This document shows, one piece after another, positions 1 to 64,000 of a stretch of DNA of 64,000 bases. The DNA comes from Fidelibacterota bacterium (GTDB taxonomy: Bacteria > Pseudomonadota > Alphaproteobacteria > Rhodospirillales > Rhodospirillaceae), in the NCBI GenBank assembly GCA_947475895.1, contig CANJMF010000013.1, positions 1-64,000 on the forward strand, read 5' to 3'. The notes under the pieces were generated by a model, which saw only the letters and a list, made by a program, of their open reading frames with translations, made no database searches and was not told the DNA's origin. How positions within the stretch are numbered: position 1 is the first letter of the stretch; each line of letters begins with the position of its first letter. Position numbers and translations under genes: made by a program.

Positions 1-82
1 CAGTCTTGCCCTGCGCCATCAGCACCTCGATCTGCCTTAACTTGGAAACAATCTGCTCGGCACCAAATCCACGTTTCCCCAT
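1..82 (-). CDS. IS3-family transposase OrfA, N-terminal fragment (cut by window edge)
   Basis: The reverse strand from an ATG at 82 to the window edge encodes 27 residues beginning MGKRGFGAEQIV and continuing SKLRQIEVLMAQGKT. This matches the start of the helix-turn-helix OrfA protein of IS3-family elements, which binds the inverted repeats and is joined to OrfB by frameshifting to make the active transposase. A Shine-Dalgarno-like GAAG lies just before the ATG. Only the first quarter of OrfA is inside the window, so I cannot tell whether the element is intact. Its terminal inverted repeat should lie in 90-150, where a TGTCAGG stretch begins at 96, but the partner end is not visible. Confidence 0.75.
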   Translation of the reverse strand, partial: MGKRGFGAEQIVSKLRQIEVLMAQGKT

Positions 83-247
83 CTTCAGCTCCTTCTGTCA
101 GGGTCAATTCTCTCAAATCGACCGGTACAAAAAAAGCCGTCAGGTCAAGTTTCTGGTCGAGCCGCTCCGCCAACGCGGAATCTCTATCGAAGTACCGATG
201 GAAGGGCTTCCTCTGGGCAAGCAACTATCCTGGCTTTCGGGGAACGA

Positions 248-979
248 ATGAGCCGTCTCTCAGACCTCGTGCGCTTATACGCCCTGATGGGCCGCCTTAA
301 GGAGCAGCTAGGGGGGACGCAGATACTCAGTAACCTCAAGAACATCAGCGATCTGCCTCGACGTGGCGTATATTTCTTCTTCGAGCCCGGTGAGGTGCGC
401 CGCGAAAGTGGCGACGGACTACGTATCGTTCGCGTAGGCACCCATGCCCTGACTGCGGGGTCGCGATCAACCATCAGCCAGCGTCTTGGGCAACATCGAG
501 GAAGCGCATCCGGCGGCGGCCATCATCGCACTTCGATTTTCAGATTGCTCGCGGGCGGTGCGCTGTTAGCTCGGGGCGGGCTGCCAGAATGCAAGTCTTG
601 GGGCGTGAAAGGTGATCATGGAAAGGCTGCCATCGCCCTGAACATGGACCGCAATGCCGTGGTTATTTCCGAAGCACCCATAGAACAGTCGGTCACAAGC
701 TATCTGGGCACCATGCCGTTCCTTTGGCTCGATGTTGACGATGAACCTGGGCCTGAGAGCCGCCGTGGTTTCATCGAGCGGAACGCCATTGCGCTTCTAA
801 GCAATTTAGATCGGGCACATCTTGATCCGCAGTCAGCTAAGTGGCTGGGAAGTTTCTCTGATCGGCCCCTTGTCCGTGGATCGGGGCTGTGGAACCAGCG
901 CCACGTTGATGAAACGCACGATCCAGAATTTCTCAATGTGCTTGAGGCGACGATAGCGAGGACGGAGCGGATCAAATGA
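248..979 (+). CDS. GIY-YIG-like nuclease family protein, uncharacterised
   Basis: A 243-residue protein. Residues 40-42 (GVY) and 61-64 (VRVG) have the spacing of the two beta-strand motifs of GIY-YIG nucleases. They are followed by R79 in a helix (TISQRL), H83, and in the C-terminal half E177 and N186 in a helical segment (IERNAIALLSN), where the metal-binding Glu and the Asn would be expected. A histidine-rich stretch (GGGHHRTS) follows the first motif block. The gene starts at an ATG preceded by GGGGAA. Its stop overlaps the start of the next gene (ATGA at 976-979), so the two are very probably translated together. Assignment to the GIY-YIG fold rests on motif recognition; nuclease activity is an inference. 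Confidence 0.55.
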   Translation: MSRLSDLVRLYALMGRLKEQLGGTQILSNLKNISDLPRRGVYFFFEPGEVRRESGDGLRIVRVGTHALTAGSRSTISQRLGQHRGSASGGGHHRTSIFRLLAGGALLARGGLPECKSWGVKGDHGKAAIALNMDRNAVVISEAPIEQSVTSYLGTMPFLWLDVDDEPGPESRRGFIERNAIALLSNLDRAHLDPQSAKWLGSFSDRPLVRGSGLWNQRHVDETHDPEFLNVLEATIARTERIK

Positions 980-1260
980 AAAGGTTCTCAAATGACGATA
1001 AAGGCTATCGTGCATGGCTTGCTGACCATCCCGACGGTTTTGTCCTGAACGTTCGCAGCGTTCCCAATCCCGAGTACGTCGTACTCCATCGAGCGGGCTG
1101 CGGCAGTATCTCAAGCGAAGCCCAGGCACCCGCCGCATTTACGGGCAGAGCCTATCGTAAGATTTGTGCGACCACGGTGGCAGAACTCAAACTCGCGGCA
1201 AAGACAGAGGGCCGCCGTGATGGAACCTTCTCGAAACGATGCGGCATCTGCAAACCCTAA
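976..1260 (+). CDS. Small Cys/His-containing protein coupled to the GIY-YIG-like gene
   Basis: A 94-residue protein starting inside the stop codon of the upstream gene. The N-terminus (NDDKGYRAWLADHPDGFVLN) followed by EYVVLHRAGC resembles a short conserved family I have seen in accessory regions, but I know of no function for it. H38, C42, C64 and the C-terminal pair C89/C92 (KRCGIC) could form a zinc site. Translational coupling suggests that it works with the GIY-YIG-like protein, perhaps as a DNA-binding or regulatory partner. This is inference only. Confidence 0.6.
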   Translation: MKRFSNDDKGYRAWLADHPDGFVLNVRSVPNPEYVVLHRAGCGSISSEAQAPAAFTGRAYRKICATTVAELKLAAKTEGRRDGTFSKRCGICKP

Positions 1261-1488
1261 GCGATAGCCATTACCGCTCAGTGTCGAACAATGCTGTGCC
1301 CCAAATCCTCTTCTGCCCACAACGCGGTCTAATTGGCGCAGCCACCAGTCTGTCTGATAGCTGTTTACTCGTTTCAGACATTTTGCCTTAAGGCCGGGGT
1401 TGCTGTATTCGCGATTCGCATTAACGGGTTACCTGGTCGCGGCGCTGTGTCCGAAAAATGCCGATTTGATGTCCGAGAGGATCGCCAA

Positions 1489-1836
1489 CTATTCGTCTAC
1501 CACATTCAACCCACTGAGCTTCATTTCAAGTTCGACTAGCGCCGCAGCGACCGACATTCTCCGCTGGTGTCTAACCCGCGCTCTAAAATCCGGCCCCAAA
1601 ATTTTTAAGATTCGAAATACAGTCGCCGGGTACCATTTAAGTCCCTTGTGCGTCGGAAGTCCGAGTGCATTCAAACGTTCGGCGGTCCGTTCCATCGTTG
1701 GTGCCTTGCGCTCGCGTACCATGATGTCTTCGATTATCGGTGCCATCTTAATCGCGAAGTCCTCGGCGTCGGCTTGGTGCTGCCGCGCAAGATAATATCC
1801 GTTGCTTCCCCGCATGTACGCGCCCCCCAACCCCAT
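1489..1836 (-). CDS. Orphan protein resembling the 'Recombinase' region of large serine recombinases
   Basis: A 115-residue protein. The central part, ERLNALGLPTHKG followed by KWYPATVFRILK, closely resembles the helical 'Recombinase' domain of large serine recombinases, which recognises DNA next to the catalytic domain. No serine catalytic domain is present, and none is encoded upstream in another frame that I can see. The protein may be a stand-alone DNA-binding protein or a remnant. A second possible start is Met8 (1815), which has a G-rich stretch upstream. The 228 bases between the previous gene and this one contain no gene I can support. Confidence 0.5.
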   Translation of the reverse strand: MGLGGAYMRGSNGYYLARQHQADAEDFAIKMAPIIEDIMVRERKAPTMERTAERLNALGLPTHKGLKWYPATVFRILKILGPDFRARVRHQRRMSVAAALVELEMKLSGLNVVDE

Positions 1837-1911
1837 ACTTATTCGTGTGCAGCGATTGTCAAAGATATAACGTGTTAATGGACCTCGGCAGCGCCTACCG
1901 ATGTACGGCGC

Positions 1912-3243
1912 TTAGTCGTCTGGTTTAGGTGGGGGCGCTTCAATCGCCGGGCCTTCTGGGAATTTAAGGGCGGGCTTTCCCCGAACATCGTCAAGCGGGA
2001 CGACGTGATAATTGTCAGTGATGAAGACAGCTAAATCTTCTCCAATCGACCACAGATCATCGACATATAAAATGGTCAGCAAATGACTGTCCATGCGATG
2101 GCGAAGTTCCCGTCGCAATGCGGCCCGCATCATTCCTCGTATTTTCAAATCTGGGACAATAAGAACGTCGCCAAAATCCGAGTCCCGATCCTCCAGTTTT
2201 TCTATCAGAGCCGCCGAAGGCAAGAAAGTTACGTCTCGCTTCCGAGCCAGATACGAACCCACGGCCAACAACCGGCCCTCGATTGGTGTTTCACCCGGTA
2301 TCAAACTCTTCCCTGTAAAACACAGGCCAGTCTGCTGCCCCTTGGAGGCGGCAGCGAAAAAATCGTTAATCACCCACCTTTCTGCGTCGCTGCAATTGAG
2401 CGACGGATGTGCGTTGGACATGCCAACAAGAATGCCTTTGTGGCGATTTAGATTGCGCCCAACATGAGCGAATGGACCCCCGTTAAGCACGACTGAATCG
2501 CCCGGCGAATTCAAGGCAGGCAACGCGAATATTCCGACGTGGCCCAACGCTGCATCGAACGGATGTGACAGACCAAAATTCGCTCTGGGAACGCCCCACT
2601 TATCCCGGTACTGGACCAGGAATTCTCGATCCGCTTGGGACACGGAAACACGATTAAATGAATCAATAGTCGCCAACCATGCTCGCGCAGCATCACGAAA
2701 CATTGCGCGTTCGCCTTCGTCCTGAACCGCCTTAATTTGCATTGCCCGCGCTTGGTAGAAGTGCGGCGGTCTTTGGCGCGGGGGGCGGCGGTTATTGGCT
2801 TGTTGCTTACGGGTCGCCCAACGAACGTTGCCAACCTCGTAGTTGCCGTCATTGTTAATTCGGTCGAGCGTTGTGCCGGGGGGACGCAGTCCAATGTCGG
2901 CGACGAGTTCTAGAAGCGTTAGTAAGCACTTAATTCCACGGCCACCGTAGTCTGCATATTGCGGGTGGGTCGGGTCTCCGCACCGCCTCGTCGCCTCAAT
3001 GAATGAAATGTACGTTATTGAACCCGAGAGGCCGTGAACCGGCGGACGCCCGACCTTTTTCTTGGGCGAGTTATTTATTTCTACTGTTATATCGTCCCTT
3101 GAGATGACCTGATCGGTCGCGTAAACGTGCGGCTCCTCCGAGTCCGCTATCGTAAATTTTATTTTAGGCTTCGAGTCCGACACCGTCGGTATGTCCGTAG
3201 CGGAGAAGGGAATGTTTGATTTATCGTTGTACGAGCTTGTCAC
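1912..3243 (-). CDS. HNH-like domain protein with long uncharacterised C-terminus
   Basis: A 443-residue protein with a GTG start and a good GGAGG eight bases upstream. Residues about 63-155 carry the pattern of a phage-type HNH/AP2-like DNA-binding module: CGDPTHPQYADYGGRGI, then LRPPGTTLDRINNDGNYE and GNVRWATRKQQANNRR. The first 60 residues are polar and probably disordered. The C-terminal region of roughly 280 residues has no motif I recognise. It contains several hydrophobic strand-like segments (for example LTILYVDDLWSIGEDLAVFITDN) and a proline-rich tail. A role in the element, such as homing-type nuclease or regulator, is possible but not shown. Confidence 0.55.
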   Translation of the reverse strand: MTSSYNDKSNIPFSATDIPTVSDSKPKIKFTIADSEEPHVYATDQVISRDDITVEINNSPKKKVGRPPVHGLSGSITYISFIEATRRCGDPTHPQYADYGGRGIKCLLTLLELVADIGLRPPGTTLDRINNDGNYEVGNVRWATRKQQANNRRPPRQRPPHFYQARAMQIKAVQDEGERAMFRDAARAWLATIDSFNRVSVSQADREFLVQYRDKWGVPRANFGLSHPFDAALGHVGIFALPALNSPGDSVVLNGGPFAHVGRNLNRHKGILVGMSNAHPSLNCSDAERWVINDFFAAASKGQQTGLCFTGKSLIPGETPIEGRLLAVGSYLARKRDVTFLPSAALIEKLEDRDSDFGDVLIVPDLKIRGMMRAALRRELRHRMDSHLLTILYVDDLWSIGEDLAVFITDNYHVVPLDDVRGKPALKFPEGPAIEAPPPKPDD

Positions 3244-3452
3244 CGTCGTAGCCTCCGAGTTGGCTGCGATCTCGGCGGTCCCTCAAGACGCGTTACGAGA
3301 CGGCAGCGATTAAAATCGCATCCATCTCCCTGTAACCGTCCGTGGTTGGTGGGAGCCCACCCGCCAAGTACGCTCGCTACGAAAAAAGATCAACCGGCAA
3401 AACTATGACGCTGCATAACGCAATCAAATTTCGTGCAACTATTAGCAATCGA

Positions 3453-5165
3453 CTACCCGACAAGATGTTCGATCTTCAACCCCGGATATTTAATTGCCGC
3501 TATCGCGTCGGCTTTCAGTTTCATCGGTGTTCCGGCAGAACCGTAAGTCCCAGAAACCTTCCCCCTACTGTGACCCGTCAGGGCTTCAAAAACATACTCA
3601 GGCACCGCCGCCGCTCTAAGCGCATCGACAAAGCTGTGACGAAAACTATGAAACGTTGTCTTCGCGGTCTTCACGCTGACGTGCTTCGTGTATCGGCTAT
3701 AACGCTTCGAGAAATCGTGGGACGGATCGCCGTGTTTCCCTAATTCAATCTCCTCGAAAAGCCTTTCCGTCGCGCCGAAAGACTTTTTCTTCTCGGCCAC
3801 GAAGTCCAGGAAGCCAAGTTCAATCAATGTCGGGTGAACCGGAACCTGGCGCACGCTCGATGTCGTCTTGACCGCCTTCTTGCCGTCGTCGCCCTTATTG
3901 ATGTCGAACACCCACCATTCTTCGACTTGGCGGATGTCCTGGATTTGAAGTTGGATGATCTCCCCTGCCCTCATGCCTGAGAACAACGCGACGAGCGGAA
4001 TCCAGAACCTGCCGTCCCGCGTGTGAATCGTTCCGGGAAGGTGCCGTCGAGCCTTTGATTTGTGGCCCACGTAAAGTGGCGACGCGAAAAGCTGGTTGAG
4101 TTGGTCGATGTGATACGAGTTTCGCGGGCGCTCAGCTTTGGAGCGGTCATAGGGGACGGCAATACGTCCCGCTGGGTTGGTGGACAGATATTGCTCGTTG
4201 CACGCCCATTCAAAGAACGTCTTAAGCATCTCCATGTATTTTTCGGCAGTCCTGCCGCTCAGCTTCGGCAATCCCCGCTCTTCGCCTTTCTTGATGGCTT
4301 GATGCAGTGGAAGGTCCCGAAGGTCCTTGTACTTGACAAGGTTCGCGGGGAGCGCGGTGAGCTTAGACTTAAACTCACGAACCATATCGGGCGTGATGTC
4401 GGAAATCGGTGTCGCTGGGTCAGCAATTTTAAGGAACAAGTTGTTCACCCGAGTCTTGTCCAAGACCGTCTTTGGCCCCCAAATCTTTCGATGCTCTTCG
4501 ACATAAGTGGCGGCCAACTCGCCGACGCTTTTGCGCTGTTCTTGCCATTGACCATTGATGGTCGGAGTGGACGTGCTCTCTCCAGCGAATAGGGAGTCCT
4601 TAGGTACGGCCTCGTCATGGCGGCCTTGAAGGAGTGCCAGGAAAATCCGCACGGCCTCCGCACGCGCCCGCAGAGTCTTGTTGCAGACATCGTCAAGCGT
4701 GTCGGAGCCCTTGGGCGGGATTTCGAGGTCGGATTTCTTGAGAAGGTCAACCGCCTGATACACATCGAGTTCCGTGTATTGCCGGGAGCCGATACGGGCG
4801 CGGAGGTTCACCAAGAATTGCGATGCGTCCGCGATCTCCGCCTCCATCTCGAACGACGGATGGCGCGGTCCTTCGGTGGCGTGAAGGACGAGGTTGTCCA
4901 CCTCCTCCGAAAAATAACGGCGGACCACCTGGTCTATGCGTACGGATGACGCGATGGCCATTGTACTAAGCGCCTGTGTGATGTTTTCCCAAAGGAAGCT
5001 GATCCAACGTTGGCGCAGCTTCGCCTGCTCCAGGTTAGTTGTCCTCAGTGAGACTTTGAATTCAAGACGCGAGAATGATTTTCGGACGGCGCTTGGGATC
5101 GCGGTCCGAAAATAAAAAACATCGCCTCGCCGGACGAGGTTCGTTGGCTTGCGAGCAGCCACCAC
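3453..5165 (-). CDS. Tyrosine site-specific integrase (DUF6538 N-terminus)
   Basis: A 570-residue recombinase that should integrate and excise the surrounding element. The N-terminus (LVRRGDVFYFRTAIP, then SLRTTNLEQAKLR) matches the DUF6538 head found in this integrase group. A core-binding helical region spans about 210-340. The catalytic set is visible: R399 in SGMRAGEI, a basic K near 433, H506 and R509 in HSFRHSF, H532 in GHSRG, and the nucleophile Y541 in GTYGSAG. The protein starts at a GTG (a second GTG follows directly) behind GGAGG. The start lies next to tRNA-Ser(CGA), the probable attachment site. The protein looks full-length and potentially active. Confidence 0.9.
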   Translation of the reverse strand: MVAARKPTNLVRRGDVFYFRTAIPSAVRKSFSRLEFKVSLRTTNLEQAKLRQRWISFLWENITQALSTMAIASSVRIDQVVRRYFSEEVDNLVLHATEGPRHPSFEMEAEIADASQFLVNLRARIGSRQYTELDVYQAVDLLKKSDLEIPPKGSDTLDDVCNKTLRARAEAVRIFLALLQGRHDEAVPKDSLFAGESTSTPTINGQWQEQRKSVGELAATYVEEHRKIWGPKTVLDKTRVNNLFLKIADPATPISDITPDMVREFKSKLTALPANLVKYKDLRDLPLHQAIKKGEERGLPKLSGRTAEKYMEMLKTFFEWACNEQYLSTNPAGRIAVPYDRSKAERPRNSYHIDQLNQLFASPLYVGHKSKARRHLPGTIHTRDGRFWIPLVALFSGMRAGEIIQLQIQDIRQVEEWWVFDINKGDDGKKAVKTTSSVRQVPVHPTLIELGFLDFVAEKKKSFGATERLFEEIELGKHGDPSHDFSKRYSRYTKHVSVKTAKTTFHSFRHSFVDALRAAAVPEYVFEALTGHSRGKVSGTYGSAGTPMKLKADAIAAIKYPGLKIEHLVG

Positions 5166-5260
5166 AGCCTCCGTGCTGTACCAGTTTTATGTACCAGCGT
5201 GGAAACTCGGCAAATTCGGAGGGAAAATTCGCTAACTAGACCAATTACTTAGATGGATTT

Positions 5261-5350
<90 letters not shown>

Positions 5351-5407
5351 GGCTGGTCGGCGTTTGTGGGGCGGAACCTATCCGAAGCCTTTGCGCCCTG
5401 CAACGCT

Positions 5408-6832
5408 TTAGGGGTTTTCCGGCACTGGGGGCGCACAGCGGCCCAGCATGGCTTTATAATGGTCGCGCACACGCTCGAGGTTCATGCGGTTCAGGAAGGC
5501 CGAGTAAGCAATATAAGAGAGTACGAACCTCAGATCCCGCGCCCAGGGCGGGAGGAACCGGGGAAAGACGCACAATCCGTTGGCCGCCAGCGTGGTAATG
5601 GCCGGCATATCCTCGATGTCCATTTTGCCCGCGAATAACAATCTAATGGTGTCCACCCGCGTTTCCTGCACGGCGATGCGCAGGAAGTTGTGCACGCGTA
5701 CCAGCCCCTCGAGATAAACCGAATCCTTTGTAAACGGCGCACCGCCGGTCACGGTGCCGCCGCGCACCACGCGCCACGCGTTTTCGAACGCCGAGAAAGT
5801 GTCTTGCGTGCGTTCGCAGAAATAACGGTAGAGCTGCAAAAAATCGGCGCCGTCCATGGCCATTTGAATCGCAATCACGCGATCAGCAAGGCGCAACAAG
5901 CGCGAGGGATCCATGGCGCCGGAAATAATTTCGGCAAAAACGGCGAGGCCTTCTTGCGTGCGCGTGGTGCCCGCGTGCCCCGCGCCGAGAATGGGAAACG
6001 CGGTTTGCGCGGCGCCGTTCAGCGACGTCGCGATGTGCACAAAAGCCTCGTGTTGCACGAGTTGTGCGAGGTCGCGGTCGGAGAAGAAAGCGCCTTTGCG
6101 AATGCGGATATAACGCGCGCCGGCCAATGCATTCGCCGAGAGATGATCGACCAATTCGATCTTCGGCGCCGCGTCGCCGAAATGACGCGCCAAAATCGCG
6201 ACCATGCGCGCGGCCAGCTCTGCGGCGCTGGCGGGCACGTCGCCTTTGGAATCCAAATTCATTTGAAGATCGTGGAACTGGCTCAACACTTGATCGAGCA
6301 TGCGCGCGAGATCCAGCGGGCGCACATCACAGTCCAACAAATCCGATTGCGGCGAACCGTAGAGATCAACCGACAAGCGATGGAATGCGGGCGTGCCGAT
6401 ATTCGCAAGCATATCGGCGGAGATCGCGATGACATCGGCGATGCGGCGCAGCCACGCCTGCACCGGTCCATCGCCATCAATCAGATTTCGCGCAGCCGCC
6501 AGGGTTTCGTGAACCGGCGCGGCGTCGAGCGGCGTGTAAGTGACTTTCGGAAGTTCTTTCGCCCCGGCGGCAAAAAAGCGCTCAGATACCTCCGGGCCCC
6601 AAGCAACAGCGCGCAGCACACGCACAGGCTTCTCAGCCTTGCGCAATAATGTGGCGGCGGCCGTGAGGCGCTCGATTGAGCGCTCCGACAGGATTTCGGC
6701 ACCGCGCGGCACGTCGCTGGGAAGCGTTCCTTCCATGATCCTCACAAATTGATTCGCTTTATTATCGTAACTCCTTGTAAACCAATCATTAAATGGTCGA
6801 GAGAAACTGGATTTCGCCCTTACTGCCGCCAT
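5408..6832 (-). CDS. QEGLA-motif metallopeptidase-like protein (TIGR02421 / DUF1704)
   Basis: A protein of up to 474 residues. HEAFVH (261-266) is a zinc-binding HExxxH motif, and TRTQEGLAVFAE (291-301) carries the QEGLA signature that defines the 'flavohemoglobin expression-modulating QEGLA motif' family. This family is related to the eukaryotic MATCAP tyrosine carboxypeptidases, so a carboxypeptidase-like activity is likely, but its bacterial substrate is unknown. The start is uncertain: ATG 6832 gives the longest form, while Met33 (ATG at 6736) has GAGG close upstream. The gene stands alone, between tRNA-Ser and the divergent rplU. Confidence 0.85.
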   Translation of the reverse strand: MAAVRAKSSFSRPFNDWFTRSYDNKANQFVRIMEGTLPSDVPRGAEILSERSIERLTAAATLLRKAEKPVRVLRAVAWGPEVSERFFAAGAKELPKVTYTPLDAAPVHETLAAARNLIDGDGPVQAWLRRIADVIAISADMLANIGTPAFHRLSVDLYGSPQSDLLDCDVRPLDLARMLDQVLSQFHDLQMNLDSKGDVPASAAELAARMVAILARHFGDAAPKIELVDHLSANALAGARYIRIRKGAFFSDRDLAQLVQHEAFVHIATSLNGAAQTAFPILGAGHAGTTRTQEGLAVFAEIISGAMDPSRLLRLADRVIAIQMAMDGADFLQLYRYFCERTQDTFSAFENAWRVVRGGTVTGGAPFTKDSVYLEGLVRVHNFLRIAVQETRVDTIRLLFAGKMDIEDMPAITTLAANGLCVFPRFLPPWARDLRFVLSYIAYSAFLNRMNLERVRDHYKAMLGRCAPPVPENP

Positions 6833-6938
6833 TGACTCATGGCCGAACCCAGTATATCCACGCGCTTTCCAAGCGGGGCCCTCAGCCGGGTTTTTGGCTG
6901 TCCCCGCAATTCTCGTTTCGATTCAAGGCTTTAAGATC

Positions 6939-7367
6939 ATGTTCGCAGTATTCAGAACGGGCGGCAAACAGTATCGCGTCAATAAAGACGACGTGATCGC
7001 GGTTGAATTGCTCGAAGGCGACGCTGGCGCCACCATCGTGTTTGACGACGTTTTGATGCTGGGTGACCAGGTCGGTACGCCGCGCATTGCCGACGGTAAG
7101 GTTGTGGGCGAAGTCGTCCGCCAGATCCGCGACGAGAAGAAAATCATCTTCAAGAAGCGCCGCCGTAAGCACTATCGCCGCCGCACCGCGCACCGTCAGT
7201 ATCTCACGCTCGTGAAGATCACCGACCTCGGCACCGGCTTGTCGGCGGTTTCGACCGCGCCCGCCAAGAAAGCGGCGCCGAAGAAAGAAGCTGCTTCGGG
7301 CGAAGCGAAAGCCAAGAAGCCGGCCGCCAAGAAAGCGGCCCCGAAAAAGACCAAGGCCGCTGAATAA
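6939..7367 (+). CDS. rplU: 50S ribosomal protein L21
   Basis: 142 residues starting [14 protein letters not shown]. The L21 body ends near residue 103 (QYLTLVKIT). It is followed by a C-terminal tail rich in Lys and Ala with repeated KKAAPKK units, absent from E. coli L21 but common in alphaproteobacteria. The start at 6939 was chosen because it gives the canonical L21 N-terminus; an upstream in-frame start would add 15 unrelated residues. First gene of the rplU-rpmA pair, 23 bases before rpmA. Confidence 0.97.
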
Positions 7368-7390
7368 GCGGACCGATAGGAGTATAGGCA

Positions 7391-7660
7391 ATGGCACATA
7401 AGAAATCCGGCGGCTCGTCTTCAAACGGTCGCGATTCAAATCCTAAGTACCTCGGCGTGAAGAAGTTCGGCGGTCAAGACGTGATCCCGGGTAACATCAT
7501 TCTGCGCCAGCGCGGCACCAAGTGGCACCCCGGCAAAAACGTGGGCCTCGGTCGCGATTTCACGATCTTCGCGCTCATCCCGGGTAAGGTCTCGTTCAAG
7601 ACTTCGACCGGCGGCCGCGTGTATGTGTCTGTGGACCCGGCACCAGAAAAGACCAACTAA
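7391..7660 (+). CDS. rpmA: 50S ribosomal protein L27
   Basis: 89 residues starting [16 protein letters not shown], the characteristic N-terminus that reaches the peptidyl-transferase centre. FHTGR-type core residues and GRVYVSVDP follow. A Shine-Dalgarno AGGAG precedes the ATG. It follows rplU closely and is followed by a strong intrinsic terminator, so the two ribosomal genes form their own transcription unit ahead of obgE. Confidence 0.97.
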
Positions 7661-7710
7661 CGCTGGCGCCAATGGCCGCCGGCACGCTGGCGGTTCCGTG
7701 ATTTGAGAAA

Positions 7711-7738
7711 AAGGAGACGGACCGCCGTCTCCTTTTTT
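7711..7738 (+). terminator. Rho-independent terminator after rpmA
   Basis: A ten-base-pair stem (AAGGAGACGG with CCGTCTCCTT) closes a four-base loop and runs into a T tract. It separates rplU-rpmA from obgE, which starts only about 20 bases later, so obgE needs read-through or a promoter inside this short gap. Confidence 0.85.
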
Positions 7739-7748
7739 ATTGGTGTAA

Positions 7749-9937
<2,189 letters not shown>

Positions 9938-9952
9938 TAGAATGGAGATGAC

Positions 9953-11233
9953 ATGATGGACGGCGCAGGAAAGACCGACGACATCGCGGCGCTCATGGCC
10001 GATTTGGGCCAGAAGGCGAAAGCTGCCGCGCGCGTGCTGGCGCAGGCTTCGGCCGAACAGAAAAATGCGGCCTTGATGGCCGCGGCTGAGGCGCTGCACG
10101 CCAACGCTGCCGCGATCAAAGCGGCCAATGCCATCGATATGGCGGCAGGCAAGGAAAAAGGTTTGTCATCGGCTTTGCTCGATCGTTTGTTGCTGAACGA
10201 CGGTCGCATTTCCGGCATGGCGAAGAGTCTTGAAGAAATTGCCGCGCTCGCCGATCCGGTTGCGCAAGTGATGGACGAATGGGATCGGCCCAACGGACTT
10301 GAGATTCAGCGCGTGAGAACACCCCTTGGCGTCATCGGCATTATTTATGAATCGCGCCCCAACGTGACCGCCGACGCGGGCGGGTTATGTTTGAAAGCGG
10401 GCAACGCCTGCATTCTGCGCGGCGGGTCTGAAAGCTTGAATTCGTCGCGCGCGATTTTGACCGCGCTGCAGGCGGGATTGAGAATCGCCGGCTTGCCGGA
10501 AACCGCCATTCAGATGGTTCCGACGACGGATCGCGCTGCTGTCGGCGAAATGCTGACCATGACCAAGTATATCGATGTGATTGTGCCGCGCGGCGGCCAG
10601 TCGCTGGTGGAACGTGTCATGAAAGAATCGCGCGTGCCCACGTTCCTGCATTTGACGGGTTTGTGTCACACCTATCTTCATGCCGGTGCCGATCCGGGTA
10701 AGGCACGCAAGATCGTGCTCAACGCCAAGATGCGGCGCACCGGTATTTGCGGCGCGACGGAAACGTTACTGGTCGACGAAAGCGTGGCGGCCAAATTATT
10801 GCCGCCGATCATCGACGACCTGATCAAAGCCGAGTGCGAAGTGCGCGGCGACGCTGCCGTTCAAAAAATCGATACGCGCGTGAAAGCCGCGACGTCTGAA
10901 GATTGGGACACCGAATATCTGGACGCAATTTTGGCGGTGAAAACGGTCAAGAATATCGACGACGCCATTGCACACATCAGGGCGCACGGATCGGAGCATA
11001 CGGAATCCATCATCACCGAGGACACCGAAGCTGCCGAGAAATTCATGAGTGCCCTCGATAGCGCCATCGTCATGCACAACGCCTCGACGCAGTTCGCAGA
11101 CGGCGGGGAATTCGGCATGGGTGCCGAAATCGGCATCGCCACAGGCCGCCTGCATGCGCGTGGGCCTGTGGGCGTCGAACAACTCACGACCTTCAAATAC
11201 AAGGTGCGCGGTGACGGCCAAGTCCGGCCGTAA
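9953..11233 (+). CDS. proA: Gamma-glutamyl phosphate reductase
   Basis: 426 residues of the aldehyde dehydrogenase superfamily. Conserved segments include [22 protein letters not shown] and [10 protein letters not shown], which holds the catalytic cysteine. [14 protein letters not shown] lies near the C-terminus. It converts glutamyl phosphate to glutamate semialdehyde, the second step of proline synthesis. GGAG lies six bases before the ATG. The 3' end overlaps the proposed GTG start of nadD by 23 bases. Confidence 0.97.
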
Positions 11234-11840
11234 ATCGCAATCCGCTTCAAAACTGACGCCGCCTTTCGGCGATCGGCGGCGCGTGCGGATTGGCTTGCTG
11301 GGCGGATCGTTTAATCCGGCGCATGAAGGTCATTTGCATATCAGCGACGCAGCTTATCGGCGCCTCGGCCTTGATCAGGTGTGGTGGCTGGTGAGCCCGC
11401 AAAATCCGCTGAAGCCAACAAAAGGCATGAAGCCCTTCGCCCAGCGTCTGCAGACGGCCCGCGGCGTGGGACACAGGCCTTACATCGCGGCGACCGATTT
11501 GGAGAAGCGCCTGGGCGTGACGCGAACGCTGCAAACCATCCGCCTTCTGACCCGACGCTACCCGGCCGTGCAGTTCGTGTGGCTGATGGGTGCCGACAAT
11601 CTGTCGCAAATGCCGCGCTGGTGGCGGTGGAGTGCGTTATTTGGCGCGGTACGCGTTGCGGTTTTCGACCGTAGTCCTTATTCTTATCGAGCTTTGGCCG
11701 GCGCTGCCGCGCAGCGGTTTTCCAAGGCGCGCGTGACGAATCCGCTTCGGCTTTGGTTTCGTTCGCCACCAGCTTGGACTTACGTCGCGATCCGCCGCCA
11801 TCCCGCTTCCGCAACCGCTTTACGTGCTGCCGACAAATAA
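11211..11840 (+). CDS. nadD: Nicotinate-nucleotide adenylyltransferase
   Basis: 209 residues. [18 protein letters not shown] contains the nucleotidyltransferase GSFxPxHxGH motif; LVSPQNPLK and [15 protein letters not shown] are also typical of NadD. It adenylates nicotinate mononucleotide in NAD synthesis. I chose the GTG at 11211, inside the end of proA, because it follows AAGGTG and gives a normal length. A longer in-frame reading would run backwards through proA and is not credible. Confidence 0.92.
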
Positions 11841-11852
11841 CAGGAGACGAAC

Positions 11853-12227
11853 ATCCCCGCCGCTTATCCCACGCTCGATAAAATGGTTGAAACCGTTCTC
11901 ACGGTACTGGACGACGACAAAGCCCAGGACATTTTGACAATTGATCTGGTCGGCAAGACCAGCATCGCCGACCGCATGGTCATCGCTTCGGGCACATCGG
12001 CACGCGCCGTTGCCGCCATGGCCGAGCACTTGATGATCAAGCTGAAAGACATTGGCATCAAAACAAAGAGCGAGGGCGAGCGGCAAGGCGACTGGGTGCT
12101 GATCGACGCCGGCGACATTGTGATTCATTTATTCCGCCCGGAAGTGCGCCAGTTCTACAACATCGAGCGCATCTGGCAGGCACCTGCCGCCGAAAGCAGC
12201 CCGCGCAAGGGCACGAAGCGCGCTTAA
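11853..12227 (+). CDS. rsfS: Ribosomal silencing factor RsfS, proposed ATC start
   Basis: RsfS binds L14 and blocks subunit joining when nutrients are scarce. DDDKAQDILTIDLVGK, DRMVIASGTSAR, EGERQGDWVLIDAGDIVIHLF and YNIERIW identify it. The first in-frame ATG (11883) has no Shine-Dalgarno sequence. An AGGAG at 11842-11846 is instead ideally spaced before an in-frame ATC at 11853. The nadD stop (11838-11840) is in the same frame directly upstream, so no ATG, GTG or TTG is available between. The ATC start would add ten residues (IPAAYPTLDK, initiating Met aside). If this is wrong, the gene starts at 11883 and encodes 114 residues. Confidence 0.88.
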   Translation: MPAAYPTLDKMVETVLTVLDDDKAQDILTIDLVGKTSIADRMVIASGTSARAVAAMAEHLMIKLKDIGIKTKSEGERQGDWVLIDAGDIVIHLFRPEVRQFYNIERIWQAPAAESSPRKGTKRA

Positions 12228-12242
12228 CTTCAAACGAGACTC

Positions 12243-12704
12243 ATGCACATTCTGATCGCCGCGGTCGGACGCGCCAAAGACGGGCCCGAGCGCGTGTTAT
12301 TGGAATCGTATCTCGCGCGCCTTCCGTGGAAAGTCACGCTGAAGGAAGTCGAGCTCAAGAAAAAAGAACTGACGACGGATGTGCGGCGCAAGCTGGAAGG
12401 TGAAGCGCTGCTGGCGACGTTGTTCGACGATGCGCGCGTGATCGCGTTGGACGAGCGCGGCAAGAACGAAGGCAGCGAAGCTTTCGCGAAACGCATCGGC
12501 CAATGGCGCGACGACGGTACGCGCACGATTGCTTTCATCATTGGCGGCGCGGACGGATTGGACGACGCGGTGCGCAAACGCGCGAACGCAGTGCTGTCGT
12601 TTGGCGCGGTGACATGGCCGCATATGTTGATGCGCGCGCTTTTGGCCGAGCAATTATTCCGCGCGCACACGATCCTGACGGGTCACCCTTATCACCGCGC
12701 GTAA
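12243..12704 (+). CDS. rlmH: 23S rRNA pseudouridine1915 N3-methyltransferase (RlmH)
   Basis: 153 residues of the SPOUT methyltransferase family. FIIGGADGL and the C-terminal knot region (HMLMRALLAEQLFRAHTIL, then GHPYHR) match RlmH closely. It methylates pseudouridine 1915 in helix 69 of 23S rRNA on assembled 70S ribosomes. It follows rsfS by 15 bases, a pairing conserved in many bacteria. After it, 226 bases hold no gene I can support, only a repeated 13-mer. Confidence 0.96.
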   Translation: MHILIAAVGRAKDGPERVLLESYLARLPWKVTLKEVELKKKELTTDVRRKLEGEALLATLFDDARVIALDERGKNEGSEAFAKRIGQWRDDGTRTIAFIIGGADGLDDAVRKRANAVLSFGAVTWPHMLMRALLAEQLFRAHTILTGHPYHRA

Positions 12705-12930
12705 AGCGCTTTCTTGCAAAGAAGGGGCGCGGTTACAGAAACAACCCCCTCCCGCGATTCAACGCCGACAAACACATTCATTTCAAATGCTTGCGGCGAT
12801 TTTCCGGTTTTTCTTGCGCGTTCAAATTTCGCGTTTTTGTGTGCGCGATCAAGGACATGAAAAAAAGTGAAACAACCCCCTCGCGCGGCGCGGGCCAATT
12901 CACAAAAGCGAATCAAATCGTTATGGGGAT

Positions 12931-13458
12931 TCAGCGCGCGTTTTTAACAAAACGATCGTGGATCGTGAGGATCTTGCGCACGCCGTCGGTGATTTGCACC
13001 ACGTTGCGCGTGGCACCGGACAGGTTTTCGATTTCGTCCTTACCCTTCAAGTCGCCGAGCTTCTTGCCTTTGTATTGCACGCGCCATTCGGGCAGACGAA
13101 TGCCCCGGCAAAAATCCTCGATGCAATCCATGATCTCGATGCCGATCACGACGCCTTTAGAATCGAGTCCGATGGCATAGGTGTAGGTGGTATCGACCGA
13201 TTGCGATTGATCGACGAAAAACCAACCGCCGGTGGAGACCTTCCACATCATCACGCGCGAAACATTGACCATGGCGTCGGCGGCTTTGCCGATCTCGGTC
13301 GCTTCCTTGTCGGTCAAATCGAAGGATTTGTCGATGAACGTGGCGCGGGGAAAAAGAATTTTTTGCGCTTGTTCGCCGGTCAAATAGATCGTGAGCGCGT
13401 GCGCCGGCTGCGCCATGGCACAGAGCGCGGGCGGAATAAGCAGTAATTGACTCCGCAT
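12931..13458 (-). CDS. Exported FMN-binding domain protein
   Basis: 175 residues with a cleavable signal peptide (LLLIPPALCAMAQPAHA). SGAT at 147-150 (EIENLSGATRNVV) is the motif in which the Thr hydroxyl is covalently loaded with FMN by ApbE-type flavin transferases. No apbE gene lies in the window. Cys112 and Cys117 could form a disulfide. The protein would act in the periplasm as a one-electron carrier. It lies 49 bases downstream of the four-helix membrane protein at 13508-13978, which is its likely redox partner, and is the last gene of the kdsB-pheA transcription unit. Confidence 0.8.
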   Translation of the reverse strand: MRSQLLLIPPALCAMAQPAHALTIYLTGEQAQKILFPRATFIDKSFDLTDKEATEIGKAADAMVNVSRVMMWKVSTGGWFFVDQSQSVDTTYTYAIGLDSKGVVIGIEIMDCIEDFCRGIRLPEWRVQYKGKKLGDLKGKDEIENLSGATRNVVQITDGVRKILTIHDRFVKNAR

Positions 13459-13507
13459 CTTTCATCTCCACGCGGGAAGCAAAGTCTCGCGCGCGATCAT
13501 GGCAGTA

Positions 13508-13978
13508 TTAAGTGCGCTTCGGCAGGGATTTCGACAACCAGTGAATCAGGAATATCCCGAGTGTCGCGAGACCGACAATCCAATGGATGAGCGACGACCA
13601 GGCGCGCCAGTTCTGGGGCAGATAATAAAGGCCCACGCCGGTGACGGTCAGGATGAAAGCAAAGCCCGTGAGAAACCCGCCCGACCAGCGCCGCCAGTTG
13701 GCGTTCCAGCCGCGCACGATGTGGATGCTCCACAGGAGACCGAACAGCCAAATCACCCAGAACGAGAACCCGGCGTGAAGCGTCAACCACCAGCTTTCAA
13801 GGGGATGGGCCTTGTAGCCGAACTTACCTTCGGTACGCAGGAAGTAGCGAAAGATCAGCCACAAAGCGCCCGTGGTCCAGCACGCGAGCGAAACGTAGTA
13901 CACGGTCCAACGACGTAATTTCGGCAACCGTAGCGGTCCTCGATTGCGCTCGATGGGTTCTTCGCGATCGTTCTCCAT
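13508..13978 (-). CDS. Four-helix membrane protein, cytochrome b-like
   Basis: 156 residues with about four predicted membrane spans (near 26-46, 65-86, 100-119 and 129-148) and a polar, charged N-terminus. Histidines H58, H68, H86, H132 and H146 lie in or next to the spans, as expected for haem ligation in small b-type cytochromes or ferric-reductase-like proteins. The ATG overlaps the TAA of pheA (TAATG), so it is translationally coupled to it. Because an FMN-binding periplasmic protein follows, I infer a membrane electron-transfer pair. The family is not certain to me. Confidence 0.65.
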   Translation of the reverse strand: MENDREEPIERNRGPLRLPKLRRWTVYYVSLACWTTGALWLIFRYFLRTEGKFGYKAHPLESWWLTLHAGFSFWVIWLFGLLWSIHIVRGWNANWRRWSGGFLTGFAFILTVTGVGLYYLPQNWRAWSSLIHWIVGLATLGIFLIHWLSKSLPKRT

Positions 13979-14892
13979 TAGTCGGCGCTGTGTTCGAGGC
14001 GATAACGATGCGCGGGGTACGTGCCGAGGATTTTTACTTCGCGCGAATAGAAACGCAAATCTTCCAGGGCCAGCTTCAATCCCTTCTCTTCGGGATGACC
14101 GTCGACGTCGGCATAGAATTGCGCGGCCGAGAAATGCCCGCCGACCATGTAGCTTTCCAGCTTGGTCATATTGACGCCGTTGGTGGCGAAACCGCCCATC
14201 GCTTTATAGAGCGCTGCCGGAACGCTGCGCACACGGAACACAAATGATGTGACGTATGGCCCGCCTTTGGCGGCGCTGGTCTTGAGCGGCGTCTTCGACA
14301 TGATGAGAAAACGCGTGGTGTTGTGATCGGCGTCTTCGATGTTGGATGCCAGCGACTTCAAGCCGTAAATCTCGCCGGCCAACTTCGACGCGATGGCGGC
14401 GATGGTTTTATCGCCGCGTTCGGCCACGTCCATGGCGGCGCCGGCGGTGTCGGCAACGACGCGCGGTGTGAGTTTATTTTTGCGCATGAACACGCGGCAT
14501 TGACCGAGGGCGTGCACGTGGCTTTCGACGCGCTTCAAGCCTTTGAGGGTCGCGCCCTTCACGGCCAACAGGTGATGGTTCACGCGCTGAAAATGTTCGC
14601 CGATGATGTAGAGGCCGGACTTCGGCAGAATATGGTGAATGTCGGCGACACGGCCAGCGACGGAGTTATCGACCGGAATCATCGCCAAAGCCGCGCGGCC
14701 CGACTGCACGGCGGCGAAGGCATCTTCGAACTGCGCGCACGGCAGCGGCGTCATATCGGGAAAACGCGCGCGGCACGCCAAGTGCGAGTACGCGCCCAGC
14801 ACGCCTTGAAAGGCGATCAGCTCGGATGATTTTTTGGGCGGCGCTTTTTTCGCGAGCGCTTTCTTGCGAACTGTTTTTTTGCGGGCAGCCAT
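13978..14892 (-). CDS. pheA: Prephenate dehydratase with ACT domain
   Basis: 304 residues. The dehydratase domain runs from FQGVLGAYSHLA to the NTTRFLIM motif. An ACT domain follows, with LESYMVGG in the position of the phenylalanine-binding ESRP motif. It makes phenylpyruvate from prephenate and should be feedback-inhibited by Phe. There is no chorismate mutase domain. An unusual basic N-terminal extension (ARKKTVRKKALAKKAPPKK) precedes the catalytic domain. The gene is the second of a minus-strand unit after kdsB, 62 bases apart. Confidence 0.93.
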   Translation of the reverse strand: MAARKKTVRKKALAKKAPPKKSSELIAFQGVLGAYSHLACRARFPDMTPLPCAQFEDAFAAVQSGRAALAMIPVDNSVAGRVADIHHILPKSGLYIIGEHFQRVNHHLLAVKGATLKGLKRVESHVHALGQCRVFMRKNKLTPRVVADTAGAAMDVAERGDKTIAAIASKLAGEIYGLKSLASNIEDADHNTTRFLIMSKTPLKTSAAKGGPYVTSFVFRVRSVPAALYKAMGGFATNGVNMTKLESYMVGGHFSAAQFYADVDGHPEEKGLKLALEDLRFYSREVKILGTYPAHRYRLEHSAD

Positions 14893-14954
14893 ACTTGATA
14901 ACCGAGGTTATTCGAGGTTGGATCAACCCCTTGTTAGTTTGACACCATCTGTCT

Positions 14955-15689
14955 TTAAGCAAAGCCTAAGAGCTTACGCGCACGATCGAGATCGGCGGGG
15001 GTATCGACGCCGAGCGGGATCGTGTTTTCGACTGCTGCACAAATGCGCATGCCGTCTTCGATGGCGCGCAGTTGTTCGAGCCGTTCGCGCAATTCAAGCA
15101 CTGTGGGCTTCAAGGTCACAAAGCGGCGCAAAGCCGCGCGGCGGAATGAATAGATGCCGATGTGGTGATAGTGATCGCCCGGACCCGAGGGGATCAGGTT
15201 GCGGCTGAAATAGAGCGCGGGGCCTACGTCGGCGCCCGGCGCCAATGAAAGGGCAGCTTTCACAACGGCGGTGTCGGTGAGTTCTTCCTGGAGCGTAATC
15301 GGTGCGACCACCGTGCCGATTTGAAACGCGGGATCTTTCAGGGCGCGAATGGCGGCGGGGATCAGGCGCGGCTCGAGCGTGGGAAGATCGCCTTGCACGT
15401 TGACCACAATATCGTGTTCGCCTTTGGGATCGAAAATCTCGGCAGCGGCATGAACGCGGTCAGAGCCGGACGGAAGGTCGGGGTCGGTCATGACGGCGAT
15501 GCCGCCGGCGGCCTTAATGGCGTCGGCGATGGCTTGGTCGCCGGCGGCCACGATCACAGGGCCAGCATTGGCGGCCACAGTGCGTTGCCACACATGCACG
15601 ATCATGGGCCGGTCGCCGATCATGGCCAGGGGCTTGTTCGGAAGGCGCGTGGCGGCAAGCCGCGCGGGGATGACGATAAGGGCGCTCAT
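14955..15689 (-). CDS. kdsB: 3-deoxy-manno-octulosonate cytidylyltransferase
   Basis: 244 residues starting MSALIVIPARLAATRLPNKP, the nucleotide-binding motif of KdsB. LPSGSDRVHAA, VNVQGDLPTL and HHIGIYSFRR are also typical. It activates Kdo as CMP-Kdo for lipid A core synthesis. I chose ATG 15689 because the in-frame upstream extension to 15770 is unlike KdsB. It is divergent from the cytochrome c gene; the cytochrome c / kdsB / pheA neighbourhood is common in alphaproteobacteria. Confidence 0.95.
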   Translation of the reverse strand: MSALIVIPARLAATRLPNKPLAMIGDRPMIVHVWQRTVAANAGPVIVAAGDQAIADAIKAAGGIAVMTDPDLPSGSDRVHAAAEIFDPKGEHDIVVNVQGDLPTLEPRLIPAAIRALKDPAFQIGTVVAPITLQEELTDTAVVKAALSLAPGADVGPALYFSRNLIPSGPGDHYHHIGIYSFRRAALRRFVTLKPTVLELRERLEQLRAIEDGMRICAAVENTIPLGVDTPADLDRARKLLGFA

Positions 15690-15970
15690 GTAAGGACCGG
15701 GCCTAAAAATCACATCTATGAAGGGATCGCCCAGCCCTTGGGGCCGAACACCGAGCCGCGACACATACAAGACTAGATGCGCTGTTCCAAGGGGTTATGG
15801 GCTAAACGCATACCCCCCTCGCGGGCCCCGGCCCTTGATTCATATTGAGATTTGGGGTCAAACCCAGTATGCAAAAACCGTGATTTACCGCCGGGGACAG
15901 GCGGAGGTCGCTGCGAACCGTTATTCGCGCTTTTTTGCCGCACTTGTTTCGCCTTATGGGGGCTTTTTCG

Positions 15971-16618
15971 ATGCACGACGCCACGACACCGCACGCAGCC
16001 ACGACCCCCTTTTGGGACAAGGTCATTAGCGCATTCTGGCTCGCGTTTCTGGGCATTTTGGGCGTGAACATGGTCTCCAATATGGTGATCTACGGCGAGC
16101 CCTTCGTGCCGAAGGAAATCCACATCGAGAAGTTCGGCTTCCCGATTGAAGTGGTGGCGGAAGAAACGACCGGCGGCGGCGATGCCGGCCCGGCCAAGAT
16201 GATCAGCAGCCTGCCCCTGATTGCGGCGGCCTCGCTGGACGAAGGCGCGGCCGTGTTCAAGAAATGCGGCGCCTGCCATACCATTGAAGCGGGCGGAGCC
16301 AACAAAACCGGCCCCAATCTGAACGCCATCGTGGGCGCCGAAATTGGCGACCATAACGGCTTCAAGACCACCGATTCCTTGAAGGCCATCGGCGGCGCTT
16401 GGGATTACGCCAAACTGGACGATTACCTGGAAAACCCGAAGCGCCTGGCGCCCAAGGGCAGCATGTCGTTCGCTGGCTTGAAAAAGGCCGGAGACCGCGC
16501 GGCGGTGATCAAGTTCCTGGCGTCGAATACGCCGGGTGCGCCTGCGTTCCCGTCGGCGGAAGCCCCTGCGGCCGCAGCAGAGCCCGCAGCGGCCCCTGCT
16601 GCCGAACCCAAGAAGTAG
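15971..16618 (+). CDS. cycM: Membrane-anchored cytochrome c (CycM type)
   Basis: 215 residues. An uncleaved N-terminal anchor (FWLAFLGILGVNMVSNMV) is followed by a linker and a class I cytochrome domain with haem motif CGACH and the distal Met region PKGSMSF. The C-terminus is an Ala/Pro/Glu-rich tail. CycM-type proteins carry electrons from the bc1 complex to cytochrome c oxidase at the membrane. I chose ATG 15971; a start at 15935 would add 12 residues. It is divergent from kdsB and followed after 21 bases by the phosphatase gene. Confidence 0.88.
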   Translation: MHDATTPHAATTPFWDKVISAFWLAFLGILGVNMVSNMVIYGEPFVPKEIHIEKFGFPIEVVAEETTGGGDAGPAKMISSLPLIAAASLDEGAAVFKKCGACHTIEAGGANKTGPNLNAIVGAEIGDHNGFKTTDSLKAIGGAWDYAKLDDYLENPKRLAPKGSMSFAGLKKAGDRAAVIKFLASNTPGAPAFPSAEAPAAAAEPAAAPAAEPKK

Positions 16619-16639
16619 GCCGTATGCCTGCGACCCCTG

Positions 16640-17455
16640 ATGTCCGATAGGGGTTTTGCTCAAAGCTGTATCAAGCTGACGCACGATCTCGCCGATATGA
16701 GCGGCGAGATCGCGCTGAAGCATTTTCGCACCGGCGTGGCCGTGGATGCGAAATCCGACGCCTCGCCCGTGACCATTGCCGACCGTGATGGCGAATCCGC
16801 CATGCGGGAGCGCATCGCCCGCGCGTTTCCCGACCACGGCATCATCGGCGAGGAGCACGGCACGGACCGGGGCGACGCCGAATGGCTGTGGATCTTGGAC
16901 CCCATCGACGGAACCAAATCATTCATCAACGGTGTGCCGCTGTTCGGCACGCTGATTGGCCTGTGGCATCAAACCGGCGACGGCGCGACACCGTGGTTGG
17001 GATGCATCAATCATCCGGCGTTGAAAGAACGTTGGATTGGCGGCGCGGGCGAAGCGACAACCTTCAACGGCAAACCAGCGCGTGTGCGCGGGTGTTCACA
17101 CTTGCGTGAAGCGACGGTCTACCTGACCGCGCCCGATTACTTCACACGCGAACAAGAGGCCGCGTTTTCGCGGTTGGAGAGCGCGAGTCATCATCGGCGA
17201 TATGGCGGCACCGATTGTTACCACTATGCAATGGTCGCGTCGGGATGGACCGATATCGCTTGTGAATCCGGGCTTAAGTTGCATGACTATGCGGCCCTTG
17301 TGCCGGTGCTGGAAAACGCCGGCGCTGTGATCACCGATTGGAAGGGCGCGGCACTGACCTTAGAGTCGCAAAGCACCAGCGGCGGCGAGGTCCTTGCTTG
17401 CGGCGACAAACGCGTTCACGCTCAAGCGGTAAGATTGCTCGGCGCGAAAGACTGA
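16640..17455 (+). CDS. hisN: Inositol-monophosphatase family, histidinol-phosphatase type
   Basis: 271 residues. GEEHG and the metal-binding LDPIDGTKSFINGVP are the family hallmarks. TKSFINGVP and GGTDCYHYAMVASGWTDI point to the HisN subgroup, which removes phosphate from histidinol phosphate in histidine synthesis. A more general inositol or nucleotide phosphatase role cannot be excluded, because no other his genes are nearby. It starts 21 bases after the cytochrome c gene and ends 29 bases before the ABC transporter permease. Confidence 0.85.
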   Translation: MSDRGFAQSCIKLTHDLADMSGEIALKHFRTGVAVDAKSDASPVTIADRDGESAMRERIARAFPDHGIIGEEHGTDRGDAEWLWILDPIDGTKSFINGVPLFGTLIGLWHQTGDGATPWLGCINHPALKERWIGGAGEATTFNGKPARVRGCSHLREATVYLTAPDYFTREQEAAFSRLESASHHRRYGGTDCYHYAMVASGWTDIACESGLKLHDYAALVPVLENAGAVITDWKGAALTLESQSTSGGEVLACGDKRVHAQAVRLLGAKD

Positions 17456-17484
17456 TCGGCGCGGCACCGGGGGAGGAGAAGGCG

Positions 17485-18537
17485 ATGAAATCACGCGGCC
17501 AAGCCTTGCGCGACTATGTTGTGCGCCGCTTGCTGCTGATGATTCCGACCTTCATCGGAATAACCTTCGCGACATTTCTTTTATGCCAGTTCGTACCCGG
17601 CGGACAGATCGACCAATTGCGCATGCGCATGGCCGGCGCGGACTCCGCCATGGAAGGCGGCGGCGGTGGTGGCGGGGCCAAACGCGTGCAGCTTGTCATC
17701 CCCGAAGAACAACTGGATCAACTAAAGGCGTACTACGGTTTCGATAAGCCGCTGCTTGTCGCTTACGGGTCGTGGCTGGCGAAAACCGTGCAGCTCGATT
17801 TCGGAAAATCGTTTCGCTACAACGAGCCGGTACTGAAGGTCATTGCCGACCGGCTGCCGATTTCGATCTACTACGGTATCGTCACGGCCTTCTTTATCTA
17901 TGTGATCTGCATTCCGCTTGGCATCGTGAAGGCCATTAAGCACCGCACGGCTATCGACAACGTGACGTCGGCCCTGATCTTCATCGGTTATGCCGTGCCG
18001 GGGTTCGCGCTTGGCGCTGTCATGGTCAATGTTCTCGCCGTGCAATTCGACTGGTTTCCCTTAGGCGGGTTTCAATCGCCCGGTGCGGCGAGCCTGCCCC
18101 TGATGGCCAAAATCGGCGATGTTGTGTGGCACTCGATCTTGCCGTTGATTGCTTATCTTGTCGGCGCGTTTGCCGTCGAGACCATGTTGATGAAGAACAG
18201 CTTGATGGAAAACATGAGCGCCGACTATGTGCGCACGGCGTTGGCCAAGGGGTTAAGCTGGCGGCGGGCCGTGTTCGTGCATGCGCTTCGCAATTCCTTG
18301 ATCCCCATGGCGACGAGCGTCGGGAGCCTGTTGGGCATCTTCCTCACAGGAAGTTTTTTGATCGAGCGCGTCTTTAACATCCAAGGCATCGGTCTCTTGG
18401 GTTTTGAAGCCGTTCAATCGCGCGACTTTCCGGTGGTGATGGGCATTCTGGTGATCACCAGCGTGATCTTGATGCTGGGGCACCTGCTGTCGGACTTGGC
18501 GGTGGCCTTGGTCGATCCGCGCGTAAGGTTTGAATAA
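17485..18537 (+). CDS. yejB: Peptide ABC transporter permease (YejB-like)
   Basis: 350 residues with six membrane spans. It starts DYVVRRLLLMIPTFIGITF, as in DppB/YejB permeases, and carries the EAA loop in the segment DYVRTALAKGLSWRRAVFVHALRNSL. The periplasmic loop contains a run of seven glycines near residue 60. A GGAGGAG precedes ATG 17485, which decides the start. It is the first gene of a five-gene importer (permease, permease, binding protein, two ATPases) with gaps of a few bases, and should form the translocation channel with the next protein. Confidence 0.9.
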   Translation: MKSRGQALRDYVVRRLLLMIPTFIGITFATFLLCQFVPGGQIDQLRMRMAGADSAMEGGGGGGGAKRVQLVIPEEQLDQLKAYYGFDKPLLVAYGSWLAKTVQLDFGKSFRYNEPVLKVIADRLPISIYYGIVTAFFIYVICIPLGIVKAIKHRTAIDNVTSALIFIGYAVPGFALGAVMVNVLAVQFDWFPLGGFQSPGAASLPLMAKIGDVVWHSILPLIAYLVGAFAVETMLMKNSLMENMSADYVRTALAKGLSWRRAVFVHALRNSLIPMATSVGSLLGIFLTGSFLIERVFNIQGIGLLGFEAVQSRDFPVVMGILVITSVILMLGHLLSDLAVALVDPRVRFE

Positions 18538-18540
18538 GCC

Positions 18541-19896
18541 ATGGCCTGGATCAAACTCGACCCCATCACGCGCCGGCGCTTCGCGCGATTTCGCAAAATC
18601 AAACGCGGATACTACGCGCTTTTGATTCTTCTCGCCGCCATGGTGCTGTCGATCTTCGCGCCGTTCCTGGCGGAAAGCCGCGCGCTGATGGTGTCTTATC
18701 AGGGCAAGTGGTACTTCCCGACGTTTTCCTATGTGAGCATGGCGGCGTTTCAGCAAACACCGCCACCGGGCTGGCAAGCGGTCGATCTGGAAACCGACTA
18801 CTTTCGACTACAGCGCGAATGGCGACTGGAGCGGACTCTTTACGAACGCGCGCGCGCGCAAACGGGCAGCGATGCGGCTGCGCTTGACGCCAAGTATCCG
18901 AACCGCGGCAACTATGTCGTCATGCCGGTGATCCCTTGGGATCCGTATCAAAGTGACTTTTGGTACAACGAAATTCTGAATGACGTTGGCGTGCTGCTGA
19001 AAGCCGACGACCGCATAGGTGCTGCGAACCTCGCACGGCGCGATCATCTGGACGAACTGGCCGACGCCATCGAAAGTGGCGCCATCGACGATATGCTGAA
19101 AGATCCGACGCGCTCGGCCAGCGGAACATTGAGCGGGTTAGCGCAAGGCGGGACGATGCCGTCGCTGAAGGATCTGACAAAAACCGCGCCCAACCCACCG
19201 GATTCACACCGCGCGCATTATCTGGGAACCGATACGCAAGGCCGCGATGTGGCATCGCGCCTGCTCTATGGCTTTCGAATCTCGATTTTCTTTTCGCTGT
19301 TCTTAGTGATCGCCGGGCAAGTGATCGGCACCTTCATTGGCAGCTTGCAGGGCTACTTCGGGGGTGTGTTCGACATCATCAGTCAGCGCGCGATCGAGAT
19401 CATCGTTTCGATCCCCTTCCTCTATGTTGTCATCATCCTTGCGGCCCTGATCGTACCTAACTTCTGGATGCTGTTGACGATCATGGCGCTGTTTCAATGG
19501 ATCGGCATCACCTTCTATATGCGCACCGAGATGTACCGCGAGAAAACCAAGGAATATTGCCTGGCGGCGAAATCCTACGGCGCGTCGCACATGCGCATTA
19601 TTTTCCGCCACTTGTTGCCGAACTGCCTGACGCCTTTGGTGACATTCACGCCGTTCCTGGTGGTGGGTGCGATCTTTTCGCTGACGGCGCTGGATTATCT
19701 GGGCTACGGCCTGCCCGCGCCGACACCGAGTTGGGGCGAAATGATCGATCAGGCGCTGGATGCGCAAAACCGCACGAAACTGTGGCTGACGTTTGCGCCG
19801 TTCACGGCCATTACCGTCACGCTATTGGTCGTTACGTTTATCGGCGAGTCCGTGCGCGAAGCTTTCGATCCCAAGCAATACGCCAAGTATGAATAG
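18541..19896 (+). CDS. yejE: Peptide ABC transporter permease (YejE-like), enlarged periplasmic region
   Basis: 451 residues, about 100 more than usual for YejE. After the first span (YYALLILLAAMVLSIFAPF) a region of roughly 170 residues precedes the conserved HYLGTDTQGRDVASRLLYG. The remaining spans and the EAA loop (EYCLAAKSYGASHMRIIFRHLLPN) are normal. The extra part is polar with a helical, charged character (DYFRLQREWRLERTLYERA), so it probably contacts the binding protein or substrate outside the membrane. It starts three bases after yejB and overlaps the start of the binding-protein gene. Confidence 0.9.
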   Translation: MAWIKLDPITRRRFARFRKIKRGYYALLILLAAMVLSIFAPFLAESRALMVSYQGKWYFPTFSYVSMAAFQQTPPPGWQAVDLETDYFRLQREWRLERTLYERARAQTGSDAAALDAKYPNRGNYVVMPVIPWDPYQSDFWYNEILNDVGVLLKADDRIGAANLARRDHLDELADAIESGAIDDMLKDPTRSASGTLSGLAQGGTMPSLKDLTKTAPNPPDSHRAHYLGTDTQGRDVASRLLYGFRISIFFSLFLVIAGQVIGTFIGSLQGYFGGVFDIISQRAIEIIVSIPFLYVVIILAALIVPNFWMLLTIMALFQWIGITFYMRTEMYREKTKEYCLAAKSYGASHMRIIFRHLLPNCLTPLVTFTPFLVVGAIFSLTALDYLGYGLPAPTPSWGEMIDQALDAQNRTKLWLTFAPFTAITVTLLVVTFIGESVREAFDPKQYAKYE

Positions 19897-21820
19897 GGCT
19901 TTCATGCGCCGGTTCGCGTCCGCGATCTTTTTCGTCTGCGCGCTGTTTGTGGGCCACGGGGCCGCGTTCGCGGCTGCTTCGGACGCGGATGTCGCGAAGC
20001 TGGTGAAGGACGCCGTGCCGGTGGCGTTGCCGCCGGACATCATATGGGAGACCAACAACGAGGATCCGCTGATTGGTTCCGAGAAGGCGCTGCGCGGCGG
20101 CCGCCTGACCGTGTCGATGGGCTCGTACCCGCTCACGCTGCGTTTGATGGGACCCAACAACAACGACGCCTTTGCCAACTGGAATCAGCAGTTCACGTCA
20201 GGCTTCGGGCTGGTGTCGCGCCATCCCAATACCGATCACTTCATTCCGATGATGGCGACGCACTGGTCGGTGCAGGCCGATCAGCAGACGATCTATTTCA
20301 AGCTCGACAAGGACGCGCGATTCTCCGACGGCCATCCCATCACCGCCGACGACTACGTCTTCACCTGGCGGATGATGCAATCGAAATTCATCGTCGATCC
20401 GTTTTACAATTCCTATGCTGAGCAGTACCTCAGGTCGGTCGACAAGATCGACGACTACACCTTACGCATCGTCGGCACGCGCCGCAGCTGGCGCCCTTTG
20501 GCCGATTACGCCGGCCTTTGGCCGACACCGCGGCACGCGACCGTTCTCGATGACACGTGGGTTGATCGCACGACCAACCAGCCGCAAATCGCGCCGGGGC
20601 CCTATGTGATCTCGGACATGGTGCGCGGCGAGTCCATCACCTTCAAACGCGTGCCCAACTGGTGGGGCGACAAGAAGCGTTACTTCATCGGCCAGTACAA
20701 CTTCGATGAGATTCAGATTCGCATCATTCAGCAAGATCGCGAGCTGGATTACCTGCGGCGCGGCGAACTGGACCTGATGCAGGAGGCCTCGGCCCGAAAC
20801 TGGGCTGAAGGCTATAACTTCCCGGCGATTCAAAACGGATGGATCCGCCGCACGCGCGCCTTCGTCGATCAGCCGTCGGGCGTGAGCGGATTTATCATGA
20901 ACCTGGAAGCGCCGATCTTTCAGAACCGCGATTTCCGTATCGCCATGGCACACCTGTTCAATTTCGACCGCCTTAACCGCAATGTGATGTTCAACGCCTA
21001 CTTCCGGAAGCGATCGTTCTTCGACGGAACGGAATTCGCCAACCCGAATGTAAAGCCTTACGAATTCGATCCCGCCAAAGCGCGCGAGCATTTGGCGCTG
21101 GCGGGATATCGGCGTCCGTCCGACATCGGCGGGCATGGATTTTGGGCCAACGTACGCAACGCGGCGCGCGGATTGATTTTCGCGCGCTCGGACAGCGACG
21201 ACGTCCTGGTGAATGAAAAAGGCGAGCCGGCCCGCTTTACGGTGAATTATTCCGCCAAGAGTTTGGAGCGCCATCTGACCGTCATCCAGCAGGATTTCCG
21301 CCGCGCGGGAATCGACATGCGCCTGCAGCTGTTGGAGCCGGGAACAAGTTTTCAGCGCAGCCTAGAGCGTAAGTTCGAGATGGTGTTTCAGGGCATGACC
21401 TCGGGCCTGTATCCCAGCCCGCGCCAATACCTTCACAGCGAATATAAGAAAGAGCGCAACAACAACAATTTCTGGGGCTTTGGCACGCAAGAGGTCGACG
21501 ACCTAATCAAGACCTACGAAGAGAGCATGGACGCGGACGCGCGCCGCGACGCCTTGTGGCGCGTCGATCAGATCGTGCACGACGAAGGGATCTATATTCC
21601 ATTTTGGGACGCGCCGTTTCAGCGGTTGGTTTATTGGGATTATCTCCAATTCCCCGAATCCTTCCTGCCGCGACGAACAGAAGCCTATATGTATTGGATG
21701 GTCTATTGGATCGATCCGGCGAAGCGCAAAGCGCTGGAAGAGGCCATGCGCGACAACCGCGCGTTGCCGGCGAAAGATGTCGACGTCGATTATTTTCACG
21801 TTCGCGACAAGCTGCAGTAA
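19889..21820 (+). CDS. yejA: Peptide ABC transporter substrate-binding protein (YejA/OppA family)
   Basis: 643 residues with a signal peptide (ASAIFFVCALFVGHGAAFA). Family 5 binding-protein features are clear: THWSVQADQQTIYFKLDKDARFSDG, DDYVFTWRMM, FNFDRLNRN and IDMRLQLLEPGTSFQRS. It should deliver oligopeptides or peptide-like compounds to the two permeases upstream. The start at 19889 overlaps the yejE stop; Met6 (19904) is an equally plausible start just before the signal peptide. Confidence 0.9.
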   Translation: MNRAFMRRFASAIFFVCALFVGHGAAFAAASDADVAKLVKDAVPVALPPDIIWETNNEDPLIGSEKALRGGRLTVSMGSYPLTLRLMGPNNNDAFANWNQQFTSGFGLVSRHPNTDHFIPMMATHWSVQADQQTIYFKLDKDARFSDGHPITADDYVFTWRMMQSKFIVDPFYNSYAEQYLRSVDKIDDYTLRIVGTRRSWRPLADYAGLWPTPRHATVLDDTWVDRTTNQPQIAPGPYVISDMVRGESITFKRVPNWWGDKKRYFIGQYNFDEIQIRIIQQDRELDYLRRGELDLMQEASARNWAEGYNFPAIQNGWIRRTRAFVDQPSGVSGFIMNLEAPIFQNRDFRIAMAHLFNFDRLNRNVMFNAYFRKRSFFDGTEFANPNVKPYEFDPAKAREHLALAGYRRPSDIGGHGFWANVRNAARGLIFARSDSDDVLVNEKGEPARFTVNYSAKSLERHLTVIQQDFRRAGIDMRLQLLEPGTSFQRSLERKFEMVFQGMTSGLYPSPRQYLHSEYKKERNNNNFWGFGTQEVDDLIKTYEESMDADARRDALWRVDQIVHDEGIYIPFWDAPFQRLVYWDYLQFPESFLPRRTEAYMYWMVYWIDPAKRKALEEAMRDNRALPAKDVDVDYFHVRDKLQ

Positions 21821-21836
21821 ACGGAAGCATCGAACC

Positions 21837-22838
21837 TTGGCCCTTCTCGAAATCGACGAACTGAAAGTCGGCTTTCACACCGAAGCGGGATTGCTGCGCG
21901 CGGTGGACGGTGTGTCGTTCAGCCTTGAGAAAGGCCGGACACTGGGATTGGTGGGTGAGTCCGGCTGCGGCAAGAGCGTGACCGCGAGTTCCATCCTGCG
22001 GTTGGTGCCGGTTCCGCCCGGCGAAATTCTGGGCGGCGCGATCCGGTTCAACGGCGTCGATATTTTGCGGCTGCCGGCGAAAGACTTGCCAAGCATTCGC
22101 GGCAAAGACGTCGCCATGATTTTCCAAGACCCGATGACGTCGCTTAATCCGGTGTACACCATAGAGAAGCAGCTGGGCGAAGTGCTGAAACTGCGCTTCG
22201 GGTTGGACCGTAACGCGGCGCGCGCGCGCGCGATCGGCATCCTGGCGAAGGTCGGGATTGCCGATCCAGAGTCACGATTGACCAATTATCCCCACGAACT
22301 GTCGGGCGGCATGAAGCAGCGGGTCATGATCGCGATGGCGCTTGCTTGCGAGCCGCACCTGCTGATCGCCGACGAACCGACAACGGCGCTGGACGTTACC
22401 GTGCAGGCGCAAATTCTCAATTTGATCCGCGCGTTGCAAAAAGATACCGGCGCGGCAGTGCTATTCATCACCCATGACATGGGTGTGGTCGCGGAGATGT
22501 GCGACGACGTGGCTGTCATGTACGCGGGACGCATTGTGGAACGCGGGGATGTGCACGCTATTTTCAAGCGGAGCCAGCATCCCTACACGAAGGGTTTGCT
22601 GAAAAGTCTGCCGCAAAAGGGCGCGGTTAAGAAAGCAGCCCTTCCGACAATCGAAGGCGTGGTGCCGTCGCTGTTGAACCCGCCGGCGCATTGCCGCTTC
22701 GCTGATCGCTGCTGGAAGCGCAAGCGCTTGTCCGACGCCGAGCAGAAGCGATGCTTTAGCGAGGACCCGAAATTGCGCGTTCATGACGCCGGCTTGGTGG
22801 CGTGCCACTTCCCCGTCACCGCGGGAGAGCAGCCGTGA
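21837..22838 (+). CDS. Peptide ABC transporter ATP-binding protein (DppD/OppD type)
   Basis: 333 residues from a TTG at 21837. Walker A GESGCGKS, the signature LSGGMKQRV, Walker [13 protein letters not shown] and the H-loop FITHDMG are all intact, followed by the oligopeptide-transporter C-terminal domain with a Cys-containing region ([12 protein letters not shown]). It energises import together with the next ATPase. In E. coli YejF both ATPase halves are fused in one protein; here they are two genes. ATGs further upstream would overlap the binding-protein gene, so the TTG after CGGAAG is preferred. Confidence 0.93.
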
Positions 22839-23848
22839 GCAACACTTCCAAAACACCGCTCCTGCGAGTCGAAGGCCTGAAGAAATATTATCCGGTGCGC
22901 GGCGGCGTGTTCGCGGCCAAGGTCGGGGACGTGCGGGCTGTTGACGACGTGAGCTTCACCGTGGCACCCGGCGAAACGCTCGGTTTGGTAGGTGAATCGG
23001 GCTGCGGAAAATCGACGCTGGGCCGCACGATCATGCGCCTCGAAGAACCGACCGCCGGTCACGTCTATTTCGAAGGCAACGACATCGCGACGGCTAACAA
23101 ATCGGCGCTGTTTCAGTTGAGACGCGAAATCCAGGCGGTTTTTCAAGATCCGTACTCCTCGCTTAATCCGCGCATGACCATAGGCGAGATCGTGCGCGAA
23201 CCCTTGGTCGTTCACAAAGTCGGTTCCAAAGCGGAGCAGATCGAAGCCGTGCGTGCGCTTTTGGAAACGGTGGGACTCACTGGCGAAATGCTCGATCGGT
23301 ATCCGCACGAATTTTCCGGCGGGCAACGCCAGCGTATTGGTGTGGCGCGCGCGTTAGCGTTGGGGCCGAAGCTGGTCATCGCCGATGAACCCGTATCGGC
23401 GCTGGACGTATCTGTGCGCAGCCAAATTCTAAATTTGATGGTGCGCCTGCAGCGCGAGCGGAACCTGGCTTATATTTTCATCAGCCACGATCTGTCGGTG
23501 GTCGAACACATCAGCGATTCCATCGCGATTATGTATTTGGGGCGCATCGTCGAGATCGGACCGGCGGCCGAAGTGTTCGCAAAGCCGGCGCATCCCTATA
23601 CCCGCGTGCTGATGGCGGCGATTCCCGTCGCCGACCCCGATCAGCGCCGCACCACCGAACCTTTGAAGGGTGAGCCACCAAGCCCCGTCGCGCCGCCGCC
23701 GGGATGCCCGTTCCATCCGCGCTGCGCTTACGCCATCGATGCGTGCCGCGCCGCCGTGCCGCCGTTGGAACCCGTGAAGGCCGGCGCGCCCAACCTGGAA
23801 CTTGGCCGCGAACATTTGGCGGCGTGTATCCGTAAACACGAGATTTAG
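22835..23848 (+). CDS. Peptide ABC transporter ATP-binding protein (DppF/OppF type)
   Basis: 337 residues from a GTG overlapping the previous stop (GTGA). Walker [10 protein letters not shown], signature FSGGQRQRI, Walker [13 protein letters not shown] and H-loop FISHDLS are present. The C-terminal extension has [15 protein letters not shown], which in related proteins can hold an iron-sulfur cluster. It pairs with the upstream ATPase as a heterodimer. It is the last gene of the importer; no clear terminator follows. Confidence 0.93.
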
Positions 23849-23986
23849 CCGCATTCCCGGCCTCCTTACCCGTTCTTAACGTTTCCGGCTTTACCCTGAG
23901 ACTGGGAGTGATACGGGCACAGCGTTTTGGGCGCTGTTGGAGTTGGTCTTGCCGCGTTCTCGCTCCCGGCTCATAGTGGATCGATC

Positions 23987-24265
23987 ATGCCGAAGAACGA
24001 CGAAAAAGATAACAAACAGGCGATCTATAACGTCGACGTCGACATTTCCGTGATCCTCGGGCAATCGAACTTGCGCGTTAACCAGCTTCTGAAACTGGGC
24101 CGCGGCGCGGTCGTGGAACTGGAGCAGCGGACCTCGGACCCGGTCGAGATCTTCGCCAACAACGTGCTGATCGCGCGCGGCGAAGTGGTCATCACCTCGG
24201 GCGACAAAATCGGCGTGACGCTGACCGAACTGGTCAAATCCATCTATAGCAAAGACGCCAAGTAA
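23987..24265 (+). CDS. Stand-alone FliN-like (SpoA domain) protein
   Basis: 92 residues from ATG 23987. After a short charged head the whole protein is a surface-presentation-of-antigens (SpoA) domain: DVDISVILGQSNLRVNQLLKLGRGAVVELEQ, DPVEIFANNVLIARGEVV and a C-terminal GVTLTELVKSI. This is the pattern of FliN, the flagellar C-ring switch protein, close to alphaproteobacterial sequences. No other flagellar or type III secretion gene is in the window. It may be a dispersed member of a scattered flagellar set. The 138 bases upstream have no gene and may hold its promoter. Confidence 0.85.
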   Translation: MPKNDEKDNKQAIYNVDVDISVILGQSNLRVNQLLKLGRGAVVELEQRTSDPVEIFANNVLIARGEVVITSGDKIGVTLTELVKSIYSKDAK

Positions 24266-24336
24266 GAACGTTGCGCGTAACGTAACAAAAATCGCGCTGG
24301 AACAAGTGCGGGCGTTCTTTTAAATACGCTTCGCCC

Positions 24337-25005
24337 ATGCGCACACTTTATCATCACTCGCTGCTCGCTTCCGCCCGCAAGGTCCGCCTTGCGCTGTATG
24401 AGAAGCGTTTGAGCTTCGCCGAAACCATCATGTCGCCGTGGGACGAACCCACCGACGAATTGGCCGGCCTCAATCCCGCCTGCGAATTGCCGGTGCTGAT
24501 GGATGAAGACGGCACAGTGGTGTGCGATCACGCCGCCATTTGCGAATACCTGGACGAAGTTTATCCCGAACCGAACCTGATCGGCCGCACGCCGGCCGCG
24601 CGCGCCGAGACGCGCCGCCTGACGGCTTGGTTCGATCACAAATTCTATCAGGAAGTAACCGAGCCCTTGGCGGGTCAGAAACTGGTCAACCGCATGCTGG
24701 GGCACGCGCCGGATTCACGCGCGCTGAAAACCGGGCGCGATCAGCTGATCCCGCATCTTTATTATATCGGCGACCTGACCGAACGGCGCGGTTGGCTGGC
24801 GGGCGAACAGCTATCGCTTGCCGATCTCGCCGCTGCCGCGAACATTTCGTTGGTGGACTACGCGGGCGATATTCCGTGGGATCAGGTTCCCGCCACCAAG
24901 GAATGGTACGTGCGCGTGAAGTCGCGCCCGAGTTTCCGCGCGCTGTTGAAAGACAGCGTCCCCGGCGTCCCGCCGGCAGCGGTGTATGCGGATTTGGATT
25001 TCTAA
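24337..25005 (+). CDS. fzlA: FtsZ-binding GST-fold protein FzlA
   Basis: 222 residues with a glutathione-S-transferase fold. The N-terminus MRTLYHHSLLASARKVRLAL, the segment WFDHKFYQEVTEPL and especially the C-terminal YADLDF match FzlA of Caulobacter and relatives. FzlA binds FtsZ filaments and controls constriction rate; it is not an ordinary detoxifying GST. I know of FzlA being followed by queG in other alphaproteobacteria, but here an amidohydrolase follows after 189 bases. No clear Shine-Dalgarno sequence precedes ATG 24337. The identification comes from recalled family features. Confidence 0.8.
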   Translation: MRTLYHHSLLASARKVRLALYEKRLSFAETIMSPWDEPTDELAGLNPACELPVLMDEDGTVVCDHAAICEYLDEVYPEPNLIGRTPAARAETRRLTAWFDHKFYQEVTEPLAGQKLVNRMLGHAPDSRALKTGRDQLIPHLYYIGDLTERRGWLAGEQLSLADLAAAANISLVDYAGDIPWDQVPATKEWYVRVKSRPSFRALLKDSVPGVPPAAVYADLDF

Positions 25006-25194
25006 CGCGGTCGTTTCGATCAACTAACGGCACCGGCCAACATCATCCGCCCGCCGGATCTGGGCCGGGCGCGAATCCCACCCTCTCCTCTCCGTCCCGC
25101 GCGTCAATGCGCATTTGAGCGTATTGAGCTTCGGGCGTGCTTGCGCACGACTGATCATCGGCAAGGCAACTCCCTTAACGGTCAGGAGAAGGCG

Positions 25195-26463
25195 ATGCGC
25201 AAGAGATTGGCTCGGCTCATTTTATTGGGGGCCCTCACGGCCTGTGCGTCCACGGCCGCGGAAGCTTCGACGGCGCTTCGCTTCGGCAAGATGGCCGACG
25301 GGAGCGGCAAATCCGTCAGCGACGCTGTGATCGTCGTGGACGGCGACAAGATCCTGAGTGTCGGCAGCGGCGCCGCTGCGGTCCCGGCGGGCGCGACCGT
25401 GATCGATCTGCGCAAATACACCGCCATTCCCGGCATGATCGACCTGCACACACATCTTCCCCAAATCTGGGACGAGGCGCCCGGCACCAACCCCTATCGA
25501 CAGGCTCCCCGCACGCAGGCTGAGACCGTCGTGATGTCCCAAAAGAGCATGCTCCGCACCCTGGAGGCCGGCGTGACCACGGCGCGCGATCTCAGCGTCG
25601 GCGCGGCGCTGGAAGGCGTGGACATCGCGCAACGCAATCTCATCAATAAAGGCTACCTCGTGGGGCCGCGCATGTTCGTCTCCACCCGCGGCCTGGGCGC
25701 GACACCCCGCGCGTACGGCGGCGTCAGCGGTCCCTATGAAATGATGAAGGCGGTACGCGAAAACATCGCGGCAGGTGCCGATCAGATCAAACTGTACGCA
25801 TCCACCGGCGGCTCAACAAATCTGTCGGGCAATCAGACGCTCACCTACGAGGAAATCAAGGCGGCGGTCGACATCGCTCATGCGATGGGCAAGAAGGTCG
25901 TCTTGCACTCCTATGGCCCGGCCGGCGCTAAAGCGGGAGCGATGGCCGGCGTGGATGATATCCAGCACGCGCTCGATATGGACGACGAGACGCTCGCGAT
26001 GATGAAGGCCAAGGGCATCGTTTACGTCCCGACCATCGACCACAATCGCTTTTACGAAGACAACATAGAAAAGTTTGATTTTCGCAGGGACGTCGGCCCC
26101 GAGTACGAAGCGTTCATCGCCAAGAATATCGAAATGACCCGCAAGGCTTTCAAAGCGGGCGTGAAAATCGGCATGGGCTCGGATGCGCTCTACAGCATGC
26201 ATGGCCAGAACACGCGCGAGCTGGGCGCACTGGTGAAGGCGGGCCTGACCCCGGCCCAGGCGCTTGCGTCGGCCACGACAGTCCCCGCCGCGCTGATGGG
26301 CATGGAGAAAAGTATCGGGGCGATCGCGCCGGGCTATTTCGCCGACGTCGTCGCCGTCGAGGGCGATCCTTTGGCCGACGTCAATGTCACCATCTACAAA
26401 GTCCGGTGGGTGATGAAGGGCGGCGCTGTCGTGGTGGATAAGACCGCAGACAGCCCGAAGTGA
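25195..26463 (+). CDS. Exported amidohydrolase (imidazolonepropionase-like), probable lipoprotein
   Basis: 422 residues from ATG 25195 behind CAGGAGAAGG. A lipobox (GALTAC) ends the signal peptide, so the protein is probably a lipoprotein. The metal-dependent hydrolase core shows IPGMIDLHTHLP, KLYASTGG, VVLHSYGPAGA, DDIQHALDMD and IGMGSDALYSMHG, giving the His/His/Lys/His/Asp metal set. Relatives hydrolyse dipeptides or cyclic amides; the substrate here is unknown. The next gene, an exported amidase 81 bases downstream on the same strand, suggests joint use of an amide or peptide substrate in the periplasm. Confidence 0.88.
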   Translation: MRKRLARLILLGALTACASTAAEASTALRFGKMADGSGKSVSDAVIVVDGDKILSVGSGAAAVPAGATVIDLRKYTAIPGMIDLHTHLPQIWDEAPGTNPYRQAPRTQAETVVMSQKSMLRTLEAGVTTARDLSVGAALEGVDIAQRNLINKGYLVGPRMFVSTRGLGATPRAYGGVSGPYEMMKAVRENIAAGADQIKLYASTGGSTNLSGNQTLTYEEIKAAVDIAHAMGKKVVLHSYGPAGAKAGAMAGVDDIQHALDMDDETLAMMKAKGIVYVPTIDHNRFYEDNIEKFDFRRDVGPEYEAFIAKNIEMTRKAFKAGVKIGMGSDALYSMHGQNTRELGALVKAGLTPAQALASATTVPAALMGMEKSIGAIAPGYFADVVAVEGDPLADVNVTIYKVRWVMKGGAVVVDKTADSPK

Positions 26464-26544
26464 CAGCGTTTCGAACGTAATTCCTTTGCGGCGTTGGAGG
26501 GCGCTTGTGAAGGTTCTTGATTCATATGCAATCGGGGTATCGTC

Positions 26545-28893
26545 GTGAAAATTAGTCATGTTACCGCTGCGACAGTCAGTCTGCTGTTCGCAAGTTTGTC
26601 GGGCCCAGCGTTCGCCTTTCAGGTGGAAGAATCCAGCATCGAAAGTATTCAGGCCGCGATCCAAAGCGGCGAGACCACATGCCAGCAAGTGGTGCAGGCC
26701 TACCTCGCCCGCGCCAAAGCCTATAACGGTGTGTGCACAGCGCTGGTGACCAAGGACGGCAAGCCGGTGCAAAGCAAGCCCGGCACGGTGCGTGCGGGAG
26801 CGCCCTTGAAATTTCCGACCGCGACGGTCGCGGTGAGCAAGATCTTGCCGAATTTTGAGAACTACAAAGGATTGCCGATCGAGTACGGGCGGCTTGACCC
26901 AACTGTTTCCGATCCCAAGGTCGTGCAGCAGTACGGAATGGTCTCGGCCATTCCCGATGCCGGTCAGGTCAACGCGCTGAGCACGCTGAACATCCGCGGT
27001 GAGCGCTCGGTCACCTGCAAGGGCGCGTTCGATGCAGCGCCCGGTAAGGCGTTGCCTGCGAGCGCGCCAGCCGCTTGCGAGAAATTCCGCCAGCAGCCGG
27101 ATGCTTTGGAATACGCCGCCGCGCTCGACAAGCAATACGGCCGCAATCCGGACCTGAAGGCTATGCCGATGTACTGCGCTGTGTTCTCGTTCAAGGACGT
27201 CTACGACACGAAAGACATGCGTAGTACAGGTGGCGCCGACACAAACTACGCCATGGACGTGCCACCCGAAGACGCGACGGTCGTCGCCGAGCTGCGCGCC
27301 AAGGGCGCCATCATCTACGCCAAGGCGACATTGCAGGAATACAATTCAGCGCCCGGCAATCCCACAGGACCCAATGCCGCCAAAGTCACGACCCGCATCT
27401 ACGGCGTCAGTCAGCGCAGCAGTTGGGGCAGCGTGGCTTGCAACCCCTATGACACCACGCGCGAAACCGGCGGCTCCAGCTCCGGTTCGGCGGTGTCGGT
27501 GGGTGCAAATCTGGTCACGTGCTCGATCTGCGAAGAAACCGGCGGCTCGTGCCGCCAGCCAGCCTGGCGCAACAACGTCGTTGCACTGATGACCACCAAA
27601 GGTCTGATCTCATACGGCGGCGCCATCGGCTCCGATCCCTACCTCGATCGCGCCGGCATCCAGTGCCGCAGCATTAAGGACGCAGCCGCAGTGCTTGATG
27701 CGGTGAAAGATCCGGTGCGTGGCTACTTCGACCCGCGCGACATCTATACGGCACTTCCCAAGAATCTGATTTCCAAAGCGCCCTACAGTTCGTTCGTCGG
27801 CGTGAACGCCAATGCCGCGCAGGGCGCGAAGCCGCTTGCGGGCTTGCGTGTCGGCATCGTGCGCGAGTTCATGGTCAAGCACACGGCCAACGACGCGGCG
27901 ATCAGCGACTTGGCGAACGAGGAAATCAAGCGGGTGCTGCGCGACCAGCTCGGCGCCGAGATCGTCGAATCCTACGATCCCAAGTATCCCGACGATCCGG
28001 ACGTGCCCAACATGACCTACACGTTCCAACGGGCGCTGGCCGAGATCCTGCCGATTCACATGCCGGAATATTTCACCAGCAGAGTCGGCGAAATCGTTGC
28101 CGGCGGTGGTGAAGGCGGCGAAGGCGGCGGCGGCGGTGAGGGTGCGGCCAAGCCCTCCGACAAGTTGGCCTTCGCCGTGGACGGGTTTGATATCGCTACG
28201 CGCGATTACTTCGCCAAGCTGTCGGAAAATAAAGTGCCGCTCTCGGACGAACTCAACATCCGCCGGATCTCCGCGTCGCCGCCGATCCATAGTTTCGGAT
28301 TTCATATGGAGCAGTATCTGATACGCCGGGGCGATAGCCGGATCACGGACTGGCAAAGCCTCGTCGTGAACTCCAAGCACTTCAACGAGGCCCACGCGGT
28401 GGCGATGTTGAACTCGTCCAACAAGTTGGACACGGCATCCCCGGGTATCACGCAGCGCGTGAAGATGCGTGAGGTCATGCGCATGGTTGTCGATAAGGTG
28501 ATGAGCCAGAACCAGCTCGACGTGTTGGTCAACCCAACCATCACTCTTCCGCCGGTGGTCAACGGTGGTGCCGCGCAGCCGGCGATCAATGGCCGGCCGC
28601 AGGGCCGTTTCCCTCTCAGCGCGGATGTAGGCATTCCCGAAATCACGGTGCCTGGAGGGTTCAACAGCGTTATGTATGAACCCAAGTTCGAGCTTAACGA
28701 CAAACAGGACGCTTACCGCACGGTCGCTAACAACACCGAGCAGACGACGCTCAAGAATCCGATGCCTTACGGAATGTCATTCTGGGCCGGCGAAGGCGAG
28801 GAACCAATGGTCATCGAAGTGGCGTCGATCTATGAACAAGCGACCAAACATCGCATGGCGCCGCCGGCGTTTGGACCGGTGAAGAAGAAGTAG
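26545..28893 (+). CDS. Exported amidase-signature hydrolase, enlarged
   Basis: 782 residues, far longer than the usual 450-550. A signal peptide (VSLLFASLSGPAFA) opens the protein. The catalytic Ser-cisSer-Lys triad region is visible: Lys in FSFKDVYDTKDM, and GGSSSGSAVSVGANLV with downstream EETGGSCRQPA. The N-terminal 200 residues before the Lys are longer than normal. A glycine/glutamate-rich linker near residues 515-530 separates the two C-terminal parts. It should hydrolyse a carboxamide in the periplasm; the substrate is unknown. Confidence 0.87.
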   Translation: MKISHVTAATVSLLFASLSGPAFAFQVEESSIESIQAAIQSGETTCQQVVQAYLARAKAYNGVCTALVTKDGKPVQSKPGTVRAGAPLKFPTATVAVSKILPNFENYKGLPIEYGRLDPTVSDPKVVQQYGMVSAIPDAGQVNALSTLNIRGERSVTCKGAFDAAPGKALPASAPAACEKFRQQPDALEYAAALDKQYGRNPDLKAMPMYCAVFSFKDVYDTKDMRSTGGADTNYAMDVPPEDATVVAELRAKGAIIYAKATLQEYNSAPGNPTGPNAAKVTTRIYGVSQRSSWGSVACNPYDTTRETGGSSSGSAVSVGANLVTCSICEETGGSCRQPAWRNNVVALMTTKGLISYGGAIGSDPYLDRAGIQCRSIKDAAAVLDAVKDPVRGYFDPRDIYTALPKNLISKAPYSSFVGVNANAAQGAKPLAGLRVGIVREFMVKHTANDAAISDLANEEIKRVLRDQLGAEIVESYDPKYPDDPDVPNMTYTFQRALAEILPIHMPEYFTSRVGEIVAGGGEGGEGGGGGEGAAKPSDKLAFAVDGFDIATRDYFAKLSENKVPLSDELNIRRISASPPIHSFGFHMEQYLIRRGDSRITDWQSLVVNSKHFNEAHAVAMLNSSNKLDTASPGITQRVKMREVMRMVVDKVMSQNQLDVLVNPTITLPPVVNGGAAQPAINGRPQGRFPLSADVGIPEITVPGGFNSVMYEPKFELNDKQDAYRTVANNTEQTTLKNPMPYGMSFWAGEGEEPMVIEVASIYEQATKHRMAPPAFGPVKKK

Positions 28894-28905
28894 CTTTATC
28901 TGTAC

Positions 28906-29718
28906 TTACTTCTTTGGTGACTCAGCATCCGGGTTGAGGTCGTAGCCTTCGATGGCGTCGCGGGCGGCGGTGGCGGCGTCGGAGCTGGGATCCATTTCGA
29001 TGGCCGCGATCCAGTCTTTGCGCGCGTCAATCGCGCGGCCCTTGAGCTGATACAACGTCCCGCGCTCTACGAGTGCGTTAGCGTTTTTTCCGTCGAGCGC
29101 CACGGCTTTCTCGGCGTCGCTTAAGGCCGCGTCGAGGTCTTTCAGATGGCGGTGGGCGCTGGCGCGGAAGGCAAAGGCATCGGCATTCTTCGGCGCGATG
29201 GCGATGGCAGCGTCTAAGTCCGTTATAGCTTCTTTATATTGCGCGCCCTCGGCCAACGTGCCGGCGCGGTCGACATATAAGTCGGCTTGCGCGCGACTGC
29301 CGGCGACAGCCAGTTGAAGGCCCGCGGTTTGCGCATTGTAGGCACGCAGAAGCTCGCCTTCGAGCAGCCACGCTTGGCCCGCTTGCGCGAGCATGCCGGC
29401 GCGCACGTTGGCAGCAGACTTCGATTGGTCGGCGAGTTCTTCCAAGCGCCGCGCCGCTTCGCCGAAGGCCTTAAGGCCGATCATGGCCAACGCTTGGCAA
29501 TGTTTCGCGGGTTCGGCACCGCCGAGGGCGATCCATTTTCCGGCCAGCTCGATGGCCTGGTCGGGCTTCACCCGCGCAAGGTCGAGGCAAAAACTATAGG
29601 TGCGGTCGGGATGGAGGAGATCGGGATCGGGCACGGGCTGCACGGTGGGCGGGAGCGGGCCCGCGCCGTAAGTCGACGTGCTCGCAAGAAGAAGCAACAC
29701 AGCGATCTGCTTTTTCAT
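28906..29718 (-). CDS. Exported tetratricopeptide-repeat protein
   Basis: 270 residues with a signal peptide (IAVLLLLASTSTYGAG). At least three TPR units are clear in the C-terminal half (YKEAITDLDAAIAIAPKNADAF, LDAALSDAEKAVALDGKNANAL and the next repeat ending AIEMDPSSDAA). They form a protein-interaction scaffold, and the N-terminal half looks like degenerate repeats. Its ATG overlaps the stop of the upstream hydrolase gene, so the two are coupled. It converges on the amidase gene with only 12 bases between stops. Confidence 0.82.
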   Translation of the reverse strand: MKKQIAVLLLLASTSTYGAGPLPPTVQPVPDPDLLHPDRTYSFCLDLARVKPDQAIELAGKWIALGGAEPAKHCQALAMIGLKAFGEAARRLEELADQSKSAANVRAGMLAQAGQAWLLEGELLRAYNAQTAGLQLAVAGSRAQADLYVDRAGTLAEGAQYKEAITDLDAAIAIAPKNADAFAFRASAHRHLKDLDAALSDAEKAVALDGKNANALVERGTLYQLKGRAIDARKDWIAAIEMDPSSDAATAARDAIEGYDLNPDAESPKK

Positions 29719-30488
29719 ACCTTCACCTGCGCGACGGCGTCGTCGACCAACGCGCAGATCATGGCGAGGTCTTGGGGACGCGAGAGGCGATGATCCCCGT
29801 CCTTCACGAAACGGACCTGCACGTCGTCACCCGCGAGTTTCTCGGCGACGCGCAGTGAGGTTTCCCACGGCACGGACTCATCGCGCTGGCCGTGAATGAA
29901 ACGCGCGGGGCATGTGAGGGCAATGGTATCGCGCAAAAGCAAATTCTTGCGGCCATCCTCGATCAGAAGCTTGCCGATACGATAGGGACCGTCGGTATAA
30001 TCACTGGGAACGTCGATGACGCCCCGGTCCATGATTTCGGTGCGCTGCGCATCGGTCATTTTCGGCCACATGAGGTCTTCGGTAAAATCGGGCGCGACCG
30101 CGATTCCGGCCAGAGCCGCAACGCGCGCGGGCCGGGCTAGGGCGGTTTTTAGCATCACCCAGCCGCCCATGCTGGAACCGACCAGAACCTGGGGGCCTTC
30201 GGTGGCTTGATCGAGGACCGTGACGGCATCTTGGACCCAGCGGGACACCGACCCGTCTTCGAATCGGCCGGTGGATTCGCCGTGGCCGTACATATCGAAC
30301 CGCACGTAACTGTAACCGCGCGCGATGCAGTGGGCCTCGAGCGCGAGCGCTTTTGTGCCGCCGCGATCGGACATGAGGCCATGGAGGAAAACGACGCCCG
30401 GTTTTGTAGAGGGTTTTGTGCCCGAAACCCAGTTATAGGCAATGCGTGCGCCGTCGGCGGCTGACAGAAATTCGGGCGCAGACGGCAT
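29715..30488 (-). CDS. Alpha/beta hydrolase
   Basis: 257 residues from ATG 30488. GVVFLHGLMSDRGG forms the oxyanion region, VGSSMGGWV carries the nucleophile Ser, and HGQRDESVPW and GDHRLS supply the catalytic Asp and His. The layout is that of the ABHD10-like acyl-protein thioesterase / esterase group, but the substrate cannot be read from sequence. The longer in-frame reading to 30926 overlaps the glycosyltransferase on the other strand and is rejected. It is the first gene of a two-gene unit with the TPR protein. Confidence 0.88.
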   Translation of the reverse strand: MPSAPEFLSAADGARIAYNWVSGTKPSTKPGVVFLHGLMSDRGGTKALALEAHCIARGYSYVRFDMYGHGESTGRFEDGSVSRWVQDAVTVLDQATEGPQVLVGSSMGGWVMLKTALARPARVAALAGIAVAPDFTEDLMWPKMTDAQRTEIMDRGVIDVPSDYTDGPYRIGKLLIEDGRKNLLLRDTIALTCPARFIHGQRDESVPWETSLRVAEKLAGDDVQVRFVKDGDHRLSRPQDLAMICALVDDAVAQVKV

Positions 30489-30563
30489 GATTGTAGAAAC
30501 CCTTTGGTTCGCCGGGCGGCATGTTACAAGACCTTTCCAGACCATAAGCACCGGATCGGCCTC

Positions 30564-31742
30564 TTGGCAAACGTAGCGACAGATACGCGGAAAACATGCC
30601 TGCAGATCGTCCCCAGCCTTGTTACAGGCGGGGTCGAGCGCGGCACCGTGGACGTGGCGCAAGCCCTCGTGCGTGCCGGATGGCGGGCGATGGTGGCGTC
30701 GAGCGGCGGCGGCATGGTGCGCGAGTTGGAACGTGCCGGGGCCGAGCACATTGTGCTTCCGCTCGATACAAAAAATCCGCGCGCTATGAAGCGCAACACC
30801 GCATCGCTTGTGGAATTGATCCGCGCACAAAACGTGAGTTTGGTTCACGCGCGCTCGCGCGCACCCGGTTGGAGCGCCCATGCCGCCGCCAAGGAAACCG
30901 GCGTTCCGTTCGTCACGACGTTTCACGGCGTCTACGGCGCGGGACCGTTCGGATTAAAGAAACTTTATAACCGCGTGATGACCTACGGCGAGCCGGTGAT
31001 CGCGATCTCCGACTTCATTCGCACGCACATGATCGAAGAATACAAAGTGGCGCCGGAGCGCATCCGCGTGATTCACCGCGGCGTCGATGTGCAAATGCTG
31101 GACCCGACCAAAGTAACGCCGACGCGTTTGATTCAACTGACGGCGAAATGGCATCTGCCGGAAACAGCGCCCGTGATCATGCTGCCCGGACGCCTGACAT
31201 CGTGGAAGGGCCACTATCTGATGATCGACGCGCTGGCCGTGTTGAAAGCACGCGCGCAAGGGCCGTTCGATCTGCGGTGCTTGATGGTGGGGCAGGACCA
31301 GGGACGCGAAGCCTATAAACACAGCCTGCAAACCTATGCGGCATCGCGCGGCGTCGAGGGCAATATTCAAGTGATCGAAGACTGCACCGATTTGCCGGCG
31401 GCTTATCTGGCGACGGATGTTGTGGTGTCGGCATCGACACGCCCGGAGGCTTTCGGCCGCGTTGTCGCCGAAGGCCAAGCCATGGGCCGGCCGGTGGTGG
31501 CGCCGTCGCACGGCGCTGCGGGAGAAATCATCGTGCCCGGCGTCACGGGCTGGCTGTTCACGCCGAGCGATCCTGTTTCCATGGCGGACGCATTGACGCG
31601 GGCTTTGAGCTTGAACAAAGACGAACGCGAACGCATTGCTGCATTAGCCATCGCGCGCGTGCGCAAGCACTTCAACAAAGCCGACATGTGCGCCAAGACC
31701 ATCGACGTTTACAACGAAGCGTTGGCGAGACCCGCGCCTTGA
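30564..31742 (+). CDS. Glycosyltransferase family 4
   Basis: About 392 residues. The N-terminal Rossmann half begins CLQIVPSLVTGGVERGTVD. The donor-binding half has LPGRLTSWKGHYLMIDAL and the EX7E-type segment RPEAFGRVVAEGQAMGRPV. It transfers a nucleotide-activated sugar, probably in lipopolysaccharide or another surface glycan. No ATG exists at the N-terminus. I prefer a TTG at 30564, leaving 75 bases to the divergent hydrolase; another TTG at 30504 is possible. It is followed after 10 bases by a family 9 transferase. Confidence 0.87.
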   Translation: MANVATDTRKTCLQIVPSLVTGGVERGTVDVAQALVRAGWRAMVASSGGGMVRELERAGAEHIVLPLDTKNPRAMKRNTASLVELIRAQNVSLVHARSRAPGWSAHAAAKETGVPFVTTFHGVYGAGPFGLKKLYNRVMTYGEPVIAISDFIRTHMIEEYKVAPERIRVIHRGVDVQMLDPTKVTPTRLIQLTAKWHLPETAPVIMLPGRLTSWKGHYLMIDALAVLKARAQGPFDLRCLMVGQDQGREAYKHSLQTYAASRGVEGNIQVIEDCTDLPAAYLATDVVVSASTRPEAFGRVVAEGQAMGRPVVAPSHGAAGEIIVPGVTGWLFTPSDPVSMADALTRALSLNKDERERIAALAIARVRKHFNKADMCAKTIDVYNEALARPAP

Positions 31743-31752
31743 ACTGCACAGC

Positions 31753-32739
31753 ATGAGCGCGCAGCGCATTCTTGTGATCGCGACCGAGGGCCTTGAGCGT
31801 TTCGTTCCGGCTTTAGGGGCTATGGCTGCGCTGCGCGCACACCACCATGGTGCGGTCATTGTATTGCTGACCACGGCATTGATTGCCGAATTCGCCGAGT
31901 CAGCGCCTTATTTTAACAACGTGTGGGTCGATAAAACCATCGGCACACGCAGCTTTTATCGCCTGCTGGCGTTGCGCCGGCAGTTGCGCGCGGAAAGCTT
32001 CGACCGCGTTTATGATTTCGATGGCACAGATCATTCAAAGACTTTGTTCTGGCTGATGTACGGACGGCGCGGCGTGTTCGATCGCGCGCGCCTTCCATGG
32101 TCGGGCGCAGTTCCAGGAACGGCCCTGGATCACGGTGACCCCCGTCATACAGCAATGCATATCGTGGATCGGTGGACGGCGCAGTTGCGCACGGCCGACA
32201 TTCACGGTGTTTTGCGCACCGATGTGTCGTGGGTGGCGCGGCAGGTGAAATCCTTCGCGGTGCCGTTCCGCATGGGCGAGACTTTCGTGCTGATTTCGGT
32301 GGAGCCCGGCCCCGGCGGCCAGTGGCCCACGGAAAACTATGCCGACCTCGCGCGCATGTTGGACTTGGACGGCAAGCGGCCGGTGCTGGTGGGATTTGCC
32401 GTTCCCGCCGCGACCGTCACGGGGATCCTGGAGCGCTGTCCGGCGGCCATCGATTTAACCCGCGTTACCAGCGTGAGCGATTTGATTTTCCTGACCTGGG
32501 CGGCAAATGCTGCCGTGGGTCCCGATACCGGAATCATGCACCTGACGGCTGCAGCCGGGTGCCCTACGGTTGCGCTGTTCGATACGGCCTCGGACCCCAC
32601 TTTGGTTGGCCCACGCGGCGATGTGGTCACTATTCTGAGACGTGCGCGTCTGGCTGATATTCCAGTGGGCGAGGTCGCGACCGCCCTACAACGGGGACGC
32701 GCCGCACCCAAACGAAGCCCGCGCTTGCCGCTGGCGTAG
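31753..32739 (+). CDS. Glycosyltransferase family 9 (heptosyltransferase-like)
   Basis: 328 residues. ILVIATEGLERFVPALGAMAAL at the N-terminus and GPDTGIMHLTAAAGCPTVALF near the C-terminus are the family 9 pattern used by ADP-heptose:LPS heptosyltransferases. The usual GDxLL-type N-terminal motif is degenerate. It lies 10 bases after the family 4 transferase, so both probably act in one lipopolysaccharide core or glycan pathway. The C-terminus is rich in Arg and Pro. Confidence 0.87.
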   Translation: MSAQRILVIATEGLERFVPALGAMAALRAHHHGAVIVLLTTALIAEFAESAPYFNNVWVDKTIGTRSFYRLLALRRQLRAESFDRVYDFDGTDHSKTLFWLMYGRRGVFDRARLPWSGAVPGTALDHGDPRHTAMHIVDRWTAQLRTADIHGVLRTDVSWVARQVKSFAVPFRMGETFVLISVEPGPGGQWPTENYADLARMLDLDGKRPVLVGFAVPAATVTGILERCPAAIDLTRVTSVSDLIFLTWAANAAVGPDTGIMHLTAAAGCPTVALFDTASDPTLVGPRGDVVTILRRARLADIPVGEVATALQRGRAAPKRSPRLPLA

Positions 32740-32788
32740 TCGCCCCTTAGATTGCGCGAGCTTTTCCGCGATTTAAGTGAAGAAAAAC

Positions 32789-34756
32789 ATGGTTGCGATC
32801 ACCCTGCCCGACGGCTCCGTCCGTCAATACGACTCTGCCATCACCGGCGCCCAGCTGGCGGCCGACATTGGCCCCGGACTTGCGAAAGCGGCCCTGGCCA
32901 TTCGCATCGGCGGCAAGATGAAAGACCTCGCGACCAGCATCGATACGGATGCGCAAGTGTCCATCGTGACCAAGAAAGACGCCGACGCGCTGGAACTGTT
33001 GCGCCACGACGCTGCTCACGTGATGGCCGAAGCGGTGCAGGAATTATTTCCCGGTACGCAAGTGACCATCGGCCCCGCCATCGAGAACGGTTTTTATTAC
33101 GACTTCGCCCGCGATACGCCCTTCACGCTGGACGATCTGCCGAAGATCGAACAGCGCATGCGCGAAATCGTGGACCGCGACGAAGTCATTACGCGTGAAG
33201 AGTGGGACCGCGCCGAAGCCATCGCGCACTTCAAAAGCATCGGTGAAAAATACAAGGCCGAGCTGATCGAAGGTCTGCCGACGACGGATCCGATTGGCGT
33301 ATATCGCCAAGGCAATTGGAAAGATTTGTGCCGTGGGCCGCATTTGCCCTCAACCGGCAAGCTCGGCAAGGCGTTCAAGTTGACGAAGGTCGCGGGCGCT
33401 TATTGGCGCGGCGATTCCAACAACGCCATGTTGACGCGCATTTACGGCACCGTGTGGGCGGATGATAAACAGCTCGCGGCTTACACCACCATGCTGGAAG
33501 AAGCCGAGAAGCGCGATCACCGCAAAATCGGTCAGGAGATGGACTTGTTCCACCTTCAGTCCGAGGCGCAGGGCAGCGTGTTTTGGCACGCCAAGGGCTA
33601 TACGCTGTGGCGCCAGCTGGAACTGTACATGCGCCGGCGTTTGGATGCGGCGGGCTATCAGGAAGTCAAAACGCCGCAGCTCATGAACTCCAAGCAGTGG
33701 GAAGCATCAGGTCACTGGGGCAAGTACCGCGAGAACATGTTTGTGGTGCCGGACGAAATTCCGAGCGTCGACGACGACGCGCCCGTGTTGTCGGGCAAGT
33801 CTGAGTTCCTGGCGCTGAAGCCCATGAACTGCCCAGCGCACGTGCTGATTTTTCGCCAAGGCATCAAGAGCTATCGCGATCTACCGATCCGCATGGCGGA
33901 GTTCGGCTGCTGTCACCGCAACGAGCCGCACGGCGCCTTGCACGGCATCATGCGCCTGCGCCAATTCACGCAAGACGATGCGCACATTTTCTGCCGCGAA
34001 GATCAGATCGTGGATGAAGTGCGCCAGTTCTGCGAACTGCTCGACGTCGTCTACAAAGACCTTGGGTTCGACCGTTATGCGATCAAGCTGGCGCTGCGCC
34101 CCGAAAAGCGTTTCGGCACCGACGAGATGTGGGACCGCGCTGAAAACAATTTGCGCGAAGCCGTGCGACTCGCAGGCCGTCAGGGCGCGGAGTACGGTTG
34201 GCAGGAACTGCCGGGCGAAGGTGCGTTCTATTCACCCAAGCTGGAGTTCCACCTCACCGACGCCATCGGTCGCACTTGGCAGTGCGGCACCATTCAATTG
34301 GACTACGTGCTGCCCGAACGTCTGGATGTTCACTACATCGGCGAGGACGGCGCCAAACATCGACCGGTTATGCTTCACCGCGCGATTCTGGGGGCTTTCG
34401 AGCGATTCCTCGGCATTCTGATCGAGCATCATGCGGGCAAGTTCCCGCTGTGGCTCGCGCCCATTCAAGCAGCGGTGTGCACCATTACCGAAGATGCCGA
34501 CGGGTATGCCCATGAAGTTGCTGCGACTTTGAAGGCGGCTGGACTGCGCGTCACCACCGACCTGCGCAACGAAAAGATCAACTACAAGGTGCGGGAACAC
34601 TCGCTCGCGAAAGTCCCCGTGCTGGTCGTTGTTGGTAGAAAAGAGGCCGAAACACATGGCGTTGCGTTGCGAAGACTCGGCAGCCCAAACCAAGAAGTCC
34701 TTGCGCTGACTGAGGCAGCCGATAGACTTGCCGCCGAAGCTGCGGTTCCGGGCTAA
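32789..34756 (+). CDS. thrS: Threonyl-tRNA synthetase
   Basis: 655 residues starting [15 protein letters not shown], the TGS domain. The editing-type second domain follows ([12 protein letters not shown]). The class II catalytic core shows MNCPAHV, the motif 2 region [23 protein letters not shown] and motif 3. An anticodon-binding domain ends the protein. It charges tRNA-Thr and proofreads Ser. I chose ATG 32789 rather than GTG 32777, since it gives the usual N-terminus. It is the upstream neighbour of infC. Confidence 0.96.
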
Positions 34757-34823
34757 AAGCCGGGAACCGTTGTTTCACGTGGGGGGTTTAACTACTTAAG
34801 TTCGACACCGGAATAACAACAAC

Positions 34824-34839
34824 AGGAGATTGATACATA
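34824..34839 (+). promoter_or_regulatory. infC ribosome-binding site and AUA start codon
   Basis: AGGAG at 34824-34828 lies eight bases before an in-frame ATA at 34837. A TGA at 34831-34833, in the same frame, excludes any start further upstream, and the next standard start (GTG 34915) would delete the conserved N-terminus of IF3. Non-standard start codons on infC allow IF3 to repress its own translation, because IF3 rejects such codons. Confidence 0.85.
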
Positions 34840-35376
34840 GCTAGATTTGACCAACCGGCGCCCGCATCCAAAGGAGATGGACCGCGCACCAATGAAGAGA
34901 TCACCAGCAAAACCGTGCGCTTGATTCTCGCCGACGGCGACAACATCGGTGTCGTTGACCGTGAAACCGCCCTTCGCAAAGCGGAGGAAGCCGGATTTGA
35001 CCTCGTCGAAATTTCCCCCAACGCTGACCCACCGGTCTGCAAGATCCTCGACATCGGCAAGTACAAGTACGAGGAACAGAAGCGCAAAAACGAAGCGCGC
35101 AAAAAGCAGAAGGTTATCGAGGTCAAAGAAATCAAGCTGCGCCCGAACATCGACGATCACGATTACGATGTGAAGATGCGCGCGATGAAGCGTTTCATCG
35201 AAGAAGGCGACAAAGTGAAAGTCACCCTTCGCTTCCGTGGCCGCGAAATGGCGCATATGGAGTTGGGGCATCAATTGCTCGCCCGTGTGCGTACCGACTT
35301 CGAAGAACATGCGAAAGTCGAACAAGACGCGCGCTCGGAAGGCCGCCAGATCGTGATGGTGTTGGCACCGCGTTAA
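34837..35376 (+). CDS. infC: Translation initiation factor IF-3 (AUA start)
   Basis: 179 residues. The N-domain includes [15 protein letters not shown] and [18 protein letters not shown]. The linker is the lysine-rich [15 protein letters not shown], and the C-domain has [16 protein letters not shown] and [12 protein letters not shown]3 keeps subunits apart and checks start codons. Translation appears to begin at ATA (34837), the only candidate between an in-frame stop and the conserved sequence. Unlike the common infC-rpmI-rplT order, a terminator and a DoxX gene intervene before rpmI. Confidence 0.95.
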
Positions 35377-35404
35377 AGCCTTTGCTTTGAGGCGTTAAAT
35401 CAAG

Positions 35405-35440
35405 AACGGCGGTGATCCATAGTGATCGCCGCCGTTTTTC
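35405..35440 (+). terminator. Rho-independent terminator after infC
   Basis: A 13-base-pair stem (AACGGCGGTGATC with GATCGCCGCCGTT, one G-T pair), a six-base loop and a T run. It isolates infC from the DoxX gene and from rpmI-rplT. Confidence 0.85.
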
Positions 35441-35480
35441 GTTAGACTGCCGGTGGGCATCTTCGGGGGAGAAATTACAC

Positions 35481-35912
35481 ATGAGCTTGCAAACGAGTTT
35501 GACGGCCTGGGCACCGCGCGTTCTCAGCGTCACGCGCGCGATCGCCGGACTGCTGTATATGCAGCACGGTCTGTCGAAGCTGTTCTTGTTTCCGGGCGCC
35601 ATGCCGGGCGGTTCGGCCGTTGCCGCGGATCCGCTTTCGTTTATGGGATTTGCGGGGATTCTTGAGTTGGCCGGCGGGGCACTGGTGGCGGTGGGTCTGT
35701 TCACCCGGCCCGTGGCTTTCATTCTCTCAGGCATGATGGCGGTGGCTTATTTCATGGTCCATGCGCCCCGGAATTTTTACCCGATTCTCAACGGCGGCGA
35801 TCTGGCCATCCTGTTTTGCTTCTTCTTCCTCTACCTCACCTGCGCTGGCGGGGGCGTTTGGAGCCTGGACGCCATGAGGGCGCGGCGCATGACCGAGGCG
35901 GCGGGCGGTTAA
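35481..35912 (+). CDS. DoxX family membrane protein
   Basis: 143 residues with about four membrane spans. ITRAIAGLLYMQHGLSKL-type sequence (here TRAIAGLLYMQHGLSKLF), LELAGGALVAVGLFTRP and the final AGGGVWSLD are typical of the DoxX/SURF4 group. These membrane proteins often accompany redox or thiosulfate metabolism, but most have no defined role. GGGGGAGAA precedes ATG 35481. The gene sits between infC and rpmI, normally neighbours. Confidence 0.88.
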   Translation: MSLQTSLTAWAPRVLSVTRAIAGLLYMQHGLSKLFLFPGAMPGGSAVAADPLSFMGFAGILELAGGALVAVGLFTRPVAFILSGMMAVAYFMVHAPRNFYPILNGGDLAILFCFFFLYLTCAGGGVWSLDAMRARRMTEAAGG

Positions 35913-35932
35913 TCGTTCAAAGGAGGCAGAGG

Positions 35933-36133
35933 ATGTCCTGGAAAACCGTTTGACTACTCGCCTTTGGCTTGGGCCTCATCGTTGAAGCTGTCATGATTCA
36001 GGCCTGGAAAGACTTTGACAGGGCGCGTCTCCTGGGGGGCACGCTCTCGTGGGGCATTATTTTCGGCCTTATCGGTACGATTGGACTGTTGGCCGTGCGA
36101 TTCTTTCGCAAAAAGGCAGCACCGCCCCTTTAA
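35933..36133 (+). pseudogene. Small two-span membrane ORF interrupted by TGA at codon 7
   Basis: A very good Shine-Dalgarno (AAAGGAGG) precedes ATG 35933. Translation gives MSWKTV, then TGA (35951-35953), and the same frame then continues open to a TAA at 36131-36133. The open part has two strong hydrophobic spans (LLAFGLGLIVEAVMI and WGIIFGLIGTIGLLAV) and a basic end (RFFRKKAA). Reading through gives 66 residues, a normal small membrane protein. TGA serves as an ordinary stop elsewhere in this window, so this is most simply a nonsense mutation; reinitiation at ATG 35993 would keep only the second half. Confidence 0.6.
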
Positions 36134-36355
36134 GATTCATCCACTTCAAGACGAAGCCTCCTTTCAAGGCCTTTCCTTGCAAAACTGGGGTTTGGCGGGT
36201 ATAAGCCCGCCTTCCTGGCCTTCTGGGCCTAGGAAACAGGGGTCGCGCGTTGCGCGAGTCCACCGGCTAAAGGGCTAAAAATCCAATAATATCAGGATTT
36301 TAGGGCATGCCCCAGGTCGGGATCAAAAACCCGTCAGCTTACGAAAGGACGCAAA
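36134..36355 (+). promoter_or_regulatory. Structured leader region upstream of rpmI-rplT
   Basis: 222 bases without a gene. A GC-rich hairpin (GGCGGG with CCCGCC) lies at 36194-36211. A second element with a stem of about nine pairs (CTAAAAATCC with GGATTTTAG, one bulge) and an A/T-rich loop spans 36275-36303, about 50 bases before the rpmI start. In several bacteria L20 represses its own operon by binding the leader; a similar role here is conjecture. A promoter is expected here because infC is terminated upstream. Confidence 0.4.
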
Positions 36356-36556
36356 ATGCCCAAGATGAAGACCAAGAGCGCCGCCAAAAAGCGGTTCAAG
36401 ATCACCGGTACCGGCAAAGTTAAGGCTGGAGTTGCTTTCAAGCGTCACTGCTTGGGAGCCAAGTCGCAGAAGATGAAGCGGACGAATCGCGGCACCATGG
36501 TGCTGGCGAAAGCGGACGGCATCATCATCAAGCGCAATTTCCTCCCTAACGGCTAA
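36356..36556 (+). CDS. rpmI: 50S ribosomal protein L35
   Basis: 66 residues starting [20 protein letters not shown], with [14 protein letters not shown] and a C-terminal [19 protein letters not shown]. Standard length for L35. GAAAGGA precedes the ATG. It lies 21 bases before rplT, forming the conserved L35-L20 pair. Confidence 0.97.
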
Positions 36557-36577
36557 CCCAGGTAACGGAGCACCGCC

Positions 36578-36937
36578 ATGTCACGCGTCAAACGCGGCGT
36601 CACAAAACACGCCCGCCACAAAAAAGTTCTCGCGCAAGCCAAGGGTTTCCGCGGCCGCAACTCGACGGCATACAAGCCGGCGAAGAACCGTCTCGAAAAA
36701 GCGCTGCGCTATGCGTATCGCGACCGCCGCCTGAAGAAGCGCGATTTCCGCGCCCTTTGGATCCAGCGTATCAACGCCGGTGTGCGCGCGTTCGGCCTTA
36801 CGTACTCGCGCTTTATCAACGGGCTCAAGAAAGCCGGCATCGAACTGGACCGCAAGGTTCTGGCCGACTTGGCTTTGAAAGAGCCCGCGACCTTCGAAGG
36901 TCTGGTGAAGCAGGCCCAAGCCGCGCTCGCTGCTTAA
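36578..36937 (+). CDS. rplT: 50S ribosomal protein L20
   Basis: 119 residues starting [18 protein letters not shown], followed by [13 protein letters not shown] and [21 protein letters not shown]20 binds 23S rRNA early in 50S assembly and in many bacteria represses its own operon. It is followed by a strong terminator before pheS. Confidence 0.97.
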
Positions 36938-36964
36938 ATTTCTCTCGTCACGACGAGTGAGGGT

Positions 36965-37001
36965 AAAGGGGCGGCTCACCAGAGCAGCCCCTTTCCTTTT
37001 T
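36965..37001 (+). terminator. Rho-independent terminator after rplT
   Basis: The stem AAAGGGGC with GCCCCTTT continues, after one mismatch, as GCTC with GAGC around the loop ACCA, and CCTTTTT follows. It ends the rpmI-rplT unit 27 bases before pheS. Confidence 0.85.
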
Positions 37002-37027
37002 GAGCGGCGCTGAAGAAGAAGCAATCC

Positions 37028-38107
37028 ATGACCGACACGATCGACCAGCTAAGAGCCGAGCTTCTGAGCGCCGTATCTGGCGCGGCGGATGTGCCTGCAC
37101 TTGAAGACGCGCGCGTGAACGCGCTCGGTAAAAAAGGCCGCATCACCGCGTTGATGGCGACCTTGGGCAGCTTGGCCCCGGAAGAAAAGAAAGCGTTCGG
37201 CCAACGCGTGAACGTGTTGAAGACCGAAGTGAGCGAAGCGCTGGACGCGCGCAAGGCCGTGCTTGCGGGCGCAGCACTTGATGCGCGCCTGGCAACAGAA
37301 CGCATGGACGTGAGCATGTCCGTGCGCCCCGAGGCGAAGGGCTCGCTTCATCCCATCAGCCAGACGATTGACGAAATCGCCGCCATTTTCGGCACCATGG
37401 GATTCGATCTCGCCGAAGGCCCGGATGTGGAAGACGACTTTCATAATTTTACTGCACTGAATTTTCCGCCGGGCCACCCTGCCCGCGACATGCACGACAC
37501 GTTCTTCCTTCCAACTGCGGAAGACGGCAACCGGTACCTTTTGCGCACGCACACGTCGCCGGTGCAGATCCGCACCATGATGACGCAAAAACCGCCGATC
37601 CGCGTGATCATTCCCGGGCGCACCTATCGTTGCGACTACGACATGACGCACACGCCTATGTTCCACCAAGTGGAACTGTTGGTGATCGACACGGAAACCA
37701 ACATGTCGCACTTGCGCGGCTGCTTGCAGGAATTCGTGCGAACCTATTTCGGCGTCGAAGATTTGACGACGCGTTTTCGCCCGTCGTTCTTCCCCTTCAC
37801 CGAACCGTCGGCGGAAATGGACATCGGCTGCTCGCGCCAAGGCGGCGAGCTGAAGATCGGCAACTACGGCGATTGGCTGGAAATTCTCGGCTGCGGCATG
37901 GTGCATCCCAATGTGCTGCGCGCGTGCGGCCTCGATCCCGAAGTGTATCAGGGTTTTGCGGCCGGCATGGGTATCGAGCGTATCGCCATGCTGAAGTACG
38001 GCATCCCCGATTTGCGCACGTTCTTTGAATCGGATTTGCGCTGGCTGCGCCATTACGGCTTCGCGGCCCTCGATGTACCGAGCGTGACCGGAGGATTGAG
38101 CCGATGA
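37028..38107 (+). CDS. pheS: Phenylalanyl-tRNA synthetase alpha subunit
   Basis: 359 residues. An N-terminal coiled-coil region is followed by the class II catalytic core: [49 protein letters not shown] and [18 protein letters not shown]. With PheT it forms the tetramer that charges tRNA-Phe. Its stop overlaps the start of an ASCH-domain gene (ATGA), which in turn overlaps pheT. This is an unusual insertion into the normally adjacent pheST pair. Confidence 0.97.
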
Positions 38108-38529
38108 CCGATCTTCCCCAAGGCTTCGCGCATCTGCCGAAGTTTGCCTTTAGCGATCAAAAAGCCGTGGCAGACGAGCTGTGCGAGCTGGTGCTCGCGG
38201 GCAAGAAGACCGCGACCTGCGCGCCATTATACCAATACGAACTGGAAGAACTGCCGGTGCCGCAAGAAGGCGAACGCAGCGTGATTTTGGACGGATCGTC
38301 GAAAGCGCGCTGCGTTATCGAATGCATTGGCGCCGACGTCATTCCGTTCAATGAAGTGGAAGCCGATTTCGCGGCGGCCCAAGGAGAGGGCGACGGCTCG
38401 CTGAAAACCTGGAAGAAGCGCCAAAAGGCGCTGTTCGAAAGCCTGGGGTATTTCGACGACGAAATGCTGGTGGTGTGCGAACGATTCAAGGTCATTGAGA
38501 AGATCGAGTTCAAGCGAGTCGTGCGATGA
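38104..38529 (+). CDS. ASCH-domain protein between pheS and pheT
   Basis: 141 residues. The pattern [59 protein letters not shown] and [13 protein letters not shown] fits the ASCH fold. ASCH is a PUA-like RNA-binding module; some members such as YqfB hydrolyse N4-acetylcytidine. The start overlaps pheS (ATGA at 38104) and the stop overlaps pheT (ATGA at 38526), so all three are translationally coupled. A link to tRNA or nucleoside metabolism is tempting but unproven. Confidence 0.85.
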
Positions 38530-40919
38530 AATTCACGCTCGGTTGGCTGAAAGATCACCTGGACACCTCGGCTTCGCTTGACGAGATCAGCGTCAAATTG
38601 ACATCGCTGGGCTTGGAAGTGGAAGGCATCACGAACCCGGCCAAGGGGCTTGAGGGCTTTATCGTCGCGCACATCGTTGAAGCCAAACAGCACCCCAATG
38701 CCGACCGTTTGCGTGTTTGCACGGTCGATACAGGTGCGGAGAAATTGCAGGTCGTGTGCGGCGCGCCCAATGCGCGCGCTGATCTGAAAGTCGTGCTGGC
38801 GCGCCCCGGCGTCGTGATTCCGGCGAGCGGCGAAGCTTTGAAAAAAGGCAAAATCCGCGACGTCGAAAGCCAGGGCATGTTGTGCTCGGCCGGCGAGTTG
38901 AAGCTGAGTTCCGATCAAGACGGCATCATCGAGTTACCAGCTGACGCACCCATTGGCGTGTCCGTCACGCAAGTTCTGAAATTCGACCCCGTGTTTGAAA
39001 TTGCGCTGACGCCTAACCGCGTCGATGCATTGGGTGTGTACGGCGTCGCCCGCGATTTGGCGGCGGGGGGCTTGGGCAAACTGAAGTCGTTGAACACGAC
39101 GGCGGTTGCTGGAAAATTTGAGAGCCCGCGCAAAGTCGTGAGCCGCCTGCCTGCGGGTGCTGAAAAGAATTGCCCGCAATTTGTCGGCCGCATGATCAAG
39201 GGCGTGAAGAACGCCGAGAGCCCGGCGTGGCTGAAGGATCGTCTAACGGCGATTGGACTGCGCCCCGTGTCGGCGCTGGTGGACATCACGCAGTATCTGA
39301 CGATCGATCTGGGACGGCCGCTGCACGTATTCGACGACGCGAAGTTGACGGGCGACGTCGGTGCACGCTTTGCAAAAGACGGTGAAACTGTCGCGGCGCT
39401 AAACGGTAAGACTTACACGCTCGATCGTACGATGGTTGTGATCGCCGACGATGCGGCTGCCCTTGGCATCGGCGGCATTATGGGCGGCGAACCTTCAAGC
39501 GTGACCGAAACAACGACGACCGTATTTTTGGAATCGGCCTTGTTCGATCCGTTGAACATCGCCGCGACCGGCCGCAAGCTGCAGGTCAACTCCGATGCGC
39601 GTTATAACTACGAGCGCGGCGTCGATCCGGAGTCTTCGGTGCCCGGTGCCGAAATCGCGACGCGCATGATTATCGACCTGTGCGGCGGCGAAGCCTCGAC
39701 ACTCATGAACGTCGGCGCACCGCCCGCCTGGAAACGCGCCATCGCGTTCAACCCAGCAAAGGTGAAGGCACTTGGCGGCGTCGATATTGCCGCGCCCGAC
39801 GCAAAAGCAATTCTGGAGCGCCTTGGTTTTACGGTCATGACGAACAGCGACGGCTGGACGGTGACGCCGCCGTCGTGGCGCGCGGACGTGGAAGGCTGGC
39901 AAGACCTGGTGGAAGAGGTTTTGCGCATCAACGGCTACGACAATATTCCACCGATTCCCCTGCCGCGCCCTTCGATGCCAAAACCGGTGCTGACACCGCA
40001 GCAAAAGCAGATTGGCGCCGTGCGTCGGACGCTGGCCGTACGCGGCCTAGCCGAAACCACCACGTGGTCCTTCCTGCCAAGCGCCCAGGCCGATCTGTTC
40101 CGGGGCGACCTGCCGCGGGTCCTGCTGGCCAACCCCATCAGCAGCGATTTGGACGCCCTGCGCCCGTCGCTGATCCCCAATCTGGCCGCCGCTGCCGGGC
40201 GCAATGCCGCCCGAGGGCTCGATTCGGCCCTTTTTGAAGTGGGGCCCCGATTCGAGGGTCCCAAACCCGGCCAACAGATCAACGTGGCCTGCGCCCTGCG
40301 CTCGGGCCATACGTCGGCCCGCCATTGGGCCGGTGGCCGCCGCCCTGTGGATGCTCTAGATGCCAAGGCCGACGCCCTGGCCGCCCTGGAGGCCGCCGGC
40401 GTGAACGCCGCCGGGCTGCAGACCTCCACCGACGTCGCCGGGTGGTATCACCCAGGCCGGGCTGGGGTGATTAAGCAGGGTAACCAGGTTTTGGCCGCGT
40501 TCGGTGAACTGCACCCGCGCATCCTGACCGCCCTGGACGTGAAGGGCCCGATTGTCGCGTGCGAGGTTTTTGTCGACCGCGCGCCGTTGCCCAAGAAAAA
40601 AACCGGGTCGGCCCGCCCGCTGTTGAAGGCATCGCCCTTCCAAGCGGTGGAACGCGATTTCGCGTTCGTCGTTGATTCGAACGTGGGCGCTGAAAGCGTC
40701 GTGCGCGCCGTGCGCGGTGCAGATCGCGAGCTAATCACCGACGTCGGTTTGTTCGACGTGTACGAAGGCGCGAATGTAGGCGAAGGCAAGAAGTCGCTGG
40801 CGGTGTCGATGACGCTGCAGCCGAAAGACGCCACACTGACCGATGAGCAGATCGAGGCCGTTGCGCAAAAAGTGATCGCGGCGGTGGAGAAAGCATGCGG
40901 CGGCAAATTGCGCGCCTGA
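38526..40919 (+). CDS. pheT: Phenylalanyl-tRNA synthetase beta subunit
   Basis: 797 residues. The order is an N-terminal tRNA-binding (EMAP-like) domain (IVEAKQHPNADRLRVCTVD), B3/B4 editing domain (NRVDALGVYGVARDLA), B5 domain, catalytic-like core and a C-terminal ferredoxin-fold anticodon-binding domain (FDVYEGANVGEGKKSLAVSM). It partners PheS and hydrolyses mischarged Tyr-tRNA. Normal length and intact. The ATG overlaps the ASCH gene stop. Confidence 0.97.
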   Translation: MKFTLGWLKDHLDTSASLDEISVKLTSLGLEVEGITNPAKGLEGFIVAHIVEAKQHPNADRLRVCTVDTGAEKLQVVCGAPNARADLKVVLARPGVVIPASGEALKKGKIRDVESQGMLCSAGELKLSSDQDGIIELPADAPIGVSVTQVLKFDPVFEIALTPNRVDALGVYGVARDLAAGGLGKLKSLNTTAVAGKFESPRKVVSRLPAGAEKNCPQFVGRMIKGVKNAESPAWLKDRLTAIGLRPVSALVDITQYLTIDLGRPLHVFDDAKLTGDVGARFAKDGETVAALNGKTYTLDRTMVVIADDAAALGIGGIMGGEPSSVTETTTTVFLESALFDPLNIAATGRKLQVNSDARYNYERGVDPESSVPGAEIATRMIIDLCGGEASTLMNVGAPPAWKRAIAFNPAKVKALGGVDIAAPDAKAILERLGFTVMTNSDGWTVTPPSWRADVEGWQDLVEEVLRINGYDNIPPIPLPRPSMPKPVLTPQQKQIGAVRRTLAVRGLAETTTWSFLPSAQADLFRGDLPRVLLANPISSDLDALRPSLIPNLAAAAGRNAARGLDSALFEVGPRFEGPKPGQQINVACALRSGHTSARHWAGGRRPVDALDAKADALAALEAAGVNAAGLQTSTDVAGWYHPGRAGVIKQGNQVLAAFGELHPRILTALDVKGPIVACEVFVDRAPLPKKKTGSARPLLKASPFQAVERDFAFVVDSNVGAESVVRAVRGADRELITDVGLFDVYEGANVGEGKKSLAVSMTLQPKDATLTDEQIEAVAQKVIAAVEKACGGKLRA

Positions 40920-40948
40920 TGCACGTTGTAAGGTAAGAATTTCGTTTC

Positions 40949-42754
<1,806 letters not shown>

Positions 42755-42830
42755 CAACGCTCTAGATAGCCGACGGCTAGCGGCGCGCGTCTTCGCGTTG
42801 AACATCCTGGAAGAATAATTTTCGGAAGTT

Positions 42831-43136
42831 TTAGTAGGCGCTGTGAAAAGCGCGACGGCGGGCGCGGCGCTTGCGGCAGGCGTGCGCGAGGATAAGTCCC
42901 GAAACGCCGAACACAATCCAGGCCGGTTTCGCCATAACGGCGGCGCCGAGCGCTGCGAGTGTCGTGAATGATGTTGCGGCTGCGAAGGAGGGTGTCGGTC
43001 CGACGAGAAGCGTCCAGATGTCAGACGTGGCTAAGCCATTATAGGCGCCCGTACCCAAAGCCATCACGGCTTCAGCCGACGCCATAATCATAGCCAACAA
43101 AATCAGTGCCCAGCCAGCCAGGCGACCGAAAACCAT
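42831..43136 (-). CDS. Small membrane protein, unknown function
   Basis: 101 residues. Spans are likely at 7-28, 52-68 and 70-86, and the C-terminus is very basic (CRKRRARRRAF). I do not recognise the family, though similar short proteins occur in alphaproteobacteria. It is convergent with lepA; the ATG is preceded by a weak G-rich stretch (ggGGTTCCT). No partner gene is evident. Confidence 0.6.
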   Translation of the reverse strand: MVFGRLAGWALILLAMIMASAEAVMALGTGAYNGLATSDIWTLLVGPTPSFAAATSFTTLAALGAAVMAKPAWIVFGVSGLILAHACRKRRARRRAFHSAY

Positions 43137-43268
43137 AGGAACCCCACGCCCCTGAGTCAGTTTCTTACCCCGTTGGACGAGATATAACCCACAAAGTCTT
43201 TGAATTACAGGGGATTCTCCGGTCGTTTTGAGTAGCGACGTTTAACACCCTGGTAACGGTCTTTCAGA

Positions 43269-43291
43269 GTTTTCCACAACCTGTGGAAAAC
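43269..43291. repeat. Perfect inverted repeat of two DnaA-box-like 9-mers
   Basis: GTTTTCCACA and TGTGGAAAAC form a perfect ten-base inverted repeat around ACC. Each arm contains TTTTCCACA, one base from the DnaA-box consensus TTATNCACA. It lies in a 295-base stretch with no gene between the small membrane protein and tRNA-Ser(GGA). It could be a regulator site, a DnaA-controlled element or a simple hairpin. Confidence 0.5.
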
Positions 43292-43431
43292 GTGGAAGAT
43301 TCTCCGAGTCGCGGGTTACAGGGTTTGTTGCGGGAGCGAGACGCGTCAGATAGGTTCGCCGCGCGAAAAGCAACCGGCACCACGCCGAAGGCTGCCAGAG
43401 TCCTTGCGACTCGAGCCTTTTGCCGAAAACC

Positions 43432-43522
43432 GGAGGGATGGCCGAGTGGCTTAAGGCGCACGCTTGGAAAGCGTGTGTACGTCAAAAGCGTACCGTGGGT
43501 TCGAATCCCACTCCCTCCGCCA
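43432..43522 (+). tRNA. tRNA-Ser (anticodon GGA)
   Basis: A complete 91-base serine tRNA. The acceptor stem is GGAGGGA with TCCCTCC, the discriminator is G and CCA is encoded. The anticodon stem CACGC/GCGTG encloses TTGGAAA, giving anticodon GGA (reads UCC and UCU). A long variable arm and the T-loop GTTCGAATC are present. No integrase lies next to this copy. Confidence 0.95.
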
Positions 43523-43536
43523 ACCGCTGGCGACGG

Positions 43537-44724
43537 CTAGTAGGACTTTGGCAGTCCGAGAACACGCTCCGCGATGTAGCACATAATCATCTCGCGGCTG
43601 ACGGGGGCGATGCGTGGGATCATGATTTCGCGCAAGTAGCGCTCGACATGATATTCCTTCGCGTAGCCGAATCCGCCGTGCGTGCGCACGGCGCGATCGC
43701 AGGCTTCGAAGGCGGCATCCGCACCGAGGAATTTGGCGGCGTTCGCTTGCGCGCCGCAGGGTTTGCCTTGGTCGTAGAGTGATGCAGCCCTCCAAACCAT
43801 GAGGTCGGCAGCCTCAAGCGCCATCCAACTTTCGGCAAGCGGATGTTGGATTCCTTGATTTTGGCCGATGGGACGTCCGAAGACGACGCGCTCCTTTGCA
43901 TACTGCGTCGCTTTCGCCAGAGCGCGTCTGCCGACACCGATGGCTTCGGCGGCGATCAAAATGCGTTCTGGATTCAAGCTATCGAGGATGAGCTTGAAGC
44001 CCGCGCCTTCGGCCCCAATGCGATCTTCTTCCGGAACCGGGAGATCGCGGAAAAAGGTTGCATTGGAATCGACAGCGTTGCGCCCGTGTTTATCGATTGG
44101 CCTGACATCTACATAGTTCCGATCTAAATCCGTATAGAACAGCGTAAGCCCGTCGGTATGCTTTGCAACTTTGTCGCGGGGGGTCGTACGCGTCAGCAGC
44201 AGAATTTTGTTGGCTTCCAGGGCCGTGCTCGTCCAAACTTTCTGACCGTTGACGATGTAACGGTTTCCATCTTTTACAGCGCGCGTCGTGATGTTGGTCG
44301 TATCGAGGCCAGCGTCGGGCTCGGTTACACCGAAGCACACTTTATGTTCGCCCGATATGAGCGGCGGCAGCATTCTGCGTTTCTGCTCCGGCGTGCCGTG
44401 CACAACGACAGAATGCGGACCAAACAAATTGATGTGGAATGTAGAACACGCCGCAAAAACGCCGGCCGAATTGGCAACGGTTTGCATCACGAGCGCTGCC
44501 TCGGTAACGCCGAGCCCCGCGCCGCCGTATTCTGTCGGCATTGTGATGCCGAGCCAGCCGGCTTTCGCAATCTCGGCGTGGAACTCATGTGGGAACGCGT
44601 GGTCGTTATCTTTTTCCAACCAGTAAGCGTCGTCGAAGCGATCGCACAGATCTTTCACCGCCTTGTAAATCTGCTGGCGTTCGGGCGTCATCTCAAGCGC
44701 TGTCGGCAGCGAAACGTCTTCCAT
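43537..44724 (-). CDS. Acyl-CoA dehydrogenase family protein
   Basis: 395 residues from ATG 44724 behind a GGAG. Family features: ITMPTEYGGAGLGVTEAALV, CFGVTEPDAGLDTTNITTRA, GQKVWTS and AKATQYAKERVVFGRPIGQNQGIQHPLAE. The usual YEGT-type position of the catalytic Glu reads RIAPVSREMI, so the base must sit elsewhere, as in the subgroup with the Glu in another helix. It should desaturate an acyl-CoA made by the two upstream genes. Last gene of a three-gene minus-strand operon, 25 bases after the thiamine diphosphate enzyme. Confidence 0.88.
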   Translation of the reverse strand: MEDVSLPTALEMTPERQQIYKAVKDLCDRFDDAYWLEKDNDHAFPHEFHAEIAKAGWLGITMPTEYGGAGLGVTEAALVMQTVANSAGVFAACSTFHINLFGPHSVVVHGTPEQKRRMLPPLISGEHKVCFGVTEPDAGLDTTNITTRAVKDGNRYIVNGQKVWTSTALEANKILLLTRTTPRDKVAKHTDGLTLFYTDLDRNYVDVRPIDKHGRNAVDSNATFFRDLPVPEEDRIGAEGAGFKLILDSLNPERILIAAEAIGVGRRALAKATQYAKERVVFGRPIGQNQGIQHPLAESWMALEAADLMVWRAASLYDQGKPCGAQANAAKFLGADAAFEACDRAVRTHGGFGYAKEYHVERYLREIMIPRIAPVSREMIMCYIAERVLGLPKSY

Positions 44725-44749
44725 ATCAAACTCCAGTCGGACGATATTC

Positions 44750-46429
44750 TTAGGACTGCGCAGCGAGGGGTTTAAGTGCGGCCTTTGGCCCGTATGGAAA
44801 ATATGGAGGATGGTCGCCAATAGCCGTCATGTCGACTTCAACGAGGGACGGACCGTTCACGGCAATCGCTTTGGCGACCTGCGGTCCAAATTCCTGAGCG
44901 GTGGTGACGCGCCAAAACGGTATGCCTGCAATGTGCGCCACGTCCTCGATTTCAGGTCCGAGGAGTTTATCAAATCGACGCCGGCCGTCGGCCACTTTAT
45001 CTTGTATCTGCCGTATCACACCGTAACCGCGATCATTCATGACGAGCATCGTTACGTTCAGATTTTCCTGAACCGCCGTCCAAAGCTCCATCATATTGAG
45101 GTAAAACCCACCGTCGCCGTTCATGATGACGGTCTTGCGTCCATCGACACCCAGCGCGGCGCCGATGCCAAGACTAAGCCCTTGCCCGATACCTGCGCCG
45201 ACCGGATAGATATTCTGCTTCAGGCTATCGAGCTTGAAGAGCTTGTTGCCCCAGGTGCTGTTATTGATCGTGATGTCGCGCGCCCACACGGCATCATCGG
45301 GAACAACCGCGCGCAGCGTCTCCGCAAATCCGGCATACGGCCCGAGCGTTTCTTTAAAGGCGGCGCGTGTATCGCGTTTGAGATTCTCAAATTCTTCTCG
45401 AAACTTCGGATCCAGATCGAGTTTTCCACCCAGGCGCTGAACAATTGCCGCGAGCGTGGCTTCGGCATCTGCGCAGACAAAATATGTGTTGGGATAAGTC
45501 CGGCCATTCGCGGCGGGATCAATGTCGATTTGCACGAGATTAGTCGGGAGGACGACAGAAAAATCGCCGGTTTCATGGCCGCGAATCCGTGAACCGGCCA
45601 CGAGCAAAAGGTCGGCCGTTTTGTAAAATTCTTCGACGCTCGGCAATCCGAGGCCATTTAGCGCACCAAGATTTCTGGGATGCGAGTCCGACACCACGCC
45701 GCGCCCTGACCAACTGGTCACCATTCCAAACCCCAAATCGAGCAGTCTGGTTGTTGGAGCGGTTGCATTCGCCGCGCCACGACCCAACCATAGGAGCGGC
45801 CGCTTCGCCGCACGTATGATTTCCACAAGGCGATCGATGTCAGCGTCAGATGGCGGCTTGGGGGCGGGAAGAACAATAACGCCCTCGTTCAAATTTGAGG
45901 GGCGATCTACCGGCATGCGCTGAATATCTATCGGTACCTCGATGCTCACCGGTCCCATAGGCGGCGTTAAAGCATCGGTCACGGCTTGCACTAACGTCTC
46001 TAATGCGGACTCTGGCGAGCGAATGCGCCAGGCAGACTTTCCGACACTGCGCAGCATCGTTAGCTGATCGGCGACATCATGAACGTTACCCATGCCCCGA
46101 TCGACGAATTTCGTGGACGTTTGCCCGGTGATGTGAAGAACCGGAGATCCCGCAAAACGCGCTTCGAGCAAACCCGTTACGGCGTTGGCAGCGGCCGGTC
46201 CCGTACTGGTCAGCAAAACACCGAGCTTGCCCGATGCCCGCGCGTAGCCGTCCGCCATGTGGCCCGCACCAAGCTCGCCGCGCGTCATGACGAAGCGGAT
46301 AGCGTTGCCGCGCGATATGGAATCCAACATCGGTATGTTGTGCACGGAAGCGATGCCGAAAACGGTGGAGACGCCGCAAGCCGACAGAAATTCCGCGATG
46401 AGATCGCTTACGGTATAGGTTGACGTCAT
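44750..46429 (-). CDS. Thiamine diphosphate-dependent enzyme (acetolactate synthase / oxalyl-CoA decarboxylase family)
   Basis: 559 residues from ATG 46429. Glu52 in RGELGAGHMADGYAR is the cofactor-activating residue, and GDGGFYLNMMELWTAVQENLN is the ThDP-magnesium motif. The middle domain is normal. The specific reaction cannot be fixed from sequence. Because a family III CoA-transferase lies directly upstream and an acyl-CoA dehydrogenase directly downstream, oxalyl-CoA decarboxylase or 2-hydroxyacyl-CoA lyase-type chemistry is more likely than acetolactate synthesis. Confidence 0.85.
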   Translation of the reverse strand: MTSTYTVSDLIAEFLSACGVSTVFGIASVHNIPMLDSISRGNAIRFVMTRGELGAGHMADGYARASGKLGVLLTSTGPAAANAVTGLLEARFAGSPVLHITGQTSTKFVDRGMGNVHDVADQLTMLRSVGKSAWRIRSPESALETLVQAVTDALTPPMGPVSIEVPIDIQRMPVDRPSNLNEGVIVLPAPKPPSDADIDRLVEIIRAAKRPLLWLGRGAANATAPTTRLLDLGFGMVTSWSGRGVVSDSHPRNLGALNGLGLPSVEEFYKTADLLLVAGSRIRGHETGDFSVVLPTNLVQIDIDPAANGRTYPNTYFVCADAEATLAAIVQRLGGKLDLDPKFREEFENLKRDTRAAFKETLGPYAGFAETLRAVVPDDAVWARDITINNSTWGNKLFKLDSLKQNIYPVGAGIGQGLSLGIGAALGVDGRKTVIMNGDGGFYLNMMELWTAVQENLNVTMLVMNDRGYGVIRQIQDKVADGRRRFDKLLGPEIEDVAHIAGIPFWRVTTAQEFGPQVAKAIAVNGPSLVEVDMTAIGDHPPYFPYGPKAALKPLAAQS

Positions 46430-46446
46430 GAGACGTTTTTCCTTCG

Positions 46447-47637
46447 TTACTTCGGGATGGAACGTGTTTCCAGGGACTCGAGGTTTCGCGCGATCTCTTG
46501 ATTGTGTTCTCCGAGCATGGGTGCGGGACGTCCCGCCACGCACGGCGCGCCGTTCATGATAATCGGCGTACGAAGACCCGGCACAGACCCAGTGGCGCTG
46601 GCGGGATAGGGCAAGTTAAAACTCATACCGCGATGCACGACTTGTGGGTCTTGGAACACTTCAGCGATGGAGTTGATGGGGCCGGCCGAAATATCGGCCG
46701 CCTCTAACTGCTCAAACAGCGCCTGTTTTGTATATTCGCCGGTGCGTTTTGTGAGAAGCGCTATCAGGCGTTCGCGATTCTTCACGCGATTGGGGCCCGA
46801 GCTGTAGTCCGGATCCGTCGCGAGATCTGGAACACCAAGCGTTTTGCACAAACGCGCGAACTGATCGTCATTTCCAACGGCAACGAACAGGTGGCCGTCT
46901 TTTGCCGCGAAGACCTGATAAGGAACAAGATTGGGATGCGCATTTCCCAGCCGCTTCGCTTCGACACCGGACGCCAAGTAGGAAAGAGCGACATTCGCGA
47001 GCGCGCCCACCTGCACATCAAGCAGACTCATATCGATGACGGATCCCTTTCCCGTTTCGTTACGACCAGCGACAGCGGCAAGCATTCCCACGGCGGAATA
47101 TACGCCGGTCAGGATATCCGCATATGGCACGCCCGCTTTCATGGGCTCACCGCCCTCGGCGCCCGTGACATGCATTGATCCACCCATGGCCTGAATCAGG
47201 GCGTCATATCCGGGACGCGGCGCATATGGGCCGTTCTGGCCGAATCCCGTAATCGAGCAGTAAATGAGGCGAGGGTATCGCGCCGTGAGCGAAGCGGAAT
47301 CCAAGCCGTATTTCTTCAGACCGCCAACCTTGAAATTCTCGATGACGATGTCGGCATTGGCGATAAGCTGATGGACGAGCGCTAGGTCTTGTTCACTATC
47401 GAAGTCGATCGCCAGCGAACGTTTGCCGCGATTGCACGCATGAAAGTAAGTCGCGCTGAGGTTTTCGCCCGACTCCCCGGCGATGAATGGCGGTCCCCAA
47501 GACCGCGTGTCGTCGCCCGCGCCAGCGCGTTCCACCTTAATCACGTCGGCGCCAAGATCGGCCAGAATTTGCGCCGACCAAGGACCCGCGAGTATTCGAG
47601 ACAGATCTACAACGCGAAGTGAACTGAGGGGTTTCAT
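46447..47637 (-). CDS. Family III CoA-transferase (CaiB/BaiF type)
   Basis: 396 residues. RVVDLSRILAGPWSAQILADLGADVIKVE and the catalytic Asp145 in RPGYDALIQAMGG identify the family, which includes formyl-CoA:oxalate CoA-transferase and carnitine CoA-transferase. It moves CoA onto a carboxylic acid, probably the entry step of the pathway. First gene of the operon; the next starts 17 bases downstream. Confidence 0.92.
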   Translation of the reverse strand: MKPLSSLRVVDLSRILAGPWSAQILADLGADVIKVERAGAGDDTRSWGPPFIAGESGENLSATYFHACNRGKRSLAIDFDSEQDLALVHQLIANADIVIENFKVGGLKKYGLDSASLTARYPRLIYCSITGFGQNGPYAPRPGYDALIQAMGGSMHVTGAEGGEPMKAGVPYADILTGVYSAVGMLAAVAGRNETGKGSVIDMSLLDVQVGALANVALSYLASGVEAKRLGNAHPNLVPYQVFAAKDGHLFVAVGNDDQFARLCKTLGVPDLATDPDYSSGPNRVKNRERLIALLTKRTGEYTKQALFEQLEAADISAGPINSIAEVFQDPQVVHRGMSFNLPYPASATGSVPGLRTPIIMNGAPCVAGRPAPMLGEHNQEIARNLESLETRSIPK

Positions 47638-47859
47638 GGTGCCTGTCCCAAGTTGCTATGCGTGTCGGCAAAGTGTGGCAAACCGCTCCCAGCTTAACCG
47701 CGCGACCCGGGCGTCGACCATATACAGCGGAATGTTTTTGTAAAACAAAGCATGGGAATGATGTCATGACTCTAGCGCGACGCGTGGTCGTGATGCGGCT
47801 CGCGGGGAATCGCAACTTCGAGCCTTTCCTTTCGCAAGCGTGGGGGAATAGAGTGATCC

Positions 47860-48052
47860 ATGAAAAATGAAAGCGACGTTTACGATTCGGCGCGCCTTCT
47901 CATCGACCAGCACGGGGATCTGGCCGACCGCGAAGCTGCCCGGAAAGCCATGCCCTTTGGTCTCGCATCTTGAAAGCGGTCATCACATTGAAGACGGTCA
48001 AAGGGGGCGCCTGGCAAAATTGACGCAATCTCCGTTACCAATCATGCTCTGA
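47860..48052 (+). pseudogene. Frameshifted remnant of a small alphaproteobacterial protein
   Basis: ATG 47860 reads MKNESDVYDSARLLIDQHG, then DLADREAARKAM, and stops at 47973. In the +1 frame the sequence then continues as LESGHHIEDGQRGRLAKL. Together these resemble a short alphaproteobacterial family with the layout 'ARLLIxxHG ... LExGD..GQ..W' that I associate with DUF6961. A further shift near 48020 may follow, since a third frame shows GAWQ. The upstream GGGGGAAT could be its ribosome-binding site. I think the gene is decayed. Confidence 0.45.
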
Positions 48053-48084
48053 AACTATCGCCGTCCCACGCCGTTAGGGTGCCT

Positions 48085-48549
48085 ATGTCGCACTATGTCG
48101 CGAAAGTCCTTCAGCCCGGCGAGACCGTCGCCTTTGAAGGCACGATTCACTGGCTGGTTTATTTACCGGCCATTTTGTTCGCCGTGATCGCACTGGCAGG
48201 CGTGGTCATGATTGTGGGCAGTGCAGAAGATTCGCGCCTCTTTGGCGAGGCGATCTTTGCGTTCGGCGCAATCTTTGGCGTCATCGCATTTCTGCGCGCC
48301 TGGTTCGCGCGCTTCACGACGGAAATTGCGGTGACCGACAAGCGCGTTATTTTCAAACGCGGATTTATTCGCCGCCAAACGGTCGAGATGAATATGTCGA
48401 AGGTGGAGAGCGTCGACGTCGACCAATCGATCTTGGGGCGGATCTTCGACTACGGCGATATTCTTGTGCGCGGAACCGGCGCGGGCCTTGAGCCCTTAAA
48501 GATGATCGCGCATCCCCTCGCGTTTCGAAACGCGGTTATCGCGCATTAG
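48085..48549 (+). CDS. Bacterial PH (bPH2) domain membrane protein
   Basis: 154 residues from ATG 48085 (a GTG six bases upstream is possible). Two membrane spans (WLVYLPAILFAVIALAGVVMIVG and FGEAIFAFGAIFGVIAFLRAW) are followed by a bPH2/DUF304 domain: EIAVTDKRVIFKRGFI, MNMSKVESVDVDQSILGRIFDYGDILVRG. Function unknown; related proteins act at the membrane. Its 3' end overlaps the convergent cytochrome c gene by 14 bases. Confidence 0.85.
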   Translation: MSHYVAKVLQPGETVAFEGTIHWLVYLPAILFAVIALAGVVMIVGSAEDSRLFGEAIFAFGAIFGVIAFLRAWFARFTTEIAVTDKRVIFKRGFIRRQTVEMNMSKVESVDVDQSILGRIFDYGDILVRGTGAGLEPLKMIAHPLAFRNAVIAH

Positions 48550-49036
48550 CGCTTCTCTCCGAGGCTAGCCTTTTGAGCGCGTCCTTTTGCTCCGGCGAAA
48601 GGCTCGGCTGCTTGCGCCGAATCTCTTCGGGCCACGTGCTTTTAATGAAAGACAGAGTCGCCCAGACGTCGTGGTCGCTGAGAAGGCCTTGAAAGGCGGG
48701 CATATCGCTTTCATAGGTCGTCCCGGCCATGATCACATGGAACAGAACCTCGTCGGGGTGATGCCACGTATGCCCTGACTGATTGTGGGGCGGTGCAGGC
48801 AAGTGGCCAGTTGGCAACGGCTTTTGCCAGCTGGGTTGGCCCTCAAGCTGGGCGCCGTGGCAACTGGCGCAATTGACCGCGTAAATCTGTTGGCCGTGCT
48901 GGACCAGGGCGGCGTCGTTAGGATCGGCTTTGGGAAGCTGGTCGATATAAAACCAACCGGCACCGCCCATCGCTGCGACCAAAGCCGCGCTCGCGATCAT
49001 GATCCGCTTTTTTATATGAGGACGGCTAAAATCCAT
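48536..49036 (-). CDS. Exported c-type cytochrome
   Basis: 166 residues with an N-terminal anchor or signal (IMIASAALVAAMGGAGWFY). The haem motif CASCH, preceded by GQQIYAVN, and the Met-ligand region ESDMPAFQGLLSD make a class I cytochrome. It lies on the same strand as, and 159 bases beyond, the molybdenum hydroxylase genes, separated by a terminator. It is a plausible electron acceptor for that enzyme, since several IorAB-type enzymes use a cytochrome c. Confidence 0.87.
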   Translation of the reverse strand: MDFSRPHIKKRIMIASAALVAAMGGAGWFYIDQLPKADPNDAALVQHGQQIYAVNCASCHGAQLEGQPSWQKPLPTGHLPAPPHNQSGHTWHHPDEVLFHVIMAGTTYESDMPAFQGLLSDHDVWATLSFIKSTWPEEIRRKQPSLSPEQKDALKRLASERSANAR

Positions 49037-49124
49037 GACACGAGCCTATAGCGCCTTTCGGCGCGGCTTCGCGTTCAATTCCGTGTGAGGATGATTGGAT
49101 TGCGAGAAACTCGCAGACCCCAGA

Positions 49125-49172
49125 AAGAAAAACGCGCGATCACAGGTGTTTTTGAAACACCGCAATCGCGCG
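49125..49172 (-). terminator. Rho-independent terminator after the hydroxylase operon
   Basis: On the minus strand a hairpin with an outer stem CGCGCGAT/ATCGCGCG (49133-49172) and inner stem GGTGTTT/AAACACC is followed by TTTTTCTTTC. It ends transcription 23 bases after the large-subunit stop and separates it from the cytochrome c gene. Confidence 0.8.
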
Positions 49173-49194
49173 ATTGATCTTTAGACCGAACCTC

Positions 49195-51369
49195 TTAGAC
49201 CGACGAGCCTTGCAGCATCGGCAGTTTGGTCACCGGCTTGCCCGTGAGAGCCAGGATCGCGTTGGCGACCGCAGGACCCGCTGGCGGCACGCCAGGCTCG
49301 CCTACGCCCGTGGGGGCGTTGGTAGAGGGCACGATGTAAACTTCGATTTTCGGCATTTCGTCGATGCGCAGCGACTTATAAGCATCGAAGTTACCTTGAT
49401 CGACAACGCCGTTGGTCAACGTGACCTGGCTATGAAGGATGGCACCAAGACCGTAGCCGATGCCGCCTTCCATTTGCGCGCGGATCACATCCGGGTTGAC
49501 GGCAACGCCGCAATCTACGGCACATACGATGCGGTCGACTTTGAAGCCGCCGTTCGGCTTGCGGCTGACTTCGGCCACTTGCGCGACAACGGTTCCGAAG
49601 GCTTCCGCCACGGCAATGCCGCGGGCGGAGTTGGCGGGCATTTTCGAACCCCAGCCGGCTTTTTCGGCGGCGAGATCGAGAACGCCACGATGACGTTTGT
49701 TGTCGCCCAGCAGTGCGCGGCGGAACTCGAGCGGTTCTTTGCCGGCCGCTTTGGCGATGATGTCGAAAAAGGCTTCCGTCGCGTAGGCATTATGGGTGCT
49801 GCCGACCGAACGCCACCAATGAGCGGGCACGCCGACATTGGTCGTGTGCGCGTCCATGGCAAAGTTTGGAACGGTGTAGGGAAGATTCTTGGCGCCTTCG
49901 ACGATCATCCCGTCGAGGCCCGGGCTTTCGAACGGCGAGCCCTTGGTGATCGACTGACCGACGATGCGGTGTTGCCATGCCGTGAGCTCGCCCTTTTCGT
50001 TCAGGGCGGCTTTGACAGAGTGGAAGTACATGGGGCGGTAGCGGCCGCCGCGAATGTCGTCCTCGCGCGTCCACACCAGCTTTACCGGCGTACCGGCTGG
50101 CATGGCTTTCGTGATTTCGGCGGTTTCAACAATGTAGTCGGAGACCGGCGTCGCGCGGCGGCCGAAGCTGCCGCCCGATACGAGGGTGTTGAGAGTCACT
50201 TTATCCGGTGTCACGCCGAACACTTTCGCCGCATTCATGTGGTCGAGTGTTTGGAATTGGCTGCCGGCCCAAATCTCGACTTTGCCGTCCTTCGCTTCCA
50301 TGACGCAATCGAGGGGTTCCATGGGCGCGTGCGCCAGGAACGGGAATTCGAATTCGGCGGAAACGACTTGTTTCGCCTTCGCCAGCGCACCTGCAGCATC
50401 GCCGTCGTTGCGTGCGACTTCGCCCGGCTTTTTCGCGAGCTCTTTATATTCGGCCCACAGCTGCGCCGAGCCGCGTTTTTCGGCTTTCGTATCGTCCCAT
50501 TCGATTTTCAAGGCATCGCGCGCCTTCATGGCAGTCCAAAGCGAGTCCGCAACAACGGCCACGCCGCTGGGAATTCTCATGATCTGCTTTACGCCCGGGA
50601 TCGCCGACGCTTTGGTCTGATCGACGCTCTTCACCACGCCGCCGAAACGTTTCGGGCGGGCGACGACGGCGTACACCATGCCGGGACGCTGCACGTCGAT
50701 TGTGTAAATGGCTGTGCCGGTCGTCTTCGCCACGTTGTCCAGGCGGGGAATTTCGGTACCGATGAGTGTGAAGTCTTTCGGGTCCTTCAGCTTCACATCC
50801 GTGGGCGGCGTGATTTTGGCGGCGGCCACAGCGAAATCACCGAACGTGCCGGTGTGCTTGGACGCAGCGTGCGCGATGACGCCTTTTTTCACGGTGATTT
50901 CAGCGGCTGGCACTTTCCACGCCTGCGCCGCAGCTTGCACGAGCATGGCGCGCGCCATGGCGCCGGCTTGGCGCAACTGGTCATAGGAATTGGAAAGAGC
51001 CGTGCTGCCGCCGGTGCCCTGCATACCAAACGCGAGGTTGGCATACTTGGCCACATCGGCCGGCGCATGCGCGGCACGCATTTGGCTCCAGTCGGCGTCG
51101 AGTTCTTCGGCAACGACCGTCGGCAAGCCGGTGTAGACGCCCTGGCCCATCTCGAGATGCTTGATGAGCACAGTCACGGTGCTATCGGGCGCGATGTGCA
51201 CGAAGGCATTGGGATCGACCGGCTTTTTTGCGGGCGCTGCTGCGTCAGCCGCCAGCAATTTGCGCGGCGTGAAGGTGAAAGCGATCACAAGGCCGGCGAC
51301 GCCGCCTTTGAGGAAGTCGCGGCGATTTGCTTTGACGGGTTTCGCGGACGGGAAATTGATCATGTTCAT
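49195..51369 (-). CDS. Molybdenum hydroxylase large subunit (isoquinoline 1-oxidoreductase beta type)
   Basis: 724 residues with a twin-arginine signal ([17 protein letters not shown]). Molybdopterin-binding segments typical of the xanthine-dehydrogenase superfamily follow: GGSFGRRAT, the segment [16 protein letters not shown], and [11 protein letters not shown] at the end. The late [18 protein letters not shown] contains the Glu expected at the molybdenum site. With the [2Fe-2S] subunit encoded just upstream it should oxidise an aldehyde or N-heterocycle in the periplasm. The substrate is unknown. The gap to the small-subunit stop is 9 bases. Confidence 0.92.
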
Positions 51370-51378
51370 GGCTGTACC

Positions 51379-51834
51379 TCAGATGCTTTTAGCAGCGTCG
51401 TGAATCGCCGCGCGGATGCGCACGTAAGTCGCACAGCGGCAGATGTTGCCCTGCATGGCTTCGTCGATGTCGGTGTCGGTGGGCTTCGGCGTCGCGCTGA
51501 GCAGCGCAACGGCCGACATGATCTGACCCGATTGGCAGTAACCGCACTGAACCACGTTCAGATTTTGCCAAGAGGTCTGCACAGCTTGGGCGACTTTGCC
51601 GGAGAGGCCTTCGATGGTCGTGACCTTCGCGCCTTCAACGGCCGAAACCGGAATGGAACACGCGCGCGACGGCACGTTGTCGATATGAACGGTGCACGCA
51701 CCGCATTGCGCGATGCCGCAGCCGAATTTCGTTCCCGTGAGGCCGGCTTTTTCGCGAATGGCCCATAAGAGGGCCATGTCGGGATCGGTGTCTAAAGTAA
51801 CGGATTGACCGTTGAGTTCGAATGTCGTGGACAT
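51379..51834 (-). CDS. Molybdenum hydroxylase [2Fe-2S] subunit (isoquinoline 1-oxidoreductase alpha type)
   Basis: 151 residues from ATG 51834, with GGGAGAA upstream. Two [2Fe-2S] sites are intact: CGIAQCGAC with the later RAC, and CGYCQSGQ with CRC near the C-terminus. It passes electrons from the molybdenum subunit. It has no signal peptide and probably crosses the membrane with the Tat-targeted large subunit. Confidence 0.94.
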   Translation of the reverse strand: MSTTFELNGQSVTLDTDPDMALLWAIREKAGLTGTKFGCGIAQCGACTVHIDNVPSRACSIPVSAVEGAKVTTIEGLSGKVAQAVQTSWQNLNVVQCGYCQSGQIMSAVALLSATPKPTDTDIDEAMQGNICRCATYVRIRAAIHDAAKSI

Positions 51835-51968
51835 GCGTGATGTTCTCCCAAGCAAGCTGAAATACTTGATCATTATAGGTTTTCCGGGCCAGCTCCGCCA
51901 GATATTTCAACCTTTGAATATTTGCATTCTCGATGTAATGTCCGCCCGCATAAAAATTGGGGTGCTGG

Positions 51969-53051
51969 ATGGACGATTCCGTAAACAAAACCGCACATGA
52001 ATCGCAGGTGAGCGTCGGCGAAAAAGCGCCGCGAACCGATATAGTTCAACGGATACTTCGCCCATTCATCTTGGTCGTGCTCATCGGCGCGGCGATCGGC
52101 GGCTACTTTCTTTATCGTAACGGCGAGCGCTATGCGTCGACCGAGGACGCCTATATGGAGGCGAACGTCGTTCAGATCGCACCGCAAGTTTCAGGCATCG
52201 TATCGAAGGTGCATGTGGTGAATAACCAGCACGTCGAAGATGGCACGGCCTTATTCGATATCGACATCGCACCTTTCGCCATCGCGATTGAAGCAGCACA
52301 AGCCGCCTTTGACGAAGCCGTGGAATCCGTCGGCGCCAGCGGTGCCGGCGTAAATGCAGCGGCCGCACATGTGCGCGAAGCCGAAGCCAGTCTCGCCAAT
52401 GCCCGCACCGAAGCCGCGCGCGGCAGGCAATTGCGCGCGGCAGGCAATTTGTCGGCCGCGACCCTCGACACCCGGGAGTCCACACTTAAGCAATCAGAAG
52501 CGGCCTTGGCTGCGTCGCTGGCGGAGTTGGAGCGCGCGCAGCAAACGGCAGGGCGTTCAGGCAAAGACAATGCGCGCCTGCGCGCGGCCAGTGCTGCTTT
52601 ACATAAAGCGCAGCTGGATATGTCTTACGCCGAGGTGCGTGCACCTGCGGCGGGATGGGTCTCCAATCTCACCTTGCGCGAAGGTGCCACCGCGATGATG
52701 GGCCGACCGTTGTTCGCGTTGGTCGAGGATACCGAGTGGTGGGTCGACGCGCACTTCAAGGAAACCGACATCACGAAGCTGCGGCCCGGCCAACCCGCGA
52801 CCATCACAGTTGATATGTATCCCGGTGTCGCGCTGAAGGGCGTGGTGGAGAGCATCAGTGCCGGATCGGGTGCCGCGTTCTCACTGCTGCCGCCGGAGAA
52901 TGCGACCGGTAACTGGGTCAAAGTGACGCAGCGTTATACCGTGCGCGTAAAGATCCAAGAGCGTCCGCCGAGTAATCAGCCCTTGCGTGTCGGCGCAAGC
53001 GCAGAAGCCACTGTCGATACCGGCACCGAAAAAGCCACCTCCAGCAAATAG
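51969..53051 (+). CDS. EmrA-like membrane fusion protein
   Basis: 360 residues from ATG 51969. One N-terminal span (LRPFILVVLIGAAIGGYFLY) is followed by STEDAYMEANVVQIAPQVSG, the biotinyl-lipoyl half, a long alpha-helical hairpin rich in Ala and Glu, and the second half domain (DMSYAEVRAPAAGWVSNL). It links an inner-membrane pump to the outer membrane. The pump is the DHA2 transporter seven bases downstream. No outer-membrane TolC-like gene is adjacent. Confidence 0.92.
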   Translation: MDDSVNKTAHESQVSVGEKAPRTDIVQRILRPFILVVLIGAAIGGYFLYRNGERYASTEDAYMEANVVQIAPQVSGIVSKVHVVNNQHVEDGTALFDIDIAPFAIAIEAAQAAFDEAVESVGASGAGVNAAAAHVREAEASLANARTEAARGRQLRAAGNLSAATLDTRESTLKQSEAALAASLAELERAQQTAGRSGKDNARLRAASAALHKAQLDMSYAEVRAPAAGWVSNLTLREGATAMMGRPLFALVEDTEWWVDAHFKETDITKLRPGQPATITVDMYPGVALKGVVESISAGSGAAFSLLPPENATGNWVKVTQRYTVRVKIQERPPSNQPLRVGASAEATVDTGTEKATSSK

Positions 53052-53057
53052 ACCGCC

Positions 53058-54587
53058 ATGACGTCTGCGCCCGCACTTTCGGGAGTTGCTAAAATCGCCA
53101 TGGTCGGCGCGGTGATGCTGGCCATGATGCTGGAAATGCTCGACATGACGGTGGTCAACGTCGCGTTACCGCACATGATGGGCAGCTTCGGCGCCACCAA
53201 CGATCAGATCACCTGGGTGGTGACGTCTTATATGGTCGCGTCTGCCGTGATCATGCCACTCACGGGTTATCTGGTGCAGCGGTTCGGGCGGCGGCGCCTG
53301 CTGTTGATCGACATCACGTTCTTTTTGATCGCGTCGGCCGCGTGCGGCGCGGCACAATCGCTAGAGCAAATGGTCATCTTCCGCGTGCTTCAGGGCGCTG
53401 CCGGCGGCACGCTCGCGCCCTTGTCGCAAGCCGTGATGATGAGCACCTTCAGCCGCGAAAATCGCGGCAGTGCCATGGCCGTGTGGGGCTTGGGCATCAT
53501 GGTCGTTCCCATCTTGGGGCCGACCATCGGTGGCTTTTTAACCGATCACTTGAATTGGCGCTGGGTATTCTACGTCAACGTGCCGGTGGGTTTATTCGCG
53601 CTGTTATTGGCGGCCGGCTATGTGCCGGGCGAAGCGGGACACCGGGCACGCACCGACTGGTTCGGTCTCGCGCTCGGCATTATTTTCGTGGGTTCGCTGC
53701 AATTCTTACTGACTCAAGGCAACACGCGCGACTGGTTCAACTCAACGCTCATCCAGACTTTGACTCTGACGGCGATCGTGACCGGTTTGGGATTTGTATC
53801 GCATTGCTGGGACCGGCCCAATGCCATCGTCAACCTCGCGGTTTACCGCGACAGGAATTACGCGCTTGCATCACTGATGATTGCGGGCTTTGCCGTGTCC
53901 ATGTTCGGCATCATGACGCTGCTGCCTTTAATGCTCGAACAATTGATGGGTTATCCGGCGCAAATCGTCGGCAACATCATGGCGCCGCGCGGTGTGGTGA
54001 TGGCCATAGCCATGGTGCTCTTTGGCCGCTTCTCAGGGCGTTTCGATGGGCGTGCGTTGATGGTCCTCGGCGTCATCGTGCTAGCCGGAGGAACATACAC
54101 TTACGCACTGATTCCTATTACCGCGAGCCCGGCCTGGATGATGGTGCCGGGAGCCTTGCAGGGTGTGGGCATGGCGATGTTCTTCATCCCGTCGTCCATG
54201 GTGGCTTATGAGACGCTGCCCAAGCATTTGTTCGATGGCGCCGCCGGCTTGTATTCCGTAACGCGCACTATTGCGTCATCCGTGGGCATTTCGGTAATCG
54301 GGCTCATGCTGCAACGGCGCGGCGACTACCATTGGCAGACACTGAACCAGCACATCACAGCCGAAAATCCCGATGTGCAGTCGTGGCTGGACGCACGCGG
54401 TTTGAGCCTTGGCGACCCCATGGCAGGCGCGATGCTGTCGGGGCAAGTCATGCAGCAGGCGCAGGTGCTGGCGTTCGGCGATATGTATCGGCTTGTGGCG
54501 CTGGTGACATTGTTGGTGGCGCCGCTTATTTTCATGCTCCGCAAACGCAAGCCGGTCGGACTTAAAAAACCCCAGCCGGCGGAATAA
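53058..54587 (+). CDS. DHA2-family drug/proton antiporter (EmrB type)
   Basis: 509 residues with about 14 membrane spans. DMTVVNVALPHMMGSFGAT, WVVTSYMVASAVIMPLTGYL and GWGLGIMVVPILGPTIGG-type sequence (here VWGLGIMVVPILGPTIGGFL) are the DHA2 hallmarks. It should export hydrophobic compounds with the EmrA-like partner. No adjacent regulator is visible. Confidence 0.93.
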   Translation: MTSAPALSGVAKIAMVGAVMLAMMLEMLDMTVVNVALPHMMGSFGATNDQITWVVTSYMVASAVIMPLTGYLVQRFGRRRLLLIDITFFLIASAACGAAQSLEQMVIFRVLQGAAGGTLAPLSQAVMMSTFSRENRGSAMAVWGLGIMVVPILGPTIGGFLTDHLNWRWVFYVNVPVGLFALLLAAGYVPGEAGHRARTDWFGLALGIIFVGSLQFLLTQGNTRDWFNSTLIQTLTLTAIVTGLGFVSHCWDRPNAIVNLAVYRDRNYALASLMIAGFAVSMFGIMTLLPLMLEQLMGYPAQIVGNIMAPRGVVMAIAMVLFGRFSGRFDGRALMVLGVIVLAGGTYTYALIPITASPAWMMVPGALQGVGMAMFFIPSSMVAYETLPKHLFDGAAGLYSVTRTIASSVGISVIGLMLQRRGDYHWQTLNQHITAENPDVQSWLDARGLSLGDPMAGAMLSGQVMQQAQVLAFGDMYRLVALVTLLVAPLIFMLRKRKPVGLKKPQPAE

Positions 54588-54588
54588 C

Positions 54589-54626
54589 GCGCGTTAGCAA
54601 ACTGCCTGCGTGGCTGCTAAGCGCGC
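54589..54626 (+). terminator. Hairpin after emrB-like gene, possible terminator
   Basis: GCGCGTTAGCA at 54589-54599 pairs with TGCTAAGCGCGC at 54615-54626 with one bulge. There is no T run, so factor-independent termination is uncertain. The rest of the 199-base gap to the next gene holds nothing else I recognise. Confidence 0.4.
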
Positions 54627-54786
54627 ACAGCAAGCCTTCTTTGCGCATCACGCCGTTGTCAGGCGCGAATCCGTCTGGCACGATTCGTTCATTGGTCGGG
54701 GCGACCAGCCTTCGACAACACCGCATGCGAGAACCGCAACGCGGTTTGGCACGTTATCGCCGTGATCGTTTGTTGAAGGAGCCAGA

Positions 54787-55050
54787 ATGTCGAGCCTTGC
54801 GCTTCAGCTCAAAGACTATCGCCTCACAACTGCGCAAATTCTCTACCACATGCCCGATCATCCCAAGTTGCTGCAGGAGTTTGTGTGGCAGGAACTGGAT
54901 ATCGCGCCGAAATTTCCGGTGCTAGCGAAGTTTCTAAGCTTTTGGGAAAAGAACATCGACGGCAAGTTGCACTCGGTGTTCGTCGCCCATGCGCAGCTTA
55001 TTAAACCAGCGGAATTTCGTGTCGTAGAGCGACAGCTTTATTTGCACTAG
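54787..55050 (+). CDS. usg: Usg family protein
   Basis: 87 residues. LKDYRLTTAQILYHMPDHP, LLQEFVWQELDIAPKFP, FLSFWEKNIDGKLHSV and HAQLIKPAEFR match the Usg family, a short protein found almost only in alphaproteobacteria. It has no established function despite an old annotation linking it to tryptophan/phenylalanine synthesis. A GAAGGAG precedes the ATG. It is convergent with the next gene, with stops nine bases apart. Confidence 0.88.
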   Translation: MSSLALQLKDYRLTTAQILYHMPDHPKLLQEFVWQELDIAPKFPVLAKFLSFWEKNIDGKLHSVFVAHAQLIKPAEFRVVERQLYLH

Positions 55051-55059
55051 AAACGTCGA

Positions 55060-55467
55060 TTAGGTTTTTCCGAGCGCGACCAACGTCGGAATGACAGCCG
55101 CGCTGGCATCGGGGCGGCGATGTTTCTTGCGCTCTTCATTCTGCTCGGCGATTTTAGCGAGGTGCTCCATTTGATGGACCATGGAGTCCAATGCGCCGGT
55201 GTCGGCGCCTTCAGCCGCGGCTTGCATCGCTTTAGCACGCGCCTTCGCGAGCATGGCCTTGGCTTGCGCAGGCGTGCCGGAGGCTGCCGCCGCCACGGCT
55301 GTTGAGGCCATGACCTTGTCTTCAAGATCGTCGATATACGAGCGCTGTTTTTTGGCTTGGGCTTTTGCGGTGAGATCGTTTTGAAGCTGAGCACCGGCGG
55401 CTTGAACCGCAACATCGATCTTATGCACAGTCTCGCGCAAGATCGGGAGATCGGAAAAATCTGTCAT
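55060..55467 (-). CDS. Hypothetical helical protein
   Basis: 135 residues from ATG 55467 (AGAGG nine bases upstream). Almost entirely alpha-helical and rich in Ala, Lys and Glu, with coiled-coil character (AKAMLAKARAKAMQAAAEGA, then MVHQMEHLAKIAEQNEERKK). No signal peptide or membrane span. I do not recognise the family. Upstream lies the AI-2E transporter gene on the same strand, 93 bases away. Confidence 0.6.
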   Translation of the reverse strand: MTDFSDLPILRETVHKIDVAVQAAGAQLQNDLTAKAQAKKQRSYIDDLEDKVMASTAVAAAASGTPAQAKAMLAKARAKAMQAAAEGADTGALDSMVHQMEHLAKIAEQNEERKKHRRPDASAAVIPTLVALGKT

Positions 55468-55560
55468 AAATTGCATCCTCTTTCTTGAGGCCTTCAAAAC
55501 CGGTTTCACCGGTCAACGTCAGCGCAGCGTATCAGAAATGTCACCTGCGAAGATTACATC

Positions 55561-56616
55561 TTAGACGCCAGGCGACACGCGCGGCGGCCAGGCGGTGATG
55601 ACGGCCTTGACCAGCACGGCGAGCGGGATTGCGAAGAACACGCCCCAGACGCCCCAGATTCCGCCGAAAAACAACACCGCGACGATAATCGCGACAGGAT
55701 GGATCGCGACCGCCTCGGAGAACAAAAATGGCACCAGTACGTTGCCGTCGAGCGCGTGAATAATCAGATAGGCACCAACCGCAGCCCCCGCGTGCATGCT
55801 CACACCCCATTGCAGGAGCGCCACAGCCGCGACAGGAACCGTAGCTGCGGCGGCGCCGATATAAGGAATCAAGACAGCAACGCCGATCACGATTGCCAAA
55901 AGTGGCGCATACGAGAGATCGAGAATTTCAAACACGATCCAGCTGACAAGAGCGACAATCGCCATTTGCAGCACCTTACCGCCGACAAAATTCTGCAGCT
56001 GCCGGTTCACGTCGTGCCAGACCGACGCAGTCAATTCGTGGTGAGCAGGCAAGAAAGATTCCACCCAACCGAAAATGCGTGTTTTATCCTTGAGAAGGAA
56101 AAACACCATGATCGGGATGATGATGACGTAGACGAGAGCCGTCACAAGACCGATGACCGTACCGCCCACGTACTTGCCGAAGTTTTGTCCGCTGCTCAGC
56201 ACTTTGGCCCGGGCCTCATTCAGCATTTCGCCGATTTGTTCGGGCGTTACGAAGGCGGGATATTTTTCCGGCAGCTGCGCAATCAGTTCCTGCGTACGGG
56301 CGACGAACTGGGGAACCTGGCCAATGAGTTGCACGACTTGCCGTCCGAGAAACGGCATAGCCGCGAACACACCGGCGAGAAGCGCAATAAAAATGCCGTA
56401 GACAAAACCCAGCGCCGCACCCCGCGACATGCCGCGACGCTGCAATTGTTGAATTGCGGTTTCCATGACGTAGGCCAGCGTAATCGCGGCGTAGAGCGGG
56501 GCCAGAATACTGGCCGTCATGACGACAAACGCGGTGCCCATCACGAGCAATAACAGCAACAAGGCCAGCTGCTTATTGCGCGCAATAATGCCGTACCACT
56601 CTTGAACGAGTTCCAT
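55561..56616 (-). CDS. AI-2E/PerM family transporter
   Basis: 351 residues from ATG 56616 with about eight hydrophobic segments. RRGMSRGAALGFVYGIF, PIMVFFLLKDKTRIFGW, NFVGGKVLQMAIVALVSWIVF and PYIGAAAATVPVA fit the AI-2E exporter / PerM group. Members export autoinducer-2 or act as Na+/H+ antiporters, so the transported species is open. It is divergent from mnmC. Confidence 0.88.
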   Translation of the reverse strand: MELVQEWYGIIARNKQLALLLLLLVMGTAFVVMTASILAPLYAAITLAYVMETAIQQLQRRGMSRGAALGFVYGIFIALLAGVFAAMPFLGRQVVQLIGQVPQFVARTQELIAQLPEKYPAFVTPEQIGEMLNEARAKVLSSGQNFGKYVGGTVIGLVTALVYVIIIPIMVFFLLKDKTRIFGWVESFLPAHHELTASVWHDVNRQLQNFVGGKVLQMAIVALVSWIVFEILDLSYAPLLAIVIGVAVLIPYIGAAAATVPVAAVALLQWGVSMHAGAAVGAYLIIHALDGNVLVPFLFSEAVAIHPVAIIVAVLFFGGIWGVWGVFFAIPLAVLVKAVITAWPPRVSPGV

Positions 56617-56719
56617 GCCGCCCCAATCCCTTTTCCCGGCGGGAGAATAGTATGTCCGTCGCCGAAGGCAAAACGCGGAATACGTTGGCCTAGCACGATG
56701 TTTCAGGCACAAACGGCCT

Positions 56720-58738
56720 ATGGAAAGACCCGCGACACGCGATCGCGCGATGCCGAGCCCCGGCCTTGTCTGGGAACCGGGTCGCGTTCCGTTCGCAACG
56801 CGCTTTGGCGACGTTTACTACAGCCGAGACAATGGACTTTCGGAAGGGCGGCATGTCTTCCTGAAAGGCTGCCATCTGCCCGACGCGTGGCAGAGCGCGG
56901 ACCTTTATGTCATCTGTGAATTAGGTTTCGGCACTGGGCTCAATTTTCTAACGACATGGGATTCGTGGCGCCGAACGCGCCGCCCCGGACCAAAGCTGCA
57001 TTATCTGGCAGTTGAGGGCTATCCCCTGACGGCGCGCGAGTTGGGCGAGTGCCTGGAAGCGTGGCCCGAGCTGCACGCACTTTCGCGCGCCCTTTTGCAA
57101 GTCTATCCGCAGCCGCAGCCGGGCTTTCATCGACTCTTTCCCAAAATCGACGTGTCCGACGATGTGACGTTGACGCTGCTGATGGGCGACGTCATGGATA
57201 TGCTGTCGCAAACGGAATGTGAAATCGATGCGTGGTTCCTGGACGGCTTCGCACCCGACAAGAACGCCGCAATGTGGCACGACAACGTTTTCGCGGAAAT
57301 CGCGCGGCTTTCCCACACGCGAAACTCCGGTAGCGTGTTGGCGACCTATAGTGTCGCGGGCGATGTTCGCCGTGGTTTGGATGCGGCGGGATTTGAACTT
57401 ACGCGCGCGCCGGGTTTCGGCCGCAAGCGCGAGATGTTGCATGGACGCTTTCGCGGCGCGAAAGCCCCGCCAAAACCACGATTGCAGCCGTGGTTCGCAA
57501 AAACACCCCGCGCAAAACTGCAGCGCGATCACGCAGCCATCATTGGTGGCGGCCTTGCTGGAACCAATGCGGCCTATGCGTTGCAGCGACGCGGCTGGAA
57601 AACCACCATCATCGACCGGCGGGATGGACTTGCGCGCGAAACGTCGGGAAATCCAACCGCGGCCTTGATGCCGCGACTGACGGCCGGCCCCGCTTTGGAT
57701 GGACGGTTTTACGCAAGCGCATGGCGCTTTGCGCTGGAGACACTCGAAGAATTGGCGAACAGCGGTGCGGCCCTTCATCGCGAGCGGTGCGGATTATTGC
57801 AATTGGCGAATACGCCGACCGAGAGCGAACGCCAAGCTGCGATTGCAGCGTATGGCCCACTGAGTGCGCCCGCCCTCCTGCCCGTCGATGCAGCCGAGGC
57901 GTCCGGCCTCGCGGGCATCACGACGAAGGCGAGTGGGCTTTACTTCCCGCAAGGCGGCTGGCTGCAGCCGCCGGCCTTATGTACGGCGCTGGCGCACAAC
58001 GCCACCATGATGATGAATGAAGACATCGCGGCCCTACGTCAGGAGAGCGGCGCATGGCAATTGATCGATCGCGCCGGACGCATACGCCTCGAAGCCGATA
58101 TCGTTATTTTCGCAAATGCGCTGGGCGCTTTGACGCTGCCGCAAACATCGTGGCTGCCGCTAGTGGCGCGGCGCGGACAACTGACCTTTGCGCCACCGAC
58201 CGACCGGAGCGCGTCCTTGCGAAGCGTGCTCGCTTACGGCGGCTATATGACTCCTGCGTTTCGCGGTTTACATACCATCGGTGCAACGTTCGACTGGGTC
58301 GACACCGAGGTTGCCGACGCGGCCGTCGACGTGCGCGCCGAAGATCATGCGCACAATTTGGCAGCACTGGAAAATGTACTGCCGGGATTGATGGACGGCG
58401 CGGATACGGCGGCGTTGCTGGGACGCGCGGGTGTTCGCTGCACGTCGCCCGATCATTTACCGGTCATCGGACCCTTACCGCAACGCGACGCCTATTTGAA
58501 CGCCTTCGCGGAGTTGCGACACGGGCATCCGTGGACGTCGTATGCGACGGCCGATTATCAGCCTGGGCTTTACGCCCTGCTCGGGCTTGGATCGCACGGA
58601 GTCGTTTCGGCGCCGCTGGCCGCGGAATTGCTCGCTTGCCACATCACCGGGGAACCATGGCCGATTGAGCGAGATCTTGTGACCGCCCTCCATCCGGGCC
58701 GATTTTTGGTGCGGGATTTGAAGCGGCGCGAGGCTTGA
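56720..58738 (+). CDS. mnmC: Bifunctional tRNA mnm5(s2)U34 biosynthesis protein MnmC
   Basis: 672 residues. The N-terminal methyltransferase domain has ICELGFGTGLNFL (65-77) and WFLDGFAPDKNAAMW (172-186). The C-terminal FAD-dependent oxidase domain begins at AAIIGGGLAGTNAAYAL (272-288) and ends with YALLGLGSHGVVSAPL. Together they convert cmnm5(s2)U to mnm5(s2)U at the wobble base of certain tRNAs. Both domains look complete. Its stop overlaps the first copy of an 18-base tandem repeat. Confidence 0.95.
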   Translation: MERPATRDRAMPSPGLVWEPGRVPFATRFGDVYYSRDNGLSEGRHVFLKGCHLPDAWQSADLYVICELGFGTGLNFLTTWDSWRRTRRPGPKLHYLAVEGYPLTARELGECLEAWPELHALSRALLQVYPQPQPGFHRLFPKIDVSDDVTLTLLMGDVMDMLSQTECEIDAWFLDGFAPDKNAAMWHDNVFAEIARLSHTRNSGSVLATYSVAGDVRRGLDAAGFELTRAPGFGRKREMLHGRFRGAKAPPKPRLQPWFAKTPRAKLQRDHAAIIGGGLAGTNAAYALQRRGWKTTIIDRRDGLARETSGNPTAALMPRLTAGPALDGRFYASAWRFALETLEELANSGAALHRERCGLLQLANTPTESERQAAIAAYGPLSAPALLPVDAAEASGLAGITTKASGLYFPQGGWLQPPALCTALAHNATMMMNEDIAALRQESGAWQLIDRAGRIRLEADIVIFANALGALTLPQTSWLPLVARRGQLTFAPPTDRSASLRSVLAYGGYMTPAFRGLHTIGATFDWVDTEVADAAVDVRAEDHAHNLAALENVLPGLMDGADTAALLGRAGVRCTSPDHLPVIGPLPQRDAYLNAFAELRHGHPWTSYATADYQPGLYALLGLGSHGVVSAPLAAELLACHITGEPWPIERDLVTALHPGRFLVRDLKRREA

Positions 58739-58773
58739 GGAACACACTGCGCGAGAGGAACACACTGCGCGAG
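58738..58773. repeat. Two tandem copies of an 18-base unit
   Basis: AGGAACACACTGCGCGAG occurs twice without a gap, at 58738-58755 and 58756-58773. The first copy includes the last base of the mnmC stop codon. It is most likely a recent slippage duplication. Confidence 0.9.
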
Positions 58774-58850
58774 GTCGCATCACTTCGAACACGCCCGGAT
58801 TGAAGGCGGCGCGAATCCTTCACTCCCATTTTTCGCCTGGCGCAAAAAGG

Positions 58851-58884
58851 AAAAGCGCGACTTTGCAGTCGCGCTTTTCTATTT
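58851..58884. terminator. Symmetric Rho-independent terminator
   Basis: AAAAGCGCGACT and AGTCGCGCTTTT form a perfect 12-base-pair stem with loop TTGC, followed by a T-rich run on the plus strand. It most likely terminates mnmC. The A-rich left flank means that it could also work from the opposite side. Confidence 0.85.
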
Positions 58885-58903
58885 TTCAGTGAGGCTTGAT
58901 TGG

Positions 58904-58997
58904 GAAATTCAGGTCAGAGCCGATGTTTTCGGGGTTCCATCAGGCGCGGACGGGCGAACATCGATGGGTCGAAAGCCCCGACCCTGACCTCAATTTC
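58904..58997. repeat. Long imperfect inverted repeat, possible structured RNA
   Basis: GAAATTCAGGTCAG (58904-58917) and CTGACCTCAATTTC (58984-58997) pair over 14 bases with one mismatch. Inside, CGATGTT (58921-58927) pairs with AACATCG (58957-58963). The arms could fold into a branched structure about 94 bases long. It could be an ncRNA, a decayed mobile element or chance. Confidence 0.45.
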
Positions 58998-59047
58998 CTG
59001 CTGTTTTCTCTGCCGCCTCGTGTGTTCTGCGTTTTTCCGGAAAAAGA

Positions 59048-59112
59048 TCTTCTCCCGCTTGCCCGGGGGACCGCCTTGCGGCGGTGCGTGGGCCGAGCAA
59101 AGCGGGAGAAGA
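59048..59112. repeat. Dispersed-type palindromic repeat element
   Basis: TCTTCTCCCGCTT (59048-59060) and AAGCGGGAGAAGA (59100-59112) are a perfect 13-base inverted repeat. Inside are GCCC/GGGC and a tight hairpin ACCGCC-TTGC-GGCGGT. The CTTCTCCCGCTT arms resemble short palindromic repeats scattered between genes in many alphaproteobacteria. No second copy is in the window. Confidence 0.65.
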
Positions 59113-59224
59113 CAAAACCTCACGTATCGCCGGGGTAGGATATGACTCGTGGACAGCGATAGATGAGGCCGGATCACAAAGTTTTTGAACACGGTCTCGA
59201 GGTTGGCATGTGCGAATAAGGGCG

Positions 59225-59253
59225 TTGCACTCCTGAATAAATGTGGGAATAAT
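59225..59253 (+). promoter_or_regulatory. Putative sigma-70-type promoter overlapping palindrome 1
   Basis: TTGCAC (59225-59230) and AATAAT (59248-59253) are separated by 17 bases, the ideal -35/-10 spacing. The -10 element lies inside the first 17-base palindrome, so a protein bound there would block transcription of the DUF6502 gene. Predicted by eye. Confidence 0.4.
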
Positions 59254-59259
59254 TCCCAC
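59243..59259. promoter_or_regulatory. 17-base palindrome, copy 1 (putative operator)
   Basis: GTGGGAATAATTCCCAC is a perfect palindrome around its central A. An identical copy lies 63 bases downstream, six helical turns away, so both sites face the same side of the DNA. Both are upstream of the DUF6502 gene. Confidence 0.7.
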
Positions 59260-59305
59260 GAACAAGAGCAACCTACTCAGCTACTAAGGGTGAGTCAATA
59301 AAAAA

Positions 59306-59322
59306 GTGGGAATAATTCCCAC
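59306..59322. promoter_or_regulatory. 17-base palindrome, copy 2 (putative operator)
   Basis: Identical to copy 1 and ending 19 bases before the ATG of the DUF6502 gene, where bound protein would also hinder transcript start or ribosome access. The exact duplication with helical phasing argues for a regulator that can loop or stack between the sites. Confidence 0.7.
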
Positions 59323-59341
59323 AACCCTGTATAAAGACTTC

Positions 59342-60220
59342 ATGGCAAAGAGCGCGACGCCCACCGGACCATCCAAGCCTTTGGTGGCAGCTGTTAAACA
59401 GCTGCTGCGCCCGTTTGTGCGCCTGTTGATTTCAAAGAGCCTCGGCCTTCCAGCGCTGACACAGATCCTCAAAGAAGTTTATGTGGAAGTCGCGCTCAAC
59501 GAATTCCCGGTCAACGGTAAGAAGCAGACAGACAGTCGCGTGAGCATTCTCACGGGTGTGCACCGAAAAGATGTGAAGCGCCTTCGCGATGCCGAATACG
59601 AACCGATTGTCGCTCCAAAGAGCATTGGTTTAGGCGCGCTCGCAGTTGCGCGTTGGCTGGGATCGAAAGAAACCACTGATAAAAATGGCCTTCCGCTGCC
59701 TTTGCCGCGTCAGTCCGAATCGGCGAAGGGGCCGTCCTTCGATGCGCTGATTGAGGGCATCTCAAAAGATGTTCGCCCGCGCGCCGTGCTTGATGAGTGG
59801 TTGCGCTTGGGCGTCGCGCGCTTAGATAAGGACGGTCGTGTGGTTTTGAACGAACTCGCCTTCATTCCCGAAAAAGGATTCGAAGAAAAGGCGTTCTATC
59901 TCGGACGCAACATTCACGATCACTTGGCGGCAGCGGCCCACAACTTATTGGCCGAGGGCAACCCACAACTCGAGCGCAGCGTTCATTATAGCGATCTGAC
60001 GCCCGAATCGGTTGAAACCCTCAATGACGCCGCCGAACGGGCAGGAATGCAGGCCTTGTTAGCCATCAACCGGATGGCACTAGAGCTAGCGGCGAAAGAT
60101 AAAGGCCGCGACGACGCTACCAAAAGAGTTAATTTCGGCCTATATTTCTTCAAGGGGCCGAGTACTTTCAATAGCTTACGTCTCGACGACAGTAACGTTT
60201 CAGCGAAGCCGAAAGCGTAA
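59342..60220 (+). CDS. DUF6502 family protein
   Basis: 292 residues from ATG 59342; a longer reading would start inside palindrome 2. KQLLRPFVRLLISKSLGLPAL, LKEVYVEVALNEF and DSRVSILTGVHRKDVKRLR are the DUF6502 N-terminal pattern, which looks like a winged-helix DNA-binding head. The rest is helical with no catalytic motif. A transcription-regulator role, possibly acting on the two palindromes upstream, is inferred. The next gene, a DUF5666 lipoprotein, follows 51 bases later and is a recurrent neighbour of this family as I recall it. Confidence 0.82.
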   Translation: MAKSATPTGPSKPLVAAVKQLLRPFVRLLISKSLGLPALTQILKEVYVEVALNEFPVNGKKQTDSRVSILTGVHRKDVKRLRDAEYEPIVAPKSIGLGALAVARWLGSKETTDKNGLPLPLPRQSESAKGPSFDALIEGISKDVRPRAVLDEWLRLGVARLDKDGRVVLNELAFIPEKGFEEKAFYLGRNIHDHLAAAAHNLLAEGNPQLERSVHYSDLTPESVETLNDAAERAGMQALLAINRMALELAAKDKGRDDATKRVNFGLYFFKGPSTFNSLRLDDSNVSAKPKA

Positions 60221-60271
60221 CGTGTCGGATTGCCATGGGGGCAATTCGCTAAAGGGCATTTGAGACCGGCA

Positions 60272-61468
60272 ATGTACGGGGATAGTGCGATCAAGGTCGG
60301 CGTGCTGCTGCGCGGGCTGGGAGCAAGTGTGCTCCTGTGCCTCGTATCCGCATGCGCGAGCGCACCCCCGTCTTCTTCGCCTTTTGCACCAGCATCTCAG
60401 GCGCCGTCCGCAGAAATGCAGACCGCCTCGATGGCGCCGCGCAAAGATAAGGGCGACGGCATTGGCGGTACGGGCTTGCGCCCCAACCCACATGGCGATG
60501 GCATCGGCGGCACGGGCATTGTCGGAACGATCTCGGGCTTCGGCTCGATTCTCGTCAACGGCCTGAAGCTCGAATTCAATCACAGCACGACCGTGGAAAG
60601 TGATGGCAAGCCTACCGCGCTCGACGAACTGCGCGTCGGCCAAGTGATCCAGGGTGTTGCGCATACCGTCGACGGCAAACTGCATCTTGAGCGGCTTGAA
60701 ATTCAACACGCCGTCAGCGGACCGATCAGCACCATCGACTATGCGACCGAAACCATGACCGTGCTTGGCCAAAAGGTGAAACTGAACCTTGGCGGCGATG
60801 CGGCCGCGGTCGAAGCCTTCAAGACGTTACAGAAGGGCGACATGGTCAGCATTTCTGGCCTGCGTCAGGCGGACGGCACTGTGGTCGCAACGCGCGTTGA
60901 TCAGCGCCGCAACGACGGACGTATCGTTGTGCGCGGCGATGTGACGAGCGTGACGGCGACCAGCGTGCGCATCGGCGATCTCGATATCCCCATGGGCACG
61001 GCGACCATCATGACGCTGCCGCAAACCGGCGGCCGCGTTTATGCATCAGGCCGCATGATCAACGGACAATTCGTGGCCGACGTCATCGGCGGTCTGCCGG
61101 TTCAGCCATTCGGAGCCGACGTGACGGACGTGTCGTTGGAAGGCTACGCGCCGCCCGCGGGCCAGCCGCTGAAGCTCAATGGTATGACCGTTGACGGCGC
61201 ATCATTGCCCGCAGGCGTCACACCGAACGACCGCATCGTCGTCATGGGCCATGTGGATGTGAACGGCCACGTGGATGCCACAAGCATCACCAAAGGCCGC
61301 ACCGTCGTAAGCCTTTTGCAGGCACGCGGCTCGAAGCGGCCTATGTGGGAACGCGTCGAGCGTCCCGAACGCGTGCGTCCGCCCGAGCGCCCTGAGCGCC
61401 CCGAACAAGCTGTGAAACCGGAAAAGCCAGAGCGTCCGGTCATCGAGCGCCCGACCGCCACATCGTAA
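60272..61468 (+). CDS. DUF5666 lipoprotein
   Basis: 398 residues from ATG 60272. The signal peptide ends in a lipobox (LVSAC, Cys28). An eight-residue motif GDGIGGTG occurs twice (61-68 and 75-82). Several beta-rich DUF5666 repeats follow (GTISGFGSILVNGLKLEF, ALDELRVGQVIQG, MVSISGLRQADGTVVATRV). The tail is a Pro/Glu/Arg repeat (RPERPERPEQ). Probably anchored in the outer membrane. Function unknown; likely cotranscribed with the DUF6502 gene. Confidence 0.85.
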   Translation: MYGDSAIKVGVLLRGLGASVLLCLVSACASAPPSSSPFAPASQAPSAEMQTASMAPRKDKGDGIGGTGLRPNPHGDGIGGTGIVGTISGFGSILVNGLKLEFNHSTTVESDGKPTALDELRVGQVIQGVAHTVDGKLHLERLEIQHAVSGPISTIDYATETMTVLGQKVKLNLGGDAAAVEAFKTLQKGDMVSISGLRQADGTVVATRVDQRRNDGRIVVRGDVTSVTATSVRIGDLDIPMGTATIMTLPQTGGRVYASGRMINGQFVADVIGGLPVQPFGADVTDVSLEGYAPPAGQPLKLNGMTVDGASLPAGVTPNDRIVVMGHVDVNGHVDATSITKGRTVVSLLQARGSKRPMWERVERPERVRPPERPERPEQAVKPEKPERPVIERPTATS

Positions 61469-61494
61469 CGACGGCGGCTAAGCGCGCGGGTTTA

Positions 61495-62307
61495 TCAAGG
61501 CCATTTGCGGCTAAGCGTCGCGCCGCCGCCTGCTGACGGGCTGTTGGCCGAGAAGCCGGTGCCGCCGTACACCGTCATGCTCCATCGCTCACTGAGTTTC
61601 AGCGCGACGTAGCCGGTGAGTTCTTGCGGCGTTTCCGCCGTGCGGATGCTGGCTTGGCGAACGTCGTACATGACGCCGGTCGAAATGCGATCGGTCCACG
61701 CATACTGCGCACCGACTTCGCCATAGACCACGTTACGAAGTGAAAAGCCGGCAGGGCGCCCCGCCACTTTGTAGCCTACGAAGGCGAACGGCATAAACTT
61801 GCCGAAGACGCTCGAAAGATCGATTTGCACAGCTTGGTCCCACTCGCCGGTGCCGAGGCCTTTCGCAAAGCTTGCCGTGGGTGCTTTCAGCCGTGCCGTC
61901 AAATCGAGAAAGATATTGTGCGCGGCGAGACTATCGACCGAGTAGGTCACGGAAAAATTCAAGTCCGCCATTCCGGTGGCCGAGCCACTGGTGCGCAGCC
62001 CCAGCGCCGCATCGGCCGTACCCGCGTCGACCAGAAGCGCGGGACCGGACACCGACAGCCATCCGGTAGCGACTTTAAAAGACCACGGGCCTTTGCTCGC
62101 ACGCACCGCAATCGGCACATACCAAATCTCGGTGGGCGTTGCGGCGCCGTAGGTGCCAGAGCTGTAGTCGAACCCCGTGCTCGCCCGATATTGCCAAAAG
62201 ACATCACCAAAGGAATCCTGCGCCGCAAAAGCAGGTGGCGCGCATACGCCGAAAGCAGCCAAAAGCATCGGGAGAAACGGTCGTCCCGAGAGGAACCGAT
62301 TCAGCAT
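61495..62307 (-). CDS. Predicted outer-membrane beta-barrel protein
   Basis: 270 residues from ATG 62307 with a signal peptide ending AAFGVCAPPAFA. The mature part alternates polar and hydrophobic residues in about ten strands (WSFKVATGWLSVSG, NIFLDLTARLKAPTASFAKG, MPFAFVGYKVAGRP, WSMTVYGGTGFS). This suits a beta-barrel of the transporter/porin-like type, but ligand and family are uncertain. It is convergent with the DUF5666 gene (26 bases apart) and 70 bases downstream of the patatin-like gene. Confidence 0.7.
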   Translation of the reverse strand: MLNRFLSGRPFLPMLLAAFGVCAPPAFAAQDSFGDVFWQYRASTGFDYSSGTYGAATPTEIWYVPIAVRASKGPWSFKVATGWLSVSGPALLVDAGTADAALGLRTSGSATGMADLNFSVTYSVDSLAAHNIFLDLTARLKAPTASFAKGLGTGEWDQAVQIDLSSVFGKFMPFAFVGYKVAGRPAGFSLRNVVYGEVGAQYAWTDRISTGVMYDVRQASIRTAETPQELTGYVALKLSERWSMTVYGGTGFSANSPSAGGGATLSRKWP

Positions 62308-62377
62308 CACAACTCTTCTCTTCGGTCTTGGGCGCCCGTCCGCGCGTGAGGGAAGTGTAGCAGTTTCAGCGCGGAGG

Positions 62378-64000
62378 TTAAGACGCTTTGGCAGCGCGTT
62401 GTTGCAAAGCGAGGACTTCTTTGCGTAATTGCTCAATGAGTGCTGTGGACTCGGTGAGCCGTTTTTCTTCGGAATCGAGAATCGCGGTGAAGGCTCTGAC
62501 CTTCAATGCAATCACATCGATTTCGTGCCCAGCCCCTTCGATGCGGGCGGCATCGAGAACAATATCGATAAGGCGCTCGACGGCGTGCAGACGTCCCCAG
62601 AGATAGTCGTTTTCGCGATATGCGAGGCAAAAGAACGCGCCGAAGTGGTGGAACTTCACGCCCTGCAGGGTCGCGGCGGCGTCACCCTTACGCAACGTTT
62701 GCGCGTCATCAGGGCTTAGGCGATCGACACGGATTTCGTCGAACTCATCCAGATCGCGCCAATTCGTAATAGAGAACGTAAGCACGTCCCAAACTGCAAA
62801 GCCGATGTAATGTTCGATCAGTTCGCGCCGCGCGAGGGCCGGAATCGGGCCCAATTCGCCCCCGCCCTCGACCAACGCGGTCAACAAGGCGTCTGCGCGC
62901 GTGTTGTCTTTCTCGAGCGCCATATCGTCGCCCAGCAAATTGAAGGCCTGGGTAATGGGGGTTAGGAATTTTTGCGCGACCGCATCGGGATCGGCCTTAA
63001 GGGCTATGTCACTATTCACGGCCAGCGATATCTCACCGACCACAGCTTTGACCGCGTCCAGCGCTCCGCGGCTTAAGCCGGTGCCATCGGTCGCGATGGC
63101 GCGGGCTGCCATAGGCTGGAGAAGCCCCAATGCGTCGTAAAGCCCGGCTTTAATCCGGTCGAGACGATCGGCGCGCAACCCTTCCAACTCGGGTTCAGAG
63201 AGGCGCGTATAAAGCTGGTTGACGGCGCGGATGACAAATCGAACCCGGCGCTGGCGGTAACGCACGTCAAACCGCAGCAGAAATTTTACCCACGGCGGCA
63301 GCGCGGCATCGTCCGATGGGCGATTGAGATCCTCATGCGAAGGCGAAACGCCGGTGAGCACCGCCCATCTTTGGATGATCGCGATAATGCGCTTGGCTTC
63401 GGGCGTCTCGCGCCCGTAGCCGCAAATGTCGGCGACGACTTCCGCGACGTCTTCGATCACCGCCAGGAGCTTGAGGCGAAGATAGCCCTCGTAAGCAAAG
63501 CCTGTTTGTATGCGTGCCCGATTGTTGGCAAGCCGGCGGAATTCGCCCACCTGCGCCGCGTTGACCGGCGATTCAAAGGCTTTGCCCGCGATCGCTTTAG
63601 CGATCTCGTGAATATGCAAGCGCGCGCCTTCAACCACCACTTGGAGGCGCTGCACTTCCGAATTGTGCGTGTTCACCCACGACAGATCGTCGTGAATAGG
63701 TTCGTTGCGCGGGATGTCGGATAGCGCCGCCTTGAGCGTCGCAATCCAGCCGGGCGTATGCATGGCGGCATCGCGATCGACAATGCTTTGCGGGTGCGGG
63801 TCGATATACAGCAAACGTCGATCCACATGGCGATAGGCAGGACGGCCGCGAATCGCGTCGATGGCTTGAGCGAACGGCTTATTATTAAGCACGCTGCCAT
63901 CAATGAACGAGGCATTCGCCGGATTGGATTTATGCAGGAAATAGGGGCGGAAATTATTGTAGAGAAAATCGACGCGCTTGTTCCATGTGACATCGCGCTC
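62378..64000 (-). CDS. Patatin-like protein, C-terminal part (runs off the right edge)
   Basis: The reverse-strand frame is open from the window edge to 62378, giving 540 residues. The visible start contains FLHKSNPANASFIDGSV followed by LNNKPFAQAI, where the DGS Asp (codon at 63899-63901) is the catalytic partner of the patatin Ser-Asp dyad. The Ser-containing GxSxG segment must lie outside the window. A long helical C-terminal region of about 480 residues follows, as in the large 'patatin-related protein' group (TIGR03607). It should hydrolyse lipid acyl esters; the physiological role is unknown. The end is a coiled coil (LIEQLRKEVLALQQRA). Confidence 0.85.
   Translation of the reverse strand, partial: ERDVTWNKRVDFLYNNFRPYFLHKSNPANASFIDGSVLNNKPFAQAIDAIRGRPAYRHVDRRLLYIDPHPQSIVDRDAAMHTPGWIATLKAALSDIPRNEPIHDDLSWVNTHNSEVQRLQVVVEGARLHIHEIAKAIAGKAFESPVNAAQVGEFRRLANNRARIQTGFAYEGYLRLKLLAVIEDVAEVVADICGYGRETPEAKRIIAIIQRWAVLTGVSPSHEDLNRPSDDAALPPWVKFLLRFDVRYRQRRVRFVIRAVNQLYTRLSEPELEGLRADRLDRIKAGLYDALGLLQPMAARAIATDGTGLSRGALDAVKAVVGEISLAVNSDIALKADPDAVAQKFLTPITQAFNLLGDDMALEKDNTRADALLTALVEGGGELGPIPALARRELIEHYIGFAVWDVLTFSITNWRDLDEFDEIRVDRLSPDDAQTLRKGDAAATLQGVKFHHFGAFFCLAYRENDYLWGRLHAVERLIDIVLDAARIEGAGHEIDVIALKVRAFTAILDSEEKRLTESTALIEQLRKEVLALQQRAAKAS

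Follow-up and report, generated by a model that had tools for sequence, protein, structure and literature searches.

Twin palindromes as predicted operators of a probably autoregulatory DUF6502 protein and of a putative divergent structured RNA in an alphaproteobacterial genus

In the window analyzed here, a stretch of 64,000 nucleotides from the alphaproteobacterial contig CANJMF010000013.1, the gene encoding a protein of the DUF6502 family is preceded by two identical 17-bp palindromes. We consider it likely that the DUF6502 protein binds these palindromes as a dimer through a helix-turn-helix at residues 64–82, and that it regulates both its own DUF6502-DUF5666 operon and a divergent transcription unit. 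Judged from sequence comparison, it is very probable that the product of the DUF6502 gene recognizes the palindromes lying before that gene. Autoregulation had been proposed in a first-pass annotation of this DNA, and the proposal is now strongly supported by the conservation of the sites, by their exclusive location and by the covariation of protein residue 74 with one operator base. The divergent RNA and this apparent residue-base code were both absent from that annotation and are new in this analysis. The features of the locus are as follows.

59041–59263, minus strand: RNA1, predicted divergent structured RNA of ~220 nt (start placed by reference to the -10; the covariance model matches 59041–59214)
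59048–59112, minus strand: intrinsic terminator of RNA1, whose 13-bp stem leads into a T run; covariation is seen in relatives
59243–59259, no strand: predicted operator 1, GTGGGAATAATTCCCAC, covering ~+5 to +21 counted from the predicted minus-strand start
59270–59275, minus strand: -10 of the proposed minus-strand promoter, TAGGTT, 17-bp spacer; TAnnnT in 27/30 loci
59293–59298, minus strand: -35 of the proposed minus-strand promoter, TTGACT; TTGACN in 29/30 loci
59306–59322, no strand: predicted operator 2, identical to operator 1, with 7 bp between its end and the -10 proposed for DUF6502
59330–59335, plus strand: -10 of the proposed DUF6502 promoter, TATAAA, six bases before the ATG (start site inferred)
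59342–60220, plus strand: DUF6502 gene, 292 aa, predicted regulator (PF20112, E 1.5e-33)
59531–59587, plus strand: predicted helix-turn-helix, residues 64–82 (model helices 64–71 and 75–82; conservation; covariation)
59561–59563, plus strand: codon of His74, within the predicted helix-turn-helix
60272–61468, plus strand: DUF5666 gene (PF18914), probable lipoprotein judged by eye, likely in the same operon

The two copies of the palindrome are identical and lie 63 bp apart from start to start, exactly as first described, and the second copy, which had been placed just before the start codon, indeed ends 19 bp before the ATG. When the window was scanned with up to three mismatches, four palindrome matches were obtained (the two sites on both strands) against 0.15 expected, and 0/100 shuffles reached four. 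A search of the 3.3 Mb genome for further copies, as the first-pass annotation had suggested, was carried out with GTGGGAATNATTCCCAC at up to two mismatches, and the twin sites were the sole matches.

The DUF6502 protein scores 116.2 bits with the Pfam PF20112 profile, against a curated cut-off of 27. This Pfam entry gives no function; DUF6502 and PF20112 are mentioned nowhere in the literature library searched, and nothing among the papers listed there concerned a system of DUF6502, operator and RNA1. The DUF5666 gene was matched by PF18914 (E 2e-15) on the frame 60230–61465, and its start, an internal ATG, was placed by eye. On the other side, upstream of DUF6502 and on the same strand, lies a gene with Methyltransf_30 and DAO domains, the two domains of MnmC, which we take to be mnmC. 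At 58849–58890, between mnmC and the divergent RNA unit, the sequence GCGCGACTTTGCAGTCGCGC was seen by eye to form a strong hairpin flanked by T runs on either side, which probably terminates transcription in both directions.

For comparison, 156 loci were gathered by protein similarity (80 named loci, the best 80 of 555, together with 76 others), and 143 of these were retained after 13 duplicates had been dropped; L070, a second fragment of the gene of L069, was left out. Since the scan patterns for related loci required His or Gln at the key position, residue 74, and the best 80 of 555 were taken, the His (H) and Gln (Q) classes are over-represented. A DUF5666-like ORF follows DUF6502 in 84/143 loci.

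A promoter-like sequence on the minus strand was found between the two sites in 30/30 loci of the alphaproteobacterial group, these loci being related to each other and the hexamer positions taken as the best match. Its -35, which reads TTGATA in the single exception to TTGACN, is located 6–9 bp from site 2, the spacer is 16–18 bp long, and the -10 ends 7–11 bp from site 1; TTGAC and TA...T stand out in the 30-locus alignment too. The set omits L027, which lacks a site, and L088, which has RNA1 but a single site at 12/14 positions; L190, a later addition, duplicates L080, one of the 30 loci. Given this geometry, the transcript from the minus strand would have site 1 at ~+5 to +21. In the plus-strand direction, site 2 is followed in the 30 loci by a -10-like hexamer, most often 7 bp after it, and the start codon, as chosen by script, lies 17–24 bp after site 2 in 14/30 loci and 39–67 bp after it in the other 16/30. 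Because only six bases separate TATAAA from the ATG, the DUF6502 mRNA is probably leaderless. No recognizable -35 belongs to this promoter, and the expected place for one falls inside the palindrome. A consensus promoter scan of the locus returned 0 promoter-like sites and thus also misses both promoters proposed here. The promoter put forward in the first-pass annotation, TTGCAC-17-AATAAT with its -10 inside copy 1, did not hold up: it was likewise unlisted by the scan, its spacing, compared by eye, varies among relatives, and its TTGC is part of the conserved 5' stretch of RNA1 on the opposite strand.

Bound to the palindromes as a symmetric dimer, DUF6502 would occupy the -35/spacer region of its own promoter at operator 2 and the early transcribed region of the RNA1 unit at operator 1. 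The simplest reading, and the most likely one, is that the bound protein represses both its own gene (through site 2) and RNA1 (through site 1). Divergent autoregulators of the lambda cI / TetR type likewise have paired operators, and the DUF6502 locus resembles them in the placement of such operators over divergent promoters and in the apparently leaderless mRNA of the regulator. It differs from them in that DUF6502 belongs to another protein family and that the divergent product is a predicted structured RNA here, and secreted-looking repeat proteins or an alpha/beta hydrolase elsewhere.

These other arrangements were seen outside the 30 loci, where 41/114 sites are directly followed by GTCAA, that is, by the -35 of a minus-strand promoter that has the palindrome as its 17-bp spacer, as exemplified by TTGACA-17-TATACT in L126. 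In 30 of these 41 a hexamer with at least four matches to TATAAT stands where the -10 would be expected, three offsets having been tried and the best one taken. The genes divergent from DUF6502 in such loci (15 read, ten scanned) encode small secreted-looking repeat proteins or an alpha/beta hydrolase. Low-complexity, secreted-looking proteins with RRED or GGPGTNWENPPGP repeats were read on the upstream minus strand of L108, L126, L054, L134, L160 and L033, and a Pfam scan of these repeat proteins, with L160 read but unscanned, gave no family over the cut-off.

DUF6502 might instead activate one of the two promoters, for example its own, and this stays in consideration since the -10-like hexamers after operator 2 are accompanied by no -35-like hexamer. 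We nevertheless regard activation as unlikely, given that operator 2 spans ~-36 to -20, a usual position of a repressor, and that neither hexamer is lacking in the minus-strand promoter, where the site follows the start here and fills the spacer elsewhere. A different mechanism of repression, suggested as plausible in the first-pass annotation, is DNA looping, in which one DUF6502 oligomer bridges the twin sites with about six helical turns looped out between them. The spacing of 61–66 bp in 30/30 loci, with 63 bp (6 x 10.5) as the commonest value (9/30), fits such a loop. However, this range covers half a helical turn, and the distance between the sites is fixed by the intervening promoter with its spacer of nearly constant length, so that the spacing is already explained by the minus-strand promoter and looping is unneeded to account for it. 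Outside the 30 loci, moreover, neighbouring sites are 27–71 bp apart in 39/45 cases and 93–160 bp apart in six, no helical period is visible in these distances on inspection, and many loci have a single site. Looping is therefore quite improbable, and repression of both promoters by the bound protein is retained as the preferred reading.

The minus-strand promoter appears, on sequence evidence, to make a previously undescribed small RNA, RNA1, for which a covarying structure, a promoter (as a pattern only), a terminator and no conserved ORF were found. According to the 30-locus alignment, RNA1 comprises the site-1 hairpin, GGAGCGTAGCAACC, GAGACCGTGTTCAGG, a hairpin around CCCACGAGTC..TCCTACCCC and the terminator CTTCTCCCGC/GCGGGAGAAG followed by T; the long loop of this terminator falls outside the terminator scan. 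Across the 30 sequences, 97.0% of the cells of the 26 pairs are paired. Changes on both sides occurred in 12/26 pairs, compared with 5.1 in shuffles, of which 0/500 were as high, and with 1–4 in slid controls. These changes are distributed as 7/13 in the terminator, 4/6 in the inner hairpin and 1/7 in the operator stem, the last in one sequence. Thus, in the operator stem it is the sequence rather than the pairing that is kept, as for a DNA site.

This distribution bears on the possibility that the palindromes work at the RNA level, as hairpins or as minus-strand terminators, and not as DNA sites. The terminator scan does list a minus-strand stem at each palindrome, the one at copy 2 being followed by a T run, and the 5' hairpin of RNA1 is probably formed by copy 1; but no minus-strand gene evidently ends at copy 2, and the operator stem shows far fewer both-sides changes than the two other helices, which makes this explanation very unlikely. 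The palindromes are accordingly treated here as predicted DNA sites.

RNA1 had no Rfam match up to E 1. A small protein gene was considered and rejected, as indels break the frame of a short ORF starting MPTSRPCS and no ORF is common to the 30 sequences. A repeat was rejected too, RNA1 being single copy in the genome. With 6S RNA (RF00013) it shares a similar length, a structured nature and a single copy, but an identity with 6S was rejected, as no RF00013 match was found at RNA1 and 6S sits elsewhere in relatives: among 16 genus genomes searched, eight carry a 6S match on a different contig, six of them above the family cut-off, and the own genome has none. Beyond the RNA1 terminator, a second conserved structured element, RNA2 (58899–59002, minus strand as aligned), was observed. 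It forms a long stem, GAAATTGAGGTCAGG/CCTGACCTCAATTTC, with the loop GCCCGTC, and 9/20 of its pairs changed on both sides in an alignment of 21 sequences from 21/30 loci, the element being not found or not cleanly delimited in the other nine. RNA2 had no Rfam match.

DUF6502 is present in 25/61 genomes (the own genome and 60 relatives), with 40 genes altogether. One gene per genome (25 genes) has the predicted recognition helix TGVHRKDV, and the other 15 genes have TGLQ(R)(K/R)DI. A covariance model of RNA1 without the operator part matched 24/61 genomes, namely 24/25 with DUF6502 and 0/36 without it, each time opposite the H-class DUF6502 gene; the stricter filters of this search lose weak matches. 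Since most of these copies are rows of the model (including that of G035) and the rest were already in the alignment, the informative part of this result is the absence elsewhere. When 28 further loci were searched (Gln-class paralogues, other taxa, L027 and L088), only L088 was positive. A weak match to part of the model at 43143–43176 of the window (E 0.04) is probably due to chance.

The sites follow the same genes. GTGGGAANNNTTCCCAC occurs exactly twice in 18/19 genus genomes, and by coordinates each pair precedes the H-class DUF6502 gene. A wider regulon in the genus was looked for with exact GTGGGAANNNTTCCCAC matches, and none of these lies away from the DUF6502 locus in these 18/19 genomes. 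The nineteenth genome (G018) has the DUF6502 gene but no site and no RNA1; its upstream region joins the end of mnmC directly (by eye), possibly an assembly fault. Within the palindrome, the seven-base arms are nearly fixed, whereas the central three positions vary freely and are rich in A/T.

Among the wider set of loci, a site with at least 12/14 fixed positions was found no more than 300 bp upstream of 99/122 unique H-class (His74) loci, leaving 23/122 without one, and 111/122 reach at least 11/14. At the 12/14 cut, in-gene windows gave 0/122 and shuffled upstream regions of all 143 loci gave 5/2860. By contrast with the H-class, 0/21 loci of other or unread class reach 12/14 (10 Gln, 5 Thr, 2 Pro, 2 Asn and 2 unread), and three of the 10 Gln loci reach 11/14 of the His-type site. 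These class counts predate the addition of nine further Gln-class loci, of which two (L193 and L196) match the His-type pattern at 12/14. Site-bearing loci belong to the Alpha-, Beta- and Gammaproteobacteria and to records titled Deltaproteobacteria, Myxococcales and Binatia. The first-pass annotation had named absence of the palindrome before DUF6502 genes in relatives as grounds for abandoning the proposal; the palindrome is kept there, and it is absent elsewhere in the genome, the pattern of a dedicated operator. With regard to record titles, L098, titled Klebsiella pneumoniae, groups with an uncultured gammaproteobacterium, and several CAN* 'Marinimicrobia' records belong to the alphaproteobacterial genus of this DNA, their MAG labels being probably wrong.

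The relation between residue 74 and the operator was examined by searching for GTGGG-N7-CCCAC at 9/10 positions with base 6 left free, after the nine Gln-class paralogues had been added. The H-class yielded 168 sites in 91/122 loci, in which base 6 of the half-site is A in 310/336. The Gln-class yielded 17 sites in 11/19 loci, with base 6 being T in 22, C in 7, G in 5 and A in 0 (n=34), and 8/19 Gln-class loci had no site at the 9/10-position cut. Ten of the 17 Gln-class sites are GTGKGT...ACMCAC, and genes with Gln74 mostly carry GTGGGTNNNNNACCCAC. In a tree with residue 74 masked, a quick one with a long-branch warning that includes the second Gln lineage, Gln requires two changes, the second lineage being L171 and L172. 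These two loci, which fall below the 9/10 cut, have ATGTGT...GCACAT, base 6 again being T or C (by eye). Within their family, f49, the H-class genes L058, L065, L164 and L169 have ATGGGA...TCCCAT. Thr-class loci were also read by eye: L151–L154 have TTGGGA-N6-TCCCAA or near forms ~20 bp or less before the ATG, which make up a third, more widely spaced type of operator, and the fifth Thr-class gene has ATGTGC...GCACAT.

That DUF6502 itself reads the palindrome is best supported by the covariation of residue 74 with operator base 6, with the number of independent events being few because the genes are related. A reading in which the palindrome belongs to some other regulator, with DUF6502 as no more than its target, is conceivable in that DUF6502 binding is a prediction, but it is highly improbable, since exact sites occur nowhere else in 18/19 genus genomes, the sites track DUF6502 across classes, and base 6 tracks residue 74 of DUF6502. 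Binding by DUF6502 therefore remains our reading of the sites.

An AlphaFold2 model built with 80 sequences (mean pLDDT 88.1, pTM 0.77) places a winged-helix-like part at residues 133–169 after the predicted helix-turn-helix, together with long helices at 180–202 and 221–253, which plausibly serve dimerization. Foldseek against the PDB gave no match at E<=0.001, and no PDB fold match was convincing. In a second structural comparison, residues 34–90 resemble the helix-turn-helix parts of sigma factors, TrpR and TetR-type proteins, and residues 90–176 resemble winged helices. Among the matches listed, most non-HetR rows are single helix-turn-helix or winged-helix domains with Z under 7, and entries of HetR, the cyanobacterial heterocyst regulator, are the only ones spanning nearly the whole model (~12–273), at Z 6.0–6.9 and rmsd ~11. 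The best of them, 4j00_A (Z 6.9, 219 residues, rmsd 11.1), is below the trust level of the tool, a Z under 8 possibly reflecting merely a common arrangement. An hhalign comparison of A5 with residues 1–116 of two HetR sequences found no similarity, and no HetR chain appeared when PDB sequences were searched with a profile at an E limit of 10. HetR binds, as a homodimer, both the promoter of its own gene and an inverted repeat of 17 bp, GAGGGGTCTAACCCCTC (PMC4649674, PMC4192349), so that a 17-bp inverted repeat and a site at the own promoter are common to HetR and to the DUF6502 locus, where binding is predicted. The HetR target, however, requires GGG-N5-CCC (PMC4649674), and the conserved DUF6502 sites are GGG-N7-CCC. 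Kinship of DUF6502 with HetR is kept as a structural lead only.

Taken at its widest, the reading joins a His74/Gln74 family code, insulated paralogues and a feedback circuit with a new small RNA whose promoter is clamped between the operators, and we lean somewhat towards it. A family annotated only as unknown gains a likely function as a sequence-specific autoregulator, together with a predicted site, a candidate specificity switch and a putative target RNA, and a candidate small RNA family unmatched in the searched Rfam release is added. The proposals on function, site and specificity can be tested in standard assays. If the code reading is true, one residue (His74 or Gln74) against one base pair would set the specificity and insulate paralogues in the same cell, and DUF6502 would represent a widespread, undescribed family of transcription factors.
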